A stretch of 64,000 bases of DNA from contig JAZGGI010000024.1 of NCBI GenBank assembly GCA_036480375.1, positions 62,001 to 126,000 of the forward strand, in the 5' to 3' direction. Shown here piece by piece: positions 1 through 64,000 of this stretch. How positions within the stretch are numbered: position 1 is the first letter of the stretch; each line of letters begins with the position of its first letter. This DNA is from Candidatus Zixiibacteriota bacterium. Lineage in GTDB: Bacteria; Zixibacteria; MSB-5A5; GN15; JAAZOE01. The notes beneath the pieces were generated by a model. That model made no database searches, was not told the DNA's origin, and saw only the letters and a program-made list of their open reading frames with translations. A program made the position numbers and the translations under genes.

Positions 1-1
1 T

Positions 2-76
2 CTTTTCTCAACCCATCCGCCGGTGGCTGAGAGAGTCAAACGGTTGGAAGCGATGGCAATGGGAACACTAAATTAA
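2..76 (+). CDS. C-terminal tail of an M48/HtpX-like zinc metalloprotease (partial, 5' end outside window)
   Basis: The first bases read in frame to a TAA stop at 74-76. The 24 residues begin LFSTHPPVAERVKRLEAM, which matches the 'STHPP..eRi..L' ending typical of M48/HtpX membrane peptidases, where it follows the catalytic domain. Only the tail is visible, so activity cannot be judged. The next gene starts 33 bases downstream on the same strand, so the two may be co-transcribed. The identification rests on one short motif. Confidence 0.6.
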   Translation, partial: LFSTHPPVAERVKRLEAMAMGTLN

Positions 77-109
77 GGAGATTCTAAGCGGCTATTTATC
101 GGCCCGCCT

Positions 110-1402
110 ATGGACAGATCGATTTTAGAGCTTAGCGCCATATTGGTTTTAATCTTGGCCAACGGTTTTTTCGCGGCTTCTGAGTTTGCCCTTATAGCCT
201 CGCGCAAAAGTCTCCTGAAAAACTGGGCTAGGAAAGGCGATACCCGAGCCGCTCGTACTCGGGATTTTATAGCGCGCCCGGATAAATTTCTGGCCACCAT
301 CCAGGTCGGTATAACATTTGTTGCTACTCTGGCGGGTGTCTTCAGCGGCGCGACACTGGTTCAGTATCTTGTTCCGTCTCTTCAAAAAATCCCAATAGAG
401 ATCATTCAAAACGCCGCCGGGCCGATTGCGATTGGGATTGTCGTTATTGTAATTTCGTTTTTGTCCATTGTCATCGGCGAACTGATTCCCAAGTATATCG
501 CTCTGGCCGCTCCCGAAAAAATCGCCATCTTAGTTACCCGACCGATTTCAATATTTTCAAAACTGAGTTTCTTCGTCGTTACTTTTCTCACCGGTTCGGC
601 GAGATTTATCCTGAGGATTTTCGGATTTTCAAAAACTCAGGAGAGGACCGGCATTACCGAAGAAGAAATCAATATCCTGATTTCCGAGGGCATCGAAAAA
701 GGTGTCTTCGATAAAACCGAACAGAAACTCATTAAATCTGTTTTTGATTTTTCGGATATCACCGTTCGGCAATCGATGACGCCCCGCGTCGATTTTATCA
801 GCATCAGGCTGGATTGGCCCAGAGAAAAAATCGTCAAGGTTATGACCACTCACGGATATTCCCGCTACCCCGTGTTTCGGGAATCTTTGGATCGCATAGA
901 GGGCATTATCTATACTAAAGATTTGATATCTTTCATGGTTCATGATGAAATGATTATCCTGAAAGATATCATCCGCAAACCTCTATTCGTGCCCGATTCA
1001 ATGCCTCTAACCGTTCTACTCCGGAAATTCCAAAAAAAGAAAATACATATCGCGATCGTGCTTGATGAATTCGGGGGTACCGCCGGTCTGATTACGCTCG
1101 AAGATATTCTTGAAGAAATCGTCGGCGAAATACAGGATGAGCATGATACCGCCCAGCCGGAATTTGTTGCCCATTCCGATAAAATGGCCTGTGTTGCGGC
1201 TTCTCTCCGACCGGATGAACTGAACGAATCATTTGATCTCCAAATGCCGGAAGAGATTTCAGATACGATCGGCGGTTTTATTATTGAGAATCTGAACCAT
1301 CGGCCGCAATTGGGAGATGAAGTAATATACGATAAAATCCAATTTAAAATTCTTGAAATGGACAGCGGGCGAATAAAGCGAGTTCAGGTGAGGAAACTTT
1401 AA
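110..1402 (+). CDS. CNNM/CorC (HlyC) family membrane protein with CBS pair
   Basis: This 430-residue protein has the usual three-part architecture of the family. An N-terminal DUF21/CNNM transmembrane region with about four hydrophobic segments covers residues 1-195. A CBS-domain pair covers roughly 210-335 and includes a MTPRVD motif and a GIIYTKDL motif. A C-terminal CorC_HlyC domain covers roughly 345-428. Such proteins are integral membrane proteins linked to Mg2+/Co2+ efflux; the older 'hemolysin' label is historical. Length is normal and nothing is missing. A gap of 27 bases separates it from the DedA gene on the same strand, so they are probably one transcript. The transport substrate cannot be told from sequence. 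Confidence 0.85.
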   Translation: MDRSILELSAILVLILANGFFAASEFALIASRKSLLKNWARKGDTRAARTRDFIARPDKFLATIQVGITFVATLAGVFSGATLVQYLVPSLQKIPIEIIQNAAGPIAIGIVVIVISFLSIVIGELIPKYIALAAPEKIAILVTRPISIFSKLSFFVVTFLTGSARFILRIFGFSKTQERTGITEEEINILISEGIEKGVFDKTEQKLIKSVFDFSDITVRQSMTPRVDFISIRLDWPREKIVKVMTTHGYSRYPVFRESLDRIEGIIYTKDLISFMVHDEMIILKDIIRKPLFVPDSMPLTVLLRKFQKKKIHIAIVLDEFGGTAGLITLEDILEEIVGEIQDEHDTAQPEFVAHSDKMACVAASLRPDELNESFDLQMPEEISDTIGGFIIENLNHRPQLGDEVIYDKIQFKILEMDSGRIKRVQVRKL

Positions 1403-1429
1403 TTTTGATTATCAGGCGATTGAAATAAA

Positions 1430-2050
1430 ATGATAGAAAATCTGCTCGAGATATTTTTGCTCCTTGGATATACCGGTATCGTGGTTCTGATGCTCCTCGA
1501 AAGTTCCTTTTTCCCATTTCCCAGTGAAATCGTTATGATCCCTGCCGGAGTTCTGGCGGCCCAGGGACAAATGGATCCCTGGCTTGCTATCTTTATGGGT
1601 ATTTTGGGAAGCTGGCTGGGAGCGCTTCTGAATTATTATCTGGCGGTCTGGCTGGGACGGCCTTTTATCAACAGGTACGGGAAATTTATATTTTTACCGC
1701 CTCAGCGTTTTATTAAAGTCGAAACCTTTTTCAGGGAACATGGAGAAATTTCTACTTTTACGGGACGACTGATTCCGGCGGTCAGACAATATATTTCTTT
1801 CCCGGCGGGATTGGCTCGCATGGATATCGGAAGGTTTTTGTTATTTACCGGCCTCGGCGCCGGTATCTGGGTTGCCATACTTGTTTGGATTGGATATGTA
1901 GCGGGCAAGCAATTGGAAAATATCAACGAGGAATCGATAAAAGCCCTGTGGCATCAGTATTCTTCTGAAATTACTTTCGGTTTGATCGGCTTCTGCGTTA
2001 TCCTTATAAGTTTCTATATTTTCTGGCACCGAAGAAAAAAGAAAAAGTAA
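1430..2050 (+). CDS. DedA family membrane protein
   Basis: This 206-residue protein has DedA/SNARE-associated hallmarks. The N-terminal stretch carries ESSFFPFPSEIVMIPAG, a central stretch carries FTGRLIPAVRQYISFPAG, and there are several hydrophobic segments and a basic C-terminal tail (HRRKKKK). The conserved E, the F-x-G-R and the proline-containing re-entrant segment are present. DedA proteins act in the inner membrane in proton-motive-force-dependent lipid carrier recycling and membrane homeostasis; the exact substrate is not predictable here. It follows the CNNM gene closely on the same strand. Confidence 0.88.
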   Translation: MIENLLEIFLLLGYTGIVVLMLLESSFFPFPSEIVMIPAGVLAAQGQMDPWLAIFMGILGSWLGALLNYYLAVWLGRPFINRYGKFIFLPPQRFIKVETFFREHGEISTFTGRLIPAVRQYISFPAGLARMDIGRFLLFTGLGAGIWVAILVWIGYVAGKQLENINEESIKALWHQYSSEITFGLIGFCVILISFYIFWHRRKKKK

Positions 2051-2097
2051 ATGGTCAATCCCGAGTTTTATCTTAAGTCGAGTAAGTGAATCATCAA

Positions 2098-2250
2098 ATG
2101 CCGTCACCCATTAATAAATTTAAGAAAATCACAATACAAGAAATCCTTGGCGCGATTCAGGAATACGATAAAAACAAAATTTCACTCTCGGTATTGGAAA
2201 AAAGACGTACTTTCATACCCTTAACTTCGCATTTGTTTGATTTTCCATAA
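2098..2250 (+). CDS. Small ORF of 50 codons, possible gene fragment
   Basis: An ATG at 2098 opens a 50-codon frame ending in TAA at 2248-2250. It is lysine-rich, with a segment ITIQEILGAIQEYDKNK that looks like real protein rather than random sequence. No ribosome binding site is evident. It may be the start of a longer gene cut short by a later deletion. I do not recognise a family. The rest of 2051-2353 holds nothing I can name. Confidence 0.22.
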   Translation: MPSPINKFKKITIQEILGAIQEYDKNKISLSVLEKRRTFIPLTSHLFDFP

Positions 2251-2353
2251 TCCATATACTAACTAATCTCAACCCCTGTGTACAGATTCATCTGGGAAAT
2301 CCGGGTTTAATATTGCCTGATACCTAATTCTACATTCTTCTGCTCCCCATTAT

Positions 2354-3022
2354 CTAATACCTAAGCAGAACGGATACCAATACCCCGGAAAATCTTTTCT
2401 CCTTGTTGAAATCCACGAACCAGCACAGCCCGAATCCCCATTGTCTAAGTGGCGTCCAGTACACTTGTGCTTCAACTGGAAAAGCGATAGCGTTGTAGGT
2501 AATTTTTTCGTATATGGTCTCCGTGTGTAAAAAGCTCATCTCGTGGGAAATCAGCTCCCCGTGCCGGACTCCTTCTAACACACTCAATCCGCCTGAGAGA
2601 GAAACCATGAATTTGGCACTCTTAGTGAACCAGCCATAGAGCACGCCATAGTCCCGGGTATTTTCCAGCGGCCTGATCTTACTTGTCCCAATGCCCGAGA
2701 TATTTCCTTCTTTGTCATCCTGCCATGCGCAAATGAACCTGCCGGTTAGAATGCCCCTCCACACACGTTGAGAATAGCCAACCCTGAAAGCGCCAGAGCC
2801 AGCATCTGGCGCATGACTTGAACTGGTACCGATTCCTAAACTGAACCAGTGCATTTTCTCATCAGGAGGATCTGCAGGCTGCGAAGACTCTTCAGCGGAA
2901 GAAGATATTGAGGCGAACAGCAGGCAGAAACAGATCCCCCAGGCAAGGTTTCTCAGCCGGATCAGATCGACGGCAGGGATCACGTGAAAAAGTCCGGCAG
3001 CATTTTGAATAAGTCCAAACAT
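2354..3022 (-). CDS. Hypothetical secreted protein, outer-membrane beta-barrel-like
   Basis: The start is placed at the ATG at 3022 because GGGAG lies eight bases upstream; the open frame extends further 5' without a better site. The 222-residue product has an N-terminal hydrophobic segment (about residues 23-42) ending in a small-residue stretch that could be a signal peptide. The rest has alternating hydrophobic/aromatic strands (for example FRVGYSQRVWRGILTGRFICAW) and an aromatic C-terminus (VLLRY). That pattern suits a small outer-membrane barrel. No named family is recognised. It lies alone between the DedA gene and the accessory stretch, on the opposite strand to DedA. Confidence 0.5.
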   Translation of the reverse strand: MFGLIQNAAGLFHVIPAVDLIRLRNLAWGICFCLLFASISSSAEESSQPADPPDEKMHWFSLGIGTSSSHAPDAGSGAFRVGYSQRVWRGILTGRFICAWQDDKEGNISGIGTSKIRPLENTRDYGVLYGWFTKSAKFMVSLSGGLSVLEGVRHGELISHEMSFLHTETIYEKITYNAIAFPVEAQVYWTPLRQWGFGLCWFVDFNKEKRFSGVLVSVLLRY

Positions 3023-3390
3023 AATGAAATCTCCCGTTTTGAGAATATAAGACACTTCTTTTGTCCAGGACATAAGTAGCCCGCGCTTGCAGTTCCGAAA
3101 GGCTACTCCCCGCTCCCTCATTACTGTTTCCATGATCAACCTCGAGTTTGTCTCGTCTCGGCCTAACAATAATTAACCGAGATTTCCCATATAGGGATTC
3201 AAAAACACGGTTTGTCCCTTTGTATTTTGAATATACAAAAGTCTCCTGGAATTGGCAATAATTTACCCGCTTACTCCCCCGCACACCCCACCTGTGGCGG
3301 GTCACCGCCTTTGAAGACATAGTTTATTAGATACACGGATTCACGCACGTTTGTCTCACAATCGCCGTAAAAAAATAAATTATCCTCAGG

Positions 3391-3651
3391 TTGTGTTACA
3401 CCCGGTTAATTCCAGATTATGCCGTGCGACTGCCGTCATTTTTATGGGAAGAACCATTTGAACGGGGAACACGCTTTGCTATTTACAGATTGATAATTAA
3501 TATGCCGGAATTGCACAGCTTGTTTATTGATTACCTTGATGAATATATAAAATCACTGAAATCGGATAATGAATTTATTCGCGACTATCGGAAATTTGAA
3601 CGAGATCCAACTGCCTCAATGATTACTTCAACTGATTCTCAAGCAAGCTGA
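3391..3651 (+). CDS. Short ORF of unknown nature, possibly a gene remnant
   Basis: The frame opens with TTG and encodes 86 residues. The middle (RGTRFAIYRLIINMPELH followed by LFIDYLDEYIKSLK) looks protein-like and helical, but there is no convincing ribosome binding site. Its last codons run into the decayed YkgJ fragment on the other strand, so the C-terminal residues are probably accidental. It may be the end of a gene whose 5' part is lost. The surrounding bases 3023-3390 show no other gene. Confidence 0.22.
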   Translation: MCYTRLIPDYAVRLPSFLWEEPFERGTRFAIYRLIINMPELHSLFIDYLDEYIKSLKSDNEFIRDYRKFERDPTASMITSTDSQAS

Positions 3652-3712
3652 CGTGGGCCAGAGCGGCGTCTTTTTTTGCGCCACGTTTAATCAGTTCTTC
3701 GATGACATCTCG
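3623..3712 (-). pseudogene. Decayed 3'-end fragment of a YkgJ-family gene homologous to the intact copy ending at 6433
   Basis: Read on the minus strand, this stretch encodes about 30 residues ending LIKRGAKKDAALAHVSLL, then ENQLK and TAA. The last 17 residues are identical to the C-terminus of the intact gene whose stop is at 6433. Just upstream the residues are similar (DVIEEL against NIIDEL), and an in-frame stop then closes the frame near 3720. Most base differences between the copies are at third codon positions, so both were under protein-level selection before this copy was truncated. It is a relic of a homologous gene rather than a recent duplicate. With the intact end it brackets the AAA+ gene. 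Confidence 0.8.
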
Positions 3713-3733
3713 ATCAAATTAAATAAATATTAA

Positions 3734-6214
3734 TTATCGATCCGGTTGAAAAGATATTTTTACCAAGTCATTATCCTCGGCCTCCGCTAAGTTGAAATTC
3801 ATATCATACCAATCCTGCTCAAGAATGCTAATATGTCTGCTTAATTCTGCATCAGCCGCCAAACCGGTTAATTTGGGTGCGTCTGCGGCTCTGATAATAC
3901 CTTTGACAGGTGGTGTAAATTTATTTACGAATATTTGTAGGCTCCGAATTCCATTTTTGGGACGAATATTGTAAAAGAGTTCCAATATTTTTTTGTCAAC
4001 ATGCGTGATGGGTCCAAAAGACCTCTTAAATTGAAAAATCCCTTGATAAACTAATTCTGTTCTAAGGCTTTTGCTAAGCTTTGCGTTTTTATCCAAACTC
4101 CTTTGACGTTCACTTTCTTCCACTTTATGCTGTATCTGAATGCGGTCTTTTTCTTCAAGGTAATCCAGGTTTAGGATGTGACCGTTAATACGCGATAAAA
4201 AATCTCTGCCTTTGTCAGATTCCGTAAGTGAATCTGCCGGTTTCGTCAGGGCAAATACCCATACGCATGGATCTATTTTATTTGTGTTGCCTTCAATTTT
4301 GAATTCGCCGTCCCACATAGGCCCCAGAAAGAGCCCCAAAGGGTTGTGTCCCTCAATCCTGGCATCGGTCTCATCCATAAATACCAAAACTTTTTTATTA
4401 GTCCGTTTCTGCGTAGAGACAATTACTTTAAATGAATCAATAAGATCCTCGTTTGAAGCCATCTGGGCAATTGAAAACGGCAAATATTCAAAGTCAAAAT
4501 GATCAGATAAACATCGGGCCAGGTAGCTTTTGCCCCAACCCGGTTCGGAAATAAACAGGCAATTGAAAGGAAATTTGGGATTTTCTATTTTACTGAAACT
4601 ATTCAGCGAAGAGATCAGGTTGTTTATTGCAGATCGTTTTGCTCCACCGGGGCATATATAATCTGTCAATGTTCCGCATGACCGCCACACTTGCAATTCA
4701 TCTGTCTGGCGTTGCTCATTCTTATTTCGCAAAATTATTCCCTGTTCTTTTGAAGACCTATTCCAGTCCTCCCAGGATCGTCCATATTTTAAAGCTTGGC
4801 GTTTCGGTTTTTTTGAGGGAGGGGATGATAGAGAATTCCACATAATCACTTGGTCGAATGGCCCGCTAAGCTGATCCGGCTGTTTATCGTGCCAGGCGTC
4901 TGTGCATTCCTGCGTCCAACGATACATATTAGATAAAGCGCGACCGCACAAATCATAGATATTATCTGAATTAGATCCGGCCTCATCCTCATCCGACATC
5001 AGATCCAGATGAATCAGCGAATTGAAGAAAATGGAGGTTCTCCCTACCTGGATCGGCATAATGTCACCTGACGGCGGTGGGATGTAATACATATTGGCGT
5101 CATTTGAGTTATCCGGTCTGCTGGCTGCCAGTGCGGAATTATCTTCAAATAAGATAGCCGCATGCAATGCTTTGGGATATTTATTCTGTTCCTTTCTTTT
5201 ACCATGTTTATATGTATGAAGGCCAAGCATGTCGCCCATCGCCTCAAGAGCCCCTCGACCCAAATAAGCCCCATGACGATAACGACGGATACCGTATTGA
5301 TACTTAATTAATTGTTCGTCTTTGATAATTAGTCTTAATTTCTTTTTCCTTTTTTTAAGATAGTTTAACCATGATGGTTCTGCACGCTTCAAGCGAACAT
5401 ACCATTTCTTATCTTTATATTTCTCATACAGAATTTCTATCACCTTATCATTTATAACTCCTTTTCCATGATCGACTATGACCACGGCTTCAACATCCTT
5501 TATTTCTTTTATAATATCTTTTATCCTTTTGTCGGGTAGTTTGCTTTCGTCAATTTCTAATTTCCAGTCAAATCGATAAAGTAATTCGGGCTGATCTCCG
5601 CCGAATCCCTCATATATGCGAAAAATCCGATTTGTGGATGAGTGATTAGAGTTTTCTTCGTTAAATAGATTTATCATTTCCAGATGATCCTGCAACTCAC
5701 AAGGACAATCATCATAGGGACAGATTCGTCTGAGCTTTGCCTTAGAATTATTATCGTCAGGTTTATAATGGTCAGGAACCTTGAGCCCTTCCAATTTGTA
5801 TGGATTCATACTTTTATCACGGTGTTTTTTGGGGCATAATACGCATTCAATAATTTCGTTATCACGAGGATTCCAGGCGCTAACGCCTAAAAGTTCATAT
5901 TTCTTTAATAATGGATTTTCTTCTTCCTCTTCTAAATTTTCGGATCTGCCCGGCCCATATAATATTTTCAATGAATTTCCGACACCGCACAAACTAAAAA
6001 TCATGCTTTTCGGCCCCTCCAGGTAACTTATGTAATGATGCTTACCCACATTGGTGCTACTATAACTTTCGTGCTTGGCCATAAGCCAATTTTCATCAAT
6101 AAAAAGATCCCCAATTACAAGGATTTTTTTCTTATTTTTTTCCATAGAAACATTTTTATCCTTTTGCATATCTATTTGTAAAGAGTTGGTTTTATTATTG
6201 GTTTTTTTTGCCAT
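3734..6214 (-). CDS. Large AAA+ ATPase with an N-terminal degenerate PfkB/ribokinase-like region
   Basis: The ATG at 6214 is preceded by GGGAGG at good spacing, giving 826 residues. The N-terminal part resembles a ribokinase/PfkB fold: KKILVIGDLFIDEN near residues 29-42, CGVGNSLKIL near 76-85, and AVVIVDHGKGVIND near 243-256. The C-terminal catalytic GAGD loop of sugar kinases is not seen; the matching place reads QVGRTSIFFNSL (about 389-400), so the kinase is probably inactive. A Cys set (C-x2-C, then C-x4-C-x-C at about 124-172) could bind metal. The C-terminal part is an AAA+ module with Walker A SEPGWGKS (about 556-563), Walker B VLVFMDETD (about 610-618) and a possible arginine-bearing segment GRDFLSR. 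It is AT-richer than its neighbours, is monocistronic and lies between two versions of a YkgJ gene end. The function is unknown; regulation or defence are possibilities only. Confidence 0.75.
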   Translation of the reverse strand: MAKKTNNKTNSLQIDMQKDKNVSMEKNKKKILVIGDLFIDENWLMAKHESYSSTNVGKHHYISYLEGPKSMIFSLCGVGNSLKILYGPGRSENLEEEEENPLLKKYELLGVSAWNPRDNEIIECVLCPKKHRDKSMNPYKLEGLKVPDHYKPDDNNSKAKLRRICPYDDCPCELQDHLEMINLFNEENSNHSSTNRIFRIYEGFGGDQPELLYRFDWKLEIDESKLPDKRIKDIIKEIKDVEAVVIVDHGKGVINDKVIEILYEKYKDKKWYVRLKRAEPSWLNYLKKRKKKLRLIIKDEQLIKYQYGIRRYRHGAYLGRGALEAMGDMLGLHTYKHGKRKEQNKYPKALHAAILFEDNSALAASRPDNSNDANMYYIPPPSGDIMPIQVGRTSIFFNSLIHLDLMSDEDEAGSNSDNIYDLCGRALSNMYRWTQECTDAWHDKQPDQLSGPFDQVIMWNSLSSPPSKKPKRQALKYGRSWEDWNRSSKEQGIILRNKNEQRQTDELQVWRSCGTLTDYICPGGAKRSAINNLISSLNSFSKIENPKFPFNCLFISEPGWGKSYLARCLSDHFDFEYLPFSIAQMASNEDLIDSFKVIVSTQKRTNKKVLVFMDETDARIEGHNPLGLFLGPMWDGEFKIEGNTNKIDPCVWVFALTKPADSLTESDKGRDFLSRINGHILNLDYLEEKDRIQIQHKVEESERQRSLDKNAKLSKSLRTELVYQGIFQFKRSFGPITHVDKKILELFYNIRPKNGIRSLQIFVNKFTPPVKGIIRAADAPKLTGLAADAELSRHISILEQDWYDMNFNLAEAEDNDLVKISFQPDR

Positions 6215-6432
6215 GATATCCTCCCGCACCTATTATCCCCAAATGGAATTATTGAAAGACCTAATTAAAATACTATTTATGATTTGAAAGTCAAGGAGAC
6301 GAAACAATTGTTTTTATTAAAGTTATAGAAATTATTTTTATGAAAATCAATTGTGGATTGTAGATAATATATAGGGAGTGAGGCGCTTTACTTTGCCGAA
6401 CAATTACACAGGTGTCCCCGGCGCAGTTTATG

Positions 6433-7503
6433 CTATTTCAGCTGATTCTCAAGCAAGCTGACATGGGCCAAAGCGGCATCTTTTTTTACACCTCGCTTGA
6501 TCAATTCATCAATAATATTTTTCTTCGGCATTCCATCCGCGAATAGTCTCGTGACATGAATTGAAAGTTCTACCGGTGATGTCACGCCTTCGACAAATTT
6601 CCAATTGGTGTTATTGGCAATGGCTTTTTGTTCCTCAGAGAACCCGCCAAACGCCGCCCGCCATTTGGGAACCGGGACGATGTCATTCATATCGGAAGCC
6701 ATTTTCTTTTTGCTGACTTCCAGCGCTTGTGATTTGATTTTCATCGTCTGTTCGCCAAAAATAGCGAATTTAATCCAGTCAAACGCGAATTTCAAAAGTT
6801 TAATATCGTCTGACTTAAGCTGCTCAACCAACTCATTTTCGATTTCAATTTTATCTAAAAAACTGCTCTTGAAGACAAAATCCCGGAACTTATCAATATT
6901 ATAGCAGGCTGTGAAAAACATCTCCATCCGCTTGGGATCGATGTGATTCCCTTTTTCAAAGAAATCGCTGAGACTTATTTCTTTGAACCAGTTTCCATAT
7001 TCATTGTATTCTTCAATACCCTGGTCGGCCAGCCATTCACCGACGGTGATAGTATTATCTTCGTTGTGACCTTTGCAGGTCTCCTCCTTAAGCAGAAAAA
7101 AGAAGTCTCTCTCATTGTCCGTCTGGTCGGCTTTGGGCGATGCCAATCCCAAAGGATACATGCGGCATGGCCAGGGGCGATCTTCGTAAACCGTACATCC
7201 CTGCTCAGCGACAAACGGACACGATTTCTTCTCATTGTCCTCCATTTTGAGAAGCAGTACCGGGTATTTAGCGTTCTCGTCAAACGGAGAAATTGTATAG
7301 CGTGAAAGAAATTCACCCGAGGTTATCCCTAGGCGATTTTTAAGACGAATAATATCATAAGAAGTCAGAAAGATATTCACGTCCCCGCAACAATCATTAA
7401 AACAGGGAACATCCTTATGACATTTAAAGCAAAATTCGCTTTTCTCATCCATACGCGGATAGTCTTCGAGTATCGCTTTCTTGAGATTTTCAATTTCCCG
7501 CAT
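6433..7503 (-). CDS. YkgJ-family cysteine-cluster protein
   Basis: This 356-residue protein carries the YkgJ (PF03692) Cys-rich region in its first 140 residues: C25, C28, C34, C38 and C39, then CPFVAEQGC and PWPCRMYPLG. The family is thought to chelate zinc or an iron-sulfur centre. The C-terminal 200 residues are helical and not assigned. The start is three bases after the stop of the zinc-ribbon gene, so the two are co-transcribed, downstream of the sat-aprB-aprA terminator. Proximity to aprBA suggests a role linked to sulfate reduction, but this is inference. The 3' end is represented again, in decayed form, at 3623-3712. Confidence 0.8.
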   Translation of the reverse strand: MREIENLKKAILEDYPRMDEKSEFCFKCHKDVPCFNDCCGDVNIFLTSYDIIRLKNRLGITSGEFLSRYTISPFDENAKYPVLLLKMEDNEKKSCPFVAEQGCTVYEDRPWPCRMYPLGLASPKADQTDNERDFFFLLKEETCKGHNEDNTITVGEWLADQGIEEYNEYGNWFKEISLSDFFEKGNHIDPKRMEMFFTACYNIDKFRDFVFKSSFLDKIEIENELVEQLKSDDIKLLKFAFDWIKFAIFGEQTMKIKSQALEVSKKKMASDMNDIVPVPKWRAAFGGFSEEQKAIANNTNWKFVEGVTSPVELSIHVTRLFADGMPKKNIIDELIKRGVKKDAALAHVSLLENQLK

Positions 7504-7506
7504 TAT

Positions 7507-7779
7507 CTATTCTCCATCTTCAACAATGGCGTCTTTATGGGCATCGGGCGACCAGACCGGCAGCGGACCTTTCTGACCGGTGACGGGATCGTAACGATGA
7601 CGATAGGAGGCATATTGATTATATTCTGTCCTCATTCGTTCCCAGCCTCTAACATAATATCCGCACTCGTCATTGAAACAGACGTATTGCGGGTGATCAC
7701 CCCAGGTTGATTGCTCCGGGGGAGCCCATTTTTTCATCGGTTGACCGCAATGCGGACAATTTGTATCTTTGTTTTCCAT
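7507..7779 (-). CDS. Small zinc-ribbon protein
   Basis: This 90-residue protein has two cysteine pairs, C8-x2-C11 and C34-x4-C39, in an arrangement like the ogr/Delta-type zinc ribbon. Between them lie W and P residues, and the C-terminal half is rich in Tyr, Arg and Asp without membrane segments. It is probably a cytoplasmic metal-binding protein. It lies 113 bases downstream of aprA, beyond a strong terminator, and is followed directly by the YkgJ gene. No reaction can be assigned. Confidence 0.7.
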
Positions 7780-7821
7780 AATCCCAATATACTCAAAAAA
7801 TCCGGTTTAGATTACAAATAA

Positions 7822-7849
7822 AATCCTCCGGGCCTGGGCCCGGAGGATT
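7822..7849 (-). terminator. Intrinsic terminator of the sat-aprB-aprA unit
   Basis: A perfect 13-bp inverted repeat (AATCCTCCGGGCC / GGCCCGGAGGATT) with a two-base centre lies 43 bases past the aprA stop. On the minus strand it is followed by TTATTTGT. It separates aprA from the zinc-ribbon and YkgJ genes. Confidence 0.85.
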
Positions 7850-7892
7850 AATTGTCGCGTATCGTGCCGAAATTAAACTATCCAACTTCGAC

Positions 7893-9824
7893 CTAAGCCG
7901 ACGCCATGGTTGCCTCTTCATGTTCAATAGCTTCAGGATAAACATGGAGCATCGGGCGCTTGATCATTTCCCAATCGCCTGATTCGGGATTCCAGCGGCA
8001 GTTGGCAAAGCTGTGCCAATTCTCGTCATCCAGTGCCGGGAAGTCTGAGCGACGATAGTAACCCGGCCAACGAGTCTCTTCACGGAAGAGAATAGTTCTG
8101 GTATGAGCTTCAGCCTGCCACATACGTTGGACGTTTTCCCAGACACGAAGCAGTTCGTGCAGGTCTTCAGCCGCCAGCTTCTCAGAGTCTTCTCTCAAGA
8201 AGGTGAGAAGATCAAGGGCTCTATCCAAACAGGCTTTATTGGTCGTAAACTGAGCCGAGACACCGCCGACATACTCATCCATAATCTTCTGAAGACGGAA
8301 CATAAACATCTTCGGACGGATGTAGTTGGGATTGATGTTCGGGTCAGTCGTTTTGTCTTTGTTAGCCTCAAAGATTTCGAGAGGTTTGAGGGCCAAAGCC
8401 TTATACTCATCGACTTTTCCCTGGTTGGCGTTAGGCTGGTCATTGTTTTCAACGATAAACTTGATGGCTGCCTTACCACTGATACGACCTTCAGCATGTG
8501 AACCGGAGGAGAATTTGTGCGACGAGGCGCCCGAGGCGTCACCGGCGCAGAACAAACCCTTGACAGTCGACATGTTGGAGTATCCCCAGAAGTATTCACC
8601 TTTGGTTTCGTCATTCTGGAGATCATCCGGACCGGAAACCCAAGCGCCGGAAGCGCCGGAATGAGAACCAATGAAGTACGGCTCGGCCGCGGCGATTTCG
8701 GAGGGCTGCTTGTCAGGCTCGATGTTGCTGGCCGCCCACAGGATAGCCTGTGAGATGGTCATATCCAGAAAGTCTTCCCAGGCTTCGGCTTCGAGTTCTT
8801 TAAGTTTCTTCTTGGCGGTTTTTTCGTCGCCGGCCTCAGACACGATCCTTTGAATCGCTTCGTCAGTACGCATAAAGATAGGGCCTTTGCCTTCCATGAC
8901 GTCAAGCATACCGAGCCAGTTACGTAAATTCGCCGGAATCGGTTTTACCAAACCATACGGTTTCCACTTTTCGAGTTCATCGCGGCGTTCGATCATATAG
9001 TTACCGCCCATGGCATTAGTCGCAGCTGCTTTGAAGAGCAGGAACCAGGCGCCAACCGGACCATAAGCGTCTTTGAAACGAACCGGGATAAACCGGATTT
9101 CCTGAGAGGTTAACTCAGCGCCGGCACGCGCGGTGAAATATAACGAGGAACCGGAGTTCCACGGAGGATACCAGGCACGGCCAAGGCCTTCACCGGTACT
9201 GCGTGGTTTGAATACATGAACGGCGCCACCCATGGCACAGATAGTGGCTTTGGCACGGAAGACATAGTATTTGTTTTCACGAGTGCTGAAACCAACTGCG
9301 CCGGCAATGCGATCGCCGTCCATCAGCGGTTCGGTAATGAAAATACGTTCAAAATATTCACCGTCATTTTCGGTCAAAGCATTTTTGGCCGCTTCAGCGA
9401 CGATAACTTTGTAGGATTCACCGTTGATCATAAGCTGCCAACGACCTTCATGAACGAATTTGCCGTTTTCATCGGTCCAGATTGGCAAACCCCATTTTTC
9501 AAAAAGGTGTACGGTTGAATCAACGTGACGAGCAATATTGGCGACCAGGTCTTCACGAATGATGCCCATAAGGTCCATGCGGACATAATCGACATAATCC
9601 TTAACCGTGTTTTCACCATCGGTCAAACCAACATACTGGTTCAGGGCCGAAAGACCCATGGCAACGGCGCCGGAGCGGTCAATCGCAGCTTTATCGACTA
9701 AAGTTACCTTAAGACCGTTCTTTTTGGCCCAGTAGGAAGCCTCAACTGCCGCGCCGCAAGCTGCCATACCACCACCGAGAATCAGAAGATCTGTGGTGAC
9801 TTCAACAGTTTCGAAATTTTGCAT
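7893..9824 (-). CDS. aprA: Adenylylsulfate (APS) reductase alpha subunit
   Basis: AprA is the FAD-bearing subunit that reduces APS to sulfite and AMP in the cytoplasm. The 643-residue product begins with the dinucleotide-binding segment LLILGGGMAACGAAVEAS and continues with the fumarate-reductase-type fold, including DKAAIDRSGAVAMG and GLFCAGDASGASSHKFSSGS near the FAD. The C-terminal domain contains RWPGYYRRSDFPALDD, well conserved in AprA. Length is typical. The ATG is preceded by GGAGG. aprB lies 20 bases upstream and sat upstream of that. AprB passes the electrons in, from QmoABC. Whether it is of the reductive clade needs a tree. Confidence 0.97.
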   Translation of the reverse strand: MQNFETVEVTTDLLILGGGMAACGAAVEASYWAKKNGLKVTLVDKAAIDRSGAVAMGLSALNQYVGLTDGENTVKDYVDYVRMDLMGIIREDLVANIARHVDSTVHLFEKWGLPIWTDENGKFVHEGRWQLMINGESYKVIVAEAAKNALTENDGEYFERIFITEPLMDGDRIAGAVGFSTRENKYYVFRAKATICAMGGAVHVFKPRSTGEGLGRAWYPPWNSGSSLYFTARAGAELTSQEIRFIPVRFKDAYGPVGAWFLLFKAAATNAMGGNYMIERRDELEKWKPYGLVKPIPANLRNWLGMLDVMEGKGPIFMRTDEAIQRIVSEAGDEKTAKKKLKELEAEAWEDFLDMTISQAILWAASNIEPDKQPSEIAAAEPYFIGSHSGASGAWVSGPDDLQNDETKGEYFWGYSNMSTVKGLFCAGDASGASSHKFSSGSHAEGRISGKAAIKFIVENNDQPNANQGKVDEYKALALKPLEIFEANKDKTTDPNINPNYIRPKMFMFRLQKIMDEYVGGVSAQFTTNKACLDRALDLLTFLREDSEKLAAEDLHELLRVWENVQRMWQAEAHTRTILFREETRWPGYYRRSDFPALDDENWHSFANCRWNPESGDWEMIKRPMLHVYPEAIEHEEATMASA

Positions 9825-9844
9825 TCTCTTAATACCTCCAGATT

Positions 9845-10285
9845 TTACTTAAGAGTGTACACTTCAGATAATCTGAGCGCTTCAGGCTCTTGAGCCAGGG
9901 TTTGATCGTTTAAATTATCATGAGCGGTAGCATAACCGCCAGTCGGCTTTGCTTTACCTTCTTCAGTTGTCCGAATGGGGAATTTGAACCGTTTCAACAT
10001 GTTGTTACGGAATTTCACCGTCCACATGATGCTGTCGGTGCTCCGCATCGGCGTAACCATCGCACCCATCGGTACGAAATCGGCATAACCGCGCACTTCG
10101 ACCGCCTGGGTCGGGCAAATCTTGACGCAGCTATAGCACTCCCAGCACATTTCCGGTTCCTGGTTAAAGGCTTTCATTTTTTCCTTATCCAGGACCATCA
10201 AATCGTTGGGGCAAATATACTGACAAGCGGTCTTGTCCAGCGCCTTGCACCCGTCGCATTTTTCGGGAATTACAAAACTTGGCAT
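9845..10285 (-). CDS. aprB: APS reductase beta subunit, ferredoxin type
   Basis: The 146-residue iron-sulfur subunit feeds electrons to the AprA flavin. Two [4Fe-4S] sets are seen: C10, C13, C21, C25 and C47, C50, C53, C57. The wide spacing in the first set (CDGCKALDKTACQYIC) is an AprB signature. The C-terminal tail, from about residue 85, is the extension that wraps around AprA in known structures. The start has GGAGG upstream. It sits between sat and aprA in one operon. Confidence 0.97.
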   Translation of the reverse strand: MPSFVIPEKCDGCKALDKTACQYICPNDLMVLDKEKMKAFNQEPEMCWECYSCVKICPTQAVEVRGYADFVPMGAMVTPMRSTDSIMWTVKFRNNMLKRFKFPIRTTEEGKAKPTGGYATAHDNLNDQTLAQEPEALRLSEVYTLK

Positions 10286-10345
10286 ATATCCCTCCTAATT
10301 GGAAGTTTCCCGTTTGTTTATGGTTTTTGCTTCTTCTTTTGTCAT

Positions 10346-11575
10346 TTATTTCTTTGTCTTAGCATTGCCGGTAGCATGGCCATGCATCTTGACTTCAACC
10401 TTATCTTCTTCTTTCAATCCGCCGTAATAATCCCGAAGAATTCCCAAAACTTCACTGCGGGAAAATTCCGCCGGGACATCGCCGCCCTCGGAGAGAGACT
10501 TACGCAGCGCGGTACCCGACAAGAAGAGACGATCATCTTTACCGTGCGGGCAAGTCTTCATGGAAGCCATGCCGCCGCATTTGTAACACCAGAATGTCCA
10601 GTCAATCGGCAGCATCTTGCATTCCAGAGCGCCGTCCCAAAGTTTGAAGAAAATTTCCTGGGCATCGAAAGGACCATAATAATCGCCCACTCCGGCATGG
10701 TCGCGGCCGATAATCATGTGTGAGCAGCCAAAATTCTGACGGAAAACAGCGTGCAACAGTCCTTCGCGAGGACCGGCATAACGCATGTCCAGGGGATAAC
10801 CGCCGGTTACGACGCGACCCTTGTCAAAATAATTTTCAACCAGGGTATTGATGCAGTTAACGCGAACTTCAGCCGGAATATCACCCGGTTTTAATTTGCC
10901 GACCAATTGATGAATATACAGACCGTCTGACACCTCAATGGCGATCTTGGCCAGATACTCATGCGAACGGTGCATCGGATTACGAAGCTGCAAAGCCGCG
11001 ATAGTCTTCCAGCCCTTTTCTTCAAAGCTTTTTCGGCTTTCCGCGGGACGCTGATAAATGCCCTTGAATTCTTCAGGGAAGTAACTTTCGGATAAAACCC
11101 TGACCGGCCCGGCCAGATTCCACTCCTTTTGATCCATCACCATCTTGACTCCGGGATGCTCAGGATCAGTCGTGGTGTAAACGTGTTTGCATTCAAATTC
11201 TTTGTCGATTTTATAACACTCTTCCACCTTCATCGTACCCATGATTTCATTTGTCTCGCCGGAAATCAAACAAATATCGGTACCCGGTTCGATTTCTTCG
11301 TCATGCGAAAGAGTAACCGGAATCGGCCAAAAGATGCCGTTCGACATTTTCATATTCTGGCAAACGCCCTTCCAGTCAGCTTCGTTCATGAAGCCTTCCA
11401 GAGGTGTAAATCCGCCGATACCTAAGAAAATCAAATCGCCGGTTTCTCGACTGGACATAACGACCTTGGGCAGAGTCTTCGCCCGCTTCAGTTCTTCTTC
11501 TTTCTCCTTACCTTCAAGAAGCAAAATCTTTAACTCGTCGCTCCCATGAGGAGATATTAAATTGGATTTTGCCAT
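10346..11575 (-). CDS. sat: ATP sulfurylase (sulfate adenylyltransferase), dissimilatory type
   Basis: Sat activates sulfate with ATP to give APS and pyrophosphate, the first step of sulfate reduction. The 409-residue protein has the nucleotide-binding [11 protein letters not shown] motif at 198-208 and the second conserved block [18 protein letters not shown]. Near the C-terminus [14 protein letters not shown] supplies a Cys-rich loop resembling the zinc-binding loop of some SRB and archaeal enzymes, followed by SGTALRKSL. It is first in sat-aprB-aprA. The upstream region is shared with divergent qmoC and carries three CRP/FNR-like palindromes. Confidence 0.97.
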
Positions 11576-11639
11576 TTCTGACCTATCCTTTTTTAAAAGT
11601 TATAAAACGCCATATTTATCTATTTATTATCGGTAAGAA

Positions 11640-11655
11640 TGTGATACTTTTCACA
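11640..11655 (-). promoter_or_regulatory. CRP/FNR (HcpR-like) operator 1 of sat
   Basis: Exact TGTGA-N6-TCACA, 65-80 bases upstream of the sat start. This is the form described for the HcpR regulator of hcp, sat and apsAB in Desulfovibrio. The regulator gene is not in the window, so the name is inferred from the site. Confidence 0.6.
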
Positions 11656-11704
11656 AACATAACCGCACTAAAATACATTCGCCGACATTTTTTGCTATCA
11701 AATA

Positions 11705-11720
11705 TGTGACTTTTTTCACA
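11705..11720 (-). promoter_or_regulatory. CRP/FNR (HcpR-like) operator 2 of sat
   Basis: A second exact TGTGA-N6-TCACA, centred 65 bases upstream of the first. Repetition of an exact palindrome in one leader region makes chance unlikely. Confidence 0.6.
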
Positions 11721-11779
11721 AGCTGGGCAAAAAAAAATGAATTTACCCTCCTACAAACACCACTTCTTTACACTGAGAA

Positions 11780-11795
11780 TGTACATATTTTCACA
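11780..11795 (-). promoter_or_regulatory. Possible third, weaker HcpR-like operator of sat
   Basis: TGTAC-N6-TCACA: the right half is exact and the left half departs at two bases. It is centred 75 bases upstream of site 2. Confidence 0.35.
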
Positions 11796-12190
11796 AGCGA
11801 TGTCAAGCGAAAATGAAGTTTTTTCTCTATTTTAAATTACCTGTATTTTTTAGAAATAGTCTGCAATAAAACCGTAAATATCAATCAGATTGCGAATTGT
11901 TTAAGGATTGCGCAGGTTGAAAACCGGCTTAAGAACCTCTGGATATGATATACAGATCACTAAGTCTTATTATTGTAGTGATATATAACGACTTACAAGG
12001 GCAGGGCGGATAAATTTCCCAATTTGATTTAATAGAGAACAAAATAGATTCTGTATTCCTTGATTTGTGGGTTAATTATCTTGTCGTTGCTTTTGTTTTG
12101 CACGGTGATGCCGACAATACATACAGGATAAAAATTGTATGAATTGTTCCGATAAATTAATCCAGGAAAGCCTAAAGATTATACGGTCCT

Positions 12191-12241
12191 TGTGAAATAA
12201 ATAACAAATTGCTTGACAGCGCGGAGGAACCTGTCTATTTT
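12191..12241 (+). promoter_or_regulatory. qmoC promoter with HcpR-like site
   Basis: TTGTGA-N6-TAACAA has its core at 12191-12206. A -35 TTGACA (12213-12218), a 17-base spacer and a -10-like TATTTT (12236-12241) follow. The site centre would fall about 49 bases before the start of transcription, an activator-type position. The same half-site variant, TAACAA in place of TCACAA, is found before qmoA. Confidence 0.55.
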
Positions 12242-12313
12242 TATAGTTGATAAATATATCTGGCCTGTGTATATAAATGCTTCTGAATAGATCAGAAAGC
12301 AAGGAGTGAAATT

Positions 12314-13543
12314 ATGGCTGAACCTCGCCTGATTAATCCCGATTTGCAATTTATTCGAGAGATAAAGAAAAACGGCGGTGAGTCGGTAAAAAAGTGTTTT
12401 CAATGCGCTACATGTTCGGTAGTCTGTAACCTTTCTCCCGACGATAATCCGTATCCTCGTAAGGAAATGATTCTGACTCAGTGGGGTCAAACCGATGAAC
12501 TTATTAAAGATCCCGATATTTGGTTATGCTACCAATGCAATGACTGCGGGATTCACTGTCCTCGCGACGCTAAACCCGGAGATGTCCTGGCCGCGATTCG
12601 CTCATTTATATACAAACGTTTCGCTTTTCCCTCGTTTATGGGCAAAGCTCTGGCGAACCCCCGGGCTCTTCCGGCGTTATTTTTATTCCCCGTCTTGATT
12701 CTCATTTTCTGCATTTATGTATCCGCGCCCCGTCTGGACAATGGCGATTTCGCATTCGTTTCCAGCGAAATAGTAGATTTCAATCTGTTTCTTCCGCACA
12801 GTACCGTTGACGCTCTCTTTGTTTTGGGAAATATTTTAATCTTTGCCTTTGCCTCAATCGGTTTTTCCCGATTCTGGAAAGCTCTCAAATCACGAAGCGA
12901 TACAGTCAAAGTGCCGTTTATAAAAGCGCTCTGGACAACTATTACCGAAGTGATTACTCATTCCCGTTTCAAGGAATGTGAAGCCAACAAAGACCGCGCC
13001 ACGGCGCATATTCTTCTATTGGCCGGATTTGCCGGAGCTATGGTTACGACCGGTATGGTATTTGTATTTATATTCATTCCGCACTACTTGAATATGCTGG
13101 GTTTGGAATCGCTCCATTCGTTTTTTGAATTGCCTCTTGAATTGCCTCATCCTGTGAAATTTCTTGGGGTTGCCAGTGGTTTGTTGCTATTTTTGGGAGG
13201 CGGTATCATGATTTTCCGCCGCTGGGCCGACAAAGAATCGGTCGGTGCGAGCGGTTACGCCGATCAATTGTTCTTATACATTATCTTTTTGACTGGCTTT
13301 ACCGGCATGACTTCATGGCTTATCAGAGTGATGGGCACCGGAGAGCTGGCTTATCTCAGCTATTTCTTCCATATTGTCTTTGTGTACATGCTCCTCTGGT
13401 ATATGCCTTATTCCAAATTCGCGCACATGTTTTACCGGACCCTGGCGTTGACTTACGCTGCCATGATAGGACGCGAACCGCGAAACGTTAAAGCCCCGGA
13501 ACAGGCACCGGAACCTGTCGCGGTCGCCGAGAAGGCGGCCTGA
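12314..13543 (+). CDS. qmoC: Quinone-interacting membrane-bound oxidoreductase subunit C
   Basis: QmoC anchors the Qmo complex in the membrane and exchanges electrons with quinones on behalf of APS reductase. The 409-residue protein is a fusion. An HdrC-like N-terminus has two [4Fe-4S] sets (C28, C31, C34, C38 and C72, C75, C78, C82). From about residue 115 a membrane part with around six hydrophobic segments resembles HdrE/NarI cytochrome b and has several histidines. The last 20 residues are a Pro/Ala/Glu-rich tail. The ATG has AAGGAG upstream. It stands alone, divergent from sat, while qmoA and qmoB are about 48 kb away. DsrM/DsrK were considered but the fused order fits QmoC. Confidence 0.92.
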   Translation: MAEPRLINPDLQFIREIKKNGGESVKKCFQCATCSVVCNLSPDDNPYPRKEMILTQWGQTDELIKDPDIWLCYQCNDCGIHCPRDAKPGDVLAAIRSFIYKRFAFPSFMGKALANPRALPALFLFPVLILIFCIYVSAPRLDNGDFAFVSSEIVDFNLFLPHSTVDALFVLGNILIFAFASIGFSRFWKALKSRSDTVKVPFIKALWTTITEVITHSRFKECEANKDRATAHILLLAGFAGAMVTTGMVFVFIFIPHYLNMLGLESLHSFFELPLELPHPVKFLGVASGLLLFLGGGIMIFRRWADKESVGASGYADQLFLYIIFLTGFTGMTSWLIRVMGTGELAYLSYFFHIVFVYMLLWYMPYSKFAHMFYRTLALTYAAMIGREPRNVKAPEQAPEPVAVAEKAA

Positions 13544-13552
13544 ATATAGCTT

Positions 13553-13586
13553 AACAAGGCGGTCGCATGACCGCCTTGTTTTATAT
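13553..13586 (+). terminator. Intrinsic terminator of qmoC
   Basis: A perfect 12-bp stem (AACAAGGCGGTC / GACCGCCTTGTT) with a GCAT loop at 13553-13580 is followed by TTATAT. It ends the qmoC transcript ten bases past its stop codon. Confidence 0.88.
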
Positions 13587-13673
13587 ACATTTAAGCGACT
13601 AATCGCTTTAACTTGAGATTTAATAAAAATAGTTTTTCATAAGTTTATTGTTTTTCAAGCAGGGGTCAATTGT

Positions 13674-15002
13674 ATGAACAAAGGTTGGGATGATGTTTGG
13701 AAGAATGAAGACTGGTGGGCGGTCTGGATCGGTTTTGCCATAATCATTGCCGCGCTTCTGCGCTGGATCCCAGATATTCCCAAAATAGGTAAATGGTCGA
13801 CGAGTCCGCTCGACGCTTTCGCGATTATTAAAGACGGAACCGTCATCGGCAATAACATCCTGCCGCTTTTGGCTCTGATGATCGGTATGGGGATACTAAC
13901 GGCGGTAGCGATCGCGGTCATGAAAAATCAGCCGGTCGGGAAATATGTTGCCGGATTTATAGTTATTTTCCTGCTCGCTTGTCTTGCTTATTGGGTCGCC
14001 AATCAAACCAATATTAAATACTGGGGACTCAGTTACGCCATGTGGGGGCTTCTAATCGGGCTTTTAATATCCAATACAATCGGCGCTCCATCATGGCTCT
14101 TAGCGGGTGCGCAAACGGAATTGTTTATTAAAACCGGTCTGGTATTGATGGGCGCCGAAATCCTCTTCAAAAAAATCCTTGTCCTGGGGCCTCCGGGACT
14201 AATGGTTGCCTGGATCGTCACGCCCATCGTTGTCGTGTTCATGTATTTATTCGGAGTTCGAGTTCTGAAAATGAAAAATAAGGCCCTGGCGATTATTATC
14301 GCCGCCGCTACTTCAGTTTGCGGAGTATCGGCCGCCATCGCCACCGCCGCCGCCTGCCGGGCCAAAAAAGAAGATTTGACTCTGGCCGTTGGTATGACGC
14401 TCATCTTTACTGTCCTGATGATGATATTTATGCCGATTGCCATAAAAGCAATTGGTATGAACGCCGTCCTGGGCGGAGCCTGGATGGGCGGGACAATCGA
14501 TGCCACCGGAGCGGTTGTCGCCGCCGGATCGATGCTCGGTCCCGACGCCGAAAAAGTCGCCGCCGTCGTCAAGATGATCCAAAATGTTTTAATTGGAATT
14601 TTGGCTTTCTGTGTGGCCCTGTTCTGGTGTTACAGTGTTGAACGAGAACCGGGCGGAGCCCGTCCCAATCCGATGGAAATATGGAACCGTTTCCCGAAAT
14701 TCGTTATCGGGTTTATCGGCGCCTCGGTAATATTTTCTTTTATAGTTGTTCCGGCGATGGGCGGTGATTTCAAACTGGTCGAGGCCGAATTTATAAAACC
14801 GATTACCAAAACCATGCGCGGATGGTTTTTCTGCATGGCCTTTGTTGCTATCGGTCTCGAATCAAATTTCAAAAATCTGGCCAGCCGCATGGATGGTGGC
14901 AAACCAATGACGCTTTATGCCGTGGGCCAGTCATTCAATTTGATTTTGACCCTGGCGGTAGCATTTCTGGCGTTTATGATAATGTTCCCGGATGCTATCT
15001 GA
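13674..15002 (+). CDS. YeiH/YadS-family membrane protein, putative sulfate or sulfite exporter
   Basis: This 442-residue protein has about eleven hydrophobic segments and the conserved core of the YeiH family (PF03601): KTGLVLMGAEILFK, ATSVCGVSAAIATAAACRAKKEDL and GGAWMGGTIDATGAVVAAG. Family members are annotated as putative sulfate exporters, on limited experimental grounds. Position next to qmoC and sat supports a part in sulfur-anion transport. The gene follows the qmoC terminator with its own upstream AT-rich region, so it may have a separate promoter. Direction of transport cannot be told. Confidence 0.82.
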   Translation: MNKGWDDVWKNEDWWAVWIGFAIIIAALLRWIPDIPKIGKWSTSPLDAFAIIKDGTVIGNNILPLLALMIGMGILTAVAIAVMKNQPVGKYVAGFIVIFLLACLAYWVANQTNIKYWGLSYAMWGLLIGLLISNTIGAPSWLLAGAQTELFIKTGLVLMGAEILFKKILVLGPPGLMVAWIVTPIVVVFMYLFGVRVLKMKNKALAIIIAAATSVCGVSAAIATAAACRAKKEDLTLAVGMTLIFTVLMMIFMPIAIKAIGMNAVLGGAWMGGTIDATGAVVAAGSMLGPDAEKVAAVVKMIQNVLIGILAFCVALFWCYSVEREPGGARPNPMEIWNRFPKFVIGFIGASVIFSFIVVPAMGGDFKLVEAEFIKPITKTMRGWFFCMAFVAIGLESNFKNLASRMDGGKPMTLYAVGQSFNLILTLAVAFLAFMIMFPDAI

Positions 15003-15024
15003 TAGAGAGCGTTAATTATTGATT

Positions 15025-15270
15025 ATGAAATGGATTAAATTTACAGCAGGACTTCTAATGATAGGGGGCGCGGCGGCGTTTTTCGCCTCGGGATATACTC
15101 CTCCCGGCATCTGTGGCGAAGTCGTTCGCCACAATCAGCAAAACGATATTGACGCCTCACCCTTTTTCTATGGAGATGTTGAGAATTTTTCGGAAATTTT
15201 GACCGAAGCGGAACAAATGTACCTCCTCAAACGATTACAGAATGAAAAGAAATCAGATACGGGCAATTAA
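15025..15270 (+). CDS. Small secreted or membrane-anchored hypothetical protein
   Basis: The 81-residue product starts at ATG 15025 (a TTG at 15019 is also in frame), 22 bases after the YeiH-type gene. It has one N-terminal hydrophobic segment (about residues 5-22) that could be a signal peptide or anchor, then a short acidic, charged region with a single Cys. No family is recognised. Close spacing suggests co-transcription with the transporter. Confidence 0.5.
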   Translation: MKWIKFTAGLLMIGGAAAFFASGYTPPGICGEVVRHNQQNDIDASPFFYGDVENFSEILTEAEQMYLLKRLQNEKKSDTGN

Positions 15271-15614
15271 AAATATGGGAGGTCAAAAATATCCACGAAA
15301 GAATTACAGCATAGCATCATCGACAATTCGGATTACTGTAAAATATTTCAAGTTTTGTTCGCAAATCGCCTATTGAAATTATGGCGACTCTGTCGTACCG
15401 GAATTGTTCCGCAAGATTGACATTTATATGAATCAATTCCGGAACAAATTAACAAAAAAAACATTTTCCTATATACATATCGTATTATAGATTAGAAAAT
15501 GCAATTGAGGCTCTGTGAGGGATTTATTAATGAATGCTTCTGAAATATTTGTCAATTGACTGAAAAACCGGGCAAAATCGTCTGCCCGATATAATAAAGC
15601 GCAGGAGGCGTATT
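15271..15614. other. Intergenic stretch upstream of the aldehyde dehydrogenase gene
   Basis: No convincing gene. A GGAATTGTTCC element near 15400 is partly repeated in inverted form near 15443. A short hairpin (CGGGCA / TGCCCG, 15569-15588) lies just before the AGGAGG ribosome site of the next gene. No promoter was assigned. Confidence 0.35.
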
Positions 15615-17039
15615 ATGGCCAAATCATATAAAATGTATTTAGCGGGAAAGTGGGTTTCATCCAAAAATAAAATCAGAGTCGAATCGCCGTATGATGACAG
15701 TCATGTCGGCACTGTCGCGGCGGCATCGGAAAAAGATTACACGCGGGCGATTGACGTGGCCCGGAAGGCATTCGAGACAACTCGCAATCTTCCCTGCTAT
15801 GTTCGGGAACGAATTTGCCAGGACATCGCCGACGGGATTTTGAAAAATAAAGAAAAGCTGGCCCGGACGATGACGATGGAGATGGGCAAGACGATTCGTG
15901 ACGCGCGGGCTGAAGTTGACAGAGCGGCCAATTGTTTTCATGTCGCGGCCGAAGAAGCCAAACGGGTCGGCGGTGAAATTATGGATTTGGATTGGGTGCC
16001 GGGTTCCGAGGAGAGAATCGGACTTGTCAGGCGGTTTCCGGTCGGAGTCGTCGCCGGGATATCACCGTTTAATTTCCCTCTGAATTTAGTGGCGCATAAA
16101 ATCGCCCCGGCGATAGCGTCAGGATGCCCGATTGTTTTAAAACCGGCCTCAAAAACCCCGATTGCAGCTTTAATGCTGGCCGAGATAATCGACAAGACAG
16201 AGCTTCCCAAAGGAGCTTTGTCGATTCTTCCCGGTTCGTCGAGAGAATCATCGCCATTAATCAAAGACCCCCGAGTGAAAGTGATAACCTTTACCGGATC
16301 GTCTCCGGTGGGTTGGTGGATTAAAGATAATTCCGGGGATAAACGAACGGTTCTGGAACTGGGCGGCAACGCCGGGGTAGCGGTGGCTGACGACGCCGAT
16401 GTCGATTTCGCGGTAACCAGATTAATTTATGGAGCCTTTGGACAAGCGGGTCAAAGCTGCATTTCGGTTCAAAGAATTTTTGTTCATGAAAAGGTTTACA
16501 ATAAGTTCATCCGCAAATTCCGAGCGGCGATAAAAAAGATACGGATGGGTAATCCGTTGAACGAAAAAACCGATGTCGGCCCGATGGTTGATATTGAGTC
16601 GGCTAAACGTACTGAAAAATGGATCAACGAAGCGGTCGCGGGCGGAGCAAAACTTTTGGCGGGAGGCAAAAGGCGGAAACGGATGATGCAACCGACTCTG
16701 TTGGGTAATGTTAAAATGTCGATGAATGTCTGCTCGCAAGAAGCCTTCGCTCCGTTGGCGGTGGTATTTAAGTACCGCAACTTTAAAACAATGATAAATC
16801 AGGTAAACAACTCAGAGTTTGGGTTGCAGGCAGGTTTATTCACGCAACGGATTAAAGATATTTTTTATGCCTTCAAATATATCGAAGCCGGAGGCGTAAT
16901 CATAAACGATATTCCCACCTATCGGGTTGATCATATGCCTTATGGCGGCGTTAAGAAATCGGGCATGGGACGCGAGGGTATCAAGTACGGCATTGAGGAC
17001 ATGACTGAAATGAAATTGCTGGGATTGAATTTGAAATAG
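15615..17039 (+). CDS. NAD(P)-dependent aldehyde dehydrogenase family protein
   Basis: This 474-residue protein is a full-length ALDH. The cofactor part includes SPFNFPLNLVAHKIAPA and VLKPASKTPIAAL. The catalytic glutamate motif is LELGGNAGV and the catalytic cysteine lies in FGQAGQSCISVQRIF. The C-terminal block PYGGVKKSGMGREG is also typical. It oxidises an aldehyde to an acid in the cytoplasm; the substrate is not predictable. It is monocistronic, with AGGAGG upstream and a terminator after it. Confidence 0.9.
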   Translation: MAKSYKMYLAGKWVSSKNKIRVESPYDDSHVGTVAAASEKDYTRAIDVARKAFETTRNLPCYVRERICQDIADGILKNKEKLARTMTMEMGKTIRDARAEVDRAANCFHVAAEEAKRVGGEIMDLDWVPGSEERIGLVRRFPVGVVAGISPFNFPLNLVAHKIAPAIASGCPIVLKPASKTPIAALMLAEIIDKTELPKGALSILPGSSRESSPLIKDPRVKVITFTGSSPVGWWIKDNSGDKRTVLELGGNAGVAVADDADVDFAVTRLIYGAFGQAGQSCISVQRIFVHEKVYNKFIRKFRAAIKKIRMGNPLNEKTDVGPMVDIESAKRTEKWINEAVAGGAKLLAGGKRRKRMMQPTLLGNVKMSMNVCSQEAFAPLAVVFKYRNFKTMINQVNNSEFGLQAGLFTQRIKDIFYAFKYIEAGGVIINDIPTYRVDHMPYGGVKKSGMGREGIKYGIEDMTEMKLLGLNLK

Positions 17040-17060
17040 AAGGCCATTCATAAATTTTAT

Positions 17061-17097
17061 AAAAAAGCGTGGAATATTTCCGCGCTTTTTTATTTTT
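17061..17097. terminator. Terminator between convergent genes
   Basis: An A-rich left arm and T-rich right arm pair around AAAGCGTGGAA / TTCCGCGCTTT with one G-T pair, followed by T-runs. It lies between the aldehyde dehydrogenase gene and the convergent membrane-TPR gene and could serve both strands; it overlaps the stop of the latter. Confidence 0.75.
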
Positions 17098-19132
17098 GGA
17101 GATTTTTGATTTCTGCAATCATGCGCAGGATATTGTTTTGCATTGCTTCATCCTCAAGCCGGGCGACATATATTTCAAGCTCATGTATGGCGCTGTCATA
17201 ATCGCCTTTGGCACGATATATTACTCCGGCGGCCAAATAATTTTCGGAACTGTCGGGATAGTTACTTTTGAGAGTGTCGATATAAGCAATCGCCGAATCA
17301 AAGGCGCGCTCATTCGCGAACGATTGCGACATTAACATCAGGTTGGAATACTCATGGGGATTTAATTTTTGCGCCCGGCGAAAACCTTCCCACATTTCGG
17401 AGTCGTTATTCATGCGACGGTAAATAGTTGCCATACTGGTGTAAGCACGGGATTCATAGGGCGATAATTCGGCCGCAATTTTGATCATCGCCAGGGCCGA
17501 ATCATATTTGCCAAGTTTTATATAAATTTGGGAATGGATGTTATAACCATCGGCTGAATAAGGATCACGATTGTAAATCGAATCGGCGTAGGCGGACGCT
17601 TTTGTTATTTGTCCGGCGTTTAACCATCCCCGAGCGATATTGGCCCAGTTGGTTTGGGGGAATAACCTGGCCGTCTCCTCATTAATTTTATCCGCTTGAT
17701 ATTTATAACCGTTATTTGAAAGATAATCTCTAAGCATGACTCTGCCCGACCAGCTTTTTGATTGATCAAGCTCCAAAAGCGACTGCATATATGCCAGTGA
17801 CGGCTCTTTTTTCAGGTTAGTCGCCAAATAAGGGAGGGTTACCACGAAAGACGCGACTATAAAAACAGGATAAAGATATTTCAGTCCGCCCGATTGAATA
17901 TATATTCGCGTCAGAAGCAATGTTGGTCCCAGAGCGGCCAGGGCGAACAAATCCCAGTCGCGGGCCATGCCCAAACGGGGGTCGATTAACAAAACGAATA
18001 TCATACCCCCCGCCGAAAATAGAAGAAAAAATCTGTTAATGGCATCGTTCAGTAATAACCGGCGAGATTTCCAAGCGAAAATTATCAAAACCGGCCAGAG
18101 AGGAACTGTCAGCAAGAACAAGTTTAATATATCAACAAAATGCTTGATTGAAATAATAGCGTAATCCGAAGTTATCGGTTTACCATGCCAGAGGGGAAGA
18201 ATATGGGACCTGAACGCGATTGAAGAGTAGTATTGATGTATAAACAGGTAGATGAATATGCCAGACAGGAAAATTGATACCGCCCAAATAGTTTTTTTGT
18301 TTTTGCGATAATAGATTTGTCCCGATTCCCGTGAAAAGATTAAAACCGGAAATGATAATGCGAAGAAAACCATTTGTAAATGCAGATATATTCCCAACAG
18401 GATTAATATGGCTGGAATGAATATCCCGCACTTGCCTTTAATATATCGGATGGATGTTAATATATATGCCGCCGATAGCGGCCATAGAATCGGATAGTTT
18501 TCGGCGTATCCGAAAAATAATAAAATTGACCCCGAAAAGATCGCCGTGCCTGTTATTAACAGTCGCCCTTTGATATCTTCAGCCACTTCATACGCGATCA
18601 AAGAAACGAAATAGACAAAAACAGCTCCCGAGATAACAGATACAATCGCAAAGGCGTATTCACCGCGCGTTAGACCGTCATACGGAAGTAACAATGATAC
18701 CCAATAGACGATGCGGACTACTCCCGATTCCGACCATTTGAAAACGACCGGCAGATCGCCTCCGATATTGTTGATGACCGAATAGCCATCTCCCAACAAA
18801 TTCGTGGGCATACGCAAGAGCCAAAAAACAAGACCGGTTGACAATGATAATAGAAGCCAGGTCAGATAATATCGTTTGGATATCGAATTTAGTAGAAGGT
18901 CAAAGAACCTGACACCGATTCCGCGATATGAAATGAAAGCCACGGCGATTACGCATAAGCCTAACGCCAGATATATATAATTCCAGTAATCGGGAAGAAA
19001 GCGTATATGATTAAATCCCCAGGTGCGGGAATAGGGGAAATATGGCGCAATTAAACGTATCGCATAAATAAAAATCAGGAGACTTAACGCGCTGATATTA
19101 TATATTTCAAATCGGGGCTTGCGTTTGTCCAT
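17090..19132 (-). CDS. Polytopic membrane protein with C-terminal TPR domain (paralogue 1)
   Basis: The first 430 residues of this 680-residue protein form about ten to twelve membrane segments. After the second segment comes a loop with LLGDGYSVINNIGGDLPV, and later DPRLGMARDWDLFALAALGP. The last 230 residues form TPR-like helical repeats ('YSADGYNIHSQIYIKLGKYD', 'ENYLAAGVIYRAKGDYDSA'). An acidic residue in the first large loop is typical of GT-C glycosyltransferases, so a lipid-linked-sugar transferase is possible, but no motif proves it. The next gene upstream is a clear paralogue. Confidence 0.7.
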   Translation of the reverse strand: MDKRKPRFEIYNISALSLLIFIYAIRLIAPYFPYSRTWGFNHIRFLPDYWNYIYLALGLCVIAVAFISYRGIGVRFFDLLLNSISKRYYLTWLLLSLSTGLVFWLLRMPTNLLGDGYSVINNIGGDLPVVFKWSESGVVRIVYWVSLLLPYDGLTRGEYAFAIVSVISGAVFVYFVSLIAYEVAEDIKGRLLITGTAIFSGSILLFFGYAENYPILWPLSAAYILTSIRYIKGKCGIFIPAILILLGIYLHLQMVFFALSFPVLIFSRESGQIYYRKNKKTIWAVSIFLSGIFIYLFIHQYYSSIAFRSHILPLWHGKPITSDYAIISIKHFVDILNLFLLTVPLWPVLIIFAWKSRRLLLNDAINRFFLLFSAGGMIFVLLIDPRLGMARDWDLFALAALGPTLLLTRIYIQSGGLKYLYPVFIVASFVVTLPYLATNLKKEPSLAYMQSLLELDQSKSWSGRVMLRDYLSNNGYKYQADKINEETARLFPQTNWANIARGWLNAGQITKASAYADSIYNRDPYSADGYNIHSQIYIKLGKYDSALAMIKIAAELSPYESRAYTSMATIYRRMNNDSEMWEGFRRAQKLNPHEYSNLMLMSQSFANERAFDSAIAYIDTLKSNYPDSSENYLAAGVIYRAKGDYDSAIHELEIYVARLEDEAMQNNILRMIAEIKNLQK

Positions 19133-19200
19133 TTCTCAAGATAATAAGTTACGCATAGTATTCGCCATCAATTTTTTATCTGGTTAAATTATCTTACCGT

Positions 19201-21270
19201 TTATTGCGTTATGGCGCGGTTAATGGACGCCAGGATTTCTTTGGCTCGGTTAGCCAGAGGATTAGCCGGATCAAGTCTCAAAAAGTTGGTTAGATATGAT
19301 TCGGCCAGGGTTAGATTGCCGCTTCTCTGGGCACACAACCCCGCGGCAATATATCCGGCGGGGTTATTCACTTCGACCTCAATCATTTTTTGAGCGTAAA
19401 CCAAAGCCGAGTCATAACGCCCCATACTGTAAAAACCGGAGGATAATCCCTCGGCGACTTTGAAAGACTTGGCGTCGCACTGCTGAGCCTTTCTTAAAAC
19501 CATCATCATTTTCTCAAACTGTCCCAATTGATTATACGCCTGAGCCAGCCGAATCAGTGGGCGAGAATCATAACGGCCCAAATCAGCTGCCGTTTCCAAA
19601 TCCTGAATCGCCCGGGCGTAATGCTCCTGTTTTATTAAAATAGATGCCCGGAGAAGAAAATTTTCTATTGAATATGGATCGAGTTTAAAAAGCGAATCTG
19701 ATATAATTAATGCTTCGTCATAACGTCTCTGGTCTATTAACTCGTATGCAGTGGGGGCCAGAGTTGCCGCCGGATAATGGTCTCGTAAAATTACTTTTAA
19801 GCTGTCAACTACCGCTTTGTCCCCCTTTTCATCATACATTTTTATCAGATTAGTAACGCCCGTACGGCCTCGCTCCCGATCGAGACTAAGCAGAAATTTA
19901 TAATTTTCGACAGCGCTGTCATAATTCATATTGACCGCCAGATATGGCATAATCATGGTAAGTGAAGCAATGATTATTACCGGGAAAAACCGGCTTAATA
20001 TGCTATGCCTTTCGATAGCGATTTTCGCGACAAGAAGCAACGGCGCCAAACCGGCCAGAGCGAATAAATCCCAGTCGCGTCCCATCCCCAATCGCGGTTC
20101 GATAATGAACAAAAATGCGAATCCGCCTAACGATAAAAGAATCAGGAATTGATTTAAGCGATCAGTAAATAATTTTCTCCAGCGACCGAAACTCAGGATC
20201 AGCAGAACCGGAAATGCCGGCATTAACAAGAGCAATTGATTACCGATATCAAGCAGGTGATCGATAGAGAAAAGAGTGTACCCCGCTGTCGCGCCATGCC
20301 CGACAAATAAAGGCATAAGATAAATTTGTAATTCCAGTGATTGTTGATAGAATTTATAAAACAGAACGGCCGCACCGGCCATTCCAAGGACAATAATACT
20401 CAAAATTATTTTCTTGTGATTTTCATAAAGTCGGGCCGGTAAGCCTCGCGAGAATAAAAGCAAAATAAATGAGAAAATAAAAAACGCGATCTGGAGATGG
20501 AGAACCATTGATGCCGCCAGGAAAACAAACGGCACGATCAGGCTGTTTTTACCCCGCAGGTATCTAATTCCGAAATAAACATAGCCGGTTATAAAAGGCC
20601 AGAGGACAGGGTAATTTTCGGTATATCCAAAAAACAGTAAAGTCCATCCGGCAAATAATGTCAGACAGAAAATAAACAACCGTTGTGTGCGATCATTCCC
20701 CAGTTCATATGCCAGCGCGAATAGGAGAAAGATGGTAGCTCCACCGGAAAGAACTGAAATTACGCCATAAGCGTAAACCCCGGATTCGGCTCCGGCGACG
20801 GGAATTATTTTTGAGACAATCACGGCCATAAAAATCGAGCCAATCTCCGACCATTTGTAAATAACAGGTAGATCGTTTGAGATATTTGCCGTCACCGAAA
20901 AACTATCGCCCAGAAGATACACCGGCAATTTGAGGAACCAAAAAAATATAACGGCACACACCGCCGCGAAAAGCCACCGTTTGGGAAATGGCCTTTCCAA
21001 AAGCACGGCAGCGGCACTACCGAAAACTCGATTGCTTATCTGAGCCACAGGCCGGAAGAAAAGCGATAAAATAATTATCCCCAGAGCGGCGTATATCCAC
21101 AAATAGACTGGGGGTAGGAATAATAGATGGTTTACACCCCAGACCCTGCCTTGAGGAATCAGATAGGGTAAAAAGCGTAGTCCCCACACCAATCCGGTTA
21201 CCCCTGCGACTGATATGAGCACGGTATTTCGATAGCTACTTCCGTGTGTCATCGAGTCCGACTCATTCAT
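19201..21270 (-). CDS. Polytopic membrane protein with C-terminal TPR domain (paralogue 2)
   Basis: This 689-residue protein has the same plan as its downstream neighbour: a membrane-embedded first 450 residues, then TPR repeats. Matching motifs are LLGDSFSVTANISNDLPV, the loop YGYTEN-type 'FFGYTENYPVLWP', and EPRLGMGRDWDLFALAGL. The two are a tandem duplicate that has diverged widely. The loop glycine-aspartate and the GRDWDLF block are kept in both and are likely functional. A GT-C-like transferase is the best guess. Its start lies only 46 bases from the divergent FAD-oxidase gene. Confidence 0.7.
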   Translation of the reverse strand: MNESDSMTHGSSYRNTVLISVAGVTGLVWGLRFLPYLIPQGRVWGVNHLLFLPPVYLWIYAALGIIILSLFFRPVAQISNRVFGSAAAVLLERPFPKRWLFAAVCAVIFFWFLKLPVYLLGDSFSVTANISNDLPVIYKWSEIGSIFMAVIVSKIIPVAGAESGVYAYGVISVLSGGATIFLLFALAYELGNDRTQRLFIFCLTLFAGWTLLFFGYTENYPVLWPFITGYVYFGIRYLRGKNSLIVPFVFLAASMVLHLQIAFFIFSFILLLFSRGLPARLYENHKKIILSIIVLGMAGAAVLFYKFYQQSLELQIYLMPLFVGHGATAGYTLFSIDHLLDIGNQLLLLMPAFPVLLILSFGRWRKLFTDRLNQFLILLSLGGFAFLFIIEPRLGMGRDWDLFALAGLAPLLLVAKIAIERHSILSRFFPVIIIASLTMIMPYLAVNMNYDSAVENYKFLLSLDRERGRTGVTNLIKMYDEKGDKAVVDSLKVILRDHYPAATLAPTAYELIDQRRYDEALIISDSLFKLDPYSIENFLLRASILIKQEHYARAIQDLETAADLGRYDSRPLIRLAQAYNQLGQFEKMMMVLRKAQQCDAKSFKVAEGLSSGFYSMGRYDSALVYAQKMIEVEVNNPAGYIAAGLCAQRSGNLTLAESYLTNFLRLDPANPLANRAKEILASINRAITQ

Positions 21271-21316
21271 TATTTGCTTGACCAGTGATATGACATCACA
21301 TTATATATTATCAAGT

Positions 21317-22054
21317 ATGAATAAGCAACTCGAAATCGAAATTTCCGGCGATTATCCGGATGGATTGACCTGGCAAAAGACGATTCCGACATTCCATCCC
21401 GAATCGGCCGAGCAGGTGGCGGATATTTTCCACCGCGCCAATGATGCCGAACAGACAATTTTTATTTCCGGTTTTGGCAACAATATTGACCCGGCTGGTG
21501 ATAAATTCACTGATTTCCTGGTCTTCAAATCGGATCGGCTAAACGATATCATTGAGATTCACACTGCTGATTTCTACTTGACGGTTGGAGCCGGGTATCC
21601 ATTAAAGGAAGTCAATAAAGAGCTGACTAAGAAAAATCTCTGGTTTCCATTTGGGGATACTCATTATCCGGGATCGTTCGGAGGCGCCCTCGCGGCCGGA
21701 TTAGCTGCGGATGATGGCGCTCACACTATTCCATTTTCAAAGAGCCTGTTATCACTAACGGCGGTTTTGGCCGATGGTACGATTGTCCGACCCGGAGCCA
21801 AAACCTTCAAATCCGTTTCGGGGTATGATATATCGCGAATATTTTATAATAGCTGGGGGACGATGGGTTTTATAATAGAAATGTCATTTCGGATTTTACC
21901 GTTATCTCAAAAAGATAATCATCCACACCTGTCTATCTTTCATCCGGACTATGATGCTTTTAAGCGGGAGCTGTCCTCCGGCACCCCGCTGGCTCAGGAC
22001 TGCCGAGCGCTAAAAGACGAATTTGATCCCAATAATATCCTGCCGATAATCTAA
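21317..22054 (+). CDS. FAD-binding (PCMH-type) oxidase-like protein, short form
   Basis: The 245-residue product is an N-terminal FAD-binding domain of the GlcD/BBE type: YLTVGAGYPLKEVNKEL, then the flavin loop PFGDTHYPGSFGGALAAGL, then VSGYDISRIFYNSWGTMGFI. It lacks the long C-terminal substrate domain, but ends with FDPNNILPII, which matches the usual terminal motif of full-length relatives, as if the middle were lost. It resembles GlcE-type subunits more than complete oxidases. The start was set at 21317 to leave room for a promoter; the frame runs 13 codons further upstream. The next genes on this strand may belong with it. Confidence 0.7.
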   Translation: MNKQLEIEISGDYPDGLTWQKTIPTFHPESAEQVADIFHRANDAEQTIFISGFGNNIDPAGDKFTDFLVFKSDRLNDIIEIHTADFYLTVGAGYPLKEVNKELTKKNLWFPFGDTHYPGSFGGALAAGLAADDGAHTIPFSKSLLSLTAVLADGTIVRPGAKTFKSVSGYDISRIFYNSWGTMGFIIEMSFRILPLSQKDNHPHLSIFHPDYDAFKRELSSGTPLAQDCRALKDEFDPNNILPII

Positions 22055-22152
22055 TCCAAATCGATTTTGACTTGGTATATATAAATTGGTATTATGCGGT
22101 TGTCATGATGTCGAATATTGCCGATTGAGAAAGTAACGTAAAGAATTTGCAA

Positions 22153-23016
22153 ATGACTAATATGTTGTTTTCATTTAACGCCTACCATAAACTAATAGAA
22201 CTGATTTTAGAATCAGGTCGAGCGATTGTCGGAATTGAAAAGTTCCTGATTGATCGAGAAAATGGCAAACTGACTGAAAATCAATTAGTGGCAATCCGGC
22301 ATGATGTCGATTATTCCCCGGTCAGAGCGCTCAAAATGGCCCGGATAGAAACCGCATATCAAATTAGAACGACCTACTATTTCCGCCGCCGGTTTTTCGA
22401 TAATAATCTGGATGTCATCAAACAGATAGCCGAATTGGATCATGAAATCGGGTATCATTATGAAGACGTGGACACCCATAAGAAGGCCCCCAACAAACAA
22501 ATCCTTCGAGATGCGCTTGGTTTTTTCATTGGTTATCTTTTGGACCTGGATAAACTTGGTTTTAATATCAAAACTATCTGCGCCCACGGTGATCCTCGAA
22601 CGGATTTTGATAACAGGCAAGTTGTTTATCAGATGCGAAAAGAAGGTTGGCTCGATACACTGGCGTTTACTTATGATCGTGATTTAGTCGTAGAAAAAAT
22701 AACGAATCGTTTGGTCGGTGACGCCTCGATTGACATTACCGGCGATGATGTCGATATTTATATTCCCGATACGGGACGATTCAATCCCCGGTATAATCTA
22801 AAAGATCATATCGATAATTGTCCCACGGTCGGATTGTCTAATTTAAATTCGCTAAAGGAATTAATGAATAACAAAGATTATCGAAGAATATATATGAATA
22901 TGCATCCCGATCGGTGGTCGGATAATATGACGATCTGGCTGTATGATCTGGTACTCGATACCGGCAAAAATTTTATCAAGTTGTTGATAGGCGATAAAAT
23001 TAAGGAAGGCGGTTGA
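22153..23016 (+). CDS. NodB-like polysaccharide deacetylase family protein
   Basis: The 287-residue protein carries the IRHDVDYSPVRALKMA motif, the form of the NodB metal site seen in a branch of polysaccharide deacetylases, and HEIGYHYEDVDTHKK, which would provide the further His ligands. CAHGDPRTDFDN follows. Such enzymes remove N-acetyl or similar groups from sugars. There is no signal peptide, so a cytoplasmic sugar intermediate is likely. An in-frame TTG lies two codons upstream. The stop TGA overlaps the ATG of the ATP-grasp gene by one base, a sign of coupled translation. Confidence 0.72.
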   Translation: MTNMLFSFNAYHKLIELILESGRAIVGIEKFLIDRENGKLTENQLVAIRHDVDYSPVRALKMARIETAYQIRTTYYFRRRFFDNNLDVIKQIAELDHEIGYHYEDVDTHKKAPNKQILRDALGFFIGYLLDLDKLGFNIKTICAHGDPRTDFDNRQVVYQMRKEGWLDTLAFTYDRDLVVEKITNRLVGDASIDITGDDVDIYIPDTGRFNPRYNLKDHIDNCPTVGLSNLNSLKELMNNKDYRRIYMNMHPDRWSDNMTIWLYDLVLDTGKNFIKLLIGDKIKEGG

Positions 23017-24266
23017 TGAGCGGCCGGGTACTGGTTCTCAATAGTTTCGTCAAGGGCTGGAATATATTAAAATCCCTGGCCCGAGACGGCTTTGAAGTGA
23101 ACGCCGGAGATTATCGTTCGGGCGCGCCCGGGCTTTATTCGAATCGCATCAAAGATAAATCAAAAAATCTGGTTTATCCTAATCCCAAAATTGACGAAGA
23201 AGGTTTTGCTCAATCGGTTTTGGAGCATATCCAAAAGTATAAATTCGAAATTATCCTGCCGGTCAATGCTGCCGAAATGATGGCTCTGGCCAAACGAGCC
23301 GCGGATATCAGGGAGCGCAGTTTGTTTCCTTTCGAAAACTATTACAAATTGCTGCTATTGCATGATAAAAAATATTTTTTTGAAGTAATCGCCGGGATTC
23401 TGGACGACAATCTTCTTCCCCGGAGCTGGTCGATAGGCGATAAAACACCCCCAACTTCAGAGATTCTTGACAAAGCCGGTTTATTCGATGTGCCATATCA
23501 ACCGATGCAGGATTATTCCACTCCTGAGAATTTTCTAAATACCGTACCCGGACTGGCATATCCGGTTGTAGTCAAGACAAGGCGGGCGACATCGGCGGTG
23601 GGCGTCTATCGGGTGCAAAATAAGAATGAGCTTTTCTCGGCCTGCCGGAAGCTGGGAGATGAAGATATAATTGTACAGGAAAACCTGGTTGGCCGGGGTG
23701 TTGGTATTTCATCTCTGCGCTGGAAGAATCCCGACATGATAACACATTTCGGACATAAACGAGTTCGTGAATATCCCATTTCGGGGGGAGCTTCGACCAG
23801 TCGCGAGCCGTGGGATATTGACAACCACCCCAACACCAAATCATTAAATAAGCTGCTTGAAAAACTGAATTGGCACGGCGTGGTTATGTTTGAATACAAA
23901 GAAAGCGCAAGTAAAGACGGCGCTTTGGAATATAAATTACTTGAGGCCAATCCTCGTTTCTGGGGTTCGGTGCCACTGGCAATCGCCAATGGAGTCGATT
24001 TTCCGGTGTTATTGTGTCGGGCTGCGACGGGAATGGAAATTCCCAAAATTATAAATAGAAAATCGGTGAGGGCCCGGATATTGTTTTCCGATTCGCTTTC
24101 GGCTTTGCAAAATATCATCAGAGGGCGTCGCGTTGGGTATCATCTCCAAGATTATTTTAATTTTCGAAATTTATATTTAGACGATATTGATTTTAGCGAC
24201 ATACCGGCAACAAGAAAAAACATCAGGCAAATGTTTTCCGAATTCTTCAAGCATGGCAGGAAATAA
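23016..24266 (+). CDS. ATP-grasp family ligase
   Basis: The 416-residue protein has an ATP-grasp fold: a pre-ATP-grasp N-terminus (VLVLNSFVKGWNILKSLARD), the nucleotide lysine region YPVVVKTRRATSAVG, the central VQENLVGRGVGIS strand, and metal-binding KLLEANPRFWGS. It resembles carbamoyl-phosphate-synthase-like proteins annotated in carboxylate-amine ligation. The acid and amine substrates are not known. It is translationally coupled to the deacetylase-like gene and lies 38 bases before the isoprenoid synthase gene, so these three may build one product. Confidence 0.78.
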   Translation: MSGRVLVLNSFVKGWNILKSLARDGFEVNAGDYRSGAPGLYSNRIKDKSKNLVYPNPKIDEEGFAQSVLEHIQKYKFEIILPVNAAEMMALAKRAADIRERSLFPFENYYKLLLLHDKKYFFEVIAGILDDNLLPRSWSIGDKTPPTSEILDKAGLFDVPYQPMQDYSTPENFLNTVPGLAYPVVVKTRRATSAVGVYRVQNKNELFSACRKLGDEDIIVQENLVGRGVGISSLRWKNPDMITHFGHKRVREYPISGGASTSREPWDIDNHPNTKSLNKLLEKLNWHGVVMFEYKESASKDGALEYKLLEANPRFWGSVPLAIANGVDFPVLLCRAATGMEIPKIINRKSVRARILFSDSLSALQNIIRGRRVGYHLQDYFNFRNLYLDDIDFSDIPATRKNIRQMFSEFFKHGRK

Positions 24267-24303
24267 TACGCGGGGAGTGGAAATCTCTCGTAATTAATAG
24301 AAT

Positions 24304-25275
24304 ATGAATCCGAACAAATACAATCTCAACCTGGCCCAAAAGGGCACGCCTCACCTGTTTTTGGCCGCCAATTTTCTAAAACCGGAACTGAAATTCCATG
24401 CCTTCCTGGCCGCCTACGCGGCAATGCGAATCATTGATGATCTCGTAGATGATTGGAAGACATCGGGCTATTTTGGATCGGGCCAATCTGACAATGTCCT
24501 GCGCGAAATTAAAAAATACTCGCGGATGTTTGGAAATAAGGAGTTTGATGGTTCTTCGCACCAGGGGAAGGAGTTGCATGAGCTGATGGAAAAGTGCAAA
24601 ATTCCACAATGGCCATTTGTTGAATTGGCGCGGTCGATGGAATTTGACGTTTATCATAATCGTTTTGAATCAATGGATCAATTTTTGAATTACGCCGAAG
24701 GCGCCGCTGTCGCGCCCGGGGCGGTATTTATGCACTTGGCCGGATGCCGGTACATCGAGAAGGACAACGACCTGATAGCGCCATCCTTTGATATAAAACA
24801 GGCCGCCCGACCTTTAGCCTTGTTTTCGTACCTGGTACATATAATTCGAGATTTCAAAAAAGATTTTACGTTCGGTAAAGAACCATTAATTTATATTGAT
24901 CGGGAAACGGCCCGGAAATTTAATCTTGGTAAAAATGATTATTCGGAAATAATTTCATCTAATATACAAAATGATAATTTCACTGAAATGATTGAGTGGT
25001 ATATTGAAAAGATATCTGAATACCGTGATGAGGCAGAGAAAAAACTAAACGAAATCTCCAATGAGCTGCCCGATGATGGCCGCTTCTCCTTAAATTTTAT
25101 ACTCGATTTATATTTCGCGATTGTCAAAAAAATCCATTCAGGAAAATTCCAAATATTGAATGATGATCTCAATTTACAGCCGGGTGAAATTATCGAAACC
25201 GCGCGTCATACTTCCGAGAGATTAAAGATTTCGACCGCGCCAATCCTGGAAAAACTAACCGATCTCCTGAAATAG
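24304..25275 (+). CDS. Squalene/phytoene synthase family protein
   Basis: This 323-residue protein shows the head-to-head isoprenoid synthase motifs: a first aspartate-rich region RIIDDLVDD (45-50), the YAEGAAVAPGAVFMHLAG segment, and a second motif HIIRDFKKD where the usual N is H. Both Mg-binding sites therefore look intact, so it may condense two prenyl diphosphates such as farnesyl diphosphate. It is not next to hopanoid or carotenoid genes, but to ATP-grasp and deacetylase genes, which is unusual. The exact product is not predictable. Confidence 0.8.
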   Translation: MNPNKYNLNLAQKGTPHLFLAANFLKPELKFHAFLAAYAAMRIIDDLVDDWKTSGYFGSGQSDNVLREIKKYSRMFGNKEFDGSSHQGKELHELMEKCKIPQWPFVELARSMEFDVYHNRFESMDQFLNYAEGAAVAPGAVFMHLAGCRYIEKDNDLIAPSFDIKQAARPLALFSYLVHIIRDFKKDFTFGKEPLIYIDRETARKFNLGKNDYSEIISSNIQNDNFTEMIEWYIEKISEYRDEAEKKLNEISNELPDDGRFSLNFILDLYFAIVKKIHSGKFQILNDDLNLQPGEIIETARHTSERLKISTAPILEKLTDLLK

Positions 25276-25439
25276 ATTTGATCTTCTCAACTGCAATGCA
25301 TTAATTATTAACCGGTTATTTGCGCAAATGTTGAACAGCGCCCTGGATGTTCTGCATTAAATTCATTTTCCCAATCAGATGTATCTCTAAATCGGCCGAT
25401 AAATAAATAATATTGCGGTATTTGAATACGGAGGAAATC

Positions 25440-25973
25440 ATGAAAAGATTATGCGTCATCTTAGCCGTTTTATTCTTTATAATTGGCTGTCAGAGCAAAA
25501 CGGTAGTAATTAAATCCCGTCCGGTTGAAACCGAACAGGGCACAATCAAAAGAGGTCAGAAGATATCTTCGGATAATCATCTTATCCAGGGCAAAAAGTT
25601 TTATACCGCCGGAAAATATAAGCAGGCTTCCAAGCATTTTATCCGGGCCATTTCAAAAAACAAAGACAATTGGGAAGCGCATTATTATCTGGGATTGACT
25701 CTTCAAAAACAGGGGCGTTTCGATCAGGCCATTGGTTCATTCAAGTACTCTCAAAAGTACGCTCCCAAAGATAATCTTATTCGTTCCCGTATTTGCTATT
25801 CGCTGGCTTTGAGCTGGGAAAATGAGGGCTATTTTGCGCGCGCGGGCGAGCTTTATACCCAAGTGCTATCATTGAATCCTAAACACGCCAAAGCCAAGGC
25901 CGGTATTGAGCGTACAAAACTAAAATCCGCCAAAGCCAATAAGAAAAAGAAGAAAAATCCCAAAGCATTTTAG
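25440..25973 (+). CDS. TPR lipoprotein
   Basis: GGAGGAAATC places the start at ATG 25440, giving 177 residues; the frame is open upstream. The N-terminus (KRLCVILAVLFFIIGCQS) is a lipoprotein signal with a lipobox Cys. Residues 45-160 hold about three TPR motifs (for example NWEAHYYLGLTLQKQGRFDQA), and the tail is lysine-rich. It is probably membrane-anchored on the periplasmic side and acts as a scaffold. A terminator follows. Confidence 0.8.
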   Translation: MKRLCVILAVLFFIIGCQSKTVVIKSRPVETEQGTIKRGQKISSDNHLIQGKKFYTAGKYKQASKHFIRAISKNKDNWEAHYYLGLTLQKQGRFDQAIGSFKYSQKYAPKDNLIRSRICYSLALSWENEGYFARAGELYTQVLSLNPKHAKAKAGIERTKLKSAKANKKKKKNPKAF

Positions 25974-25989
25974 GCGTATATTTCCTTAG

Positions 25990-26026
25990 AAACCGGATAG
26001 CGCAAAAAGCATTATCCGGTTTTTTA
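25990..26026 (+). terminator. Intrinsic terminator of the TPR lipoprotein gene
   Basis: Stem AAACCGGATA (25990-25999) / TATCCGGTTT (26013-26022), then a run of T's. Confidence 0.8.
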
Positions 26027-26080
26027 AAGTTCGATTTGGCCTGATTCAGATTTATAATTGATTAATATTTATTGAGGGAT

Positions 26081-26518
26081 ATGCGGACTGTAAAAATGAA
26101 TATCGAATTATTTTCTATCGATGATTATGATGAATTAATTTCGCTCTGGGAGAAATGCGGACTGCCTTATGACAGGGCCAACCGAGACAGTCGCGAAAAA
26201 ATCGAACAACAAATCTATGATAACTATATTGTCACTTACCTCCTCCGGGATGATACCCGAAAACTTATCGGCTCAGTCATCGCTTCTTCCGATGGCCGTA
26301 AAGGTTGGATTAGTCGTTTGGCGGTTGACTCCGATTACCGGGGAAAACGTCTGGGTGAGAGGCTCCTGGAAAAAGCCGAAGAATCCTTGCGCGAAATGGG
26401 AGTTGAAATCTTCGCCGCTCTCATTGAGGATGTCAACTTCCCCTCGATGGCTCTGTTCCGCCGCTGCGGATATGAGGGGTGGGACAAAATCGTCTATTTC
26501 AGAAAACAATTGACTTAA
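26081..26518 (+). CDS. GNAT family N-acetyltransferase
   Basis: The 145-residue protein has the GNAT acetyl-CoA site: SRLAVDSDYRGKRLGERLL, followed by FPSMALFRRCGYEGW near the end. The substrate may be a small amine or a protein N-terminus. The start is uncertain: ATG at 26081 has GAGG very near, and ATG 26096 or TTG 26072 are also possible. It lies 54 bases before the bd-type gene on the same strand. Confidence 0.82.
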   Translation: MRTVKMNIELFSIDDYDELISLWEKCGLPYDRANRDSREKIEQQIYDNYIVTYLLRDDTRKLIGSVIASSDGRKGWISRLAVDSDYRGKRLGERLLEKAEESLREMGVEIFAALIEDVNFPSMALFRRCGYEGWDKIVYFRKQLT

Positions 26519-26572
26519 TTAATCCATGTTGCGAAATTGCGGGCGGGAGTTTCTTGACCTGTGAGGGATTTT

Positions 26573-28066
26573 ATGCAATATGCAATATGGGAACCGTTTT
26601 TGGCCAATAGTATTCTGATAGCAGTCGTGGCCATTTTGCACGTGTTCGTGGCTCATTTCGCTATCGGGGGGGGGCTATACCTCGTCCTGGCGGAAATATG
26701 GGCGCGGCGTAAAAATGATGATGCGCACCTCGGGTATGTAAAAAAACATTCTAAGTTTTTTGCCCTGACAACTTTGGTTTTCGGCGCCGTTTCGGGCGTT
26801 GGAATCTGGGTCACGATCGGGCTGATTCATCCTAATGGTACCAAATGGCTGATAAATAATTTTGTCTGGGGCTGGGCAACCGAATGGATTTTCTTCTTTA
26901 TCGAAATAACAGCCGCAATGATTTACTATTATGGATGGAAGCGATTGTCGGCCAAAACGCATATCGCCGTGGGCTGGATATATTTCATTGCCGCCTGGCT
27001 GTCGCTGGTGATCATTAATGGGATTCTAACCTTTATGCTCACCCCCGGAGAGTGGCTGACGACCGGCAATTTCTGGGACGGATTTTTCAACCCCGCATAT
27101 TTCGCGGCGACTTTATTCAGGACCTGTATTTGTTTAATGCTGGCCGGATTATACGCGACGGTTTCGGTCGCCAAGGAGAAAAACCGTGACCTCAAAGTCA
27201 AAATCATGCGGCGTAACGGTTGGTTTATTATCATTCCGCTCCTTGTGTCAATTCCGTTCGGACTCTGGTATTACAATGTTCTTCCCCAATCGGTTACCGG
27301 GGCTTTTTTGCCCGGCATGGTGCCGACGATCGCTCTTCAAGTAATGATTTTCTCGGCGGGGTTGCTTCTGCTGCTTTCGGTCTTGAGCACTCTCGTCTTC
27401 CCCCGCCATACCGGATATGTTTCCGCATCAATTCTGATGCTTCTGGGACTAATGGCGATGGGAGGATTCGAATGGTCACGAGAAGCTGCTCGCAAGCCTT
27501 ATATTATCTACGACTTCCTCTATAGCAATAATGTCTTGAAATCTGAAGAGGCAAATTTACCCTCTGAAAAACCGCTGCCCGTTAAATACCCTACCGGAAA
27601 TCGCGGGCGAGACCTGTATTTGGCGGGATGTCGATCGTGTCATACGCTGGACGGATATAACTCTCTCGGTGAACAATTGGCGGGTGTGGAAACGGAACAT
27701 ATTGCCAATATTATTCCCCGTTTGCAGCATTTTATCGGAAAAATGCCTCCCTTCCCGGGTAATGAAAAAGATGCCGCCGATCTTGCGGAATTCCTGGCTT
27801 CACATACGTTTTCTGACCCCGTATCCACACGGATGGATTTGACGGAAGCGGAGAAAAACCAAATCGTTTTCGACCGGCGCTGCGGCGGGTGCCATACGCT
27901 TAACGGTTATCGTGAGATTGGGAGCACCTTCGCGGATTTGGATTATGAGGAATCGGAGGAATTGGTTCTGATGGTGCAGGACCTGACCGATGAAATGCCT
28001 CCCTTCGCAGGAGATGAAAATGAGTTGAAGATGCTGATCGCTCATTTGAGGGGAGGTGCACAATGA
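26573..28066 (+). CDS. Cytochrome bd-superfamily subunit I with two C-terminal c-type heme sites
   Basis: The ATG at 26573 has GAGGG upstream; an in-frame GTG at 26561 is the other choice. The 497-residue product has about eight to nine membrane segments like CydA: ILHVFVAHFAIGGG near residue 21 with candidate heme His, and EWIFFFIEITAAMIYYYGW (104-122), matching the paired Glu helix of CydA. The quinol-binding Q-loop is not present, and the helix that bears the b558 His in E. coli CydA reads YFAATLFRTC here, without His. A periplasmic tail has two CxxCH sites (C353-H357, C437-H441). This fits the 'OR-C' branch of the bd superfamily; its electron donor is unknown. The start of the next gene overlaps its stop. 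Confidence 0.75.
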   Translation: MQYAIWEPFLANSILIAVVAILHVFVAHFAIGGGLYLVLAEIWARRKNDDAHLGYVKKHSKFFALTTLVFGAVSGVGIWVTIGLIHPNGTKWLINNFVWGWATEWIFFFIEITAAMIYYYGWKRLSAKTHIAVGWIYFIAAWLSLVIINGILTFMLTPGEWLTTGNFWDGFFNPAYFAATLFRTCICLMLAGLYATVSVAKEKNRDLKVKIMRRNGWFIIIPLLVSIPFGLWYYNVLPQSVTGAFLPGMVPTIALQVMIFSAGLLLLLSVLSTLVFPRHTGYVSASILMLLGLMAMGGFEWSREAARKPYIIYDFLYSNNVLKSEEANLPSEKPLPVKYPTGNRGRDLYLAGCRSCHTLDGYNSLGEQLAGVETEHIANIIPRLQHFIGKMPPFPGNEKDAADLAEFLASHTFSDPVSTRMDLTEAEKNQIVFDRRCGGCHTLNGYREIGSTFADLDYEESEELVLMVQDLTDEMPPFAGDENELKMLIAHLRGGAQ

Positions 28067-29154
28067 TGAATTTACCGATTATAACAATTTTGACGTCGGG
28101 ACCTTCGATGTCAATTCCCGGACCTTATTGGCTGTTTACGATTTTGCACTGGCTAACGTTTACACTTCACTTGATCGCAATGAATTTTCTTTTCGGCGGA
28201 ATTCTATTGATTATCTTTGCCAAAAAATCTCCCGACCGGAAACTATTATTGCTCGACAAATTAAAAGCGTTTCCCACATCGCTGGCGGCAACGATTACCC
28301 TGGGAGTGGCTCCCCTTTTATTTTTGCAGGTGATCTACGGTAAATTCTTTTACTCGGCGACAATTATTTCCGGGTGGAACTGGTTTATGATCGTTCCGAT
28401 TTTGATCGTGGTTTATTACTTGCTGTATATCGCGTCCCTGAAAAAGAATTTGCCAGACGGAAAAAGAATAACATTGATTTCGATTGCGGCAGTCGGGCTG
28501 GTGTATGTCTCCTATACGCTGACCATGATTTCGGATTTGGCTTCCAAACCTGAACTTTGGGCTGGATTATATCAGGCCTCGCCCGAAGGTCTAAGCCTCA
28601 ATCCCAACTGGATTCAGACATTTTTCCGCTGGGGACATGCAGTAGCCGGAGCTATAACTGTCGCGGGAGTCATCATCCAGCTCTTTACGCTGTACTACAA
28701 AAAAGTCAAAGGTAATCTTGAGTTATTCGTTTATGGGCGCAGAATATTCATGATAGGCATGATCAAAGCCGCTATTTTGGCGACTATTTACCTGCTGGTC
28801 ATCGACCGCGACATATTAATAAGATTTCTGTCGTCACCGGGATTGCACGTGCTCCTGACGGCTATCGTCGTTAATATCGTCGCGATAATTATAAATTACA
28901 GAGTGTCCGGCGTTGAAAAATGCCGCGGTATGATATTAACGACGGCCGGTTTGGTTTTTGTGGGAGTGTTTTTGATGGTTATGACAAGACACTTCCTGCG
29001 CCTCGTTTATCTTGATGGTGTTTTTGATCCGGCCCGTCTCGATATTCAGACTCAAATTGGACCATTGATTTTGTTCCTGGCCTGTTTTGTGCCCGGAGTA
29101 ATTGTCACAATTTGGATGATTAAAAAGTATTTTTCCTCACCCCAACAAACTTAA
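28063..29154 (+). CDS. Membrane partner subunit of the bd-type complex (subunit II-like)
   Basis: The start overlaps the upstream stop by four bases (ATGA) and has GGGGAGGTG before it, so the two are translated together. The 363-residue protein has about nine hydrophobic segments, with HWLTFTLHLIAMNFLFGG near residue 28 that parallels the first helix of subunit I. It is therefore a CydA-like or CydB-like partner rather than a separate transporter. No c-type heme motif is seen. The role follows from context: one electron-transfer complex in the inner membrane. Confidence 0.68.
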   Translation: MMNLPIITILTSGPSMSIPGPYWLFTILHWLTFTLHLIAMNFLFGGILLIIFAKKSPDRKLLLLDKLKAFPTSLAATITLGVAPLLFLQVIYGKFFYSATIISGWNWFMIVPILIVVYYLLYIASLKKNLPDGKRITLISIAAVGLVYVSYTLTMISDLASKPELWAGLYQASPEGLSLNPNWIQTFFRWGHAVAGAITVAGVIIQLFTLYYKKVKGNLELFVYGRRIFMIGMIKAAILATIYLLVIDRDILIRFLSSPGLHVLLTAIVVNIVAIIINYRVSGVEKCRGMILTTAGLVFVGVFLMVMTRHFLRLVYLDGVFDPARLDIQTQIGPLILFLACFVPGVIVTIWMIKKYFSSPQQT

Positions 29155-29277
29155 GCACTCAGGTAAGTAAGCGGGAACTCACCCGAAGGAACTTCATCAG
29201 AGGATAGGTAACCGGACCGTAGCTTTACCTCGAACAGAAGAAACAAGGAACTGACATATAAAAACGATATTTTCTCC

Positions 29278-29320
29278 TTGACATATAATTTCTATATAGT
29301 ATAGTACTATATAGAAATTA
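29278..29320 (+). promoter_or_regulatory. Promoter with a long palindromic operator, likely MarR site
   Basis: TTGACA (29278-29283), a 16-base spacer and TATAGT (29300-29305) form a good sigma-70 promoter. A perfect palindrome with arms TAATTTCTATATAGTA and TACTATATAGAAATTA and a TAG centre (29286-29320) covers the spacer and the -10. A bound protein would block RNA polymerase. The MarR regulator two genes on is the likely binder. Confidence 0.75.
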
Positions 29321-29341
29321 AATAACTGAAGGAAACTTAAA

Positions 29342-29806
29342 TTGAATACTGATGAAATGAAACAAAAATGCCTTAGCCTGATGAACAGTACCGACATTTT
29401 GTACATGTCAACGATTGGGAATGACGGCTTCCCTCATATCAGAGCGGTTATGAATCTCAGAAACAAAAATAATTATCCAAATCTGGCAGAGGTTTTCAGT
29501 AAACCTGACACGGGCTTTCAGACATATTTTGCCACCAAAACTTCATCGGATAAGGTCAAACATATTGCTGCAAATAACTCGGTCTGTTTATATTATTGCC
29601 TTCCCGAGAAATTTCAGGGCGTTATGCTGACCTGTCAGGCTCAACCAGTCCTTGATTTGAAATTGAAACAAATGTTCTGGCAGGATGACTGGCAGCAATT
29701 TTTTCCGGATGGCTATAACGATCCCAACTATACTTTGCTGCATTTTGTGCCGTTGTATGCAAAAGGCTGGTGGGTAAACTCTGTATTTGATTTCAAATTA
29801 GGCTAG
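29342..29806 (+). CDS. Pyridoxamine 5'-phosphate oxidase-fold protein
   Basis: AAGGAAA six bases upstream supports the TTG at 29342 as start; ATG 29354 is the alternative. The 154-residue protein has a split-barrel flavin-binding fold: DILYMSTIGNDGFPHIRAVM near the N-terminus, then FATKTSSDKVKHIAANNSVCLYY. Such proteins bind FMN or F420 and include general stress and small-molecule-reducing enzymes. It ends at the base before the MarR gene and is first in a unit with the palindromic promoter. Confidence 0.8.
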   Translation: MNTDEMKQKCLSLMNSTDILYMSTIGNDGFPHIRAVMNLRNKNNYPNLAEVFSKPDTGFQTYFATKTSSDKVKHIAANNSVCLYYCLPEKFQGVMLTCQAQPVLDLKLKQMFWQDDWQQFFPDGYNDPNYTLLHFVPLYAKGWWVNSVFDFKLG

Positions 29807-30247
29807 GTGAATATGAAGTTAAAACGTCAAGGCGGATTTTTGATTGGAAAGATACACAGATTAGCCGGTCGAATATTTACCAAAAAGCTCAAGGGTCATA
29901 ATATAGATATTATTAATCCGGCGCAGGGCAAAATTATGTTTGTGCTATGGAAAAACGATGGCCTTTCAATAAGTGAGCTGGCCGCCAAAACATCACTCGG
30001 TAAATCAACCCTGACAAGTATGCTCGACCGCCTGGAAAATGCCGGTCATCTGAAACGGGTTGCCTCAGATTCTGACCGGCGTAAATTTCTATTATATCGT
30101 ACCCGCAAAGATAAAAAGATGGAAAAACTGTATACCGAGGTATCGGAAGAAATGAACAGGCTTTTTTATAAAGGTTTCACCAAAATAGAGATTTTGCAAT
30201 TTGAGAATAATTTGCTTAGAGTGTTAAATAATCTTGAATCATTTTGA
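29807..30247 (+). CDS. MarR-family transcriptional regulator
   Basis: This 146-residue regulator has a winged-helix core: the recognition region LSISELAAKTSLGKSTLTSM, then the wing RVASDSDRRKFLLY. GTG at 29807 or ATG 29813 may be the start. It directly follows the PNPOx-fold gene and precedes the ATC-hydrolase-like gene, and probably represses all three through the palindrome at 29286-29320 until a small ligand binds. Confidence 0.88.
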   Translation: MNMKLKRQGGFLIGKIHRLAGRIFTKKLKGHNIDIINPAQGKIMFVLWKNDGLSISELAAKTSLGKSTLTSMLDRLENAGHLKRVASDSDRRKFLLYRTRKDKKMEKLYTEVSEEMNRLFYKGFTKIEILQFENNLLRVLNNLESF

Positions 30248-30283
30248 AAATGGAAATCTGAACAGATAGAGAAAGGATATTTT

Positions 30284-30889
30284 ATGGGTAGGCTCGATTT
30301 TTTATTTAAGTCAAATCGGCGGAAATTCATGCTTGAGACAGTACCGGCATGCGGAATGTCATGCCTCGCTCTCGCCAATTTTTCCAGCTTGATCAATGCC
30401 GGAAATGGAGGTAAAGAGCAGCCGGAAAAGCATAAATTTCAAAAAGATTTTGTCCAGACTTATGAACAGGCATTTCGCTGGCGGTTCGAATACTTTATTG
30501 AATATATGACACGGTTCGGTGAATACCTTGGACGGGAAAACCTTGTCAATATGCTATTAAAGGCGGTTGATGATAGTAATCCGCCGGCTACAAAATCCGA
30601 TCCGGATTTTTCATTCAGTAAATGGCTTGAAGGCGGCAAGATTTATGAAAATATGATGAGTAAGATTGATATTGAAAAAACTGATAACGTTTATGAAATG
30701 AAAGTCACCGAATGTCTGTGGTGGAAAATATTTAAGGAGCATAACGCCACCGATATCGGTTATGCCGCTGTTTGTTATACTGATTTTTCATACGCACAGA
30801 TGGTTCACCCTCAGTTACACTTGAAGCGGACCAAAACGTTGATGCAGGGTCATGATTGTTGCAACCATCGCTGGGAATTTAATGGTTAG
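30284..30889 (+). CDS. L-2-amino-thiazoline-4-carboxylic acid hydrolase family protein
   Basis: The 201-residue protein has the C-terminal pattern of family PF14196: VTECLWWKIFKEH, then AAVCYTDFSYAQMVHPQLHL, then RTKTLMQGHDCCNHRW. A fully tested member opens a thiazoline ring to give cysteine, but many are only annotated. The N-terminus (residues 14-36) has a hydrophobic, GMSCLAL segment. It is third in the MarR-controlled unit. A weak terminator follows. Confidence 0.72.
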   Translation: MGRLDFLFKSNRRKFMLETVPACGMSCLALANFSSLINAGNGGKEQPEKHKFQKDFVQTYEQAFRWRFEYFIEYMTRFGEYLGRENLVNMLLKAVDDSNPPATKSDPDFSFSKWLEGGKIYENMMSKIDIEKTDNVYEMKVTECLWWKIFKEHNATDIGYAAVCYTDFSYAQMVHPQLHLKRTKTLMQGHDCCNHRWEFNG

Positions 30890-30916
30890 CTGGGCTCGGT
30901 GGACCATATCAAAAAT

Positions 30917-30932
30917 AAGCGTAGCGCTTTTT
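30917..30932 (+). terminator. Weak intrinsic terminator
   Basis: Stem AAGCG / CGCTT with a TAG loop, then TTTTT, shortly after the ATC-hydrolase-like gene. The stem is only five base pairs, so it is weak. Confidence 0.4.
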
Positions 30933-31012
30933 GAGGTGGGTTCCCTCAAGGAAATTAAACTGGTTCATATATAGGCTAAAACAAATTCAGAACATGGGTA
31001 ACATTTTTCAGT

Positions 31013-31606
31013 TTATATAATCTTCTCAAACTCCGCTCTGAATATATGTTCTGGCTGAGCGCCGATCAATCGGCCGGTTTCATTGCCGTTAGCATCGAGA
31101 AAAACAGTTGTGGGAACGCTTCGCCCCAAACCGAATTCAAAAGCTGATTCCCTGTCGCCATAAACGATAACCCACGGAATGTCCAGTTGCTCTACATAGG
31201 GTACAACCCGGGCAATAGTATTCTGCTGGTCAACCGAAATACCTATAATTTCCAATCCCTGAGATTGATATTCAGCGTATAGTTTCTTCAGAATCGGCAT
31301 TTCTCTTAAGCACGGCCCGCACCAGGTTGCCCAGAAATTTATGACAATCGGTTTACCGGCAAACTCGGACCATTTGCGGATATTTCCGTCAAGATCACGA
31401 AGAGCGAATCGTTCATGGCTCATCGACGGAAGATTTTTGTTCGCACTTTGCGATGTACCTGCAGATTTATTCTGAATCGTTCCGGCCTGGGTATCGGCCG
31501 TTTCACTTTCTCCGCAGGCAGTTATAAATAGCATAAAGCCTAATAAGCCAACTAAGGCTATATTCAGGATTGTTTTGCGATTTAATTTTTTTATAGAATT
31601 TTGCAT
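31013..31606 (-). CDS. TlpA/ResA-type thioredoxin lipoprotein
   Basis: The 197-residue protein has a lipoprotein signal ending FMLFITACGES and a thioredoxin fold with the active site NFWATWCGPCLREMPIL. PTTVFLDANG supplies the cis-proline loop. Proteins of this type reduce disulfides outside the inner membrane, often for cytochrome c maturation, which suits the c-type cytochromes nearby (DsrJ, bd tail). It lies 15 bases after the other thioredoxin-fold gene on the same strand. Confidence 0.88.
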   Translation of the reverse strand: MQNSIKKLNRKTILNIALVGLLGFMLFITACGESETADTQAGTIQNKSAGTSQSANKNLPSMSHERFALRDLDGNIRKWSEFAGKPIVINFWATWCGPCLREMPILKKLYAEYQSQGLEIIGISVDQQNTIARVVPYVEQLDIPWVIVYGDRESAFEFGLGRSVPTTVFLDANGNETGRLIGAQPEHIFRAEFEKII

Positions 31607-31621
31607 AGTATATGGCCGGAT

Positions 31622-32203
31622 TTACGGTTTTTCGTTTTTCTTTTCCTGTTCTCTTTCGGCAAGAAACTGCTTGAAATCCATTGTTTCATATGTATCATCT
31701 TTGAGGTAAAGCAGAATGTTTATCAAATTTTCGGCCGTTTGGTATCCGCGTAAAGGCGCCAGCCTTTCTCCATCGGATTTCAAAAACCAAAAATATGGAA
31801 AGGAGCGAACACCCAATTCACCGGCCAACTTTCGACCCGATGTAAACCACCCGTCAACATTTATCGTATCCCGAGATTCGCCATCGAGGGAAATAGAAAT
31901 ATAGTTTTCGTTAAGTGTTTTGATGATTTCCGGGTCTTTGAACGTTGTGGCGCGCATTCGCTTACACCAACCGCACCAGACCGCCGTAAATTCCAGAAAG
32001 ATTTTTTTGCCGCTTTCTTTGGCCAGCTTCAGCCCTTCGGGATAAGACACCCAGTTTATTTTATCTTCAGCAATCGCCCTTTTCTCGGGTGATTTTGTCG
32101 ATTTTTCCTTTTTAGCCGACGGATCGGCGAAAACAAAACCGGCGAGTAAAATTAAGATCAGGATTGGCAGAAAAAGATAAGTGGTCTTAAGTAATTTACT
32201 CAT
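31622..32203 (-). CDS. Secreted thioredoxin-fold protein (DUF255/DsbD-gamma-like)
   Basis: ATG 32203 is chosen because it begins a clean signal peptide (SKLLKTTYLFLPILILILLA); the frame opens six codons before. The 193-residue protein has FLEFTAVWCGWCKRM with a CGWC active site and FPYFWFLKSDG as the cis-proline region. The fold matches periplasmic thioredoxins that receive electrons from DsbD/CcdA. The start precedes the TlpA-like gene in the same transcript. Confidence 0.82.
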   Translation of the reverse strand: MSKLLKTTYLFLPILILILLAGFVFADPSAKKEKSTKSPEKRAIAEDKINWVSYPEGLKLAKESGKKIFLEFTAVWCGWCKRMRATTFKDPEIIKTLNENYISISLDGESRDTINVDGWFTSGRKLAGELGVRSFPYFWFLKSDGERLAPLRGYQTAENLINILLYLKDDTYETMDFKQFLAEREQEKKNEKP

Positions 32204-32312
32204 AACACTCCAATATAGCAAGAAGTCAATGCCTGCAAAACATTATACCGTACCGTTATTTTTTAGTTTACCTTAATATCGAAAAAAATCAAGAGCTTTC
32301 TTGTTTCCTTAG

Positions 32313-35300
32313 TTATTTGACGGGGGCCAGATATGCTTTACCTCCGCCCAGAAGCTCTTTGATTTTATCGACCATATCGCTTTCTAAGCTTACCTGTAAG
32401 TTGCGGGGTTTAATTTGCAGTTCTTCTCCGTTGTGGCGCGTCAATACCATGACTTCATTTTTGCCTCGATGAGATTCCAATATCGGCCAGATGGCGTCTA
32501 TTTTCGTAATATCCTGAGTATCCAAATTCAAGACCAGCCTGCAGTGATAATAATCGCTTAAGTTTTTAAGCGGCACAATATTGGAAACAATCAACTTGGC
32601 CGCCTGGCCTTCCCGGGTCGAAACACTGCCCGAGGCTAAAACTATCTCGTCAACATTAATAAAGCTCTTTGCCTTTTCATAACGGTCAGAAAAGACGATT
32701 AGTTCCATGCTTCCGACAAAATCCTCGATGGTGACAAAAGCCATTTGATTGCCGCGCTTATCAAGCATAACTTTGACATTCTGAATTATTCCCCCTATTC
32801 GAACTTCCCGACCGTCATCTTTGGAACCTATTTCACTTGAGTTGAGCCCGGCGAATCTTTTTATTTCATTTCGGTAGCGCATCAAAGGATGTCCGGAAAC
32901 ATAGAATCCAAGCATTTCCTTTTCTTTGCCCAGTCTGGCGGAAACGGGCCAATCATCAATGGCAGGCAAATCCGGAGCGCGCCGGGTGGCGTCTTCTTTA
33001 CCTCCCCCAAACATATCCACGGTATGAGATTTTTCCTGGATGGTTTGACCGTAAGAGATCATCTGCTCCAAAACTTCGGTCATGGCGGCCCGATTATTAT
33101 AAAGAGAATCAAACGCTCCGGCGGCAATCATTGATTCCAGCGCCCGCCGGTTGAGAGCATGCAAATCCACCCGGGAGACGAAATCGGCCAGGGAACTGAA
33201 TTTACTGCCCTTTTCCCGAGCCTTGATTATATGTTCTACCGGTCCGGCGCCGACGTTTTTAATAGCCATTAACCCAAATAATATTTTATTGTCGGCGACA
33301 GTGAATGAACCCAAAGATTCATTTACATCGGGGGGCAAAACCTCAATATCCATCCTGCGGCATTCATCCATGAGAGCCACGACCCGGTCGGAATTTCCCA
33401 TTTCTGAGGACAGGGCGGCGGCCATAAACTCATGAGGATAATGAACTTTCAACCATGCTGTCTGGTACGCGATGATGGCATAGCAGGTGGAATGAGCACG
33501 GTTAAAACCGTAACGAGCGAATGTCTCAATCAGGTCAAAAACTCGTTCGGCTACGGCTTTTTCAACTTTATTTTCAATGGCTCCGTTTATGAAGCGGGCT
33601 TTTTGCTCCTGCATTATCGCGGCGTCTTTTTTGCCCATGGCTTGGCGCAGCAAATCAGCCTGGCCGAGAGTATATCCGGCCATCTTGTTGGCAATCTGGA
33701 GAACCTGTTCCTGGAAGACAATAACGGCGTAAGTGTCTTTGAGGATTTTTTCAAGCATAGGGTGGTCATAGATGATTTTTTCTTCCCCATGCTTGCGCTT
33801 GATATAAATATCGATCATGCCTGAATCGAGAGGTCCGGGACGATAAAGAGCATTCATGGCGATCAAATCGGTTAAAACGCTCGGTTTGAGTTTTTTGAGG
33901 TAATCGCGCATACCGGCCGATTCGAATTGGAAAACGCCGATGGTATGCCCTTTGCCAAACATATCATAAATCTCTTTGACATTCAGGTCGATATTATCGA
34001 GATCGATTTGTTTGCCATGATTCGCGGCTATCAATGATACGGCATCATCAATTACGGTCAGGGTCGTCAGACCGAGAAAATCCATTTTCAATAGGCCGAT
34101 CATCTCGACATTTTTCATCGAATATTGGGTTGTTACCTCGCCTTTAGATCCTTTGAATAGCGGTACATAATCGGTCAAATCAGCCGGGGCGATGACAACT
34201 CCGGCGGCGTGAGTCGAGGCATGGCGAGTCAGGCCTTCAAGAGTCCTTGACAACTGGATCAATTTCCCGACTCGCTGATCTTCATCGGCCAGTTTTTGCA
34301 GGTCAGGATTTTGCCTGAGGGCTCTTTCAAGAGTCATGTCCGGTGCGGCGGGGATCATTTTGGCGATTTTATCGACTTCCGTGTATGGCATGGCCAGTAC
34401 TCGTCCGACATCTCTAACAACGGCCCGGGCGGCCATGGTGCCGAACGTGATTATTTGGGTGACGTTATCCGAACCGTATTTTTTCTGAACGTACTCTATG
34501 ATTTTATCTCGATGCCGATCGGCAAAATCGATATCTATATCCGGCATCGATATTCTTTCAGGATTTAGGAATCGTTCAAAGAGCAACTCGTATTTTATGG
34601 GATCAACATTGGTTATGCCAAGACAGTATGAAACCAGCGACCCGGCCGCAGAGCCGCGGCCCGGTCCTACGGCAATGCCGTTATCTCGGGCATATTGGAC
34701 AAAGTCCATGGTGATCAGGAAATATCCGGCCCAGCCGAGCTGTTTGATGACACCTAATTCGTATGTCAGGCGTTCTTCCAGCTCCGGCGTAATATCGGGA
34801 TACAGCCTTGCCAGGCCTTCCCGGCACAATCCCTCCATATATTTATCCGGAGTCTTGTCCTTATCGGGAATGGGAAAAGCAGGCAATAACAATTTGCCCA
34901 GTTCAATATCAAGGTTGCATTTTTCGGCAATTTTAATCGTATTTTCAATCGCGGCCGGGTGATCGGCGAATAGCTCCTGCATTTCTTCGGCTGATTTGAA
35001 ATAAATTTGATCGGTATCATAGCGCATCCGATCGGTATCGGTGATGAGTTTTCCGGTTTGGATGCATAACAAAGCGTCATGCGCTTCGGCATCTTCGCGG
35101 TTGATATAATGACTGTCATTGGTTGCCACCAGAGGCAATCCCAGTTCTGAAGCCAGGTCAATCAATTTTGGCCGGACATCATTTTCGCGGGGTAGATTAT
35201 GATTTTGGATTTCGATATAGAAATCTTCCCCGTCGAATAGTTTAGCGTAAAACCGGGCAGCCTCTTCGGCCTTATCCTGATCATTACGGCTGAGCCAGTA

Positions 35301-35744
35301 TGGTATTTCTCCCTTTAGGCAAGCGGATAGCGCGATCAAACCTTTTCTATATTCCGATAGTATTTCGCGGTCAATACGGGGGCGATGATAAAAACCCTCA
35401 CGATAGGCGGCCGACGCCAGTTTCATCAGGCTTTTGTAACCGGCCTGGTTTTTGGCCAGCAAAACCATGTGGAAGCCGCCGTCCGGATATCTGGGGACCC
35501 GTTTGTGGTCGAATCGCGAAGTCCCGGCGACGTACGCTTCCATTCCGATAATCGGTTTGATTCCGGCCTTACTGACGGACTTATAAAATTCAATGGCGCC
35601 GAACATATTCCCATGGTCGGTTATTGCCATGGCTGGCATTTTGAATTTTTTGGCCGCGGTAATCAGATCGAATATGCGGCTGGCTCCGTCGAGAAGCGAA
35701 TACTGAGTATGATTGTGGAGGTGAACAAATCCGCTGTATTTCAT
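32313..35744 (-). CDS. dnaE: DNA polymerase III alpha subunit
   Basis: This 1143-residue protein is full-length DnaE1. The PHP domain starts FVHLHNHTQYSLLDG. The polymerase palm carries the acidic motif MPDIDIDFADRHRD, with GPGRGSAAGSLVSYCLG before it and FERFLNPERISMPD leading into it. A helix-hairpin-helix, an OB fold (about 985-1060) and a C-terminal tail follow. It is the main replicative polymerase. The start ATG at 35744 is used, with a TTG two codons upstream. This gene anchors the window as chromosomal. Confidence 0.97.
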   Translation of the reverse strand: MKYSGFVHLHNHTQYSLLDGASRIFDLITAAKKFKMPAMAITDHGNMFGAIEFYKSVSKAGIKPIIGMEAYVAGTSRFDHKRVPRYPDGGFHMVLLAKNQAGYKSLMKLASAAYREGFYHRPRIDREILSEYRKGLIALSACLKGEIPYWLSRNDQDKAEEAARFYAKLFDGEDFYIEIQNHNLPRENDVRPKLIDLASELGLPLVATNDSHYINREDAEAHDALLCIQTGKLITDTDRMRYDTDQIYFKSAEEMQELFADHPAAIENTIKIAEKCNLDIELGKLLLPAFPIPDKDKTPDKYMEGLCREGLARLYPDITPELEERLTYELGVIKQLGWAGYFLITMDFVQYARDNGIAVGPGRGSAAGSLVSYCLGITNVDPIKYELLFERFLNPERISMPDIDIDFADRHRDKIIEYVQKKYGSDNVTQIITFGTMAARAVVRDVGRVLAMPYTEVDKIAKMIPAAPDMTLERALRQNPDLQKLADEDQRVGKLIQLSRTLEGLTRHASTHAAGVVIAPADLTDYVPLFKGSKGEVTTQYSMKNVEMIGLLKMDFLGLTTLTVIDDAVSLIAANHGKQIDLDNIDLNVKEIYDMFGKGHTIGVFQFESAGMRDYLKKLKPSVLTDLIAMNALYRPGPLDSGMIDIYIKRKHGEEKIIYDHPMLEKILKDTYAVIVFQEQVLQIANKMAGYTLGQADLLRQAMGKKDAAIMQEQKARFINGAIENKVEKAVAERVFDLIETFARYGFNRAHSTCYAIIAYQTAWLKVHYPHEFMAAALSSEMGNSDRVVALMDECRRMDIEVLPPDVNESLGSFTVADNKILFGLMAIKNVGAGPVEHIIKAREKGSKFSSLADFVSRVDLHALNRRALESMIAAGAFDSLYNNRAAMTEVLEQMISYGQTIQEKSHTVDMFGGGKEDATRRAPDLPAIDDWPVSARLGKEKEMLGFYVSGHPLMRYRNEIKRFAGLNSSEIGSKDDGREVRIGGIIQNVKVMLDKRGNQMAFVTIEDFVGSMELIVFSDRYEKAKSFINVDEIVLASGSVSTREGQAAKLIVSNIVPLKNLSDYYHCRLVLNLDTQDITKIDAIWPILESHRGKNEVMVLTRHNGEELQIKPRNLQVSLESDMVDKIKELLGGGKAYLAPVK

Positions 35745-35831
35745 GATCAAAAACTCTAGTTAAGGGTTCCCCGATATGGTAACAGAGTTATGGCATCATT
35801 CAAAGATAAATTTGGAAAAAGATAGAGATTT

Positions 35832-38084
35832 CTATTTTCGAGAGACTTTTTTGTCGCGGGTGAGGATAATATCATCAGGATCGAAGCGGACTTTTTTGAT
35901 TTTTTGAGGGAACGGACCCAGTTCAAACGAGTCTTTCTGGCCGACTCGGTCGACACGAAACAGTTCGCGCCGGCCGTCATCGTATTCAATCTCAACCGGA
36001 TACGGTGTCGAAAATGATTTGCTGACATCAGAAACGGAAATTTCAAAATATAATTTATCCCGACCTTTCTCATCGGTTATAATCCGATACAGACAGGTGA
36101 AACTGGGCACTCTCCACCCATAGAGCCATTGACTGAAAAATTCAATCGCACGCTTCTGACCAATGGCCCCGGCAGCGACATTTATAAAGTCAAGGCTTGT
36201 CACCCGCTGTCCTTGATATTTACGATTGAATTCACCGAGCATGTTAACAAAAAAGTCGGTTCTGTAATCGGGGCCGTCGATTTCGAAATGGAGCATACGA
36301 AGCATATAAGCCGCTTTGGCATAAATGAGAGCAATATAATCACCGGGGGAATATGATTCCAGAAATCGAGCTCCCATTGTAATCGGGCCGGCTTTATATC
36401 CTCTGGAATACCAACCGCCGATTTTGCCTTCCTGAACAATTTGTCTTTTCCACAGAGCAATCCGTTCGTCGCATAAAGTAGGGTCGTGTTTTATTTTCCA
36501 AAGATAGAGATAAGCGGCATACTCAGACATGCCTTCTGACAACCACATTTCACGATAAGATTTAGGAATCGTAGAATGGCCCCACCATTGATGCGCTATT
36601 TCATGAGCCATTAAATGAGAACGGATTCGATTGTTAAATATAGAATAGCTCGGAATATGAATCAATCCCGGGCTGCTCTGACCCGCGAAATAGGGTCGAT
36701 CAACAACCCGCAGATTAGTTGTTTGCGACGAGCCGAACCAGTTCGTAAAAGCCTCAAATGATTGAGTCGCCTCGGAGAGTAACTTACCCGGAAGGTCTCG
36801 ATTAAAGACTCCCGTATTGTTGTGGGCCTCGATATATAGTTCTATGGGAACCCCGGATGCTGTATCCTGAAACATATCATACTTCCCGGAGGCAAAGCTG
36901 ATATATGAAATATCAATGGAGCTTCGGTATGTAACGGTTTTATTGTCGCCCTCAAATGACTCGCCGATTTTATCACCGACCGAGTTTAATGTCAGGTCTT
37001 TGTGGAGTGTATAATGGATAATAAACTGGCCCAGATTGCGATGGGGAGTATGGGGAAACCATCCGGTGATTGAAGCCGGGAAATCATAACCGGCGTAACG
37101 GGCGGCGATAAATTTGCCACGATAAAATATAGTGATAAAATCACGCTCATCATTCGGGAGAGCTCTCGCGCCAATATAGAGATTACTGCGGAATTGTTTT
37201 TTGAAAAACTCGATTTTGTTGCCGGTGGCGTCTTTGACTGAGTCAACTTTATATAGATGAGGTAAAATAAATTTTATCCCCCGGGTATCGGTACCGTCAG
37301 GAAATACAATGCGACTGGACGCCTCGAATTTTCCGGATTCTCTGAGTAAAATCGAAATTATAGTGGAATCAACCGTAATTGGCTGCGAGATTAGAAAGTT
37401 CTCCATACCAAAAGCCGCCGCCAAAAACGGAGTGTTGTCCAACTCATCATAAACGTACAATCCCAGTTGTTCTTCAACGTCAGGAGTCAAGCGAACGACC
37501 AATTGCTTATCTCTGTCGAGTGCGGCATCGATCCAGATCGGGGGAGGATTAACTTCTTTGTCAGACCAGATGCCCAGTTCGCAGCCCAACTCAATTCCAA
37601 AGTACTTATCTGCCGCCTTTTGCTGAAAAATCAGTTTATGGTAAATGCGGCGGTTGATTTTATCTTTTGACCATTGAGTCGAATCGACTTCAAGTAAACC
37701 AGGAATATTCTTTCCGCATATATATGCCGTAGTGAACTCGACGCTCGTCGCGCGTCCGAAACGCATATACCAGAGATTGTCCAATGAGATTGAATCGAGA
37801 ATAACAATTCGTCCCTGGCCGATAAAATAAAAATCATAATGGGGATCGTTGTTTTTCCGGCGATGCAATTTGCCGTCTTCAAATATAAAGCGCACTTTGT
37901 CCGAGTAATCGATAACAATATTGTCGATTTTCACGCTCTCGGTTTTTGAGCCAAACCGTCCCTTGATTTCCGGGAATCCTGATTTATCCCTGGAGTATGA
38001 AATGGAACAAAGCGTCAAAATCAAAATAAGCAACGCTGCAATTAATTGATTCGATGAAACTTTCAAATTAAAACGGCAGGCCAC
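35832..38084 (-). CDS. M1-family (aminopeptidase N-like) zinc metallopeptidase, secreted
   Basis: Counted from TTG 38090 the zinc site is HEIAHQWWGHS at 496-506, followed 19 residues after the last His by WLSEG (Glu 519), the M1 arrangement. A GTG at 38084 has AAGG better placed, so it is used here, giving two residues fewer. An N-terminal hydrophobic signal (about 15-33) indicates export. The front 400 residues are a beta-rich domain. The GAMEN exopeptidase motif is not seen in usual form, so true aminopeptidase activity is unsure. It follows the LysE gene closely. Confidence 0.82.
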   Translation of the reverse strand: MACRFNLKVSSNQLIAALLILILTLCSISYSRDKSGFPEIKGRFGSKTESVKIDNIVIDYSDKVRFIFEDGKLHRRKNNDPHYDFYFIGQGRIVILDSISLDNLWYMRFGRATSVEFTTAYICGKNIPGLLEVDSTQWSKDKINRRIYHKLIFQQKAADKYFGIELGCELGIWSDKEVNPPPIWIDAALDRDKQLVVRLTPDVEEQLGLYVYDELDNTPFLAAAFGMENFLISQPITVDSTIISILLRESGKFEASSRIVFPDGTDTRGIKFILPHLYKVDSVKDATGNKIEFFKKQFRSNLYIGARALPNDERDFITIFYRGKFIAARYAGYDFPASITGWFPHTPHRNLGQFIIHYTLHKDLTLNSVGDKIGESFEGDNKTVTYRSSIDISYISFASGKYDMFQDTASGVPIELYIEAHNNTGVFNRDLPGKLLSEATQSFEAFTNWFGSSQTTNLRVVDRPYFAGQSSPGLIHIPSYSIFNNRIRSHLMAHEIAHQWWGHSTIPKSYREMWLSEGMSEYAAYLYLWKIKHDPTLCDERIALWKRQIVQEGKIGGWYSRGYKAGPITMGARFLESYSPGDYIALIYAKAAYMLRMLHFEIDGPDYRTDFFVNMLGEFNRKYQGQRVTSLDFINVAAGAIGQKRAIEFFSQWLYGWRVPSFTCLYRIITDEKGRDKLYFEISVSDVSKSFSTPYPVEIEYDDGRRELFRVDRVGQKDSFELGPFPQKIKKVRFDPDDIILTRDKKVSRK

Positions 38085-38095
38085 GGACAAAACCT

Positions 38096-38722
38096 TTATT
38101 TAAGGGCATCAATAACAAACATAACGCCCATATACAGCAAGAACAATGCGCATATGGTTATCAATATATAATACGGTTTTCCGGCCAGAAGTTTTTTCCC
38201 GGCGGCAATTAAAAGCGAAACAAAACTGTACCAGACCAGATCCGATAGAATGTGTCCGAAATAAAAGACGATGGGACCGGCAATTCCGTGCGAAAGAGAT
38301 TTACTCATCAGGGCCGACCCGACGGTAGCCCACCAGACAAACCAGTAAGGGTTTGATATGGAAGCGGTGATGCCTTTACCGACTAACAAGCCTGAGCTGG
38401 AGCCCGGTTTATCGGCGTCGAAGGAAATTTTTTTGCGGATGATATCATGCATCATCATCGCGCCCATCAGTATTAACGCCAGACCGCCTAAGAGGCCGAT
38501 TACTTTGAATGCGGTTGCGGATGAGAACAATTCGAGAAGGCCGAAGGCGAGAGCGAAAACGACCGCCAACTCGGCGATAGCGTGACCGAAAACCAGTATC
38601 GGCCCGGTCCAGAATCCTTTGCGAGTCGCCTCGGCAATATTGACCGTCAAAAGTGGCCCCGGCATCAGCGCCCCGGAAAACCCAATCCCAAATGATGTAA
38701 AAAACAACGCGATTAAACTCAT
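38096..38722 (-). CDS. LysE-family amino-acid exporter
   Basis: The 208-residue protein has about six membrane segments and the family motif FGIGFSGALMPGPLLTVNIAEA, then GKGITASISNPYWFVWWATVG. LysE/RhtB proteins export amino acids or related metabolites; the substrate is not predictable. It precedes the M1 peptidase gene by about eleven bases, which may link peptide breakdown with export. Confidence 0.88.
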   Translation of the reverse strand: MSLIALFFTSFGIGFSGALMPGPLLTVNIAEATRKGFWTGPILVFGHAIAELAVVFALAFGLLELFSSATAFKVIGLLGGLALILMGAMMMHDIIRKKISFDADKPGSSSGLLVGKGITASISNPYWFVWWATVGSALMSKSLSHGIAGPIVFYFGHILSDLVWYSFVSLLIAAGKKLLAGKPYYILITICALFLLYMGVMFVIDALK

Positions 38723-38812
38723 AGAGAGAATATACGAAACGCAGGATATAAAGTCGAAAAAAAAGCAATGGCTAAAAACCCGTACTTTTTGAATGACTAT
38801 CAGTTATATGTT

Positions 38813-38854
38813 CTGTCAGGTCTTGTTCCGCGATAGCGGAATGTGACCTGACAG
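38813..38854. repeat. Nested-hairpin interspersed repeat, copy 1
   Basis: Outer arms CTGTCAGGTC / GACCTGACAG enclose TTG, an inner hairpin TTCCGC-GATA-GCGGAA, then TGT. A second copy is at 41426-41466 in the same orientation. It lies 18 bases past the stop of the dockerin gene. Confidence 0.85.
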
Positions 38855-38872
38855 TTATAATAAATATTGAAC

Positions 38873-40600
38873 CTACTCGCGGACTATCCAGCCGCAGCCG
38901 GTGTCGCCGTCAATCCATTCATGGCATACCGCCGGTCTGGGACCTTCCTTGAAAACCGTGTTGATGATATAAACCGCGTCGCCGACATCGGCGCTGCAAT
39001 CTTTATTGGCATCGCCGTTGCACAGAATATAGGGTTTTGGGGGCGGGCCGCCTTTGAAAACAGAATTAATAATGTACACCGCATCGCCGATATTGACCGA
39101 TAGGTCATTATTAGCGTCGCCGATATAGCAATCGCAGACGAAAGGATTTACGCAGGTGCATTCCACCGGGGCCGGGCCGCCATCAAGGATGGCCGCGGCC
39201 AGGTAGGCCACATCAACCTCATCAACAAAGCAATCGCCATTGACATCAGCATTAGCCATTATATCAGGCACTTGTCCGCCGCGATAGATAAAGTTATTGA
39301 AAAAGGAAATATCATTGACATTGATTGACCCGTCATTATTGATGTCACCGGGCAATTGTTCCGAAGTGGCACAGGTATCCTCGATGGCTTCCAGAACCTC
39401 GACTATAAAGCTGCCGATAGCCATGCCGTAAGAATCCGTTGCATATATGTTAATGTCATAACTGCCTACACCCGTGGTATTTGTCCAAGTGTACACGCCG
39501 GTTACCTCGTTGATTTCACCTTCGCCCGAAGAAAGGACAAAAGTCACTTCGTCGCATTCGTTAGGTTCCATCACGACTATATCGGTCTTGACGACATCAT
39601 TACCCTCATTGACGTAATACACCGGCATGCCGCAATTAATAAACGGACCATCATTGGTAACAAATACATTGAGTAAATATGGATCGCAATTGCCGATAGG
39701 ATGAAATTCGTCGTAAATTTCTACTTCCAGAGTTATTGATTCTCCCACATCGGATTTGCTGGCATAATATGTAACATCGACCCTTCCGTTTCCGACGTCA
39801 GTCAATTCGGCGTAACCGCTGCCGCCGGTTTGTGTGCCTAAAGAAAACATAATCATATCTTCTTCAGGATCGGTCGCCGAAAGCCGAACCTTACCCTTGT
39901 CGCAATGGTCGGCTTCCAGAGTAGTCGGCAATTCAGCATCCCAGACAGGGCAATCGTTGGGGATTTTTTTGGCCGGCCAGCACTTTCCTCCTACGTTCCA
40001 GATTACCGTGGGAGTCACCCCTCCCATACCCCCAATGAACGAAAACAGGAAATCGCCAAAAGGAGCGACAAAAGCGCTATCGATACAGATGGTGTGCACG
40101 ACGTCATCATTTGGTCCGTCAGGAGTAAAACTCATTGAAATCATATGTTCCAGCGTGCCGGGATTCACTCCACCGGCAATAGCGACGCCGCCAAACATGA
40201 CCGTATCGGACGATATTCCATCGGTATTTTTCTCAGTAAGAATAAAACCCATCATGTCCCAGACTGTTTCCGGCGGGTCCATCCGGCATCCGGAAACAAT
40301 TGAAACCATACTTTCGCCGATATTATTCCACGTCCAGGTCGCTCCGTCATCGGATTTTAAGGCGAAACCAAGACTGATACCTCCCAGCTTTTGATCGTTT
40401 TCAAGAAAAAACCGGATTTCATAATCGGTATCATAATAGAGCGTATCGACCGGCGTTGACGTTCCGGGGACGACAATATCGACATCAACAATATCGGCGG
40501 CGACCGTAATCTCAGATAAGCCGGTGGCTAATAATATCGTAATCGCAAAAACTAATAAAAAATATCGGGGGATTGCAAAACAGCGGTTATGCACAATCAT
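38873..40600 (-). CDS. Secreted protein with Ig/cadherin-like domains and C-terminal dockerin-like repeats
   Basis: ATG 40600 has GGAGGTGGG upstream; the frame begins six codons earlier. The 575-residue protein has a signal peptide (PRYFLLVFAITILLATGLS), a beta-rich N-terminal domain, two cadherin/Ig-like domains (about 230-430), and then four EF-hand-like loops: GDINNDGSINVND, ADVNGDCFVDEVD, GDANNDLSVNIGD and GDANKDCSADVGD. These form two dockerin-like calcium-binding modules. No cohesin is in the window. Such repeats are frequent in surface proteins of Zixibacteria-like genomes. The exported role (adhesion, substrate binding) is open. Confidence 0.82.
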   Translation of the reverse strand: MIVHNRCFAIPRYFLLVFAITILLATGLSEITVAADIVDVDIVVPGTSTPVDTLYYDTDYEIRFFLENDQKLGGISLGFALKSDDGATWTWNNIGESMVSIVSGCRMDPPETVWDMMGFILTEKNTDGISSDTVMFGGVAIAGGVNPGTLEHMISMSFTPDGPNDDVVHTICIDSAFVAPFGDFLFSFIGGMGGVTPTVIWNVGGKCWPAKKIPNDCPVWDAELPTTLEADHCDKGKVRLSATDPEEDMIMFSLGTQTGGSGYAELTDVGNGRVDVTYYASKSDVGESITLEVEIYDEFHPIGNCDPYLLNVFVTNDGPFINCGMPVYYVNEGNDVVKTDIVVMEPNECDEVTFVLSSGEGEINEVTGVYTWTNTTGVGSYDINIYATDSYGMAIGSFIVEVLEAIEDTCATSEQLPGDINNDGSINVNDISFFNNFIYRGGQVPDIMANADVNGDCFVDEVDVAYLAAAILDGGPAPVECTCVNPFVCDCYIGDANNDLSVNIGDAVYIINSVFKGGPPPKPYILCNGDANKDCSADVGDAVYIINTVFKEGPRPAVCHEWIDGDTGCGWIVRE

Positions 40601-40685
40601 TACCCACCTCCCGCACAATAGAAAATGTTGCGTACATGTCTCCGGTTAAACCGGAGCTTCCTAACATTCGAAATTCAAACTTGTA

Positions 40686-41012
40686 TCAATTCGATTGGGG
40701 ACAATCTTCGCACGGCATCCTGCCGTCTCTAAAGATAGTATTAATTAGATAAACTATGTCGCCGACATTAACCCACTCATCGCAATTAACGTCACCTGAC
40801 TCATACGGTTCTGGAGGCGGACCAGACAGGAATGTATAACTGACGATAAAGAGAACATCGTTTAGATTGATACGTCCGTCGCCGTTGGCGTCGCCGCAAA
40901 TGTATTGACTGTCGCTGTTTACCGGAGCGCTCGATAGGGCCAGCATTAAAACCAGTAAAAGGCAAACAAAGCGGCGAGAATTGATACAATTGCACCTAAA
41001 TAGAGTATTCAT
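40686..41012 (-). CDS. Small secreted dockerin-repeat protein
   Basis: The 108-residue protein consists of a signal peptide (FVCLLLVLMLALSSAPVNS) and one dockerin-like module: GDANGDGRINLNDVLFIVSY and GDVNCDEWVNVGDIVYLINT. Upstream GAGGAGGGG marks the start. It is the same module as in the adjacent larger protein, now as a stand-alone unit, 85 bases upstream of it. It may bind calcium and dock to an unseen partner. Confidence 0.82.
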   Translation of the reverse strand: MNTLFRCNCINSRRFVCLLLVLMLALSSAPVNSDSQYICGDANGDGRINLNDVLFIVSYTFLSGPPPEPYESGDVNCDEWVNVGDIVYLINTIFRDGRMPCEDCPQSN

Positions 41013-41119
41013 ACCACCCCTCCTCGCGAATGGTTTTGGCGGTATTAAGAAAAGACGAGAACCTTGTTAATTACAATTTACGCTTGAGAAGATTTTTGTC
41101 AATACATTTTACAGAATTT

Positions 41120-41153
41120 AAAAATCCCATCACATTTCTGTGACGGGATTTTG
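41120..41153 (-). terminator. Terminator downstream of the gene remnant
   Basis: Arms AAAATCCCATCACA / TGTGACGGGATTTT with one mismatch and a TTTC loop. On the minus strand TTTTTAAATT follows. It would end transcripts from 41183-41425. Confidence 0.65.
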
Positions 41154-41182
41154 TCTATCACCTGAATCGGAATTTTTACTTA

Positions 41183-41425
41183 TCAACCGCCATGAGCGGC
41201 GAGCATTTCTTCAGCCATTTTCTTTATTTCGGATAAGTCGCGGACCATCTCGCTCCAGCCGTACCAGTAGGCGTAATCTGGATTGGCATGAAATGTCCCC
41301 TGAAAAGTGCGCATACGATGTTCGAGATGCATTACGAACAAAGTCAGCTCAATCGGCGTGGGAGCATCCTGAAAAGTCAGCAGGTCAGGAAATGCGAAAG
41401 AATAACCTTCCGGTTCTTTAAAGTT
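41183..41425 (-). pseudogene. 3'-end remnant of an unidentified gene
   Basis: On the minus strand an uninterrupted frame of about 80 codons ends AEEMLAAHGG-TGA at 41183. It reads as real protein (LTFQDAPTPIELTLFVMHLE, then FHANPDYAYWYGWSEMVRDL), but no start codon or ribosome site is found at its head. Its 5' edge meets the repeat at 41426. The first in-frame Met allows only about 45 residues. It is therefore taken as the tail of a gene cut off at the repeat. The family is not recognised. Confidence 0.55.
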
Positions 41426-41466
41426 CCGTCAGGTCTTGGCCGCCGAAGGCGGGTGTGACCTGACGG
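41426..41466. repeat. Nested-hairpin interspersed repeat, copy 2
   Basis: Outer arms CCGTCAGGTC / GACCTGACGG enclose TTG, an inner hairpin CCGCC-GAA-GGCGG, then TGT. The outer arms differ from copy 1 by a paired change, and the inner stems differ wholly in sequence while keeping pairing. It lies six bases past the cobA-hemD stop. Confidence 0.85.
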
Positions 41467-41472
41467 CAATTC

Positions 41473-43002
41473 TCACTTTTCCGAATAATAATCGACCAGC
41501 TCATCCAACAGGCCGGCGATGTTCTGGACTTTCGCTTCACGAGTGATATTCACGTCCTCGGATTTGAGAACTGCGCTTGCTTTAGGACCGATTGAAAACA
41601 CTTTGGCGTTTTGAATAATTTTATCAACTTCATCTTTGGATAAATTATGATACAATCCCTTCTTCGTCGAACCGCTGGTAAACAAAATCGCGTCGGGAGG
41701 ATAATCTATGAGTTTTTCTTTCAACCCATCCGGCCATTTAGGATAATAAGTCTCATAAGTCGTCAGGGGTACCACTTCCGCGCCCATCCCGGGAAAAGCC
41801 TTTTCAATCAAATCATCGGCCAGATTCCCACGCACGCGAACAACGGCGGCGCCTTTCAAATCGACCGCTTTTGGCATCTCATCGACTAAAATATTCACCG
41901 TCGCTTTGGAAGGCATATAGTCTGTCGGCAGACGATATTCTTTTAACAATTTCGACGTCCCTGCTCCGATTGCGGCGATCTTAAATCCTGCCAGCATTCG
42001 AATATCATCGAATTTCTTGAAGAAGCTATCCATAAAATACCGGACGCCGTTTTCACTGGTGAAAATCAGCCATTTATTTTCGTTTTGAATATATGAGAAA
42101 TTCGTCCAGCCGTTCACGTCATCAACCACCCGTGCTGCAATTGTCGGATACGGCAAAGGCTCCGCGCCCAGTTCACGCAATCTACGGTACAAATCCCCAG
42201 CCTGAGCCGACGCTCTCGTCACCAGTACTCGCAAACCGAGAAGAGGTCTGTCTGCGAACCATTCCAGATACGGCTGGAGATTGACAACCTCACCCAGCAC
42301 AAACAGCGCCGGAGGTCTGACATTTTCATTTTTCACTATACCGGGCAAATTCTTCAAAGTCGCCGTGAAGACTCGCTGTGATGGAAAAGTCCCTCGCTCG
42401 ACTATCGCCGCCGATGTATCCGAATTCATGCCGTATTCAATTAACTGAGAAGTGATATTCGAAATTTCATTGACGCCCATATAAATAACGACCGTGCCGT
42501 TTTTGATTTTGGCGACCCAATCCCAGGGAACGGTCGATTTTAATTTGTCGCTGGATTTATGTCCGGTCAGAAAAAGAACTGATGAAGCCAGCATGCGGTC
42601 CGTGCAGGGGATACCGGCGTAAGCCGGTCCGGCTATACCGGAAGTAACTCCCGTAATAATTTCAAATTCAACGCCATGCTCTTTGAGATATTTGGCTTCT
42701 TCGCCGCCCCGTCCAAATATCAACGGATCGCTGCCCTTCAGTCTCGCGACCGATTTTCCTTCCCGAGCCAGTTTGAGAAGAAGTTCGTTTATCTTCTCCT
42801 GGGGAACCGGATGATCGCCCGCTTTTTTGCCAACGTAATATTTCTCGGTCGTTTTGGGAATCGCGATGATAAATTCCGGGCAGACCAGGTTGTCGTATAA
42901 AACAGCGTCGCAGCTATAGAGCAGTTCCTTGCCGCGAACGGTAATCAAACCCGGATCGCCGGGCCCTGCTCCAATTAAATATACTTTTCCGGTTTTGCCC
43001 AT
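41473..43002 (-). CDS. Fused uroporphyrinogen-III C-methyltransferase / uroporphyrinogen-III synthase
   Basis: Residues 1-245 of this 509-residue protein are a SUMT (CobA) domain with VYLIGAGPGDPGLITVRG, RLKGSDPLIFGRGGEEA and TGHKSSDKLK. Residues 250-505 are a HemD (uroporphyrinogen-III synthase) domain. The enzyme closes and then methylates uroporphyrinogen III, giving precorrin-2, the route to siroheme. The precorrin-2 dehydrogenase gene lies just upstream. The unit feeds the siroheme-bearing DsrAB. Confidence 0.93.
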   Translation of the reverse strand: MGKTGKVYLIGAGPGDPGLITVRGKELLYSCDAVLYDNLVCPEFIIAIPKTTEKYYVGKKAGDHPVPQEKINELLLKLAREGKSVARLKGSDPLIFGRGGEEAKYLKEHGVEFEIITGVTSGIAGPAYAGIPCTDRMLASSVLFLTGHKSSDKLKSTVPWDWVAKIKNGTVVIYMGVNEISNITSQLIEYGMNSDTSAAIVERGTFPSQRVFTATLKNLPGIVKNENVRPPALFVLGEVVNLQPYLEWFADRPLLGLRVLVTRASAQAGDLYRRLRELGAEPLPYPTIAARVVDDVNGWTNFSYIQNENKWLIFTSENGVRYFMDSFFKKFDDIRMLAGFKIAAIGAGTSKLLKEYRLPTDYMPSKATVNILVDEMPKAVDLKGAAVVRVRGNLADDLIEKAFPGMGAEVVPLTTYETYYPKWPDGLKEKLIDYPPDAILFTSGSTKKGLYHNLSKDEVDKIIQNAKVFSIGPKASAVLKSEDVNITREAKVQNIAGLLDELVDYYSEK

Positions 43003-43011
43003 CGATATTTA

Positions 43012-43734
43012 TCAGTCATCTCCGCCAAATTCCAAAGTTACCGGACCGGCGCCGGGGTCTTCAGGCTTCTTTTGTTCCGGGCCTTCATCTTCCTCGACTG
43101 ATTCCAAAAGTATATCCAATTCATTTTCCAGTTCAGCGTCGTTTTTATTTTTTATCATCGTTTTCCAGTCGGCGCTTAAAAATCTGTCAAGGCTGGCAAA
43201 CCTCTCCTTCGTATTGTCGCCCCACCTGGATTGAACTTTCTTGCGGAAGCTCACGGCCAATTGCATGATTCGCGACCAGTGATTGGGAAAGATATTTTCC
43301 ATTATAAGGCGCAGGTGCGCTGCCAGAAACGGAGCTTTGCCGTCGGTCGATACCGCCACCGTCAACGCGTCCCGCTTGACCATAGCCGGAAAAATAAAAT
43401 CGCACAGGGGTGGATTGTCAACGACGTTCACCAGCGCTTTTCCTTCCCGACAATCATCATATACGCCCCGATTGACAGCTTCATCATCGGACGCCGCGAC
43501 GACCATTCCGTAATTCGAAGCCTCCTGAGATTCATAGACCCGTTTATGAAGTTTCAATTTACCCCTGGATGCGTAATATTCGATTTTGTCAAGCGGCTCC
43601 GGGGCCACAACCGTGATATCGGCCTCAAAATCCATAAGTAATTCAATCTTCCTCAATGCCACTTTACCGCCGCCGACAACTAAAAAGTTGCGCGATTTCA
43701 ATGTGATATTTATCGGAAAATACTTGTTAGCCAT
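43012..43734 (-). CDS. Precorrin-2 dehydrogenase / sirohydrochlorin ferrochelatase-like (Met8p/CysG-N type)
   Basis: ATG 43734 (rather than TTG 43740) begins the 240-residue protein. NAD-binding FLVVGGGKVALRKIELLM and NVVDNPPLCDFIFPAMVKR are the Met8p/CysG marks. The protein oxidises precorrin-2 to sirohydrochlorin and may insert iron. The last 40 residues are acidic and extend beyond the usual ending. It overlaps the hemA stop and sits nine bases before cobA-hemD. Confidence 0.9.
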   Translation of the reverse strand: MANKYFPINITLKSRNFLVVGGGKVALRKIELLMDFEADITVVAPEPLDKIEYYASRGKLKLHKRVYESQEASNYGMVVAASDDEAVNRGVYDDCREGKALVNVVDNPPLCDFIFPAMVKRDALTVAVSTDGKAPFLAAHLRLIMENIFPNHWSRIMQLAVSFRKKVQSRWGDNTKERFASLDRFLSADWKTMIKNKNDAELENELDILLESVEEDEGPEQKKPEDPGAGPVTLEFGGDD

Positions 43735-43736
43735 TG

Positions 43737-44954
43737 TCAACTCTCCGTTTTTTCCGCCCGCGCTTCGACGCGGGATTTTACCTGCATCATTCTTTCCATC
43801 ATCTGCCGCGAAACCCGGTCAAAAACCGCTTTTGTCTCTTCCGGCAATGAATTCAAACCGCCAAGCGTCTCCAGACGAATTTTCTCAAACGCCTCAGCCA
43901 GACCGTTATATCCCGGCTCATGCCTGATATGTTCATACCAGTACATAAACTGTTCCAATCGCCTTTTTATTAATTTCTCAGCGTCCGGAATCGCGTGTCT
44001 CCGTTTTGCTTCCTGCTCCTTCAAAAAATCACGAACAGTATCCAGATCGTATATCTCGAGCCCATCATAGACTGTGTTAACTTCCACATCCCGGGGAACA
44101 GCCATATCCGCGATCAGCATTTTCTTTTCGGAATTTTCAGCAAAAACTGGCTTTAACATGTCGTCATCAATAATCGCCGACCCCGAACCGGTACATGAAA
44201 TAACAATATCAGATTTATTTATCAACTCCGGCAGACTATCCAGTCCGTAACCTCCCGAGTTATAATGCCGGGCGAAATCTGCCGCTTTTTCCCGGGTGCG
44301 ATTGGCAAAAAGAAAATTATTATAACGCAACCGATGCAATCCCGAGGCCGCCAATGAAATCATCCGGTTAATTCCAATGAATAGAATCACAGGGTTATCG
44401 AATTCTTGTAATTTTGTCCTGAGCATATCAATCGTCGCGCTCGAAACCGAACAGGCGCCCTTGCCAAGTTCCGTTTCGGTCCGTACCTGTTTGCCGATCC
44501 GGAAGGTCTGGTGAAGTAATCGATGCAAGATCTTGCCGGTTGATTTTACGGCGCAGGCCGACCGATAAGCGTCTTTTATCTGGCCGAAAATTTGATTTTC
44601 TCCGATAACCATCGATTCGATTCCGGCGGCAACACGAAAGATATGCTCAACCGCGTCTTTATCTTTTGAAAAATAGAATTTATCTTTTAAGCCCGAAATA
44701 TCTATTTTCCTGAAATTACGGTAAAACTCGGCAATTATCTTAAATGCCTCATCTTTAGCGCCCGCGATAAAATAAAACTCAATCCGATTGCAGGTCGATA
44801 GAATCAGCGATTCCTTGATTTCTACCATATCAACGAAAGCGGCGTTGACCGAGGCCATATCTTCGTGATTGATTTGCAGCGGTTCGCGCTCTTCCAGCGA
44901 AGACGTCGTGTGATTTATGCCGCACAAATATAACCGCCAACTGCAGGGAATCAT
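43737..44954 (-). CDS. hemA: Glutamyl-tRNA reductase
   Basis: HemA reduces glutamyl-tRNA to glutamate-1-semialdehyde, the first committed step of tetrapyrrole synthesis. The 405-residue protein has LCGINHTTSSLEEREPL, the catalytic Cys in ILSTCNRIEFYF (C55), the IGENQIFGQIKDAY block and the dimerisation helices at the C-terminus. Length is typical. It lies between the persulfide-reductase gene and the siroheme genes and would supply heme and siroheme precursors to the Dsr and Qmo complexes. Confidence 0.95.
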   Translation of the reverse strand: MIPCSWRLYLCGINHTTSSLEEREPLQINHEDMASVNAAFVDMVEIKESLILSTCNRIEFYFIAGAKDEAFKIIAEFYRNFRKIDISGLKDKFYFSKDKDAVEHIFRVAAGIESMVIGENQIFGQIKDAYRSACAVKSTGKILHRLLHQTFRIGKQVRTETELGKGACSVSSATIDMLRTKLQEFDNPVILFIGINRMISLAASGLHRLRYNNFLFANRTREKAADFARHYNSGGYGLDSLPELINKSDIVISCTGSGSAIIDDDMLKPVFAENSEKKMLIADMAVPRDVEVNTVYDGLEIYDLDTVRDFLKEQEAKRRHAIPDAEKLIKRRLEQFMYWYEHIRHEPGYNGLAEAFEKIRLETLGGLNSLPEETKAVFDRVSRQMMERMMQVKSRVEARAEKTES

Positions 44955-44972
44955 AATCCGCTCATTTCCTCT

Positions 44973-46667
44973 TTATAGTACCGCCGCTTCGTATCCGCCG
45001 CTTATAATATTAACCGATTTAAAACCGGCCTGCTTCAAGATAACTGCCGCCTGATACGAACGGGGCCCGCGCTTGCAGACAATAACTATTTTACGGTTTT
45101 TATCAAGCTCATCCAAACGGTTTCGCAAATCATCGAGAGGAATATTAAGATAGGCGTTCTCTCCGGCATATTCCCATGGTTCCGATTCAATCTCTGATGG
45201 TTCCCGAACATCGAGCCAGATGCGATTATCTGATGATGTTTCTGAAAGATCAACCGGTGAAACAAATGAAATCCCATTGATTTTTGCCAATGCCATCGCC
45301 GCCAGATGATGCAAAGGGTCAAGAGCCTCGGAATAAGGCGGGGCATACCCATGTTCAAAATCAAGAACTGACTCCAGCGTCGCGTTGTGTTGCAGTAAAG
45401 CCGACATGCTGTCCACCCGGCGGCAAATATCGCCATGACCGACTGCCTGCAAACCAAGCACCCGATGAGAGCCTGGTTCATAAACCATCTTCGCCCTGAA
45501 CGTCTTGCCCTCGGGATAGTAATCAGGTTTATCCGGGAATGTCCCCAGAACATAATCAGCATTAAGTCCGCAATTCTCTGCCACCTGCCGGGTAATCCCG
45601 CATGACCCGACATTGCAGTCAAACAGCTTAATCAAAAAAGTCCCCAGCGAACCTGGATACGTCATTTGATTACCGGCAATATTTTCCGCGATAACTCGTC
45701 CGTGACGGTTGGCCAGCGAACCCATCGCAATATAAAACGGCCGGCCGGTAATTTGATTTATCGATTCGACACAATCGCCACCGGCATAAATATTGGCGTC
45801 GGATGTCCGCAAATAGTCATCTACCTTAATGCCTCCCGTTTCACCGATCTCCAAACCGCATTCACTCGCCAGCGATACAATCGGCCTGACACCCAGACAC
45901 AGAAACAGATAATCGCATAAAATACCATCTTTCCCCGATACAAAAACAACCGGATTGCCATCGTTATCCAAATCAACTTTATCGACCATCGCGCCGTTTA
46001 ATATTTCGATATTCTGCCGGGCCAATTCACGCTGAGCAATTACCGCCATCTCATAATCAAGAGCAAACGGCAATATCTGATTTTCTTTTTCTATTAAGAC
46101 CGTTTCGATGCCCCATAATCCGCCGCACGTCTCAGCCAATTCGCACCCAATGAATCCACCGCCGACAATAATGGCCTTTCCGACCTGTCCGGCTTGAGCC
46201 ATCTTGCGAAAAGCGATAGCATCTCCAGGCCTTGTAAACGAACTGATTCTATCTGATGTTGCGACCGGAAACGGTGGAGGCGTTGGAGTCGATCCTGTAG
46301 CAAGAACAAGATATTTATATTCATGCTCAAACTCTTCGCCCGATTCCAATATTTTAACCGCAACCGTTTTTTCATCTTTGTTTATTTTGATAACTTCGGC
46401 CCCGGCAATCGCCTCAAACCCCTTGGAATTTTTAAAAAACTCGGGCGAGCGAATGACACCGTAAGAAGTAGATACCAATTGCTGAAAGTTATCAATATCC
46501 CCCGAGGCAAAATAGGGGAGACCGCACGATCCATAAGACAGCACCTCCTCTTTTTGATAAAGAGTGATGCTCAGGTTCTTATCCCGCCGGGCGAGAGTTG
46601 CCGCGGTTTTAGGTCCGGCGGCCACGCCACCGACAATGATCACATCCGAATATTTTTTTTCGCTCAT
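44973..46667 (-). CDS. CoA-disulfide/NADH persulfide reductase with rhodanese domain
   Basis: The 564-residue product (ATG 46667 chosen over a TTG nine codons upstream) is a flavoprotein of the CoA-disulfide reductase class. It has IIVGGVAAGPKTAATLARR, the redox Cys in LSYGSCGLPYFASG (C48), and the second nucleotide site AIIVGGGFIGCELAETCG. The C-terminal 100 residues are a rhodanese domain with active site CKRGPRSY. Such fusions reduce CoA-persulfide or polysulfide to sulfide with NADH. It lies between dsrP and hemA and would handle zero-valent sulfur. Confidence 0.88.
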   Translation of the reverse strand: MSEKKYSDVIIVGGVAAGPKTAATLARRDKNLSITLYQKEEVLSYGSCGLPYFASGDIDNFQQLVSTSYGVIRSPEFFKNSKGFEAIAGAEVIKINKDEKTVAVKILESGEEFEHEYKYLVLATGSTPTPPPFPVATSDRISSFTRPGDAIAFRKMAQAGQVGKAIIVGGGFIGCELAETCGGLWGIETVLIEKENQILPFALDYEMAVIAQRELARQNIEILNGAMVDKVDLDNDGNPVVFVSGKDGILCDYLFLCLGVRPIVSLASECGLEIGETGGIKVDDYLRTSDANIYAGGDCVESINQITGRPFYIAMGSLANRHGRVIAENIAGNQMTYPGSLGTFLIKLFDCNVGSCGITRQVAENCGLNADYVLGTFPDKPDYYPEGKTFRAKMVYEPGSHRVLGLQAVGHGDICRRVDSMSALLQHNATLESVLDFEHGYAPPYSEALDPLHHLAAMALAKINGISFVSPVDLSETSSDNRIWLDVREPSEIESEPWEYAGENAYLNIPLDDLRNRLDELDKNRKIVIVCKRGPRSYQAAVILKQAGFKSVNIISGGYEAAVL

Positions 46668-46677
46668 AGACAAATCA

Positions 46678-46698
46678 GGGGTTGCATCGAACAACCCC
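46678..46698 (-). other. Short hairpin in the leader of the persulfide reductase gene
   Basis: GGGGTTG / CAACCCC with a seven-base loop, just 5' of the ATG at 46667. It might affect translation, or mark a transcript end with few T's. The role is not known. Confidence 0.35.
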
Positions 46699-46740
46699 TC
46701 TCACGCTTAATTCTTTAAGGATGAATTATCATCCTCAGAC

Positions 46741-46771
46741 AAAAAGCAGGCGGACGAACCGCCTGCTTTTT
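46741..46771 (-). terminator. Intrinsic terminator of the dsrMKJOP unit
   Basis: A perfect 13-bp stem (AAAAAGCAGGCGG / CCGCCTGCTTTTT) with a five-base loop lies 12 bases past the dsrP stop and ends in T's on the minus strand. It separates dsrP from the persulfide reductase gene. Confidence 0.88.
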
Positions 46772-46783
46772 CACCTTTTATCT

Positions 46784-47944
46784 TTACGCTTTAGCCAAAG
46801 TCTCTTTGACCGACAACGCGATCTTATATAAAGCGGTGACTATCAAAAATCCAATCGCGTACACTCCCAGAGTAATCATCACCTCCGGCAGAGTCGGCGT
46901 GTATTCGGTGACGACACCCAGAGGATTCGGTATAAAACCGGTGATGACCATTCCCATGCCCTTATCAATCCAGATCGAGAAGAAAATCGCCACGCTGGCC
47001 ACGGCCAGAACCGTATGGTTCTTTCGGAATTTTGGAACCAATATGAGAATCAACGATAGAATCGCCAGAAATACCGAGAACCACATCCATGGAACAAGAG
47101 CGTTATTCTCGCCCAATCCCACAAATAAATATTGAAAATGAGATGTGTGTTCCGGAATGTCGCTGTAAAACACGGTGAATAATTCCATCAGGATCAAAAA
47201 GACATTAAGACTCATCGTATAAGCGATTATCACACCCAGCTTGTTTATCGCCTTATCTCCGGCGTCAAATTTGGTCAGTTTGCGCAGAAGCAGGCACACA
47301 ATAATCAAGAGAGCCGGGCCCGAGGCGAACGCCGATGCCAAAAATCGAGGCGCCAACACAGCCGTCAACCAAAACGGTCGCGCCGCCAAACCGGAATACA
47401 AAAACGCCGTCACCGTATGAATGCTGACCGCCCACGGAATCGATAAGTAAATAATCGGTTTGACCCATTTGGGCGGAGCGATTGATTTTCTTTCCGCACC
47501 CAGTACCGTCCAGCTTATAATGAGATTCAAGACGAGATACCCGGATAAAACAATCGTATCCCAAAACATCATCGAGTTGGGCGATGGATGCAAAAAGACA
47601 TTAATAATTCTAAACGGCTGACCCATATCGACGAAGATAAAGGTCATGCACATAATCACGCTCGATACCGCCAGAAACTCGCCCAATATGGTGATTTTGC
47701 CGAACGCCTTGAAATCATGCAGGTAATACGGCAAAACAACCATAACCGCCGACGCGGCGACGCCAACCAAAAACGTGAACTGAGCAATATAAAATCCCCA
47801 GGCCACATCGCGGCTGAGACCGGTGACGCCCAGGCCTTCGCTGAACTGATGCAGATAAGCCAGTACGCCTCCGCCTGTAACAATCATCAAAAAGGCAACC
47901 CAGGACCAGTATCGTTTATCTCCATGTAATGCTTTTTCTAACAT
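46784..47944 (-). CDS. dsrP: DsrP, NrfD-like membrane subunit
   Basis: This 386-residue protein has about ten membrane segments and the NrfD/PsrC fold, and it interacts with quinones. In the DsrMKJOP complex DsrP and DsrM are the two quinone-facing subunits and DsrO links DsrP to the outside heme DsrJ. Identity rests on fold plus position, 7 bases after dsrO. The first residues (MLEKALHGDKRYWSWVAFLM) match the N-terminus seen in DsrP-type proteins. Confidence 0.93.
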   Translation of the reverse strand: MLEKALHGDKRYWSWVAFLMIVTGGGVLAYLHQFSEGLGVTGLSRDVAWGFYIAQFTFLVGVAASAVMVVLPYYLHDFKAFGKITILGEFLAVSSVIMCMTFIFVDMGQPFRIINVFLHPSPNSMMFWDTIVLSGYLVLNLIISWTVLGAERKSIAPPKWVKPIIYLSIPWAVSIHTVTAFLYSGLAARPFWLTAVLAPRFLASAFASGPALLIIVCLLLRKLTKFDAGDKAINKLGVIIAYTMSLNVFLILMELFTVFYSDIPEHTSHFQYLFVGLGENNALVPWMWFSVFLAILSLILILVPKFRKNHTVLAVASVAIFFSIWIDKGMGMVITGFIPNPLGVVTEYTPTLPEVMITLGVYAIGFLIVTALYKIALSVKETLAKA

Positions 47945-47951
47945 AATTTCC

Positions 47952-48734
47952 TCACACCAGATAATAGACTTCAGGTTGGGTTCCCAGTTGCGGTTTACGT
48001 CTTATCGAAAAACGCGAGCGCAGCAATTCGCGAACCTTTGATTCCGGATCTTCCAGATCACCAAATACAATAGCATCGTCTTTGGCCGCTTCCACGCAGG
48101 CCGGTATCTTTCCTTGGGATAACCGCTCTTCGCAGAAGGTGCATTTCTCGACGACACCCCGGCTTCTCGTGGGAAACTCGTTATTTATTTTCTTGATATG
48201 AGGACGAGGATCACGCCAGTTAAAGCTCCTCGAACCGTAGGGACATCCGACAATGCAATAACGGCATCCGATACAGCGGTGCCAGTCCATCATGACGATG
48301 CCGTCCTGCTCGCGCTTCCAGGTCGCCTGGGTCGGACAAACTTTCACACACGGCGGATTATCGCAATGATTGCAAAGTACCGGGAATTTGGCGTGATGCA
48401 GTTTTTCATCGATATACTCATGATTTTGCTCATGAAACGCCTTATGAAAATCTTCCATCCAGATCCATTTGATCTCTTCTTTGGGGTTACCAAAATCAGG
48501 GACGTTATGCGCTTCGTGACAAGCCTGAGCGCAATCTTTCACATTTTCATGATCCAGACATTTTTGCATATCTATAACCATCGCCCACCGTTTGGCCGTC
48601 AGTGGATTCTCCTGAGGCAGAGAACTATCGACAACCTGCTCAGCTTCCTGAGCGACAACCGCCAGCGGTTTGGCGGCCGCGCCCAATGCGGCCAGACCGG
48701 CAAACTTCAAAAATTTCCTTCTGTCTACGCTCAT
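47952..48734 (-). CDS. dsrO: DsrO, periplasmic ferredoxin-type subunit (Tat)
   Basis: ATG 48734 has GGAGGAGG upstream and overlaps the dsrJ stop (ATGA), giving 260 residues; the frame is open further 5'. The N-terminus SVDRRKFLKFAGLAALGAAA is a Tat signal, so the protein goes folded to the periplasm. Several [4Fe-4S] sets follow, for example CNHCDNPPCVKVCPTQ and CIGCRYCIVGCPYGS, and CTFCEERLSQGKIPAC. It wires DsrJ to DsrP. Confidence 0.94.
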   Translation of the reverse strand: MSVDRRKFLKFAGLAALGAAAKPLAVVAQEAEQVVDSSLPQENPLTAKRWAMVIDMQKCLDHENVKDCAQACHEAHNVPDFGNPKEEIKWIWMEDFHKAFHEQNHEYIDEKLHHAKFPVLCNHCDNPPCVKVCPTQATWKREQDGIVMMDWHRCIGCRYCIVGCPYGSRSFNWRDPRPHIKKINNEFPTRSRGVVEKCTFCEERLSQGKIPACVEAAKDDAIVFGDLEDPESKVRELLRSRFSIRRKPQLGTQPEVYYLV

Positions 48735-49117
48735 TCGGCCACCTCCTCCGGAACCGTATGGCAGTCCCAACAGTATGGAGTCACTTTCAGGTAGGTATGG
48801 CATTTTTCACAGAAATTCTTCCTGCTGGCATGGCAGTCGAGGCAGGTATGCGTCAGGCTCATATTAAACTTCCGGCCGTCCGGAGCCGTATAAATCCGTT
48901 GACCGTCGCGCACGACCGCGTCACGCCATTGATTCAGAACATCCATGTGAAATGATCTCATATATTCGGTATCCGCCACGCAAGCATCTCCCTTAACCGG
49001 TTTTTCAAGTTCCGGAACGTTTTCAGCCTCGCCGGTCGCGACGTTGTACCACATCGGGAAGGTAATCAGAATAAGAAAGATAACCAGGCCGATGATTACT
49101 TTGCCAGAATCATACAT
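48731..49117 (-). CDS. dsrJ: DsrJ, triheme cytochrome c
   Basis: The ATG at 49117 has GGAGGG upstream and overlaps the dsrK end by eight bases; the 128-residue protein starts with a membrane anchor (KVIIGLVIFLILITFPMW). Three CxxCH sites follow close together: CLDCH, CEKCH and CWDCH. DsrJ of known complexes has three hemes with unusual ligands, including a Cys; here an extra Cys (DACVADTEYMRSF) sits at the usual place. It is periplasmic. Confidence 0.94.
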   Translation of the reverse strand: MYDSGKVIIGLVIFLILITFPMWYNVATGEAENVPELEKPVKGDACVADTEYMRSFHMDVLNQWRDAVVRDGQRIYTAPDGRKFNMSLTHTCLDCHASRKNFCEKCHTYLKVTPYCWDCHTVPEEVAE

Positions 49118-50738
49118 CCTCACTACCCTCCTTTCCATTATTGACAAATTCCTGTCCGCGTAAATCGGTTGTGCGGTCCTTCTCGCCCGTCATCACCAGG
49201 GCGTTGCCGACCAGTTCGTGCAGAGCCGCAACCTCAACTCCGGGCACCCAGTATTCCAGCAGTGGCGGTAAAGTCGCCTTATCAATGGCGCAGATGCATG
49301 AGAGCAAGTTAACGCCGTGTTTTTCATGCACATATTTAACGGCATTGGCGCGAGGCAATCCGCCTCGCATCCGCATTTCCAGATTTTCGTCGGTGCCGAT
49401 GCCCGAGCCGCTGCCGCAACAGAACGTTTGCTCGCGAATGGTATTCTCCGGCATTTCATAAAAATGATTACAGACCTTATTGAGAATATACCGCGGTTCA
49501 TCCAAAAGCCCCATCGCTCGCGAAGTGTTACATGAATCATGGAATGTAGTTTTCCAGTGATTATTGCGGTTGGGGTCGAGCTTGATCTTGTTATGCTTGA
49601 TAAGGTCCGCGGTAAATTCGCAGATATGAACCATCCTGGTCGTTTTGGCGTTTTCGAAGACCGTGCCGGTAATCGGGGAGCGCGGCACTTCAAGAAAATC
49701 AGCCGGGCCGTTCATCGTATCCATATATTGATGCAAAACCCGCCACATATGGCCGCATTCAGCGCCGATAATCCATTTCACGCCCAGCCGTTTCGCTTCA
49801 GCGTATATTTTGCCGTTCAGCCTCTTCATCATTTCATTGGAATGGAACAGGCCAAAGTTACCGCCCTCGGATGCGAATGCGCTGAGAGTGTAATCAAGTC
49901 CTATCTCATGAAAAAGAGCCAGATAACCCAAAAAGCCAAAGTAGTGCGGGTCGCCGAAGTAATCGGCCGACGGTACTACAAACAGAACCTCGGCGCCTTT
50001 TTTATTAATCGGCGCTTCGACTCTGACCCCGGTGTTTTCTTCCAGATCATCAACCGCGAAATCGACACTGTCCTTGAATCCATGCGGCTGGACTCCGAGG
50101 TGGTTACCGGTTCGGAAGCAGTTTGCGGCGGGAGTTGAAATCCAGTCGATATCCAAACCCAAAAGATTCAAAAGCTCTCGACCAATCATTGTTATCTCGG
50201 CGGTATCGATGCCATACGGACAGAACACCGAACAGCGGCGGCATTCCGTGCATTGATAGAAATAGTAAAACCATTCCTTGATGACATCGACCGTAAGTTT
50301 TCGTCCACCGGCTATGCTTCCCAAAATTTTTCCGGCGGCGGTAAAATCATTGCGATAAATTGACCGCAGCAATTCCGCGCGCATGACCGGCATATTCTTG
50401 GGATCGCCCGAGCCGATATAAAAATGGCATTTATCGGCGCACGCTCCACAGCGTACGCATATATCCATAAAGACCTGCAACGAACGGAATCGTTTAAGAC
50501 GATCGGCCAGGCCTTTGATTATAATTTCTTTCCAGTTTTCCGGGAGCTGCCAGTCATCATGCATCGGCTGCCATTTACGAACATTGGGCAATCCCAGATA
50601 TTTCGTACTTGACGGCTGGGCGCCATAATTAAAGCATCCTCTTTTCAACTCCGTCTTTTCATCGCGCCAATCACCGCCGGGGGTGGTATGTTTGATGCCC
50701 TGGGCCAGCTCTTCCGGTTTTATTAATTTTTCCGCCAT
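49110..50738 (-). CDS. dsrK: DsrK, HdrD-like catalytic subunit
   Basis: ATG 50738 with AAGGAG is used; GTG 50744 is in frame. The 542-residue protein has two [4Fe-4S] sets (CVRCGACADKCHFY and CTECRRCSVFCPYG) and C-terminal CCG-type motifs around TFHDSCNTSR and EQTFCCGSGSGIG that bind the non-cubane cluster in HdrB/HdrD. DsrK is thought to reduce the DsrC trisulfide or disulfide at the cytoplasmic face. It overlaps dsrM and dsrJ. Confidence 0.95.
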   Translation of the reverse strand: MAEKLIKPEELAQGIKHTTPGGDWRDEKTELKRGCFNYGAQPSSTKYLGLPNVRKWQPMHDDWQLPENWKEIIIKGLADRLKRFRSLQVFMDICVRCGACADKCHFYIGSGDPKNMPVMRAELLRSIYRNDFTAAGKILGSIAGGRKLTVDVIKEWFYYFYQCTECRRCSVFCPYGIDTAEITMIGRELLNLLGLDIDWISTPAANCFRTGNHLGVQPHGFKDSVDFAVDDLEENTGVRVEAPINKKGAEVLFVVPSADYFGDPHYFGFLGYLALFHEIGLDYTLSAFASEGGNFGLFHSNEMMKRLNGKIYAEAKRLGVKWIIGAECGHMWRVLHQYMDTMNGPADFLEVPRSPITGTVFENAKTTRMVHICEFTADLIKHNKIKLDPNRNNHWKTTFHDSCNTSRAMGLLDEPRYILNKVCNHFYEMPENTIREQTFCCGSGSGIGTDENLEMRMRGGLPRANAVKYVHEKHGVNLLSCICAIDKATLPPLLEYWVPGVEVAALHELVGNALVMTGEKDRTTDLRGQEFVNNGKEGSEDV

Positions 50739-50740
50739 AT

Positions 50741-51733
50741 TCACTCCTTCTCCAAAGGCATACCGGCATCCTTCATGACTTCCCTGAACTCATCTTCCCA
50801 CTCCTCGTATGTATGAGTCTTAACTTTGGGATTCCAGGGATTAATATGTCTTTTGGCGCGATTATTGTTCGCCAGGTTGCGCGTCGGACTGAAAAATACT
50901 CCGGCAAAGTGCATCAGTTTCGAATAGGGGAAATAGGCCAGGAGAAAACATACAAGAAACAGATGGATATAAAATACCGAGCCAATCCCCTCGGGTACAA
51001 CCGGATTAAGAGTCAAAAGCCCGGTGACCATTTGTTTGACATATACGATATCAACCTTATAAAAGTGCCGCATGCAAATACCGGTGGCCGCGATGGAGAA
51101 AATCACGTAGAGCGGAAAATAATCGGCCGGAAGCGATATATACCTTACCTGAGGAATCATTATCCGACGCAAAAACAAAAAAGTAACCGCGCCGATTAAG
51201 ATAATACTCGTCAGGTATAATTCCGGAACGCCGATTTGAAAAAAACCGTCGAGGGCCTGAATCGGTTCGATAAAAAACAGCGCCGGTTCGGTAAAGAACC
51301 GAAAGTGTCTCAGAATAATTATCAAAAAACTGTAATGAAACGCCAGTCCCGCGGCCCAGAGCCATTTATCCGAACCATAAACAAGGTTCTTACCTTCGTG
51401 CAGTTCGGCTTTGGTATTTCGGAACAGCGAACGAAAGAAAAATACTTCCATGAACATTCGAGCCACGACCTGCCAGAATGTAAACGGCGCTTCGAGCTTA
51501 TTCTGTTTTATCCACGACAGCGATTTCTGTTGACCGCATGTGGTGGGGATTCGGAACGGAACCGGAGCCCCGGCCCATTTCAATACCCGCATGATAACGC
51601 CGAGTACAAACACGGCGATTGATATATAGGGTATTATCACCCCAAATAAATATTGCCATTTCAAAACGCCGGCTCCGATAAAAACTACCGCCATTAGAAA
51701 AATGACTATAAACATTGAGCTTAAAACATGCAT
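50741..51733 (-). CDS. dsrM: DsrM, NarI/HdrE-like cytochrome b subunit
   Basis: This 330-residue membrane protein has about six hydrophobic segments and several His (HFRFFTEPALFF, ICMRHFYKVD) that could hold b hemes, as in NarI. It takes electrons from menaquinol and passes them to DsrK. GGGAGG is upstream of its ATG. It is first of dsrMKJOP. Confidence 0.93.
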   Translation of the reverse strand: MHVLSSMFIVIFLMAVVFIGAGVLKWQYLFGVIIPYISIAVFVLGVIMRVLKWAGAPVPFRIPTTCGQQKSLSWIKQNKLEAPFTFWQVVARMFMEVFFFRSLFRNTKAELHEGKNLVYGSDKWLWAAGLAFHYSFLIIILRHFRFFTEPALFFIEPIQALDGFFQIGVPELYLTSIILIGAVTFLFLRRIMIPQVRYISLPADYFPLYVIFSIAATGICMRHFYKVDIVYVKQMVTGLLTLNPVVPEGIGSVFYIHLFLVCFLLAYFPYSKLMHFAGVFFSPTRNLANNNRAKRHINPWNPKVKTHTYEEWEDEFREVMKDAGMPLEKE

Positions 51734-51795
51734 AGGCGACAGCCTCCCTTCCCATGATTGACCCTAAGTTTTGATGCTGCCATTAACATTGCTTT

Positions 51796-52305
51796 CTATT
51801 TATTCCCGTTTTGTTCGTTTATATTGCGAATTGCCATGATTCCGGCATTGCTTTTTAATTGCGCGTACTTGAGATTATATATCTTTTCCCGACACCGCGA
51901 ATAGCTGTCAAAAGCCGTCAGTGCGATCCGGTCGATATCAGATTCCAATTCCAAAAATTCCCGAAATATCTTTTCGTCAGATTTTTGTTCTGTTAACTCC
52001 TCAAGTATCGCGGTTTTAAGAAAGAACATAAATGCTACCGCCTCCGAAGCCGAAAAATCCTGAACCGCCCTGATTTTATTGATGTTCTCACAGGACTGGT
52101 AAATCTCGTCCCAGTCAGGTTTACCGATTAGATTGTCAAATATATTTCCAATTTCGTGATTAATCGTCGAGCCAACCGGATTGGCGAATCTATTCTGTTC
52201 CTGAAAAAAGAATTTCGCGCCGTCAGGCGGGTAGGTTTTCGATATCCTCGAAAACCATCTTTTGAGTATTGCCGTTTTCTTTTTTTTCAAAAGAGTTTTT
52301 AGCAT
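51796..52305 (-). CDS. RsbRD N-terminal-domain (RsbRD_N) protein
   Basis: The 169-residue helical protein has the RsbRD_N pattern: LKTLLKKKKTAILKRWFSRI at the N-terminus, a central NHEIGNIFDNLIG, and DFSASEAVAFMFFLKTAILE. In stress-signalling proteins this domain is a globin-like sensor; here it stands alone, with no output domain. It lies between dsrC and dsrM. Such a gene occurs next to dsrMKJOP in other sulfate reducers, so it may sense a condition relevant to the complex. The start ATG 52305 has no strong ribosome site. Confidence 0.72.
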   Translation of the reverse strand: MLKTLLKKKKTAILKRWFSRISKTYPPDGAKFFFQEQNRFANPVGSTINHEIGNIFDNLIGKPDWDEIYQSCENINKIRAVQDFSASEAVAFMFFLKTAILEELTEQKSDEKIFREFLELESDIDRIALTAFDSYSRCREKIYNLKYAQLKSNAGIMAIRNINEQNGNK

Positions 52306-52411
52306 TTTGACCAATCACCACAAAGGATTGTTAAAATAGCGCCAAGTAAAAAAAATTCGGGGGCATCGAAAGAGTTAGCGCATTGATGTCACCCGAATAA
52401 GTCAGTTAAAA

Positions 52412-52729
52412 TTATACGCAACCGGTCGGTTTGGCCAGGCCCGCTACTTTACAGGCGCCTTTAGCCGGACCCGATGGAAATAGCTCATAGACTTTCTTCA
52501 GCGGGAAACCGGTTTCTTTACAGAGCTTCCGAATCATTGGAGCGATGCCGTATTTGGCATAATATTCACGAAGATAGTTTACGAGTTTCCAGTGCTCTTC
52601 GGTAAGATCATCTACGCCTTCGGTGCTGGCCAGAGCCAACGCTACCTGCTCGTTCCACACTTCAGGCTCCTCCATAAATCCGTCTTCATCGACTTCGATT
52701 TTTACATCTTTCCACTCAAATGTTGCCAT
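52412..52729 (-). CDS. dsrC: DsrC, sulfur-carrier protein
   Basis: This 105-residue protein is a canonical DsrC. The C-terminal arm is GPAKGACKVAGLAKPTGCV, with the two conserved cysteines at C93 and C104, eleven apart, which carry the trisulfide. It is the substrate of DsrAB and partner of DsrK. It lies 51 bases after the dsrL-like gene and precedes the RsbRD_N and dsrM genes. Confidence 0.97.
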   Translation of the reverse strand: MATFEWKDVKIEVDEDGFMEEPEVWNEQVALALASTEGVDDLTEEHWKLVNYLREYYAKYGIAPMIRKLCKETGFPLKKVYELFPSGPAKGACKVAGLAKPTGCV

Positions 52730-52780
52730 TTTTTGCCTCCGTTAAAATAAAAATACTCTATCTAAAACAGTTTATTTCAC

Positions 52781-54460
52781 TTAATGCATTTCCAAATATC
52801 CGCACGGACAATTTTCCGCGCATTTCTTACAACCGTTGCAGAATTCCAGTTTGAATTTGTATTTTTCGCCCTTAACCAGCGGCTTGATAACGGCGCTATC
52901 CTGACACAGCCCCCAACAATTACCGCAATCAAAACACTCACCGCAGCTCAGGCACCGTTTCGCTTCGCCAATTGCCTTTTCCTCGCTCCAGGTCGTGACG
53001 ATTTCGCTATCCATGTTTTCGAATCTTTCCTCAACCGGAAGAGAATCGATGCCGGTTCGTTCCAATTTCTCGTAGAATGGGAGATACATCTTCTCGTGCA
53101 CGATTTTGGCCAGCTCCGGAGTTTCAATCTTTTCACCGGTAATCGCTTCATGAATCGCCTGAGCCGCCATGCGGCCGTGTGCGATCGCCTGCACCGCCAG
53201 CCCCAGATTGACATTGTCACCGCCGGAATAGGTATCTTCGAGCTTGGTCTTGCAGTTATCGTCAATCTTGATCCAGTCGCGGCCCTCGATTAAGGCTTCA
53301 AATCCCGTGAAATCAGGAGCCTGACTGATAGCGGCAATCAGTGTCGAAAATCCCAGTTCATAAGTATCACCTTCAATCGGCACCGGACGGCGACGACCGG
53401 AATCATCCGGTTCACCCAGTTCCATCCTCTGACAGGTCATAGAGGTCGCTGTACCGTTTTCCGATTTGATCGCAATCGGAGCGGCTAGAAATTCAATCTT
53501 GACACCTTCTTCCAACGCGCCTTCGATTTCTTCATCGATGGCCGGCATTTCTTCGCGCGTCCGTCGATAAAGAATTGTCGCTTCCGCGCCCAGACGACGC
53601 GCGACGCGAGCGGCGTCAATCGCCGTGTCGCCACCGCCGATAACCACAATCTCATTACCGATATCAACGGTTTCTTCCATATTGATTTTGCGCAGGAAAT
53701 CTGTACCGGTCCGGACGTTTTCAGCGTCTTCGCCCTCAACCCGGAGTTTTAAGCCTTGATGAGCGCCGATACCGATAAAGATTGATTTATATTCCTTCCG
53801 CATATCATCCATGGAAATATCAACACCGATTTTGGTATTGAGCTTCAATTCCACGCCCAAATCTAAAATCCGCTGCATCTCGGCATCGAGAATATCCTGC
53901 GGAAGACGATAATCGGGAATGCCATAGCGAAGCATACCGCCCGATTTGGGAAACGCCTCAAACACCGTTACCGGATAACCGCGCCGTGCTAAATGGTAGG
54001 CGCAAGTCATCCCGGCCGGACCGGAACCGATAACGGCGATCTTCTCGGAACGCTTTTCTTCAGTCAACATCTTCGGAACCAGCTTTTTCTCCAAAGCAAA
54101 ATCACCCAAAAATCTCTCAAAACTATTGATACCGACCAATCCCTCCAGAGCGACCCGGTTACAATCGGTTTCGCAGGGATGCGGGCAAACGCGGCCGCAG
54201 GTGGACAGGAAGGGAGTCGTCTCCATAAAAATGTGAGCCGCTTCCTCCAAAGCCTGCTCGTAGGGTTTACCCAGAGATTCAGCCTTGGATACCGTCATCA
54301 ACGCCTCACGAATCCGGTTATGATTGGGGCAATTGCTAATACAGGGCGGAATCTTGGATATCTGTTTTGGTCGGAGCGGTGATGTCTCAACGCCTGATCC
54401 CCCGGATGAAAACGATCGACCTCTAATTCCTTTTTTCTTTTTCCTGACTATTTTGGCCAT
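52781..54460 (-). CDS. DsrL-like iron-sulfur flavoprotein NAD(P)H oxidoreductase
   Basis: This 559-residue protein has a GltD-type N-terminal [4Fe-4S] region (C40, C44, then C88, C92, C96, C100), a FAD site at VIGSGPAGMTCAYHLARRG (about 143-161), an NAD(P)H site at VVIGGGDTAIDAARVARR and YRRTREEMPA, and a C-terminal ferredoxin part (CLSCGECFDCGNCWGLC and CNGCKKCAENCPCG). This order is that of DsrL, which in sulfur oxidisers passes electrons between rDsrAB and NAD(H); related forms (DsrL-2) occur with reductive Dsr. It sits between dsrN and dsrC. A general GltD-like flavoprotein is the alternative. Confidence 0.78.
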   Translation of the reverse strand: MAKIVRKKKKGIRGRSFSSGGSGVETSPLRPKQISKIPPCISNCPNHNRIREALMTVSKAESLGKPYEQALEEAAHIFMETTPFLSTCGRVCPHPCETDCNRVALEGLVGINSFERFLGDFALEKKLVPKMLTEEKRSEKIAVIGSGPAGMTCAYHLARRGYPVTVFEAFPKSGGMLRYGIPDYRLPQDILDAEMQRILDLGVELKLNTKIGVDISMDDMRKEYKSIFIGIGAHQGLKLRVEGEDAENVRTGTDFLRKINMEETVDIGNEIVVIGGGDTAIDAARVARRLGAEATILYRRTREEMPAIDEEIEGALEEGVKIEFLAAPIAIKSENGTATSMTCQRMELGEPDDSGRRRPVPIEGDTYELGFSTLIAAISQAPDFTGFEALIEGRDWIKIDDNCKTKLEDTYSGGDNVNLGLAVQAIAHGRMAAQAIHEAITGEKIETPELAKIVHEKMYLPFYEKLERTGIDSLPVEERFENMDSEIVTTWSEEKAIGEAKRCLSCGECFDCGNCWGLCQDSAVIKPLVKGEKYKFKLEFCNGCKKCAENCPCGYLEMH

Positions 54461-54536
54461 GATGGACTCTCTTGTTGAATTTTATGCCGTTTTTTGCCGT
54501 TATATCGACCGACAAAAATGCGATTTCCTTTACTTT

Positions 54537-55967
54537 TTATGCGCACCTGGCGCGGTTCCGGCTCGTCCCCGAATTTCCGCCGCAATTCTTGATATTCCTT
54601 GAATAATCTCGGGCACGGGTAATAAATTCCCCGGCCCAATCGGGAACGCCACCGGCATGGATATGCGTATAGCACGCCAGACAATTTCTATACAATAAAC
54701 CGTCACGCCCGTTACCCAAACCGACGCCACGGCTAAGTTTCAGACAACTATCAGCATTCCGGCCATTCGAAGTTACACCGGAATAATGAAACTCGTGTCC
54801 CCGTACGACTTTGTCAACGGGGAAGAAGGGATTCGGTTTTTCGACTTTGAATTCCGTGTAACCATGCCCGACCGGCTTGACTTTCATTTCCAAATCGATT
54901 GGGAATATTCCGGCCATTAAATGCGTTTTGCCATCCCATTTAATCGAGCGGCACAGATAAATCAAGCCGCCGCATTCGGCATAAATCGGCATATTGTTCT
55001 CAACCGCCGATTTTACCGATTCCATCAGCGAATGATTCCGACACAATTTATCGGCCTGGGTTTCGGGAAACCCACCGCCGATATATAACCCGTCGATATC
55101 AGGCAGGATCGAATCAGCCAGTGATGAAATCGGAATTAGCTCGGCTCCATGATTTTCCAGAGCCTCCAGATTTTCGGGATAGTAGAAAGTAAACACAGAA
55201 TCGCTAAAGTATCCGATACGAACATCTTGTTCGACCGCCTCGGGAAGATCGTCTTCTATGATTTTCAAAGGCGGCGCGGATTTAGCGATCTCGATAAGTC
55301 TGTCAATATCAATATTCTTTTCGGCAATCTCGGATAATTTCGCGGCTGCTTCAGTCCGCGACATAAATTCTGCCGGTGGAATAAGTCCCAAATGCCGTCC
55401 GGGGATCAACTTTGAGTCGTCGCCTAATTTGGGGATAACGCCAAGAGTCGGCAAACCGCAGTATTCCTCAATCGCCTCCCTGACGATTTTCTCATGGCGG
55501 GAACCGGCGACTTTATTGAGGATTACTCCGGCAATATTGACACTGCCGTCAAAAACCTGACAGCCTTTTACCAAAGCCGCAAGAGTCCGGGTAGTTTTGG
55601 TCGCGTTTACTACCAGTACCAGCGGAGCCCGCAATAGCCTGGCAAGCTCCGCGGTACTGTGAGATCCTTTTGCGTCCTTTCCGTCGAAGAGGCCGCGATT
55701 TCCTTCAATAATGGATAAATCATACCGCTGTGCGTACCGTCCAAATGACCTGGCGACACTTTCAGGTTCGACCATCCAAGTGTCGAGATTGCGACAGGGG
55801 ATCCCGGCGCAATTCGACAACCAGGCCGAATCGATATAATCGGGACCTTTTTTAAAAGGCGCGATAGTCAACCCTCTTAAACGAGCAGCCGTAATGGTGC
55901 TCAGGCTAACTATCGTTTTTCCCGAATCGCCGGAAAGGCCTGCAATTATAAGGCGTGCGCTATTCAT
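54537..55967 (-). CDS. dsrN: DsrN, cobyrinate a,c-diamide synthase-like siroheme amidase
   Basis: The 476-residue protein is a CobB-type amidotransferase: P-loop AGLSGDSGKTIVSLST at the N-terminus, and a C-terminal glutaminase-like domain with MPIYAECGGLIYLCRS and VVRGHEFHYSG. In dsr clusters it is proposed to convert siroheme into siroamide, the cofactor of DsrAB. Its place between dsrD and the dsrL-like gene supports that. Cobalamin synthesis is unlikely because no other cob genes are near. Confidence 0.92.
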   Translation of the reverse strand: MNSARLIIAGLSGDSGKTIVSLSTITAARLRGLTIAPFKKGPDYIDSAWLSNCAGIPCRNLDTWMVEPESVARSFGRYAQRYDLSIIEGNRGLFDGKDAKGSHSTAELARLLRAPLVLVVNATKTTRTLAALVKGCQVFDGSVNIAGVILNKVAGSRHEKIVREAIEEYCGLPTLGVIPKLGDDSKLIPGRHLGLIPPAEFMSRTEAAAKLSEIAEKNIDIDRLIEIAKSAPPLKIIEDDLPEAVEQDVRIGYFSDSVFTFYYPENLEALENHGAELIPISSLADSILPDIDGLYIGGGFPETQADKLCRNHSLMESVKSAVENNMPIYAECGGLIYLCRSIKWDGKTHLMAGIFPIDLEMKVKPVGHGYTEFKVEKPNPFFPVDKVVRGHEFHYSGVTSNGRNADSCLKLSRGVGLGNGRDGLLYRNCLACYTHIHAGGVPDWAGEFITRARDYSRNIKNCGGNSGTSRNRARCA

Positions 55968-55996
55968 ACCCTTATTTCCCTACCCGGATAGGGAAA

Positions 55997-56242
55997 TTAG
56001 TCGTTTGCGGCGCTTTCCCTGTGAGGAAGTTCGATGAAACTACCACCGAAATATGTATAAACACACTTACCGGAATTGACGAGCTCTTTAATAGCCCCTT
56101 TACACAGCTTCTTATCGGCCTCATCGCCATAAAGTTCCCGCATGGCTTTTATCAGATCCGTCGGTTTTAGTTTCTTGATGCCTTGCGCATCTGTTACCAT
56201 GTTTAACATGGCTTCCGCGATTTCTTCAACAGTCTTGGCCAT
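55997..56242 (-). CDS. dsrD: DsrD, activator of DsrAB
   Basis: The 81-residue protein has the winged-helix pattern of DsrD: VEEIAEAMLNMVTDAQG, LKPTDLIKAMRELYGDEAD, then YTYFGGSFIELPHRE. It has been shown to stimulate DsrAB activity. dsrD is almost confined to reductive-type Dsr clusters, so its presence argues for sulfite reduction. It lies nine bases after dsrB. Confidence 0.94.
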   Translation of the reverse strand: MAKTVEEIAEAMLNMVTDAQGIKKLKPTDLIKAMRELYGDEADKKLCKGAIKELVNSGKCVYTYFGGSFIELPHRESAAND

Positions 56243-56251
56243 GTTCGATCC

Positions 56252-57322
56252 TTAATATGTTAAATGTGTAGAACGCTTAAATGTCAATCCCGCGTACTTA
56301 AAGTCATCGATATGTTCTTTCTGGAACTTGATGCCGGTCATGCGGAAGAATTTCGGCCAGCCGATACGTTCAATCCACTCGCCCATGCGTTCATATTTAT
56401 TGGCATTGGCCGCCCACAGTTCAACAATCTTCTTGATGGCATCGGTAGTCTCAGGCCAGCGAGGCGGATTATTGGGTATGAACGGTATTGCCAGCTTCGA
56501 GAACATCGGTTCATGGCGGGCATTGGATACCTTGCCGCCAACCCAAATCGAAATACCGTCGTTGAGTGGGTCGTTCATCGGCATCGCCGGACAGACAGTG
56601 TAGCAGTTGGCGCAAAACATACACCGGTCTTCGATTACTTCAACCGAAGGATGTCCATCGACCGTAGCCGGACGAATCGCCGCGGTCGGGCAGGAAGCGC
56701 TGACACTCGGGATTTCACACATCTTTTTCACTTTGGTATGATCAATTCTCGGCGGACGACGGTGAATTCCGAGAATCGCGATATCCGAACAGTGAACCGC
56801 GCCGCACATATTCAAACAACAAGCCAGAGCGATGCGCAATTTGCCCGGAAGTTTCATGGTTTCAAAGTATTCATGCAAATCATCCATCACGGCCTTGACA
56901 ACACCCGAAGCATCGGTCGCAGCCGAATGACAGTGTATCCAGCCCTGAGTATGAACAATGCTGGAAATGGAATTGCCAATCCCGCCAACCATGTGACCCA
57001 GACCCTTTACGTCGGCAATCAACGGGTCAATGTTTTCTTCCCTGGTCAAAAGAAATTCAACATTATGACGACTGGTGAAACGAAGATATCCGTCGCAATA
57101 CTTTTCCGCCAGATCGGCGTAATTGCGAATCTTTTCGGTGCTTACCAACCGTGGCGAGCCGACGCGTACTGTGAATAACTTGTCGCCAGTCTCAGAAACA
57201 TGTACCATTACGCCCGGCTTCAAAACTTCATGATAAAGCCACTTACCGTAATTTTCCTTAATAATCGGCGGCAAAAACTTATCATATTTTGGCGGGCCAA
57301 TATCTGTTAATCTTTCAGCCAT
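56252..57322 (-). CDS. dsrB: Dissimilatory sulfite reductase beta subunit
   Basis: The 356-residue protein carries the sulfite-reductase siroheme-cluster region ([16 protein letters not shown]) and a ferredoxin insert ([15 protein letters not shown]). With DsrA it reduces sulfite to the DsrC-bound trisulfide. Length is typical. The gene is 58 bases downstream of dsrA and 9 before dsrD. Confidence 0.97.
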
Positions 57323-57380
57323 TTTTCAAAACCTCTATATTCGAAAGGTTAAAGTCTTGTTTACGTGTGGTGTTGAGCAA

Positions 57381-58589
57381 TTATTCCTCACCCTCGTCAC
57401 CATCATCTTCTTCATAATATTCTTCATAAAAGACATATGGATTTTCGCGCGGATGAGCGACCATTTCCGGAAGTGGCTCAAGTCCGATCTCCTCAAGGAA
57501 ATTGCCCATACCAACACGCTGGATGAATTCACCAATTCGCTCACGAGCCTTACCTTCTTCACACCATAGGTCGTGCATAGTTTCAACCAGGTCTTTCAAG
57601 TCTTCGTAGGGCGGTTCAGGTTTCCAGAATGGAATTAACACCGACGATAATAAAGCGCCTTCGACAATCGGTGCCTTGGAACCGAGAAGAACACAGGCGC
57701 CACGGTCTTTTCCGGGACGCAGGGCTTTGGGCATGACATTGATGCAGTGCATGCACCTGACGCAGTATTCGTTTTCAATCTTCAACTCGTTGCCATCCCA
57801 ATCCATACATTTACCGGGGCAGTTGCCAGCGACATCGCGCTGAATATTCAACCCGTTATCGGCATACTTCTTGACTTCGTCCTGATTCATCTGGATGTCG
57901 TCGCGCCAGGTGCCGATGATGGACATATCGGCGCGGGCTATCGAGGCAACGCAGTCATTAGGACAACCGGACATTTTGAATTTGAACTTGTACGGAAACG
58001 CTGGTCGATGTAGTTCGTCCTGATAATGCATGGTCAAGTCATAAGTTAACGCCAGCGTGTCATAACAGGCCCACTCGCAGCGAGCCGGACCGCAACAACA
58101 ACTCGGCGTACGGACGTCAGAACCGGAACCGCCAAGGTCAAACCCGGCTTTGGTCAAATCTTCAAAAACCGGTTCCAGCGCATCCGTGCGACAACCCAGA
58201 AAAACAATGTCACCGGTCGAACCGTGCATGTTGGTCAAACCGGAACCATGTTTGTCCCAAATATCGCATAGCGTGCGCAGAGCGTCAGCGGTGTAGAACC
58301 AGCCCGACGGCTGATTGATTCGAATTGTGTGGAAATGAGAAATGCCTGGAAATTCCTCCGGCATGTCGGAATAACGGCCGATGACGCCGCCGCCGTATCC
58401 CATAACGCCGACGATTCCGCCATGTTTCCAATGGCCGATTTTCTCATTGTAGGACAGTTCTAAAACTCCGAGCAGGTCGCGGGCCATAGGGCTGTTTTTG
58501 GCAGCCATCTTGATCTCTTTTACAAAACTAGGCCAGGGCCCCTTCTCGAGTTCGTCCAATTTTGGGGTGTTGGGGATTTGATCCGCCAT
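57381..58589 (-). CDS. dsrA: Dissimilatory sulfite reductase alpha subunit
   Basis: The 402-residue protein has the conserved siroheme/[4Fe-4S] motifs [16 protein letters not shown] and [13 protein letters not shown], and a ferredoxin insert ([20 protein letters not shown]). The last 15 residues form an unusually acidic tail. Start ATG has AAGGAG five bases before. It heads the unit dsrA-B-D-N-L-C-RsbRD-M-K-J-O-P; two CRP/FNR-like sites lie upstream. The reductive or oxidative clade can only be judged by a tree. Confidence 0.97.
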
Positions 58590-58670
58590 TATGACTCCTT
58601 ATCTACTTATGTTATTGGACAGTATAAAAAAGTTTCTATTTCCCACCCATAATTTCCTCAAATCCGAGAT

Positions 58671-58686
58671 TGTGCTTTTTTTCACA
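58671..58686 (-). promoter_or_regulatory. HcpR-like operator of dsrA, proximal
   Basis: TGTGC-N6-TCACA in a longer ATTGTG...CACAAT palindrome, about 65 bases before the expected start of transcription. One base departs from the exact site of sat. Confidence 0.55.
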
Positions 58687-58787
58687 ATATCGGACATTTT
58701 TATCCAAAACAGGACAAAAAAACTAAAAATTAACTTTTCTTCATCAAACAATATAACCCAAATCCGGCCAGCAAGTCAAGCAGATTT

Positions 58788-58803
58788 TGTGAAATATTTC
58801 ATT
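58788..58803 (-). promoter_or_regulatory. Possible HcpR-like operator of dsrA, distal
   Basis: TGTGA-N6-TCATT, left half exact. It is 117 bases further upstream of dsrA than the proximal site. Confidence 0.35.
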
Positions 58804-59003
58804 ATCTTTAAAAATGATCAGGCCACCGAAATTATTAATTTTATAGCCGCATGGCTATTATAAGACGTTATTAATCATTGTATTATGAAAAATATGGGAG
58901 TTTTTTGCCGACCTTTATTTGAGTCTTGAAATTCCAACAAAAATCAAAAAGATGGTATAATTATTTATGGCTCGCTTTTATCCGCAAATCCGCATATTGA
59001 AAA

Positions 59004-59033
59004 TCGCCCTCCAAAGAATTTTCGAAGGGCGAA
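59004..59033 (-). terminator. Terminator of qmoAB
   Basis: TCGCCCTTCGAAAA pairs with TTTGGAGGGCGA around a short loop (two mismatches), followed on the minus strand by TTTTCAATAT. It is 36 bases past the qmoB stop. Confidence 0.7.
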
Positions 59034-59068
59034 AAGAAATGTGACTCTTTATAGTCCTGGTTTGCCAA

Positions 59069-61321
59069 TTACATGCCTTTATATGGATTGGGACCAACCT
59101 CTTCCATAGTCTCCAAAAAGTCATCAAATATTTTTGGAATCTTATGATAATCGGAAAGAGCCAGCTCATGAATTTGAACGCGGTCTTCTTCGAGCACCAA
59201 TTGTTGAAGTTTCTCGCGGACATTCTCCATTCGGGTATTGGCCAGTTCGCTGCCGCGGATAAAGTGACATTGATAATCATCACCGCGCCGACAGCCAATC
59301 AGCAAAACGCCGTCGAAACCGACCGACAGGGCGTCACCGACCCAGACGGAATTCATCGAACCCAGGCACCGCAGAGGAATAATGCGCACCATGGCGTTGT
59401 ATTGCAAACGTTTCAGCCCCGCCAAATCAATAGACGGTATGGCGTCATTTTCGCACACGAAGGCGAGAATACGCGGTTTTTCTTCAAATTCATCGGGAAT
59501 AAAAACCGACTTAATCATCGATGAAATCATATGAACGGTGTAATTCTTAAATGAAATTATTCGTTCCGGGCAAGCCCCCAAACAAATTCCACACCGCCGA
59601 CAACGAAACGGATTGGGTTTCGGCGTTCCCTTTTCATCTTCATCCAGCGTTCCAAATGGACACTCTTCCGTACACCGCTTACATTGAGTACATTTCTGGA
59701 GATTGAAATCCGGGTATGTTATATCGCCCGAACGAGGATGAACCCCACGACCTTCAGCGATAGCATTGACTGCCTGAATCGATTTCATCGCCGCGCCATA
59801 AGCGTCATTAATCGATGAACCGAAATCCATCGGCGCCCGAACCCCTCCGGCCGCATAGATTGCAGTTCTTCTCGTTTCATATGGGAAACAGATAAAATGC
59901 GAATCCGGAAAACCGTACTTAAGCGTCGGTAAATCGGTACCCTGACGATAAGTCAGGTTAATGATCTTCGCGCCCTCTTCAGCTCCCGCGGCTTCTTTCT
60001 TTCCATCAGCCGTCTCGCCTTCGGCAGGTTTTTCCTCACCCTCGGACCCTTCCGCGGCTTCGCCTTCAACAACCGGCGCAACTTCATCAACTTTAGTCGT
60101 CGGTACCATGCCTGTCGCGAGAACCACCATATCAGCATTAACCCGAATGTTCTCGCCCAGCAGAGTCTCCTCGACATCAATCTGAATCTGTCCGTTTTCT
60201 GATTTAACCTGAGCGATTTCGCCTTTGGTCAGGAAAATCCCGTCGTCGTTTTGAGCATGAGCATAAAACATCTCAAACTGAGCCGGCGACCGGACATCCT
60301 TATATATCACGTACACTTTAGCATCCGGATACATCTCGCGCACATACATCGCCTGCTTCAACGACACCCGGCAGCAAACCGCCGAACAATAGGGGAGATG
60401 TTCCTGGTCGCGCGACCCGGCGCACTGAATAAATGCGACACTCTCAACCGGCTTTCCATCCGACGGCCGGTTGATCGCCCCCTGCGAGACCATCTCTTCC
60501 ATCCGGATATTAGTCACAATATCCGGCGATGAGCCATACCCGAGATGGGTCAGCTTTTTCGCCTCGTATGGTTTCCAGCCGGTGGCCAGAATAATCGATC
60601 CGGTCTTCAACTGCCCGCCGCCATTACCGTTATTGAGATCGACTTCAAACATCCCCGGCTGTCCCGATGTTTTGGCGATAGTCGTTCCGAGATGAATATC
60701 GATATTCTCATGCGCCTTGACATCGCTGATGAGCTGTTTATATCCGGAATCCTCGAGCTGCCGATAAGGCGGATTTTTCGGAAAAACTTTTTTGAATTTC
60801 GTCGCCCAGCCGCCCAATTTATCTTCTTTTTCGACCAGTGTCACTTTATGTCCGGCATCGGCCGCCGCGCGAGCCGCCGTCATTCCGGTAATGCCGCCGC
60901 CGATAACAAGGATATCTTTGGAGGTATCGTCCGTGAATGGTTCGGGCACTTCCGCGACTTTCATCGCCGCCACGCCCATCCGAACCTGATCCTCGCCAAG
61001 CATCTGCGTATCTTCATCATTGGGCTTTTGACACCAGGCCACCTGTTCGCGCAAATTAGCCCGATGCGTCAATTTATCCGGTCCAAAATCAAACAGTTCC
61101 GGAAACACCCGCGGAGAACAGGCGCCGACAACGACACGATTCAATTCTTCGTTCTTGATTTCATCGCGAATAAGCTGAACACCTTCCGGGCTGCACAGGT
61201 AATCATGGTCTTTGCATACCGCCGCGCCCTGCTCGGTTCCGGCCCCAAGGATTTTCTCAACATCGAGGGATTTGCCGATGTCACAACCTTTACAAACGAA
61301 AACTCCGATCTTTGCTTCCAT
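59069..61321 (-). CDS. qmoB: Quinone-interacting membrane-bound oxidoreductase subunit B
   Basis: The 750-residue protein is HdrA-like plus MvhD-like. An N-terminal Cys-rich part (VFVCKGCDIG) is followed by a FAD site (LVIGGGITGMTAARAAA), two [4Fe-4S] sets (CTQCKRCTEECPFG and CRRCGICLGACPERI) and a C-terminal MvhD domain (FVCENDAIPSIDLAGL, IPLRCLGSMNSVWV). Residues about 412-450 are a Glu/Ala/Gly/Lys-rich low-complexity loop. QmoB with QmoA passes electrons to AprAB. It lies three bases after qmoA. Confidence 0.94.
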   Translation of the reverse strand: MEAKIGVFVCKGCDIGKSLDVEKILGAGTEQGAAVCKDHDYLCSPEGVQLIRDEIKNEELNRVVVGACSPRVFPELFDFGPDKLTHRANLREQVAWCQKPNDEDTQMLGEDQVRMGVAAMKVAEVPEPFTDDTSKDILVIGGGITGMTAARAAADAGHKVTLVEKEDKLGGWATKFKKVFPKNPPYRQLEDSGYKQLISDVKAHENIDIHLGTTIAKTSGQPGMFEVDLNNGNGGGQLKTGSIILATGWKPYEAKKLTHLGYGSSPDIVTNIRMEEMVSQGAINRPSDGKPVESVAFIQCAGSRDQEHLPYCSAVCCRVSLKQAMYVREMYPDAKVYVIYKDVRSPAQFEMFYAHAQNDDGIFLTKGEIAQVKSENGQIQIDVEETLLGENIRVNADMVVLATGMVPTTKVDEVAPVVEGEAAEGSEGEEKPAEGETADGKKEAAGAEEGAKIINLTYRQGTDLPTLKYGFPDSHFICFPYETRRTAIYAAGGVRAPMDFGSSINDAYGAAMKSIQAVNAIAEGRGVHPRSGDITYPDFNLQKCTQCKRCTEECPFGTLDEDEKGTPKPNPFRCRRCGICLGACPERIISFKNYTVHMISSMIKSVFIPDEFEEKPRILAFVCENDAIPSIDLAGLKRLQYNAMVRIIPLRCLGSMNSVWVGDALSVGFDGVLLIGCRRGDDYQCHFIRGSELANTRMENVREKLQQLVLEEDRVQIHELALSDYHKIPKIFDDFLETMEEVGPNPYKGM

Positions 61322-61324
61322 GGC

Positions 61325-62602
61325 CTATCTCCTCACCCCGCATGTTAGAGCTTTCAGGGCCGCTCCGGTCGCGTCCATGTTGGCTCCGGATACATCATAA
61401 GGACGGCTGGCGACTCCGGCGCCATATATGCCGTTATCATTATCCGGGGCGATAAATCCAAAATCATCGAGCCTGGTATCCAGAGGAGGCGGGTTATCGA
61501 CTGCGTTGGGAACCATGCCGGTCGCCAAAATCGCCATCTCAACTTCCGTTCGAGTTATCTTTCCTGTTAGTGTATTTTCCGCTTCCAGAATCACATTTCC
61601 ATTTTCCGGATTTTCGGTAACCTTGCCGACCTTGCCGCGATGGAAATACATTTTTTCGTCTTCCTGCATCTTAAAATAGAAATCCTCGAGCCGTCCCGGG
61701 GAGCGAACATCGATATAAAACAGGTGAATATCGGCCTCAGGATATTGCTCGCGCACATAAGTCGCCTGTTTCATCGAAGCCATACAGCAGATAGCCGAGC
61801 AGTAGGGGAGATGATTCTCATCGCGCGATCCGGCGCATTGCACAAACCCGATCGTCTTGATTTCCTTGCCATCCGACGGACGCACGATTTTTCCCTCGGT
61901 CGGGCCGTTCGGCACGGCCAACCGTTCCATCATAACGTTGGTCAAAACATTTTTTACTTTGCCAAATCCGAGATTATCAATTTTTGTCGCATCATACGGC
62001 TTCCATCCGGTCGCCCAAACGATTCCGCCGACTTCGGCCGTAACCGTTTTCTCCTTCATATCCAGATCAATCGCGCCGTACTCGCACGCCTCGGCGACCT
62101 TTTTCATCCGGTCGTCCGAAGCGTACTCGGGGTCAACAACGTGGCGCGGGGGATAGGCCAGCATATGCGGTTGATAAATCGCCTTGGTCTTCGACATGCC
62201 GTGATTAAATTCGTCATCCCGTTCGATTTCGCAAACTTTTTCGCATTCGCCGCATGAGGTGCACTTTGCGTTGACAAAGCGAGGATTGAGTTTGATAGTG
62301 ACCGTCAATTTACCGGGCTGTCCGGAAATATCTTCAATATCGGCCAGCGTCAACACTCGAATATTGTTACTGGCGCGAATTCGTTTGAGATTTATTTCGA
62401 TTCCGCAGGTGGGTGGGCACAGCTTGGGAAAATACTGATTCATCGCCGCCACTCGTCCTCCCAGCGTCGGTGATTTTTCCACAAGAATGACCTGCTTTCC
62501 CGTTTCGGCCGTTTCGATGGCGCTGGTAATGCCGGCGATACCTCCACCGACAACCATGACATCGGCCGCGAGTTGATTTTCGACAGGCTTAATCTCTGCC
62601 AT
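61325..62602 (-). CDS. qmoA: Quinone-interacting membrane-bound oxidoreductase subunit A
   Basis: The 425-residue HdrA-like flavoprotein has VMVVGGGIAGITSAIETAE at the N-terminus, KLCPPTCGIEINLKRI, a [4Fe-4S]-type CTSCGECEKVCEIERDD, and VQCAGSRDENHLPYCSAICC, typical of QmoA. It binds FAD and shares electrons with QmoB and QmoC. Its ATG has AAGGAG. It heads qmoA-qmoB; qmoC is elsewhere. Confidence 0.95.
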   Translation of the reverse strand: MAEIKPVENQLAADVMVVGGGIAGITSAIETAETGKQVILVEKSPTLGGRVAAMNQYFPKLCPPTCGIEINLKRIRASNNIRVLTLADIEDISGQPGKLTVTIKLNPRFVNAKCTSCGECEKVCEIERDDEFNHGMSKTKAIYQPHMLAYPPRHVVDPEYASDDRMKKVAEACEYGAIDLDMKEKTVTAEVGGIVWATGWKPYDATKIDNLGFGKVKNVLTNVMMERLAVPNGPTEGKIVRPSDGKEIKTIGFVQCAGSRDENHLPYCSAICCMASMKQATYVREQYPEADIHLFYIDVRSPGRLEDFYFKMQEDEKMYFHRGKVGKVTENPENGNVILEAENTLTGKITRTEVEMAILATGMVPNAVDNPPPLDTRLDDFGFIAPDNDNGIYGAGVASRPYDVSGANMDATGAALKALTCGVRR

Positions 62603-62654
62603 AGGCTACTCCTTGGTCTTGGCCCAAGATGTTGGGTCGCTGTACGTTACAGAC

Positions 62655-62688
62655 ATTATATTCAATCGAGATTGTGAAATTTTTAACA
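62655..62688 (-). promoter_or_regulatory. qmoA promoter with HcpR-like site
   Basis: On the plus strand TTGTGA-N6-TAACAA has its core at 62673-62688; a minus-strand TATAAT is at 62660-62655. The site lies over the -35 area, closer than in qmoC. The same TAACAA half-site is in both qmo promoters. Confidence 0.5.
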
Positions 62689-62861
62689 AACCCATACAAA
62701 AAAAATCGGCTAAATCGCGTTTACCCTTAATATCCTTTTACAACCTGCCAATAAAAAAAGTTTTTCCCACTTTGTCAAGCAATTTGAAAGAGGCTTAATA
62801 GACAGATAAATCTTTTATTTTCAATTGTAGAGAAGAGGCAAGCCCTAACAATCTTTTGTAG

Positions 62862-62909
62862 GTCGAAACCCTTGCCGAAGGTCCTGAGCGCAGCGAAGGA
62901 GGTTTCGAC
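62862..62909. repeat. Dyad repeat with inner CCTGAGCGCAGCGAAGG
   Basis: Outer arms GTCGAAACC / GGTTTCGAC enclose a middle with CCTGAGCGCAGCGAAGG. It resembles a widely scattered intergenic repeat type. One copy only is in the window. Confidence 0.6.
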
Positions 62910-63034
62910 AATTAACAGAAGGTTAGGTGTCTACATTATGCTACCTCAAGATAAAGAGGTTGATTTCCAATACATTTCCGTTGACAATTATGAACCGCCT
63001 TATATATTATATCTAATACTTACCAGGAGAAAAA

Positions 63035-64000
63035 ATGAAAAGCCCAACAATCTATACTGTGACCATACTAATTGTATTATCACTGATTCAAATATGCAAT
63101 GGTAAAATAATATTAATTTCTCCACAGGAAGGTATTGAAGTTGCAATTTCAAATGCTATTGAAGGCGATACTCTCCAATTTCAACCAGGAATATATACTG
63201 GTGTCTTAAATAAAAATATTACAATAAATACAAATGGATTATACATCACCTCCATTTCAGGCGCAGAAAATACAATAATTGACCTTGAAAATAATGGTCG
63301 AGCATTTAACATCGAAGGTAATGTTGATTCTACCTGCCTTATAGAGGGACTTACTTTTAGAAATGGTAATGTCAACCGCGTAAGCGGTGGGGCCATATCA
63401 ACATTGTCCGCGACTCCTCGACTAAAAAATTGCATATTTGAAAATAATTACGCCGATCAGGCAGGTGCTATTAGAGGATGTTTCTATTCTGTTGAAAATT
63501 GTATATTCAGTGATAATAGAGTTGCGACACACGGAGGAGCTATGACTTTATACGGCGGCTGCAGTACAATTCTCAAAAATTGCCTTTTTGTAAATAATGA
63601 TGCTATTGAGGGAAGTGCTGTTTCTTGTATTCAATCAAGTCCCATTTTTATTAATTGTACTTTTGTTAAAAATAAAGGTCTATCTGCTGTAAACTTATTT
63701 AGCTCGGCCAAGCCGATCTTCGAAAACTGTATATTGGCTTTTAATGAAGAATATGCATTTTCATACATGACATTTTCAGGTGACGACTATAACAATCCTT
63801 CATTTTTTTGTACGAATATTTCAGAAAACCAATATGATTGGGATTCAGAAATATCACATCATTTGGGACAAAATGGAAATATATCTTTAGATCCACTATT
63901 TTGCGATATTGAGAATAATGACTTTTCGATCTCTAGTGATTCCCCTTGTGCTCTGGCAAATAACGAATGCGGTGTTTTAATTGGGTGTTTTTATGTTCAG
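63035..64000 (+). CDS. Secreted right-handed beta-helix repeat protein (partial, 3' end outside window)
   Basis: AGGAGA lies before the ATG at 63035; the frame is open to the window end (322 codons). The product has a signal peptide (TVTILIVLSLIQICNG) and then a DUF1565-type right-handed parallel beta-helix: VAISNAIEGDTLQFQPGIYT, CLIEGLTFRNGNVN, LKNCIFENNYADQAGAI and FINCTFVKNKG. Such proteins are exported and often end in a sorting domain. The gene is AT-richer than the sulfur cluster, with codon use unlike it, which may point to another origin. Function is probably surface binding or polysaccharide contact; no enzyme site is evident. Confidence 0.8.
   Translation, partial: MKSPTIYTVTILIVLSLIQICNGKIILISPQEGIEVAISNAIEGDTLQFQPGIYTGVLNKNITINTNGLYITSISGAENTIIDLENNGRAFNIEGNVDSTCLIEGLTFRNGNVNRVSGGAISTLSATPRLKNCIFENNYADQAGAIRGCFYSVENCIFSDNRVATHGGAMTLYGGCSTILKNCLFVNNDAIEGSAVSCIQSSPIFINCTFVKNKGLSAVNLFSSAKPIFENCILAFNEEYAFSYMTFSGDDYNNPSFFCTNISENQYDWDSEISHHLGQNGNISLDPLFCDIENNDFSISSDSPCALANNECGVLIGCFYVQ

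Follow-up and report, generated by a model that had tools for sequence, protein, structure and literature searches.

The DNA analysed here, a stretch of 64,000 nucleotides that we call the window, belongs to the genome of a sulfur-cycling member of the Zixibacteria. On its minus strand, sat, aprB and aprA are followed by a small Ogr/Delta-like zinc-finger gene, a YkgJ-like gene, a gene for an AAA+ protein and a relic of a gene end. The YkgJ-like gene (6433-7503, 356 residues) is made up of a conserved core with a CxxCxxCC motif, at about residues 1-268 (6700-7503) and with orthologues in relatives, and of a 3′ extension, T (6433-6699, 88 amino acids as searched). The AAA+ gene (3734-6214), with an HldE/RfaE-like N-terminal part, likely starts at the ATG at 6214 and possibly at the GTG at 6229; at a joint read from the sequence at 3710-3742, its end meets the relic (3623-3712), the last 29 codons and stop of a diverged T-bearing gene end. 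A CBS/CorC-type gene and a VTT gene approach from the left on the plus strand, as far as 2050, and 4382 bp (2051-6432) lie between the VTT and YkgJ stop codons. This stretch also holds an ORF on the minus strand that is outer-membrane-like by eye (2354-3073), a dispersed repeat of about 100 bp with four other copies in the genome (3177-3275) and a second apparent gene-end relic on the minus strand, dockerin-like by eye (3271-3405).

The YkgJ-like gene and its tail

The YkgJ-like protein matches PF03692 (37 bits, cut-off 23), and matches to it at E ≤ 0.001 were found in 24 of 60 genomes, its own included. Besides its own, these comprise 21 genomes with an orthologue whose 3′ end is readable (one of them, L023, without its N-terminus) and two that stood outside the 3′-end comparison, namely G003 (L025), where the gene is cut by the contig end at residue 106, and G024 (L026), with a relative of 29% identity. 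The stop of all 21 readable orthologues falls opposite residues ~265-282 of the 356 in the window protein, leaving 75-90 extra residues that constitute T, with the fusion point at about residues 268-282, its exact place uncertain. The initial annotation, in which the relic matched the C-terminus of the YkgJ gene, must be corrected on this point, since the normal end of the family lies earlier; the absence of T from every readable orthologue implies that the relic descends either from a homologue of the extended form or from some other gene sharing this tail.

At E ≤ 0.001, T was found in its own genome only (1 of 132 Zixibacteria genomes), pattern-based scans of GTDB r220 contigs and of viral contigs gave no confirmed match, and none was seen in phages (E ≤ 1) or plasmids (E ≤ 0.1). 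With a profile at E ≤ 1, 23 of the 132 genomes were recovered, its own included, the best E values of the other 22 being 0.084 to 0.72. Since the own genome alone matches confidently and the 22 others only weakly, T is an orphan at this sensitivity. Ten of the weak matches were inspected and all were taken for chance, the best being a glycogen-synthase-like C-terminus by eye, and all Pfam and PHROGs matches of T had E ≥ 0.03. In a single-sequence structural model of T (mean pLDDT 63) the last 47 residues form three helices; this model matched nothing in the PDB at E ≤ 0.001, and a UBA-like appearance was an impression that we do not claim.

As the readable YkgJ orthologues all end before T, T would be a late addition, and it could be the end of a different gene, of which there were two diverged copies, one fused to YkgJ by a deletion and the other mostly removed by the AAA+ gene. 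The other debris in the region agrees with this, but no free-standing T gene was found in the searches run and more events are needed, which makes such an origin improbable.

The YkgJ-like gene co-occurs with AprA, both being present in 22 of 60 genomes and neither in 36 (Fisher p 3.6e-14, with the weak YkgJ relative of G024 counted apart); G021 has AprA only and G037 YkgJ only, each at a contig edge. Of 21 loci, 18 encode AprA near YkgJ and 20 have the zinc-finger gene there, and in G036 and G052 AprA is on a different contig from YkgJ. Our literature search found no papers treating aprA, aprB and YkgJ together.

The relic and its match to the YkgJ gene end

On the minus strand, 3623-3712 translates as RDVIEELIKRGAKKDAALAHVSLLENQLK-stop and 6433-6522 as KNIIDELIKRGVKKDAALAHVSLLENQLK-stop, with 71 of the 90 bases the same and the final 17 residues identical. 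The 19 base differences are distributed 6/2/11 over codon positions 1/2/3, and the changed codons comprise 12 synonymous ones (stop codon included) and five nonsynonymous ones, giving a dN of 0.086 and a dS of 1.53 (NG86, 29 sense codons, a length at which the rates are rough). Simulated sets of 18 random changes, with transitions and transversions in the observed proportions, altered 10.7 residues on average, and five or fewer in 0.085% of 20,000 trials. These results support the divergence of the relic under purifying selection and rule out a recent copy. The initial annotation thus holds here on three counts: the identity of the last 17 residues, the concentration of the differences at third codon positions, and the derivation of the relic from a homologue that had diverged under selection.

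The relic is the sole other match to the YkgJ protein in its own genome at E ≤ 0.001 (E 4.1e-8), and the homology, as expected of a displaced gene end, extends from some 20 bp past the AAA+ stop to the stop codon of the relic. We rejected the idea that the AAA+ protein once continued into the relic, with which it is in frame: the AAA+ protein ends in LVKISFQPDR and its 49% identical homologue in LVKILFRP, at the same place, so that the relic lies outside the AAA+ protein despite the common frame.

A dS of about 1.5 agrees equally with a foreign homologue and with an ancient duplication, and the two gene ends could go back to old tandem paralogues, both bearing T, the AAA+ gene having inserted between the two or taken the place of most of the second, of which the last 29 codons are left. 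This reading dispenses with a donor, but the YkgJ search found a second YkgJ gene in none of the 24 matching genomes, and T was unseen outside its own genome in the genomes and GTDB r220 contigs searched; we regard it as possible, though rather unlikely.

Identical codons cluster between the two copies, with a run of seven (P 0.016) and a 21-nt identical block at 3632-3652 and 6442-6462 (P 0.064) that is the longest identical stretch. Such a block, together with the geometry of one repaired and one displaced gene end, would suit a site-specific integrative element whose attachment-site remains are the two T ends. However, the block has coding homology on either side, continuing for 60 bp on the would-be element's side, which counts against this explanation, and no identical core is seen at the other edge. 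Nor was any integrase-like match obtained among the insert proteins tested (Pfam, NCBIfam, PHROGs), which agrees with the initial annotation; in PHROGs this covers the AAA+ protein, ORF 2354-3073, ORF 3391-3651 and T. We therefore consider an element of this kind very unlikely. The same low standing is given to an assembly artefact in which two strains differing in their YkgJ-T genes were merged: the named Zixibacteria records that we met are metagenome-assembled genomes (MAGs), and a strain mixture could give such a joint, but the contig is 298 kb long, contamination is given as 0.56%, there is no N in 2400-7800, and the copies are identical over at most 21 bases in a row. At the joint, two copies of GATCGA (3737-3742 and 3710-3715) lie 27 bp apart; a repeat of only 6 bp may be due to chance, and by a rough estimate chance could also account for a 16-nt inverted repeat (3488-3503 and 3727-3742).

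The inserted DNA and the AAA+ gene

Related genomes were compared for an empty site, and G001, of the same family and another genus, preserves the order of the flanking genes, with one YkgJ gene and 86 bp between the VTT and YkgJ stops. Compared with the 4.4 kb of the window, this shows an insertion difference at the family level. T, the AAA+ gene and ORF 2354-3073 were found in none of 21 relative loci and the VTT gene in one (G001), these loci being read for at most ~1.5 kb past YkgJ and one for only 273 bp. ORF 2354-3073 is rare, with matches at E ≤ 0.001 in seven of 132 genomes including its own (the others 29-38% identical) and no Pfam match at E ≤ 1. The DNA at 3305-3366 resembles seven other places in the same genome, which lie within long ORFs or at their ends, and the dockerin-like reading of 3271-3405 had no Pfam match at E ≤ 0.01. 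The spot collects debris, and a single event need not account for all 4.4 kb. Over 1900-7600, Rfam gave nothing at E ≤ 1, and neither promoter-like sites (18 against 14.0, sd 3.9, in shuffled sequences) nor terminator-like sites (6 against 5.5) were in clear excess.

The AAA+ protein matches PF00004 (23 bits, cut-off 21.2; its homologues reach 23-36 bits). Matches at E ≤ 0.001 occurred in 16 of 132 genomes and were long in four of them, its own, G064 (49%), G111 (36%) and G055 (29%), the remaining 12 being short and to the kinase-like or the AAA part. Scanning GTDB r220 with the four-row alignment gave 347 candidates, of which three were confirmed, each a Candidatus Zixiibacteriota MAG and together evidently those same three genomes; absence elsewhere in GTDB is unproven, because the scan rests on two short motifs. 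No relatives were found in plasmids or viral contigs, and with PADLOC the AAA+ protein and YkgJ matched no family at E ≤ 1. Residues 207-267 resemble HldE/RfaE (PfkB-type) sugar kinases through a match to TIGR02198 (E 2.1e-6, 27.1 bits, far below the cut-off of 345), and two inspected proteins behind the weak whole-genome matches are HldE-like by eye. By our reading, however, the place of the GAGD motif seen in these HldE-like proteins holds GRTS in the window protein, and the kinase-like part is fused to an AAA+ domain. A model built from four sequences (mean pLDDT 54) is too poor to fix the N-terminal fold; the best 50 matches listed by Foldseek are AAA+-type proteins by title. Judging by the domains alone, its probable role is in ATP-driven remodelling or sensing, and the kinase-like part, devoid of GAGD, would be a binding module. 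Its gene has a GC3 of 0.385 (mean 0.502, sd 0.062), the second lowest of 38 ORFs and 1.9 sd low; the lowest (0.24) is that of ORF 63035-64000, which runs off the end of the window.

Among the distant AAA relatives, those encoded in G089 (L052:7080-10235) and G111 (L051:667-3198) carry an RyR domain at the C-terminus. They share 29-30% identity with the window protein in the AAA part only, and differ from it in their RyR domain (PF02026, E 1.1e-14 and 4.9e-16, respectively), to which the window protein has no match. The gene in L052 is flanked by those of a DUF4062/NACHT-type/TPR protein and a TIR/NB-ARC/TPR protein, and in L051 a SIR2/NTPase-type protein is encoded ~6 kb from the AAA-RyR gene; both are possible conflict-system settings.

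Exchange at the locus

The aprB and aprA genes (7893-10285, minus strand; TIGR02060 and TIGR02061 above cut-off) are of a type foreign to the family. The window AprA is 81-86% identical to that of six genomes of other families (G033, G012, G019, G017, G025 and G022) and 72-74% identical to that of its own family (G001-G003), and in the AprAB tree the window groups with those six genomes with 100/100 support (comparison loci L045-L047 and L099-L108). The AU test rejected grouping with the own family for both AprA (p 7.4e-7) and AprB (p 0.023). Trees of YkgJ plus the zinc-finger protein (96/96) and of QmoC (96/93, 12 rows) keep the family together; support is weaker with YkgJ alone (87/86) and with Sat (62/71), and the zinc-finger protein alone neither shows nor rejects the own-family grouping (p 0.079). 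In a sliding comparison, the six genomes exceeded the own family in all 14 AprA segments and the own family exceeded the six in both zinc-finger segments, while the YkgJ segments favoured the own family (two by more than 0.07) or were even. With AprA and AprB foreign and YkgJ and the zinc-finger protein family-type, aprBA has been replaced in place, ~0.4 kb from YkgJ, by the version of another family, and the flanking qmoC and YkgJ/zinc-finger genes have remained of the family type. Exchange between homologues, which the initial annotation had invoked, therefore happens at this locus. The aprBA tract and the YkgJ end are separate, and the first is no proof of how the second came about.

For the YkgJ end, the explanation that we favour, with a probability of roughly 45%, is that related bacteria exchanged DNA one-sidedly here, by homology-facilitated illegitimate recombination, and that the locus is the scar. 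The recipient lineage would have had a YkgJ gene with a T tail, and the incoming DNA, from a related lineage, would have held a diverged YkgJ-T gene with the AAA+ gene behind it. Donor and recipient DNA may have paired at the homologous YkgJ or at a neighbouring region, the far end of the incoming DNA, just past the AAA+ stop codon, being joined illegitimately into the recipient's own T. The incoming copy would then have become the working YkgJ gene and the AAA+ gene would have been gained, the last 29 codons of the displaced recipient gene being left behind as the relic. The donor, the direction, a single event and any role of GATCGA are inferences in this account. An intact gene with, beyond new DNA, the 3′ remnant of a homologue is the arrangement that such recombination leaves and is present here, and the divergence of the relic under purifying selection, the family-level empty site, the patchy distribution of the AAA+ gene and the aprBA swap are in favour as well. 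On the weaker side, the low GC3 of the AAA+ gene and the short repeat at the joint are slight signals, the run of seven identical codons is not predicted by a one-sided exchange, and the YkgJ core groups with its own family, so that no foreign signal is seen in the supposed incoming copy. No other T-bearing locus that could represent a parental donor or recipient, and no complete gene corresponding to the relic, turned up at the thresholds used in the 132 genomes, GTDB r220 contigs, viral contigs, phages and plasmids. In the initial annotation, either the AAA+ gene arrived by exchange between homologues or a paralogue was lost around it; this is partly supported, in that the insertion difference stands at the family level, and either route is possible. 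What is well supported is a scar of a familiar type in an unexpected place, with an orphan tail without a traced source.

Scars of displaced gene ends have been described mostly from toxin loci. In the excerpted text of three papers, homology-facilitated illegitimate recombination is proposed for orphaned 3′ ends in the Vibrio T6SS, with Rhs mentioned (PMC5361080), for Acinetobacter CDI loci (PMC6336857) and for dimorphic loci (PMC2884548). According to these excerpts, the T6SS, Rhs and CDI cases likewise have an intact upstream gene, new DNA and the 3′ remnant of a displaced homologue, and invoke no transposase or integrase (PMC5361080, PMC6336857). They differ in being, as described there, polymorphic toxin/immunity loci with many sequenced strains, whereas the window has an apr-linked metal-binding protein with an orphan tail, parents that were not found and only 29 codons left. 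The scar reported here lies in a metabolic locus of a little-cultured phylum, ~0.4 kb from a separately demonstrated in-place swap of aprBA.

It is a far-fetched possibility that T, the AAA+ gene and the second T form a mobile unit that inserts at gene ends, the three-helix tail coupling a host protein to the ATPase; if so, the tail fused to the apr-linked YkgJ would couple YkgJ to the AAA+ ATPase. The orphan tail and the HldE-like/AAA+ protein are in any case uncharacterised leads. Since aprA serves as a marker gene for sulfur-cycle bacteria, as stated in an excerpt of PMC5099947, aprBA swaps can misplace lineages within the Zixibacteria.

What the first reader, a model, noticed from the sequence alone, without database searches (positions are those of the whole stretch)
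3734..6214. AAA+ ATPase fused to a degenerate PfkB/ribokinase-like domain: possible undescribed system
Seen: ILVIGDLFIDEN, GVGNSLKIL and VVIVDHGKGVI are in the order of a sugar-kinase fold, but the catalytic GAGD loop is replaced by QVGRTSIF. A Cys set and a C-terminal AAA+ module (SEPGWGKS, VLVFMDETD) follow. Inference: the kinase half may sense a nucleotide or sugar and drive the ATPase. It stands alone in an AT-rich stretch bordered by a gene relic. I know of no named family with this order, but I could not search.
Basis: partly seen in the sequence, partly recalled or inferred. Interest (0 to 1): 0.7.

Follow-up and report, generated by a model that had tools for sequence, protein, structure and literature searches.

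The report
Dead sugar kinase driving AAA+ ATPase
A rare bacterial gene joins a sugar-kinase fold that has lost its catalytic residue to an intact AAA+ ATP-burning motor; no family library names it, and its distant relatives often sit among genes for bacterial self-defence, so it is probably an unstudied sense-and-respond protein.

Summary
ORF 3734-6214(-) (826 aa; GGGAGG 5 nt before the ATG) has an N-terminal ribokinase/PfkB-like domain closest to HldA/RfaE and a C-terminal AAA+ module with Walker A/B and candidate arginine finger and sensor-2 intact. In all four window-type proteins found (Zixibacteria, 28-49% identity) the catalytic GAGD loop reads G-R-T-[S/T], so the kinase base is lost, while the ligand-side GDxxID motif is invariant. 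Pfam sees only a generic AAA domain, NCBIfam a weak RfaE hit, PADLOC nothing.

I also found a sister family: the same AAA+ clade (hhalign E 8e-23) behind a degenerate ribokinase-like domain, often with a C-terminal RyR domain. In three of four informative loci it lies beside conflict-type genes (TIR-NB-ARC-TPR, DUF4062-NTPase, giant SIR2, RelA-SLOG-RyR).

The window gene stands alone within DNA absent from a relative's ykgJ-dedA junction, flanked by an 85-bp repeat of the ykgJ 3' end. The architecture is secure. The function (ligand-sensing pseudokinase switching a AAA+ remodeller, probably in conflict or stress) is inferred, about 0.4.

The parts
3734..6214 (-). pfkB-like pseudokinase / AAA+ fusion gene, 826 aa (GTG alternative at 6229 gives 831 aa; residue numbers below are on the 831-aa form)
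   Evidence: GGGAGG at 6225-6220, 5 nt before ATG 6214
4886..6130 (-). ribokinase/PfkB-like domain, residues ~34-448
6092..6112 (-). GDLFIDE, ligand-side motif retained (invariant GDxxIDE in 4/4)
5699..5845 (-). cysteine-bearing insert (CxxC ... C ... C in WIN, G115 and G129; differently spaced cysteines in G055): possible zinc-binding insert, specific to this clade
   Evidence: weak S27a zinc-ribbon matches E ~0.014
5033..5044 (-). GRTS in place of GAGD: catalytic Asp absent (G-R-T-[S/T] in 4/4)
3830..4645 (-). AAA+ ATPase module, residues ~529-800
4526..4549 (-). Walker A SEPGWGKS
4364..4387 (-). Walker B LVFMDETD
4187..4204 (-). candidate arginine finger DFLSRI (DFxSR in 11/11 of both clades)
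3938..3952 (-). candidate sensor-2 GIRSL (xRS in 11/11)
3623..3708 (-). second, truncated copy of the ykgJ 3' end (last 27 codons plus stop); 82% identical to 6434-6518
6433..6518 (-). 3' end of the present ykgJ-like gene (partner copy of the direct repeat)
2051..6432 (.). 4.4-kb segment absent from the ykgJ/dedA junction of relative G001
3391..3651 (+). relic fragment of a conserved protein that is in open frames of 194-311 aa in relatives

Best explanation
This belongs to an unnamed two-domain family. A ribokinase/RfaE-like domain that has kept its sugar/nucleoside-side pocket motif and lost its catalytic base is fused to a complete AAA+ ATPase. Most likely the pseudokinase binds a small ligand (sugar-phosphate, nucleoside or nucleotide-derived signal), and ligand state controls oligomerisation and ATPase activity of the AAA+ ring, which remodels or unfolds a partner. 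By relation to the RyR-bearing sister family the setting is probably cellular conflict or stress, and the window gene is a self-contained, horizontally acquired version. Shown: architecture, dead catalytic loop, intact AAA+ motifs, sister family and its conflict-type neighbours, absence of the segment in a relative, flanking repeat. Inferred: ligand sensing, ATPase coupling, target, defence/stress role, integration route.
For: Kinase fold. Loss of the GAGD Asp in 4/4 window-type proteins and 7/7 sisters. AAA+ motifs intact in both clades. AAA+ modules of the two clades homologous over ~254 columns: E 8e-20; E 8e-23; two separate clades, support 100/100. Sister neighbourhoods: DUF4062-NTPase-TPR and TIR-NB-ARC-TPR; RelA/SpoT-SLOG-RyR and two HATPase proteins; SIR2-like 2082-aa protein; plasmid locations. 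Patchy distribution, 4 of 133 genomes of the phylum, low GC, absence at the G001 junction and flanking repeat indicate acquisition.
Against: None of the four window-type genes has a conserved neighbour or a recognised defence gene beside it, so the conflict role is borrowed from the sister clade. PADLOC has no significant match. The sister kinase domain itself matches kinases only weakly (E 3.7e-4). AF2 models are of low confidence. One sister locus (G129) has housekeeping neighbours.
Confidence: 0.42

Rival explanations
1. Housekeeping AAA+ remodeller or activase (like a Rubisco-activase-type chaperone) in which the dead kinase domain is a docking scaffold for a metabolic enzyme or its substrate.
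For: AAA+ resembles classical remodellers (Vps4, Rpt, p97); lone gene, no defence neighbours in the window-type loci; no terminator-like site found on the gene's strand between the sat-aprBA-ykgJ cluster and this gene.
Against: Patchy, in 4 of 133 genomes of the phylum; segment absent at the G001 junction; low GC; sister clade on plasmids and beside conflict-type genes.
Confidence: 0.27
2. The gene is mobile-element machinery: an accessory ATPase for integration or conjugation of the element it rides on.
For: Flanking 85-bp repeat at a gene 3' end; sisters on plasmids, one next to tyrosine recombinases and one near a relaxase-like gene.
Against: No integrase, relaxase or transposase in the 4.4-kb segment; no flanking repeat found at three other window-type loci; sisters in chromosomal conflict-type clusters.
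Confidence: 0.1
3. The kinase domain is an active but atypical kinase using another catalytic base, with the AAA+ module as regulator.
For: GDxxID and DHGxG positions equivalent to the RfaE substrate side are conserved.
Against: The Asp of GAGD is absent in all 11 proteins and the position varies freely in the sisters (E, S, T, C, V), which looks like loss, not relocation.
Confidence: 0.07
4. A neutral, recently acquired gene on its way to decay.
For: Neighbouring relics in a segment that looks degraded.
Against: 2.5-kb frame intact with all motifs; orthologues at 28-49% identity keep the same motifs and open frames, so the family is under selection.
Confidence: 0.1

Closest known systems
RfaE/HldE/HldA D-glycero-beta-D-manno-heptose-7-phosphate kinase (PfkB/ribokinase superfamily)
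   Same: GDxxxD, (C/G)GxxN and DxGxG blocks in order; NCBIfam, hhalign and Foldseek hits
   Different: No GAGD Asp, cysteine-bearing insert of ~50 residues, fused to AAA+, far below the family cut-off (27 against 345 bits)
Unnamed pseudokinase + AAA+ +/- RyR proteins (annotated 'RyR domain-containing protein' or 'hypothetical protein')
   Same: Same AAA+ clade and same domain order; dead kinase loop
   Different: Separate clade with 100/100 support; sisters lack the clustered cysteine insert; most end in RyR, the window type does not
Classical AAA remodellers (Vps4/CdvC, Rpt, p97)
   Same: Walker A/B and AAA core (Pfam PF00004 above cut-off; Foldseek)
   Different: No MIT, N or proteasome-binding domain recognised; the sequence match covers only ~70 residues
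SLOG/RelA/TIR/SIR2 nucleotide-centred conflict systems
   Same: Sister-clade genes lie next to such proteins and share the RyR domain with RelA-SLOG-RyR proteins
   Different: The window gene has no such neighbour, and no RyR domain was found anywhere in its genome

Membership tests
PfkB/ribokinase superfamily (fold) | Sequence or structural homology to ribokinase-like kinases | tested here: met
   TIGR02198 E 2e-6; hhalign E 7e-7, reversed control 0.36; Foldseek HldA and PL kinase prob 1.00, from a low-confidence model
PfkB/ribokinase superfamily (enzymes) | GAGD catalytic Asp | tested here: not met
   G-R-T-[S/T] in 4/4
RfaE/HldE equivalog | Score above NCBIfam TIGR02198 cut-off | tested here: not met
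   27.1 against 345 bits
AAA+ ATPase | Walker A, Walker B, Arg finger, sensor 2 | tested here: met
   PF00004 23.0 against 21.2 bits; motifs in 4/4; finger and sensor-2 assigned by sequence position, not by structure
Pseudokinase-AAA+ sister family | AAA+ module homologous over its whole length | tested here: met
   E 8e-23 over 254 columns
Pseudokinase-AAA+ sister family | C-terminal RyR domain | tested here: not met
   No RyR hit in any window-type protein; also absent in the Streptomyces and L059 sisters
Known anti-phage defence systems (PADLOC 2.0.0) | Match to a defence model | tested here: not met
Known anti-phage defence systems | Protection against phage | not testable with these tools
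   needs experiment

The most novel reading that the evidence does not exclude
The family is an undescribed class of immune or stress switch: a repurposed sugar-kinase fold reads a nucleotide- or sugar-derived alarm signal and fires a AAA+ effector, with RyR as a second sensor or adaptor in the sister branch, tying bacterial RyR domains to RelA-SLOG signal producers.
Probability: 0.33. Interest if true: 0.78.

Novelty: new variant of a known kind. Interest (0 to 1): 0.52.

Why it matters
If the dead kinase is a ligand sensor, this is a new way to gate a AAA+ motor and would show a metabolic kinase fold recruited as a receptor. The sister branch would give the bacterial RyR domain a testable context (AAA+ switch, RelA-SLOG partner, TIR/SIR2 neighbours), where the papers searched here gave none.

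Tried and rejected
Plasmid, phage and IMG/VR searches with the window protein or profile found no match. A genome-wide pattern scan found only the three Zixibacteria orthologues. The zinc-ribbon hit to S27a (E ~0.014) is too weak to assign. WH_AprA, methyltransferase and HLA hits are chance level. Flanking repeats at the other window-type loci were sought and not found. Paper searches found no description of the architecture or of bacterial RyR-AAA proteins; Burroughs et al. 2015 (10.1093/nar/gkv1267), which might discuss RyR, was not held. AF2 gave low-confidence models with only four sequences, so the fold evidence rests on agreement between sequence profiles and Foldseek.

Full report
What is there. 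The ORF on the minus strand runs from a GTG at 6229, or more likely from the ATG at 6214 (GGGAGG 5 nt upstream), to 3734. It encodes 826-831 aa in a low-GC stretch (0.394 against 0.455 for the window). The window's genome is a Candidatus Zixiibacteriota relative: the named orthologues are Zixiibacteriota MAGs, and the genome search places those same loci in the window's order, class and phylum.

N-terminal half. Three lines of evidence place it in the ribokinase superfamily nearest to RfaE/HldA: NCBIfam TIGR02198 (E 2.1e-6); tblastn and hhalign to RfaE-type kinases of other Zixibacteria (E 6.7e-7 against 0.36 for a reversed control); and Foldseek of the AF2 models (HldA top hit for the N-terminal model at E 2.1e-3; pyridoxal kinase 3.3e-5 and HldA 4.5e-5, prob 1.00, for the full model). 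The models themselves are poor (mean pLDDT 48), so these fold hits support but do not prove the fold. In a joint alignment the GAGD loop of true kinases becomes G-R-T-[S/T] in all four window-type proteins, while GDxxIDE is invariant. The domain has probably lost phosphotransfer but kept a binding site (inference). A cysteine-bearing insert (CxxC...C...C in three of four, respaced in the fourth) is specific to this clade.

C-terminal half. Pfam AAA (23.0 against cut-off 21.2 bits), with Walker A SEPGWGKS, Walker B LVFMDETD, DFLSRI and GIRSL. These four motifs are conserved, with small spelling variants, in 11 of 11 proteins of two clades, so an active ATPase is likely (inference).

Relatives. 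Four of 133 genomes of the phylum carry the window type; the three others are 49, 33 and 28% identical to the window protein. None was found in plasmids, phages or viral contigs. The same AAA+ module occurs in a sister family (hhalign E 8e-20 with four sisters, 8e-23 with seven) that forms its own clade (100/100). Sisters have a degenerate ribokinase-like N-terminus: the Asp of GAGD is replaced in 7 of 7 (GIDE, GTGS, GYST, GRLT, GIGT, GYGC, GNNV), GDxxxD is kept in 5 of the 6 whose N-terminus is complete, and the profile match to kinases is weak (E 3.7e-4 against 0.17 for the reversed control). Five of the seven end in a RyR domain; the Streptomyces and L059 members do not.

Sister neighbourhoods. 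G060: between a DUF4062-NTPase-TPR protein and a TIR-NB-ARC-TPR protein. G176, outside the phylum: next to two HATPase proteins and a RelA/SpoT-SLOG-RyR protein. Methylobacterium plasmid: near a 2082-aa SIR2-like protein. G129: beside helicase-like and TypA-like genes, with a contig end on the other side. These four are the loci I call informative; three have conflict-type neighbours. The Streptomyces plasmid gene lies next to tyrosine recombinases, and an IMG/VR contig that reads as a plasmid has relaxase-, coupling- and antirestriction-like genes (gene names from my reading of the ORFs); both point to mobility rather than to a function. G386 is on a contig too short to judge. That a RyR domain is shared by the AAA+ protein and the adjacent RelA-SLOG protein in G176 suggests a common signal or partner (inference).

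How the window gene got there. In G001 ykgJ and dedA lie about 90 bp apart, tail to tail; in the window 4.4 kb separates them. An 85-bp direct repeat at 82% identity flanks the gene: the last 27 codons and stop of ykgJ recur just beyond the gene's own stop (3623-3708), with 24 of 27 residues the same and most base differences synonymous. This looks like the footprint of an element that enters the 3' end of a gene and carries a replacement end. But no integrase is present, the ykgJ C-terminal extension is absent from relatives, and the remains of a tandem duplicate would look similar. Acquisition is likely; the route is open. Read-through from the sat-aprBA-ykgJ cluster is possible, as no terminator-like site was found on that strand.

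Mechanism. I think the pseudokinase domain senses a small ligand and gates AAA+ assembly or ATPase, in a conflict or stress response. Steps shown: domains, dead loop, intact ATPase motifs, sister contexts. Steps inferred: ligand, coupling, target, role. The main rival is a housekeeping remodeller with the kinase fold as a docking domain.

Novelty. Each half belongs to a known fold; the order and the dead-kinase-AAA+ coupling belong to no family in Pfam, NCBIfam, PADLOC or PHROGs, and no paper found here describes them. I therefore rate it a new variant of a known kind (sensor-coupled AAA+ protein).

Noticed in passing
window 3623-3708 and 6433-6518: 85-bp direct repeat flanking the gene: the 3' end of ykgJ duplicated, 24 of 27 residues the same while 15 of 85 bases differ; the ykgJ C-terminal ~80 residues are absent from relatives G001 and G002.
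   Followed up: partly
window 3391-3651: Relic of a conserved ~230-aa protein whose homologues lie beside rubrerythrin- and ferritin-like ORFs in some relatives (L070-L072).
   Followed up: partly
L060:10647-13226; L061:4573-7110: RelA/SpoT-RyR proteins (SLOG/LSDAT_prok also detected in L060) in genomes outside the phylum, one of them next to a pseudokinase-AAA-RyR gene: a possible signal-producer and RyR partner pair.
   Followed up: partly
L059: IMG/VR 'viral' contig that reads as a conjugative plasmid (relaxase-, coupling-, ParB- and ArdC-like ORFs) carrying a RyR-less sister.
   Followed up: no
window 2354-3169: Small outer-membrane-like ORF in the segment absent from G001, with weak relatives in five other genomes.
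   Followed up: no
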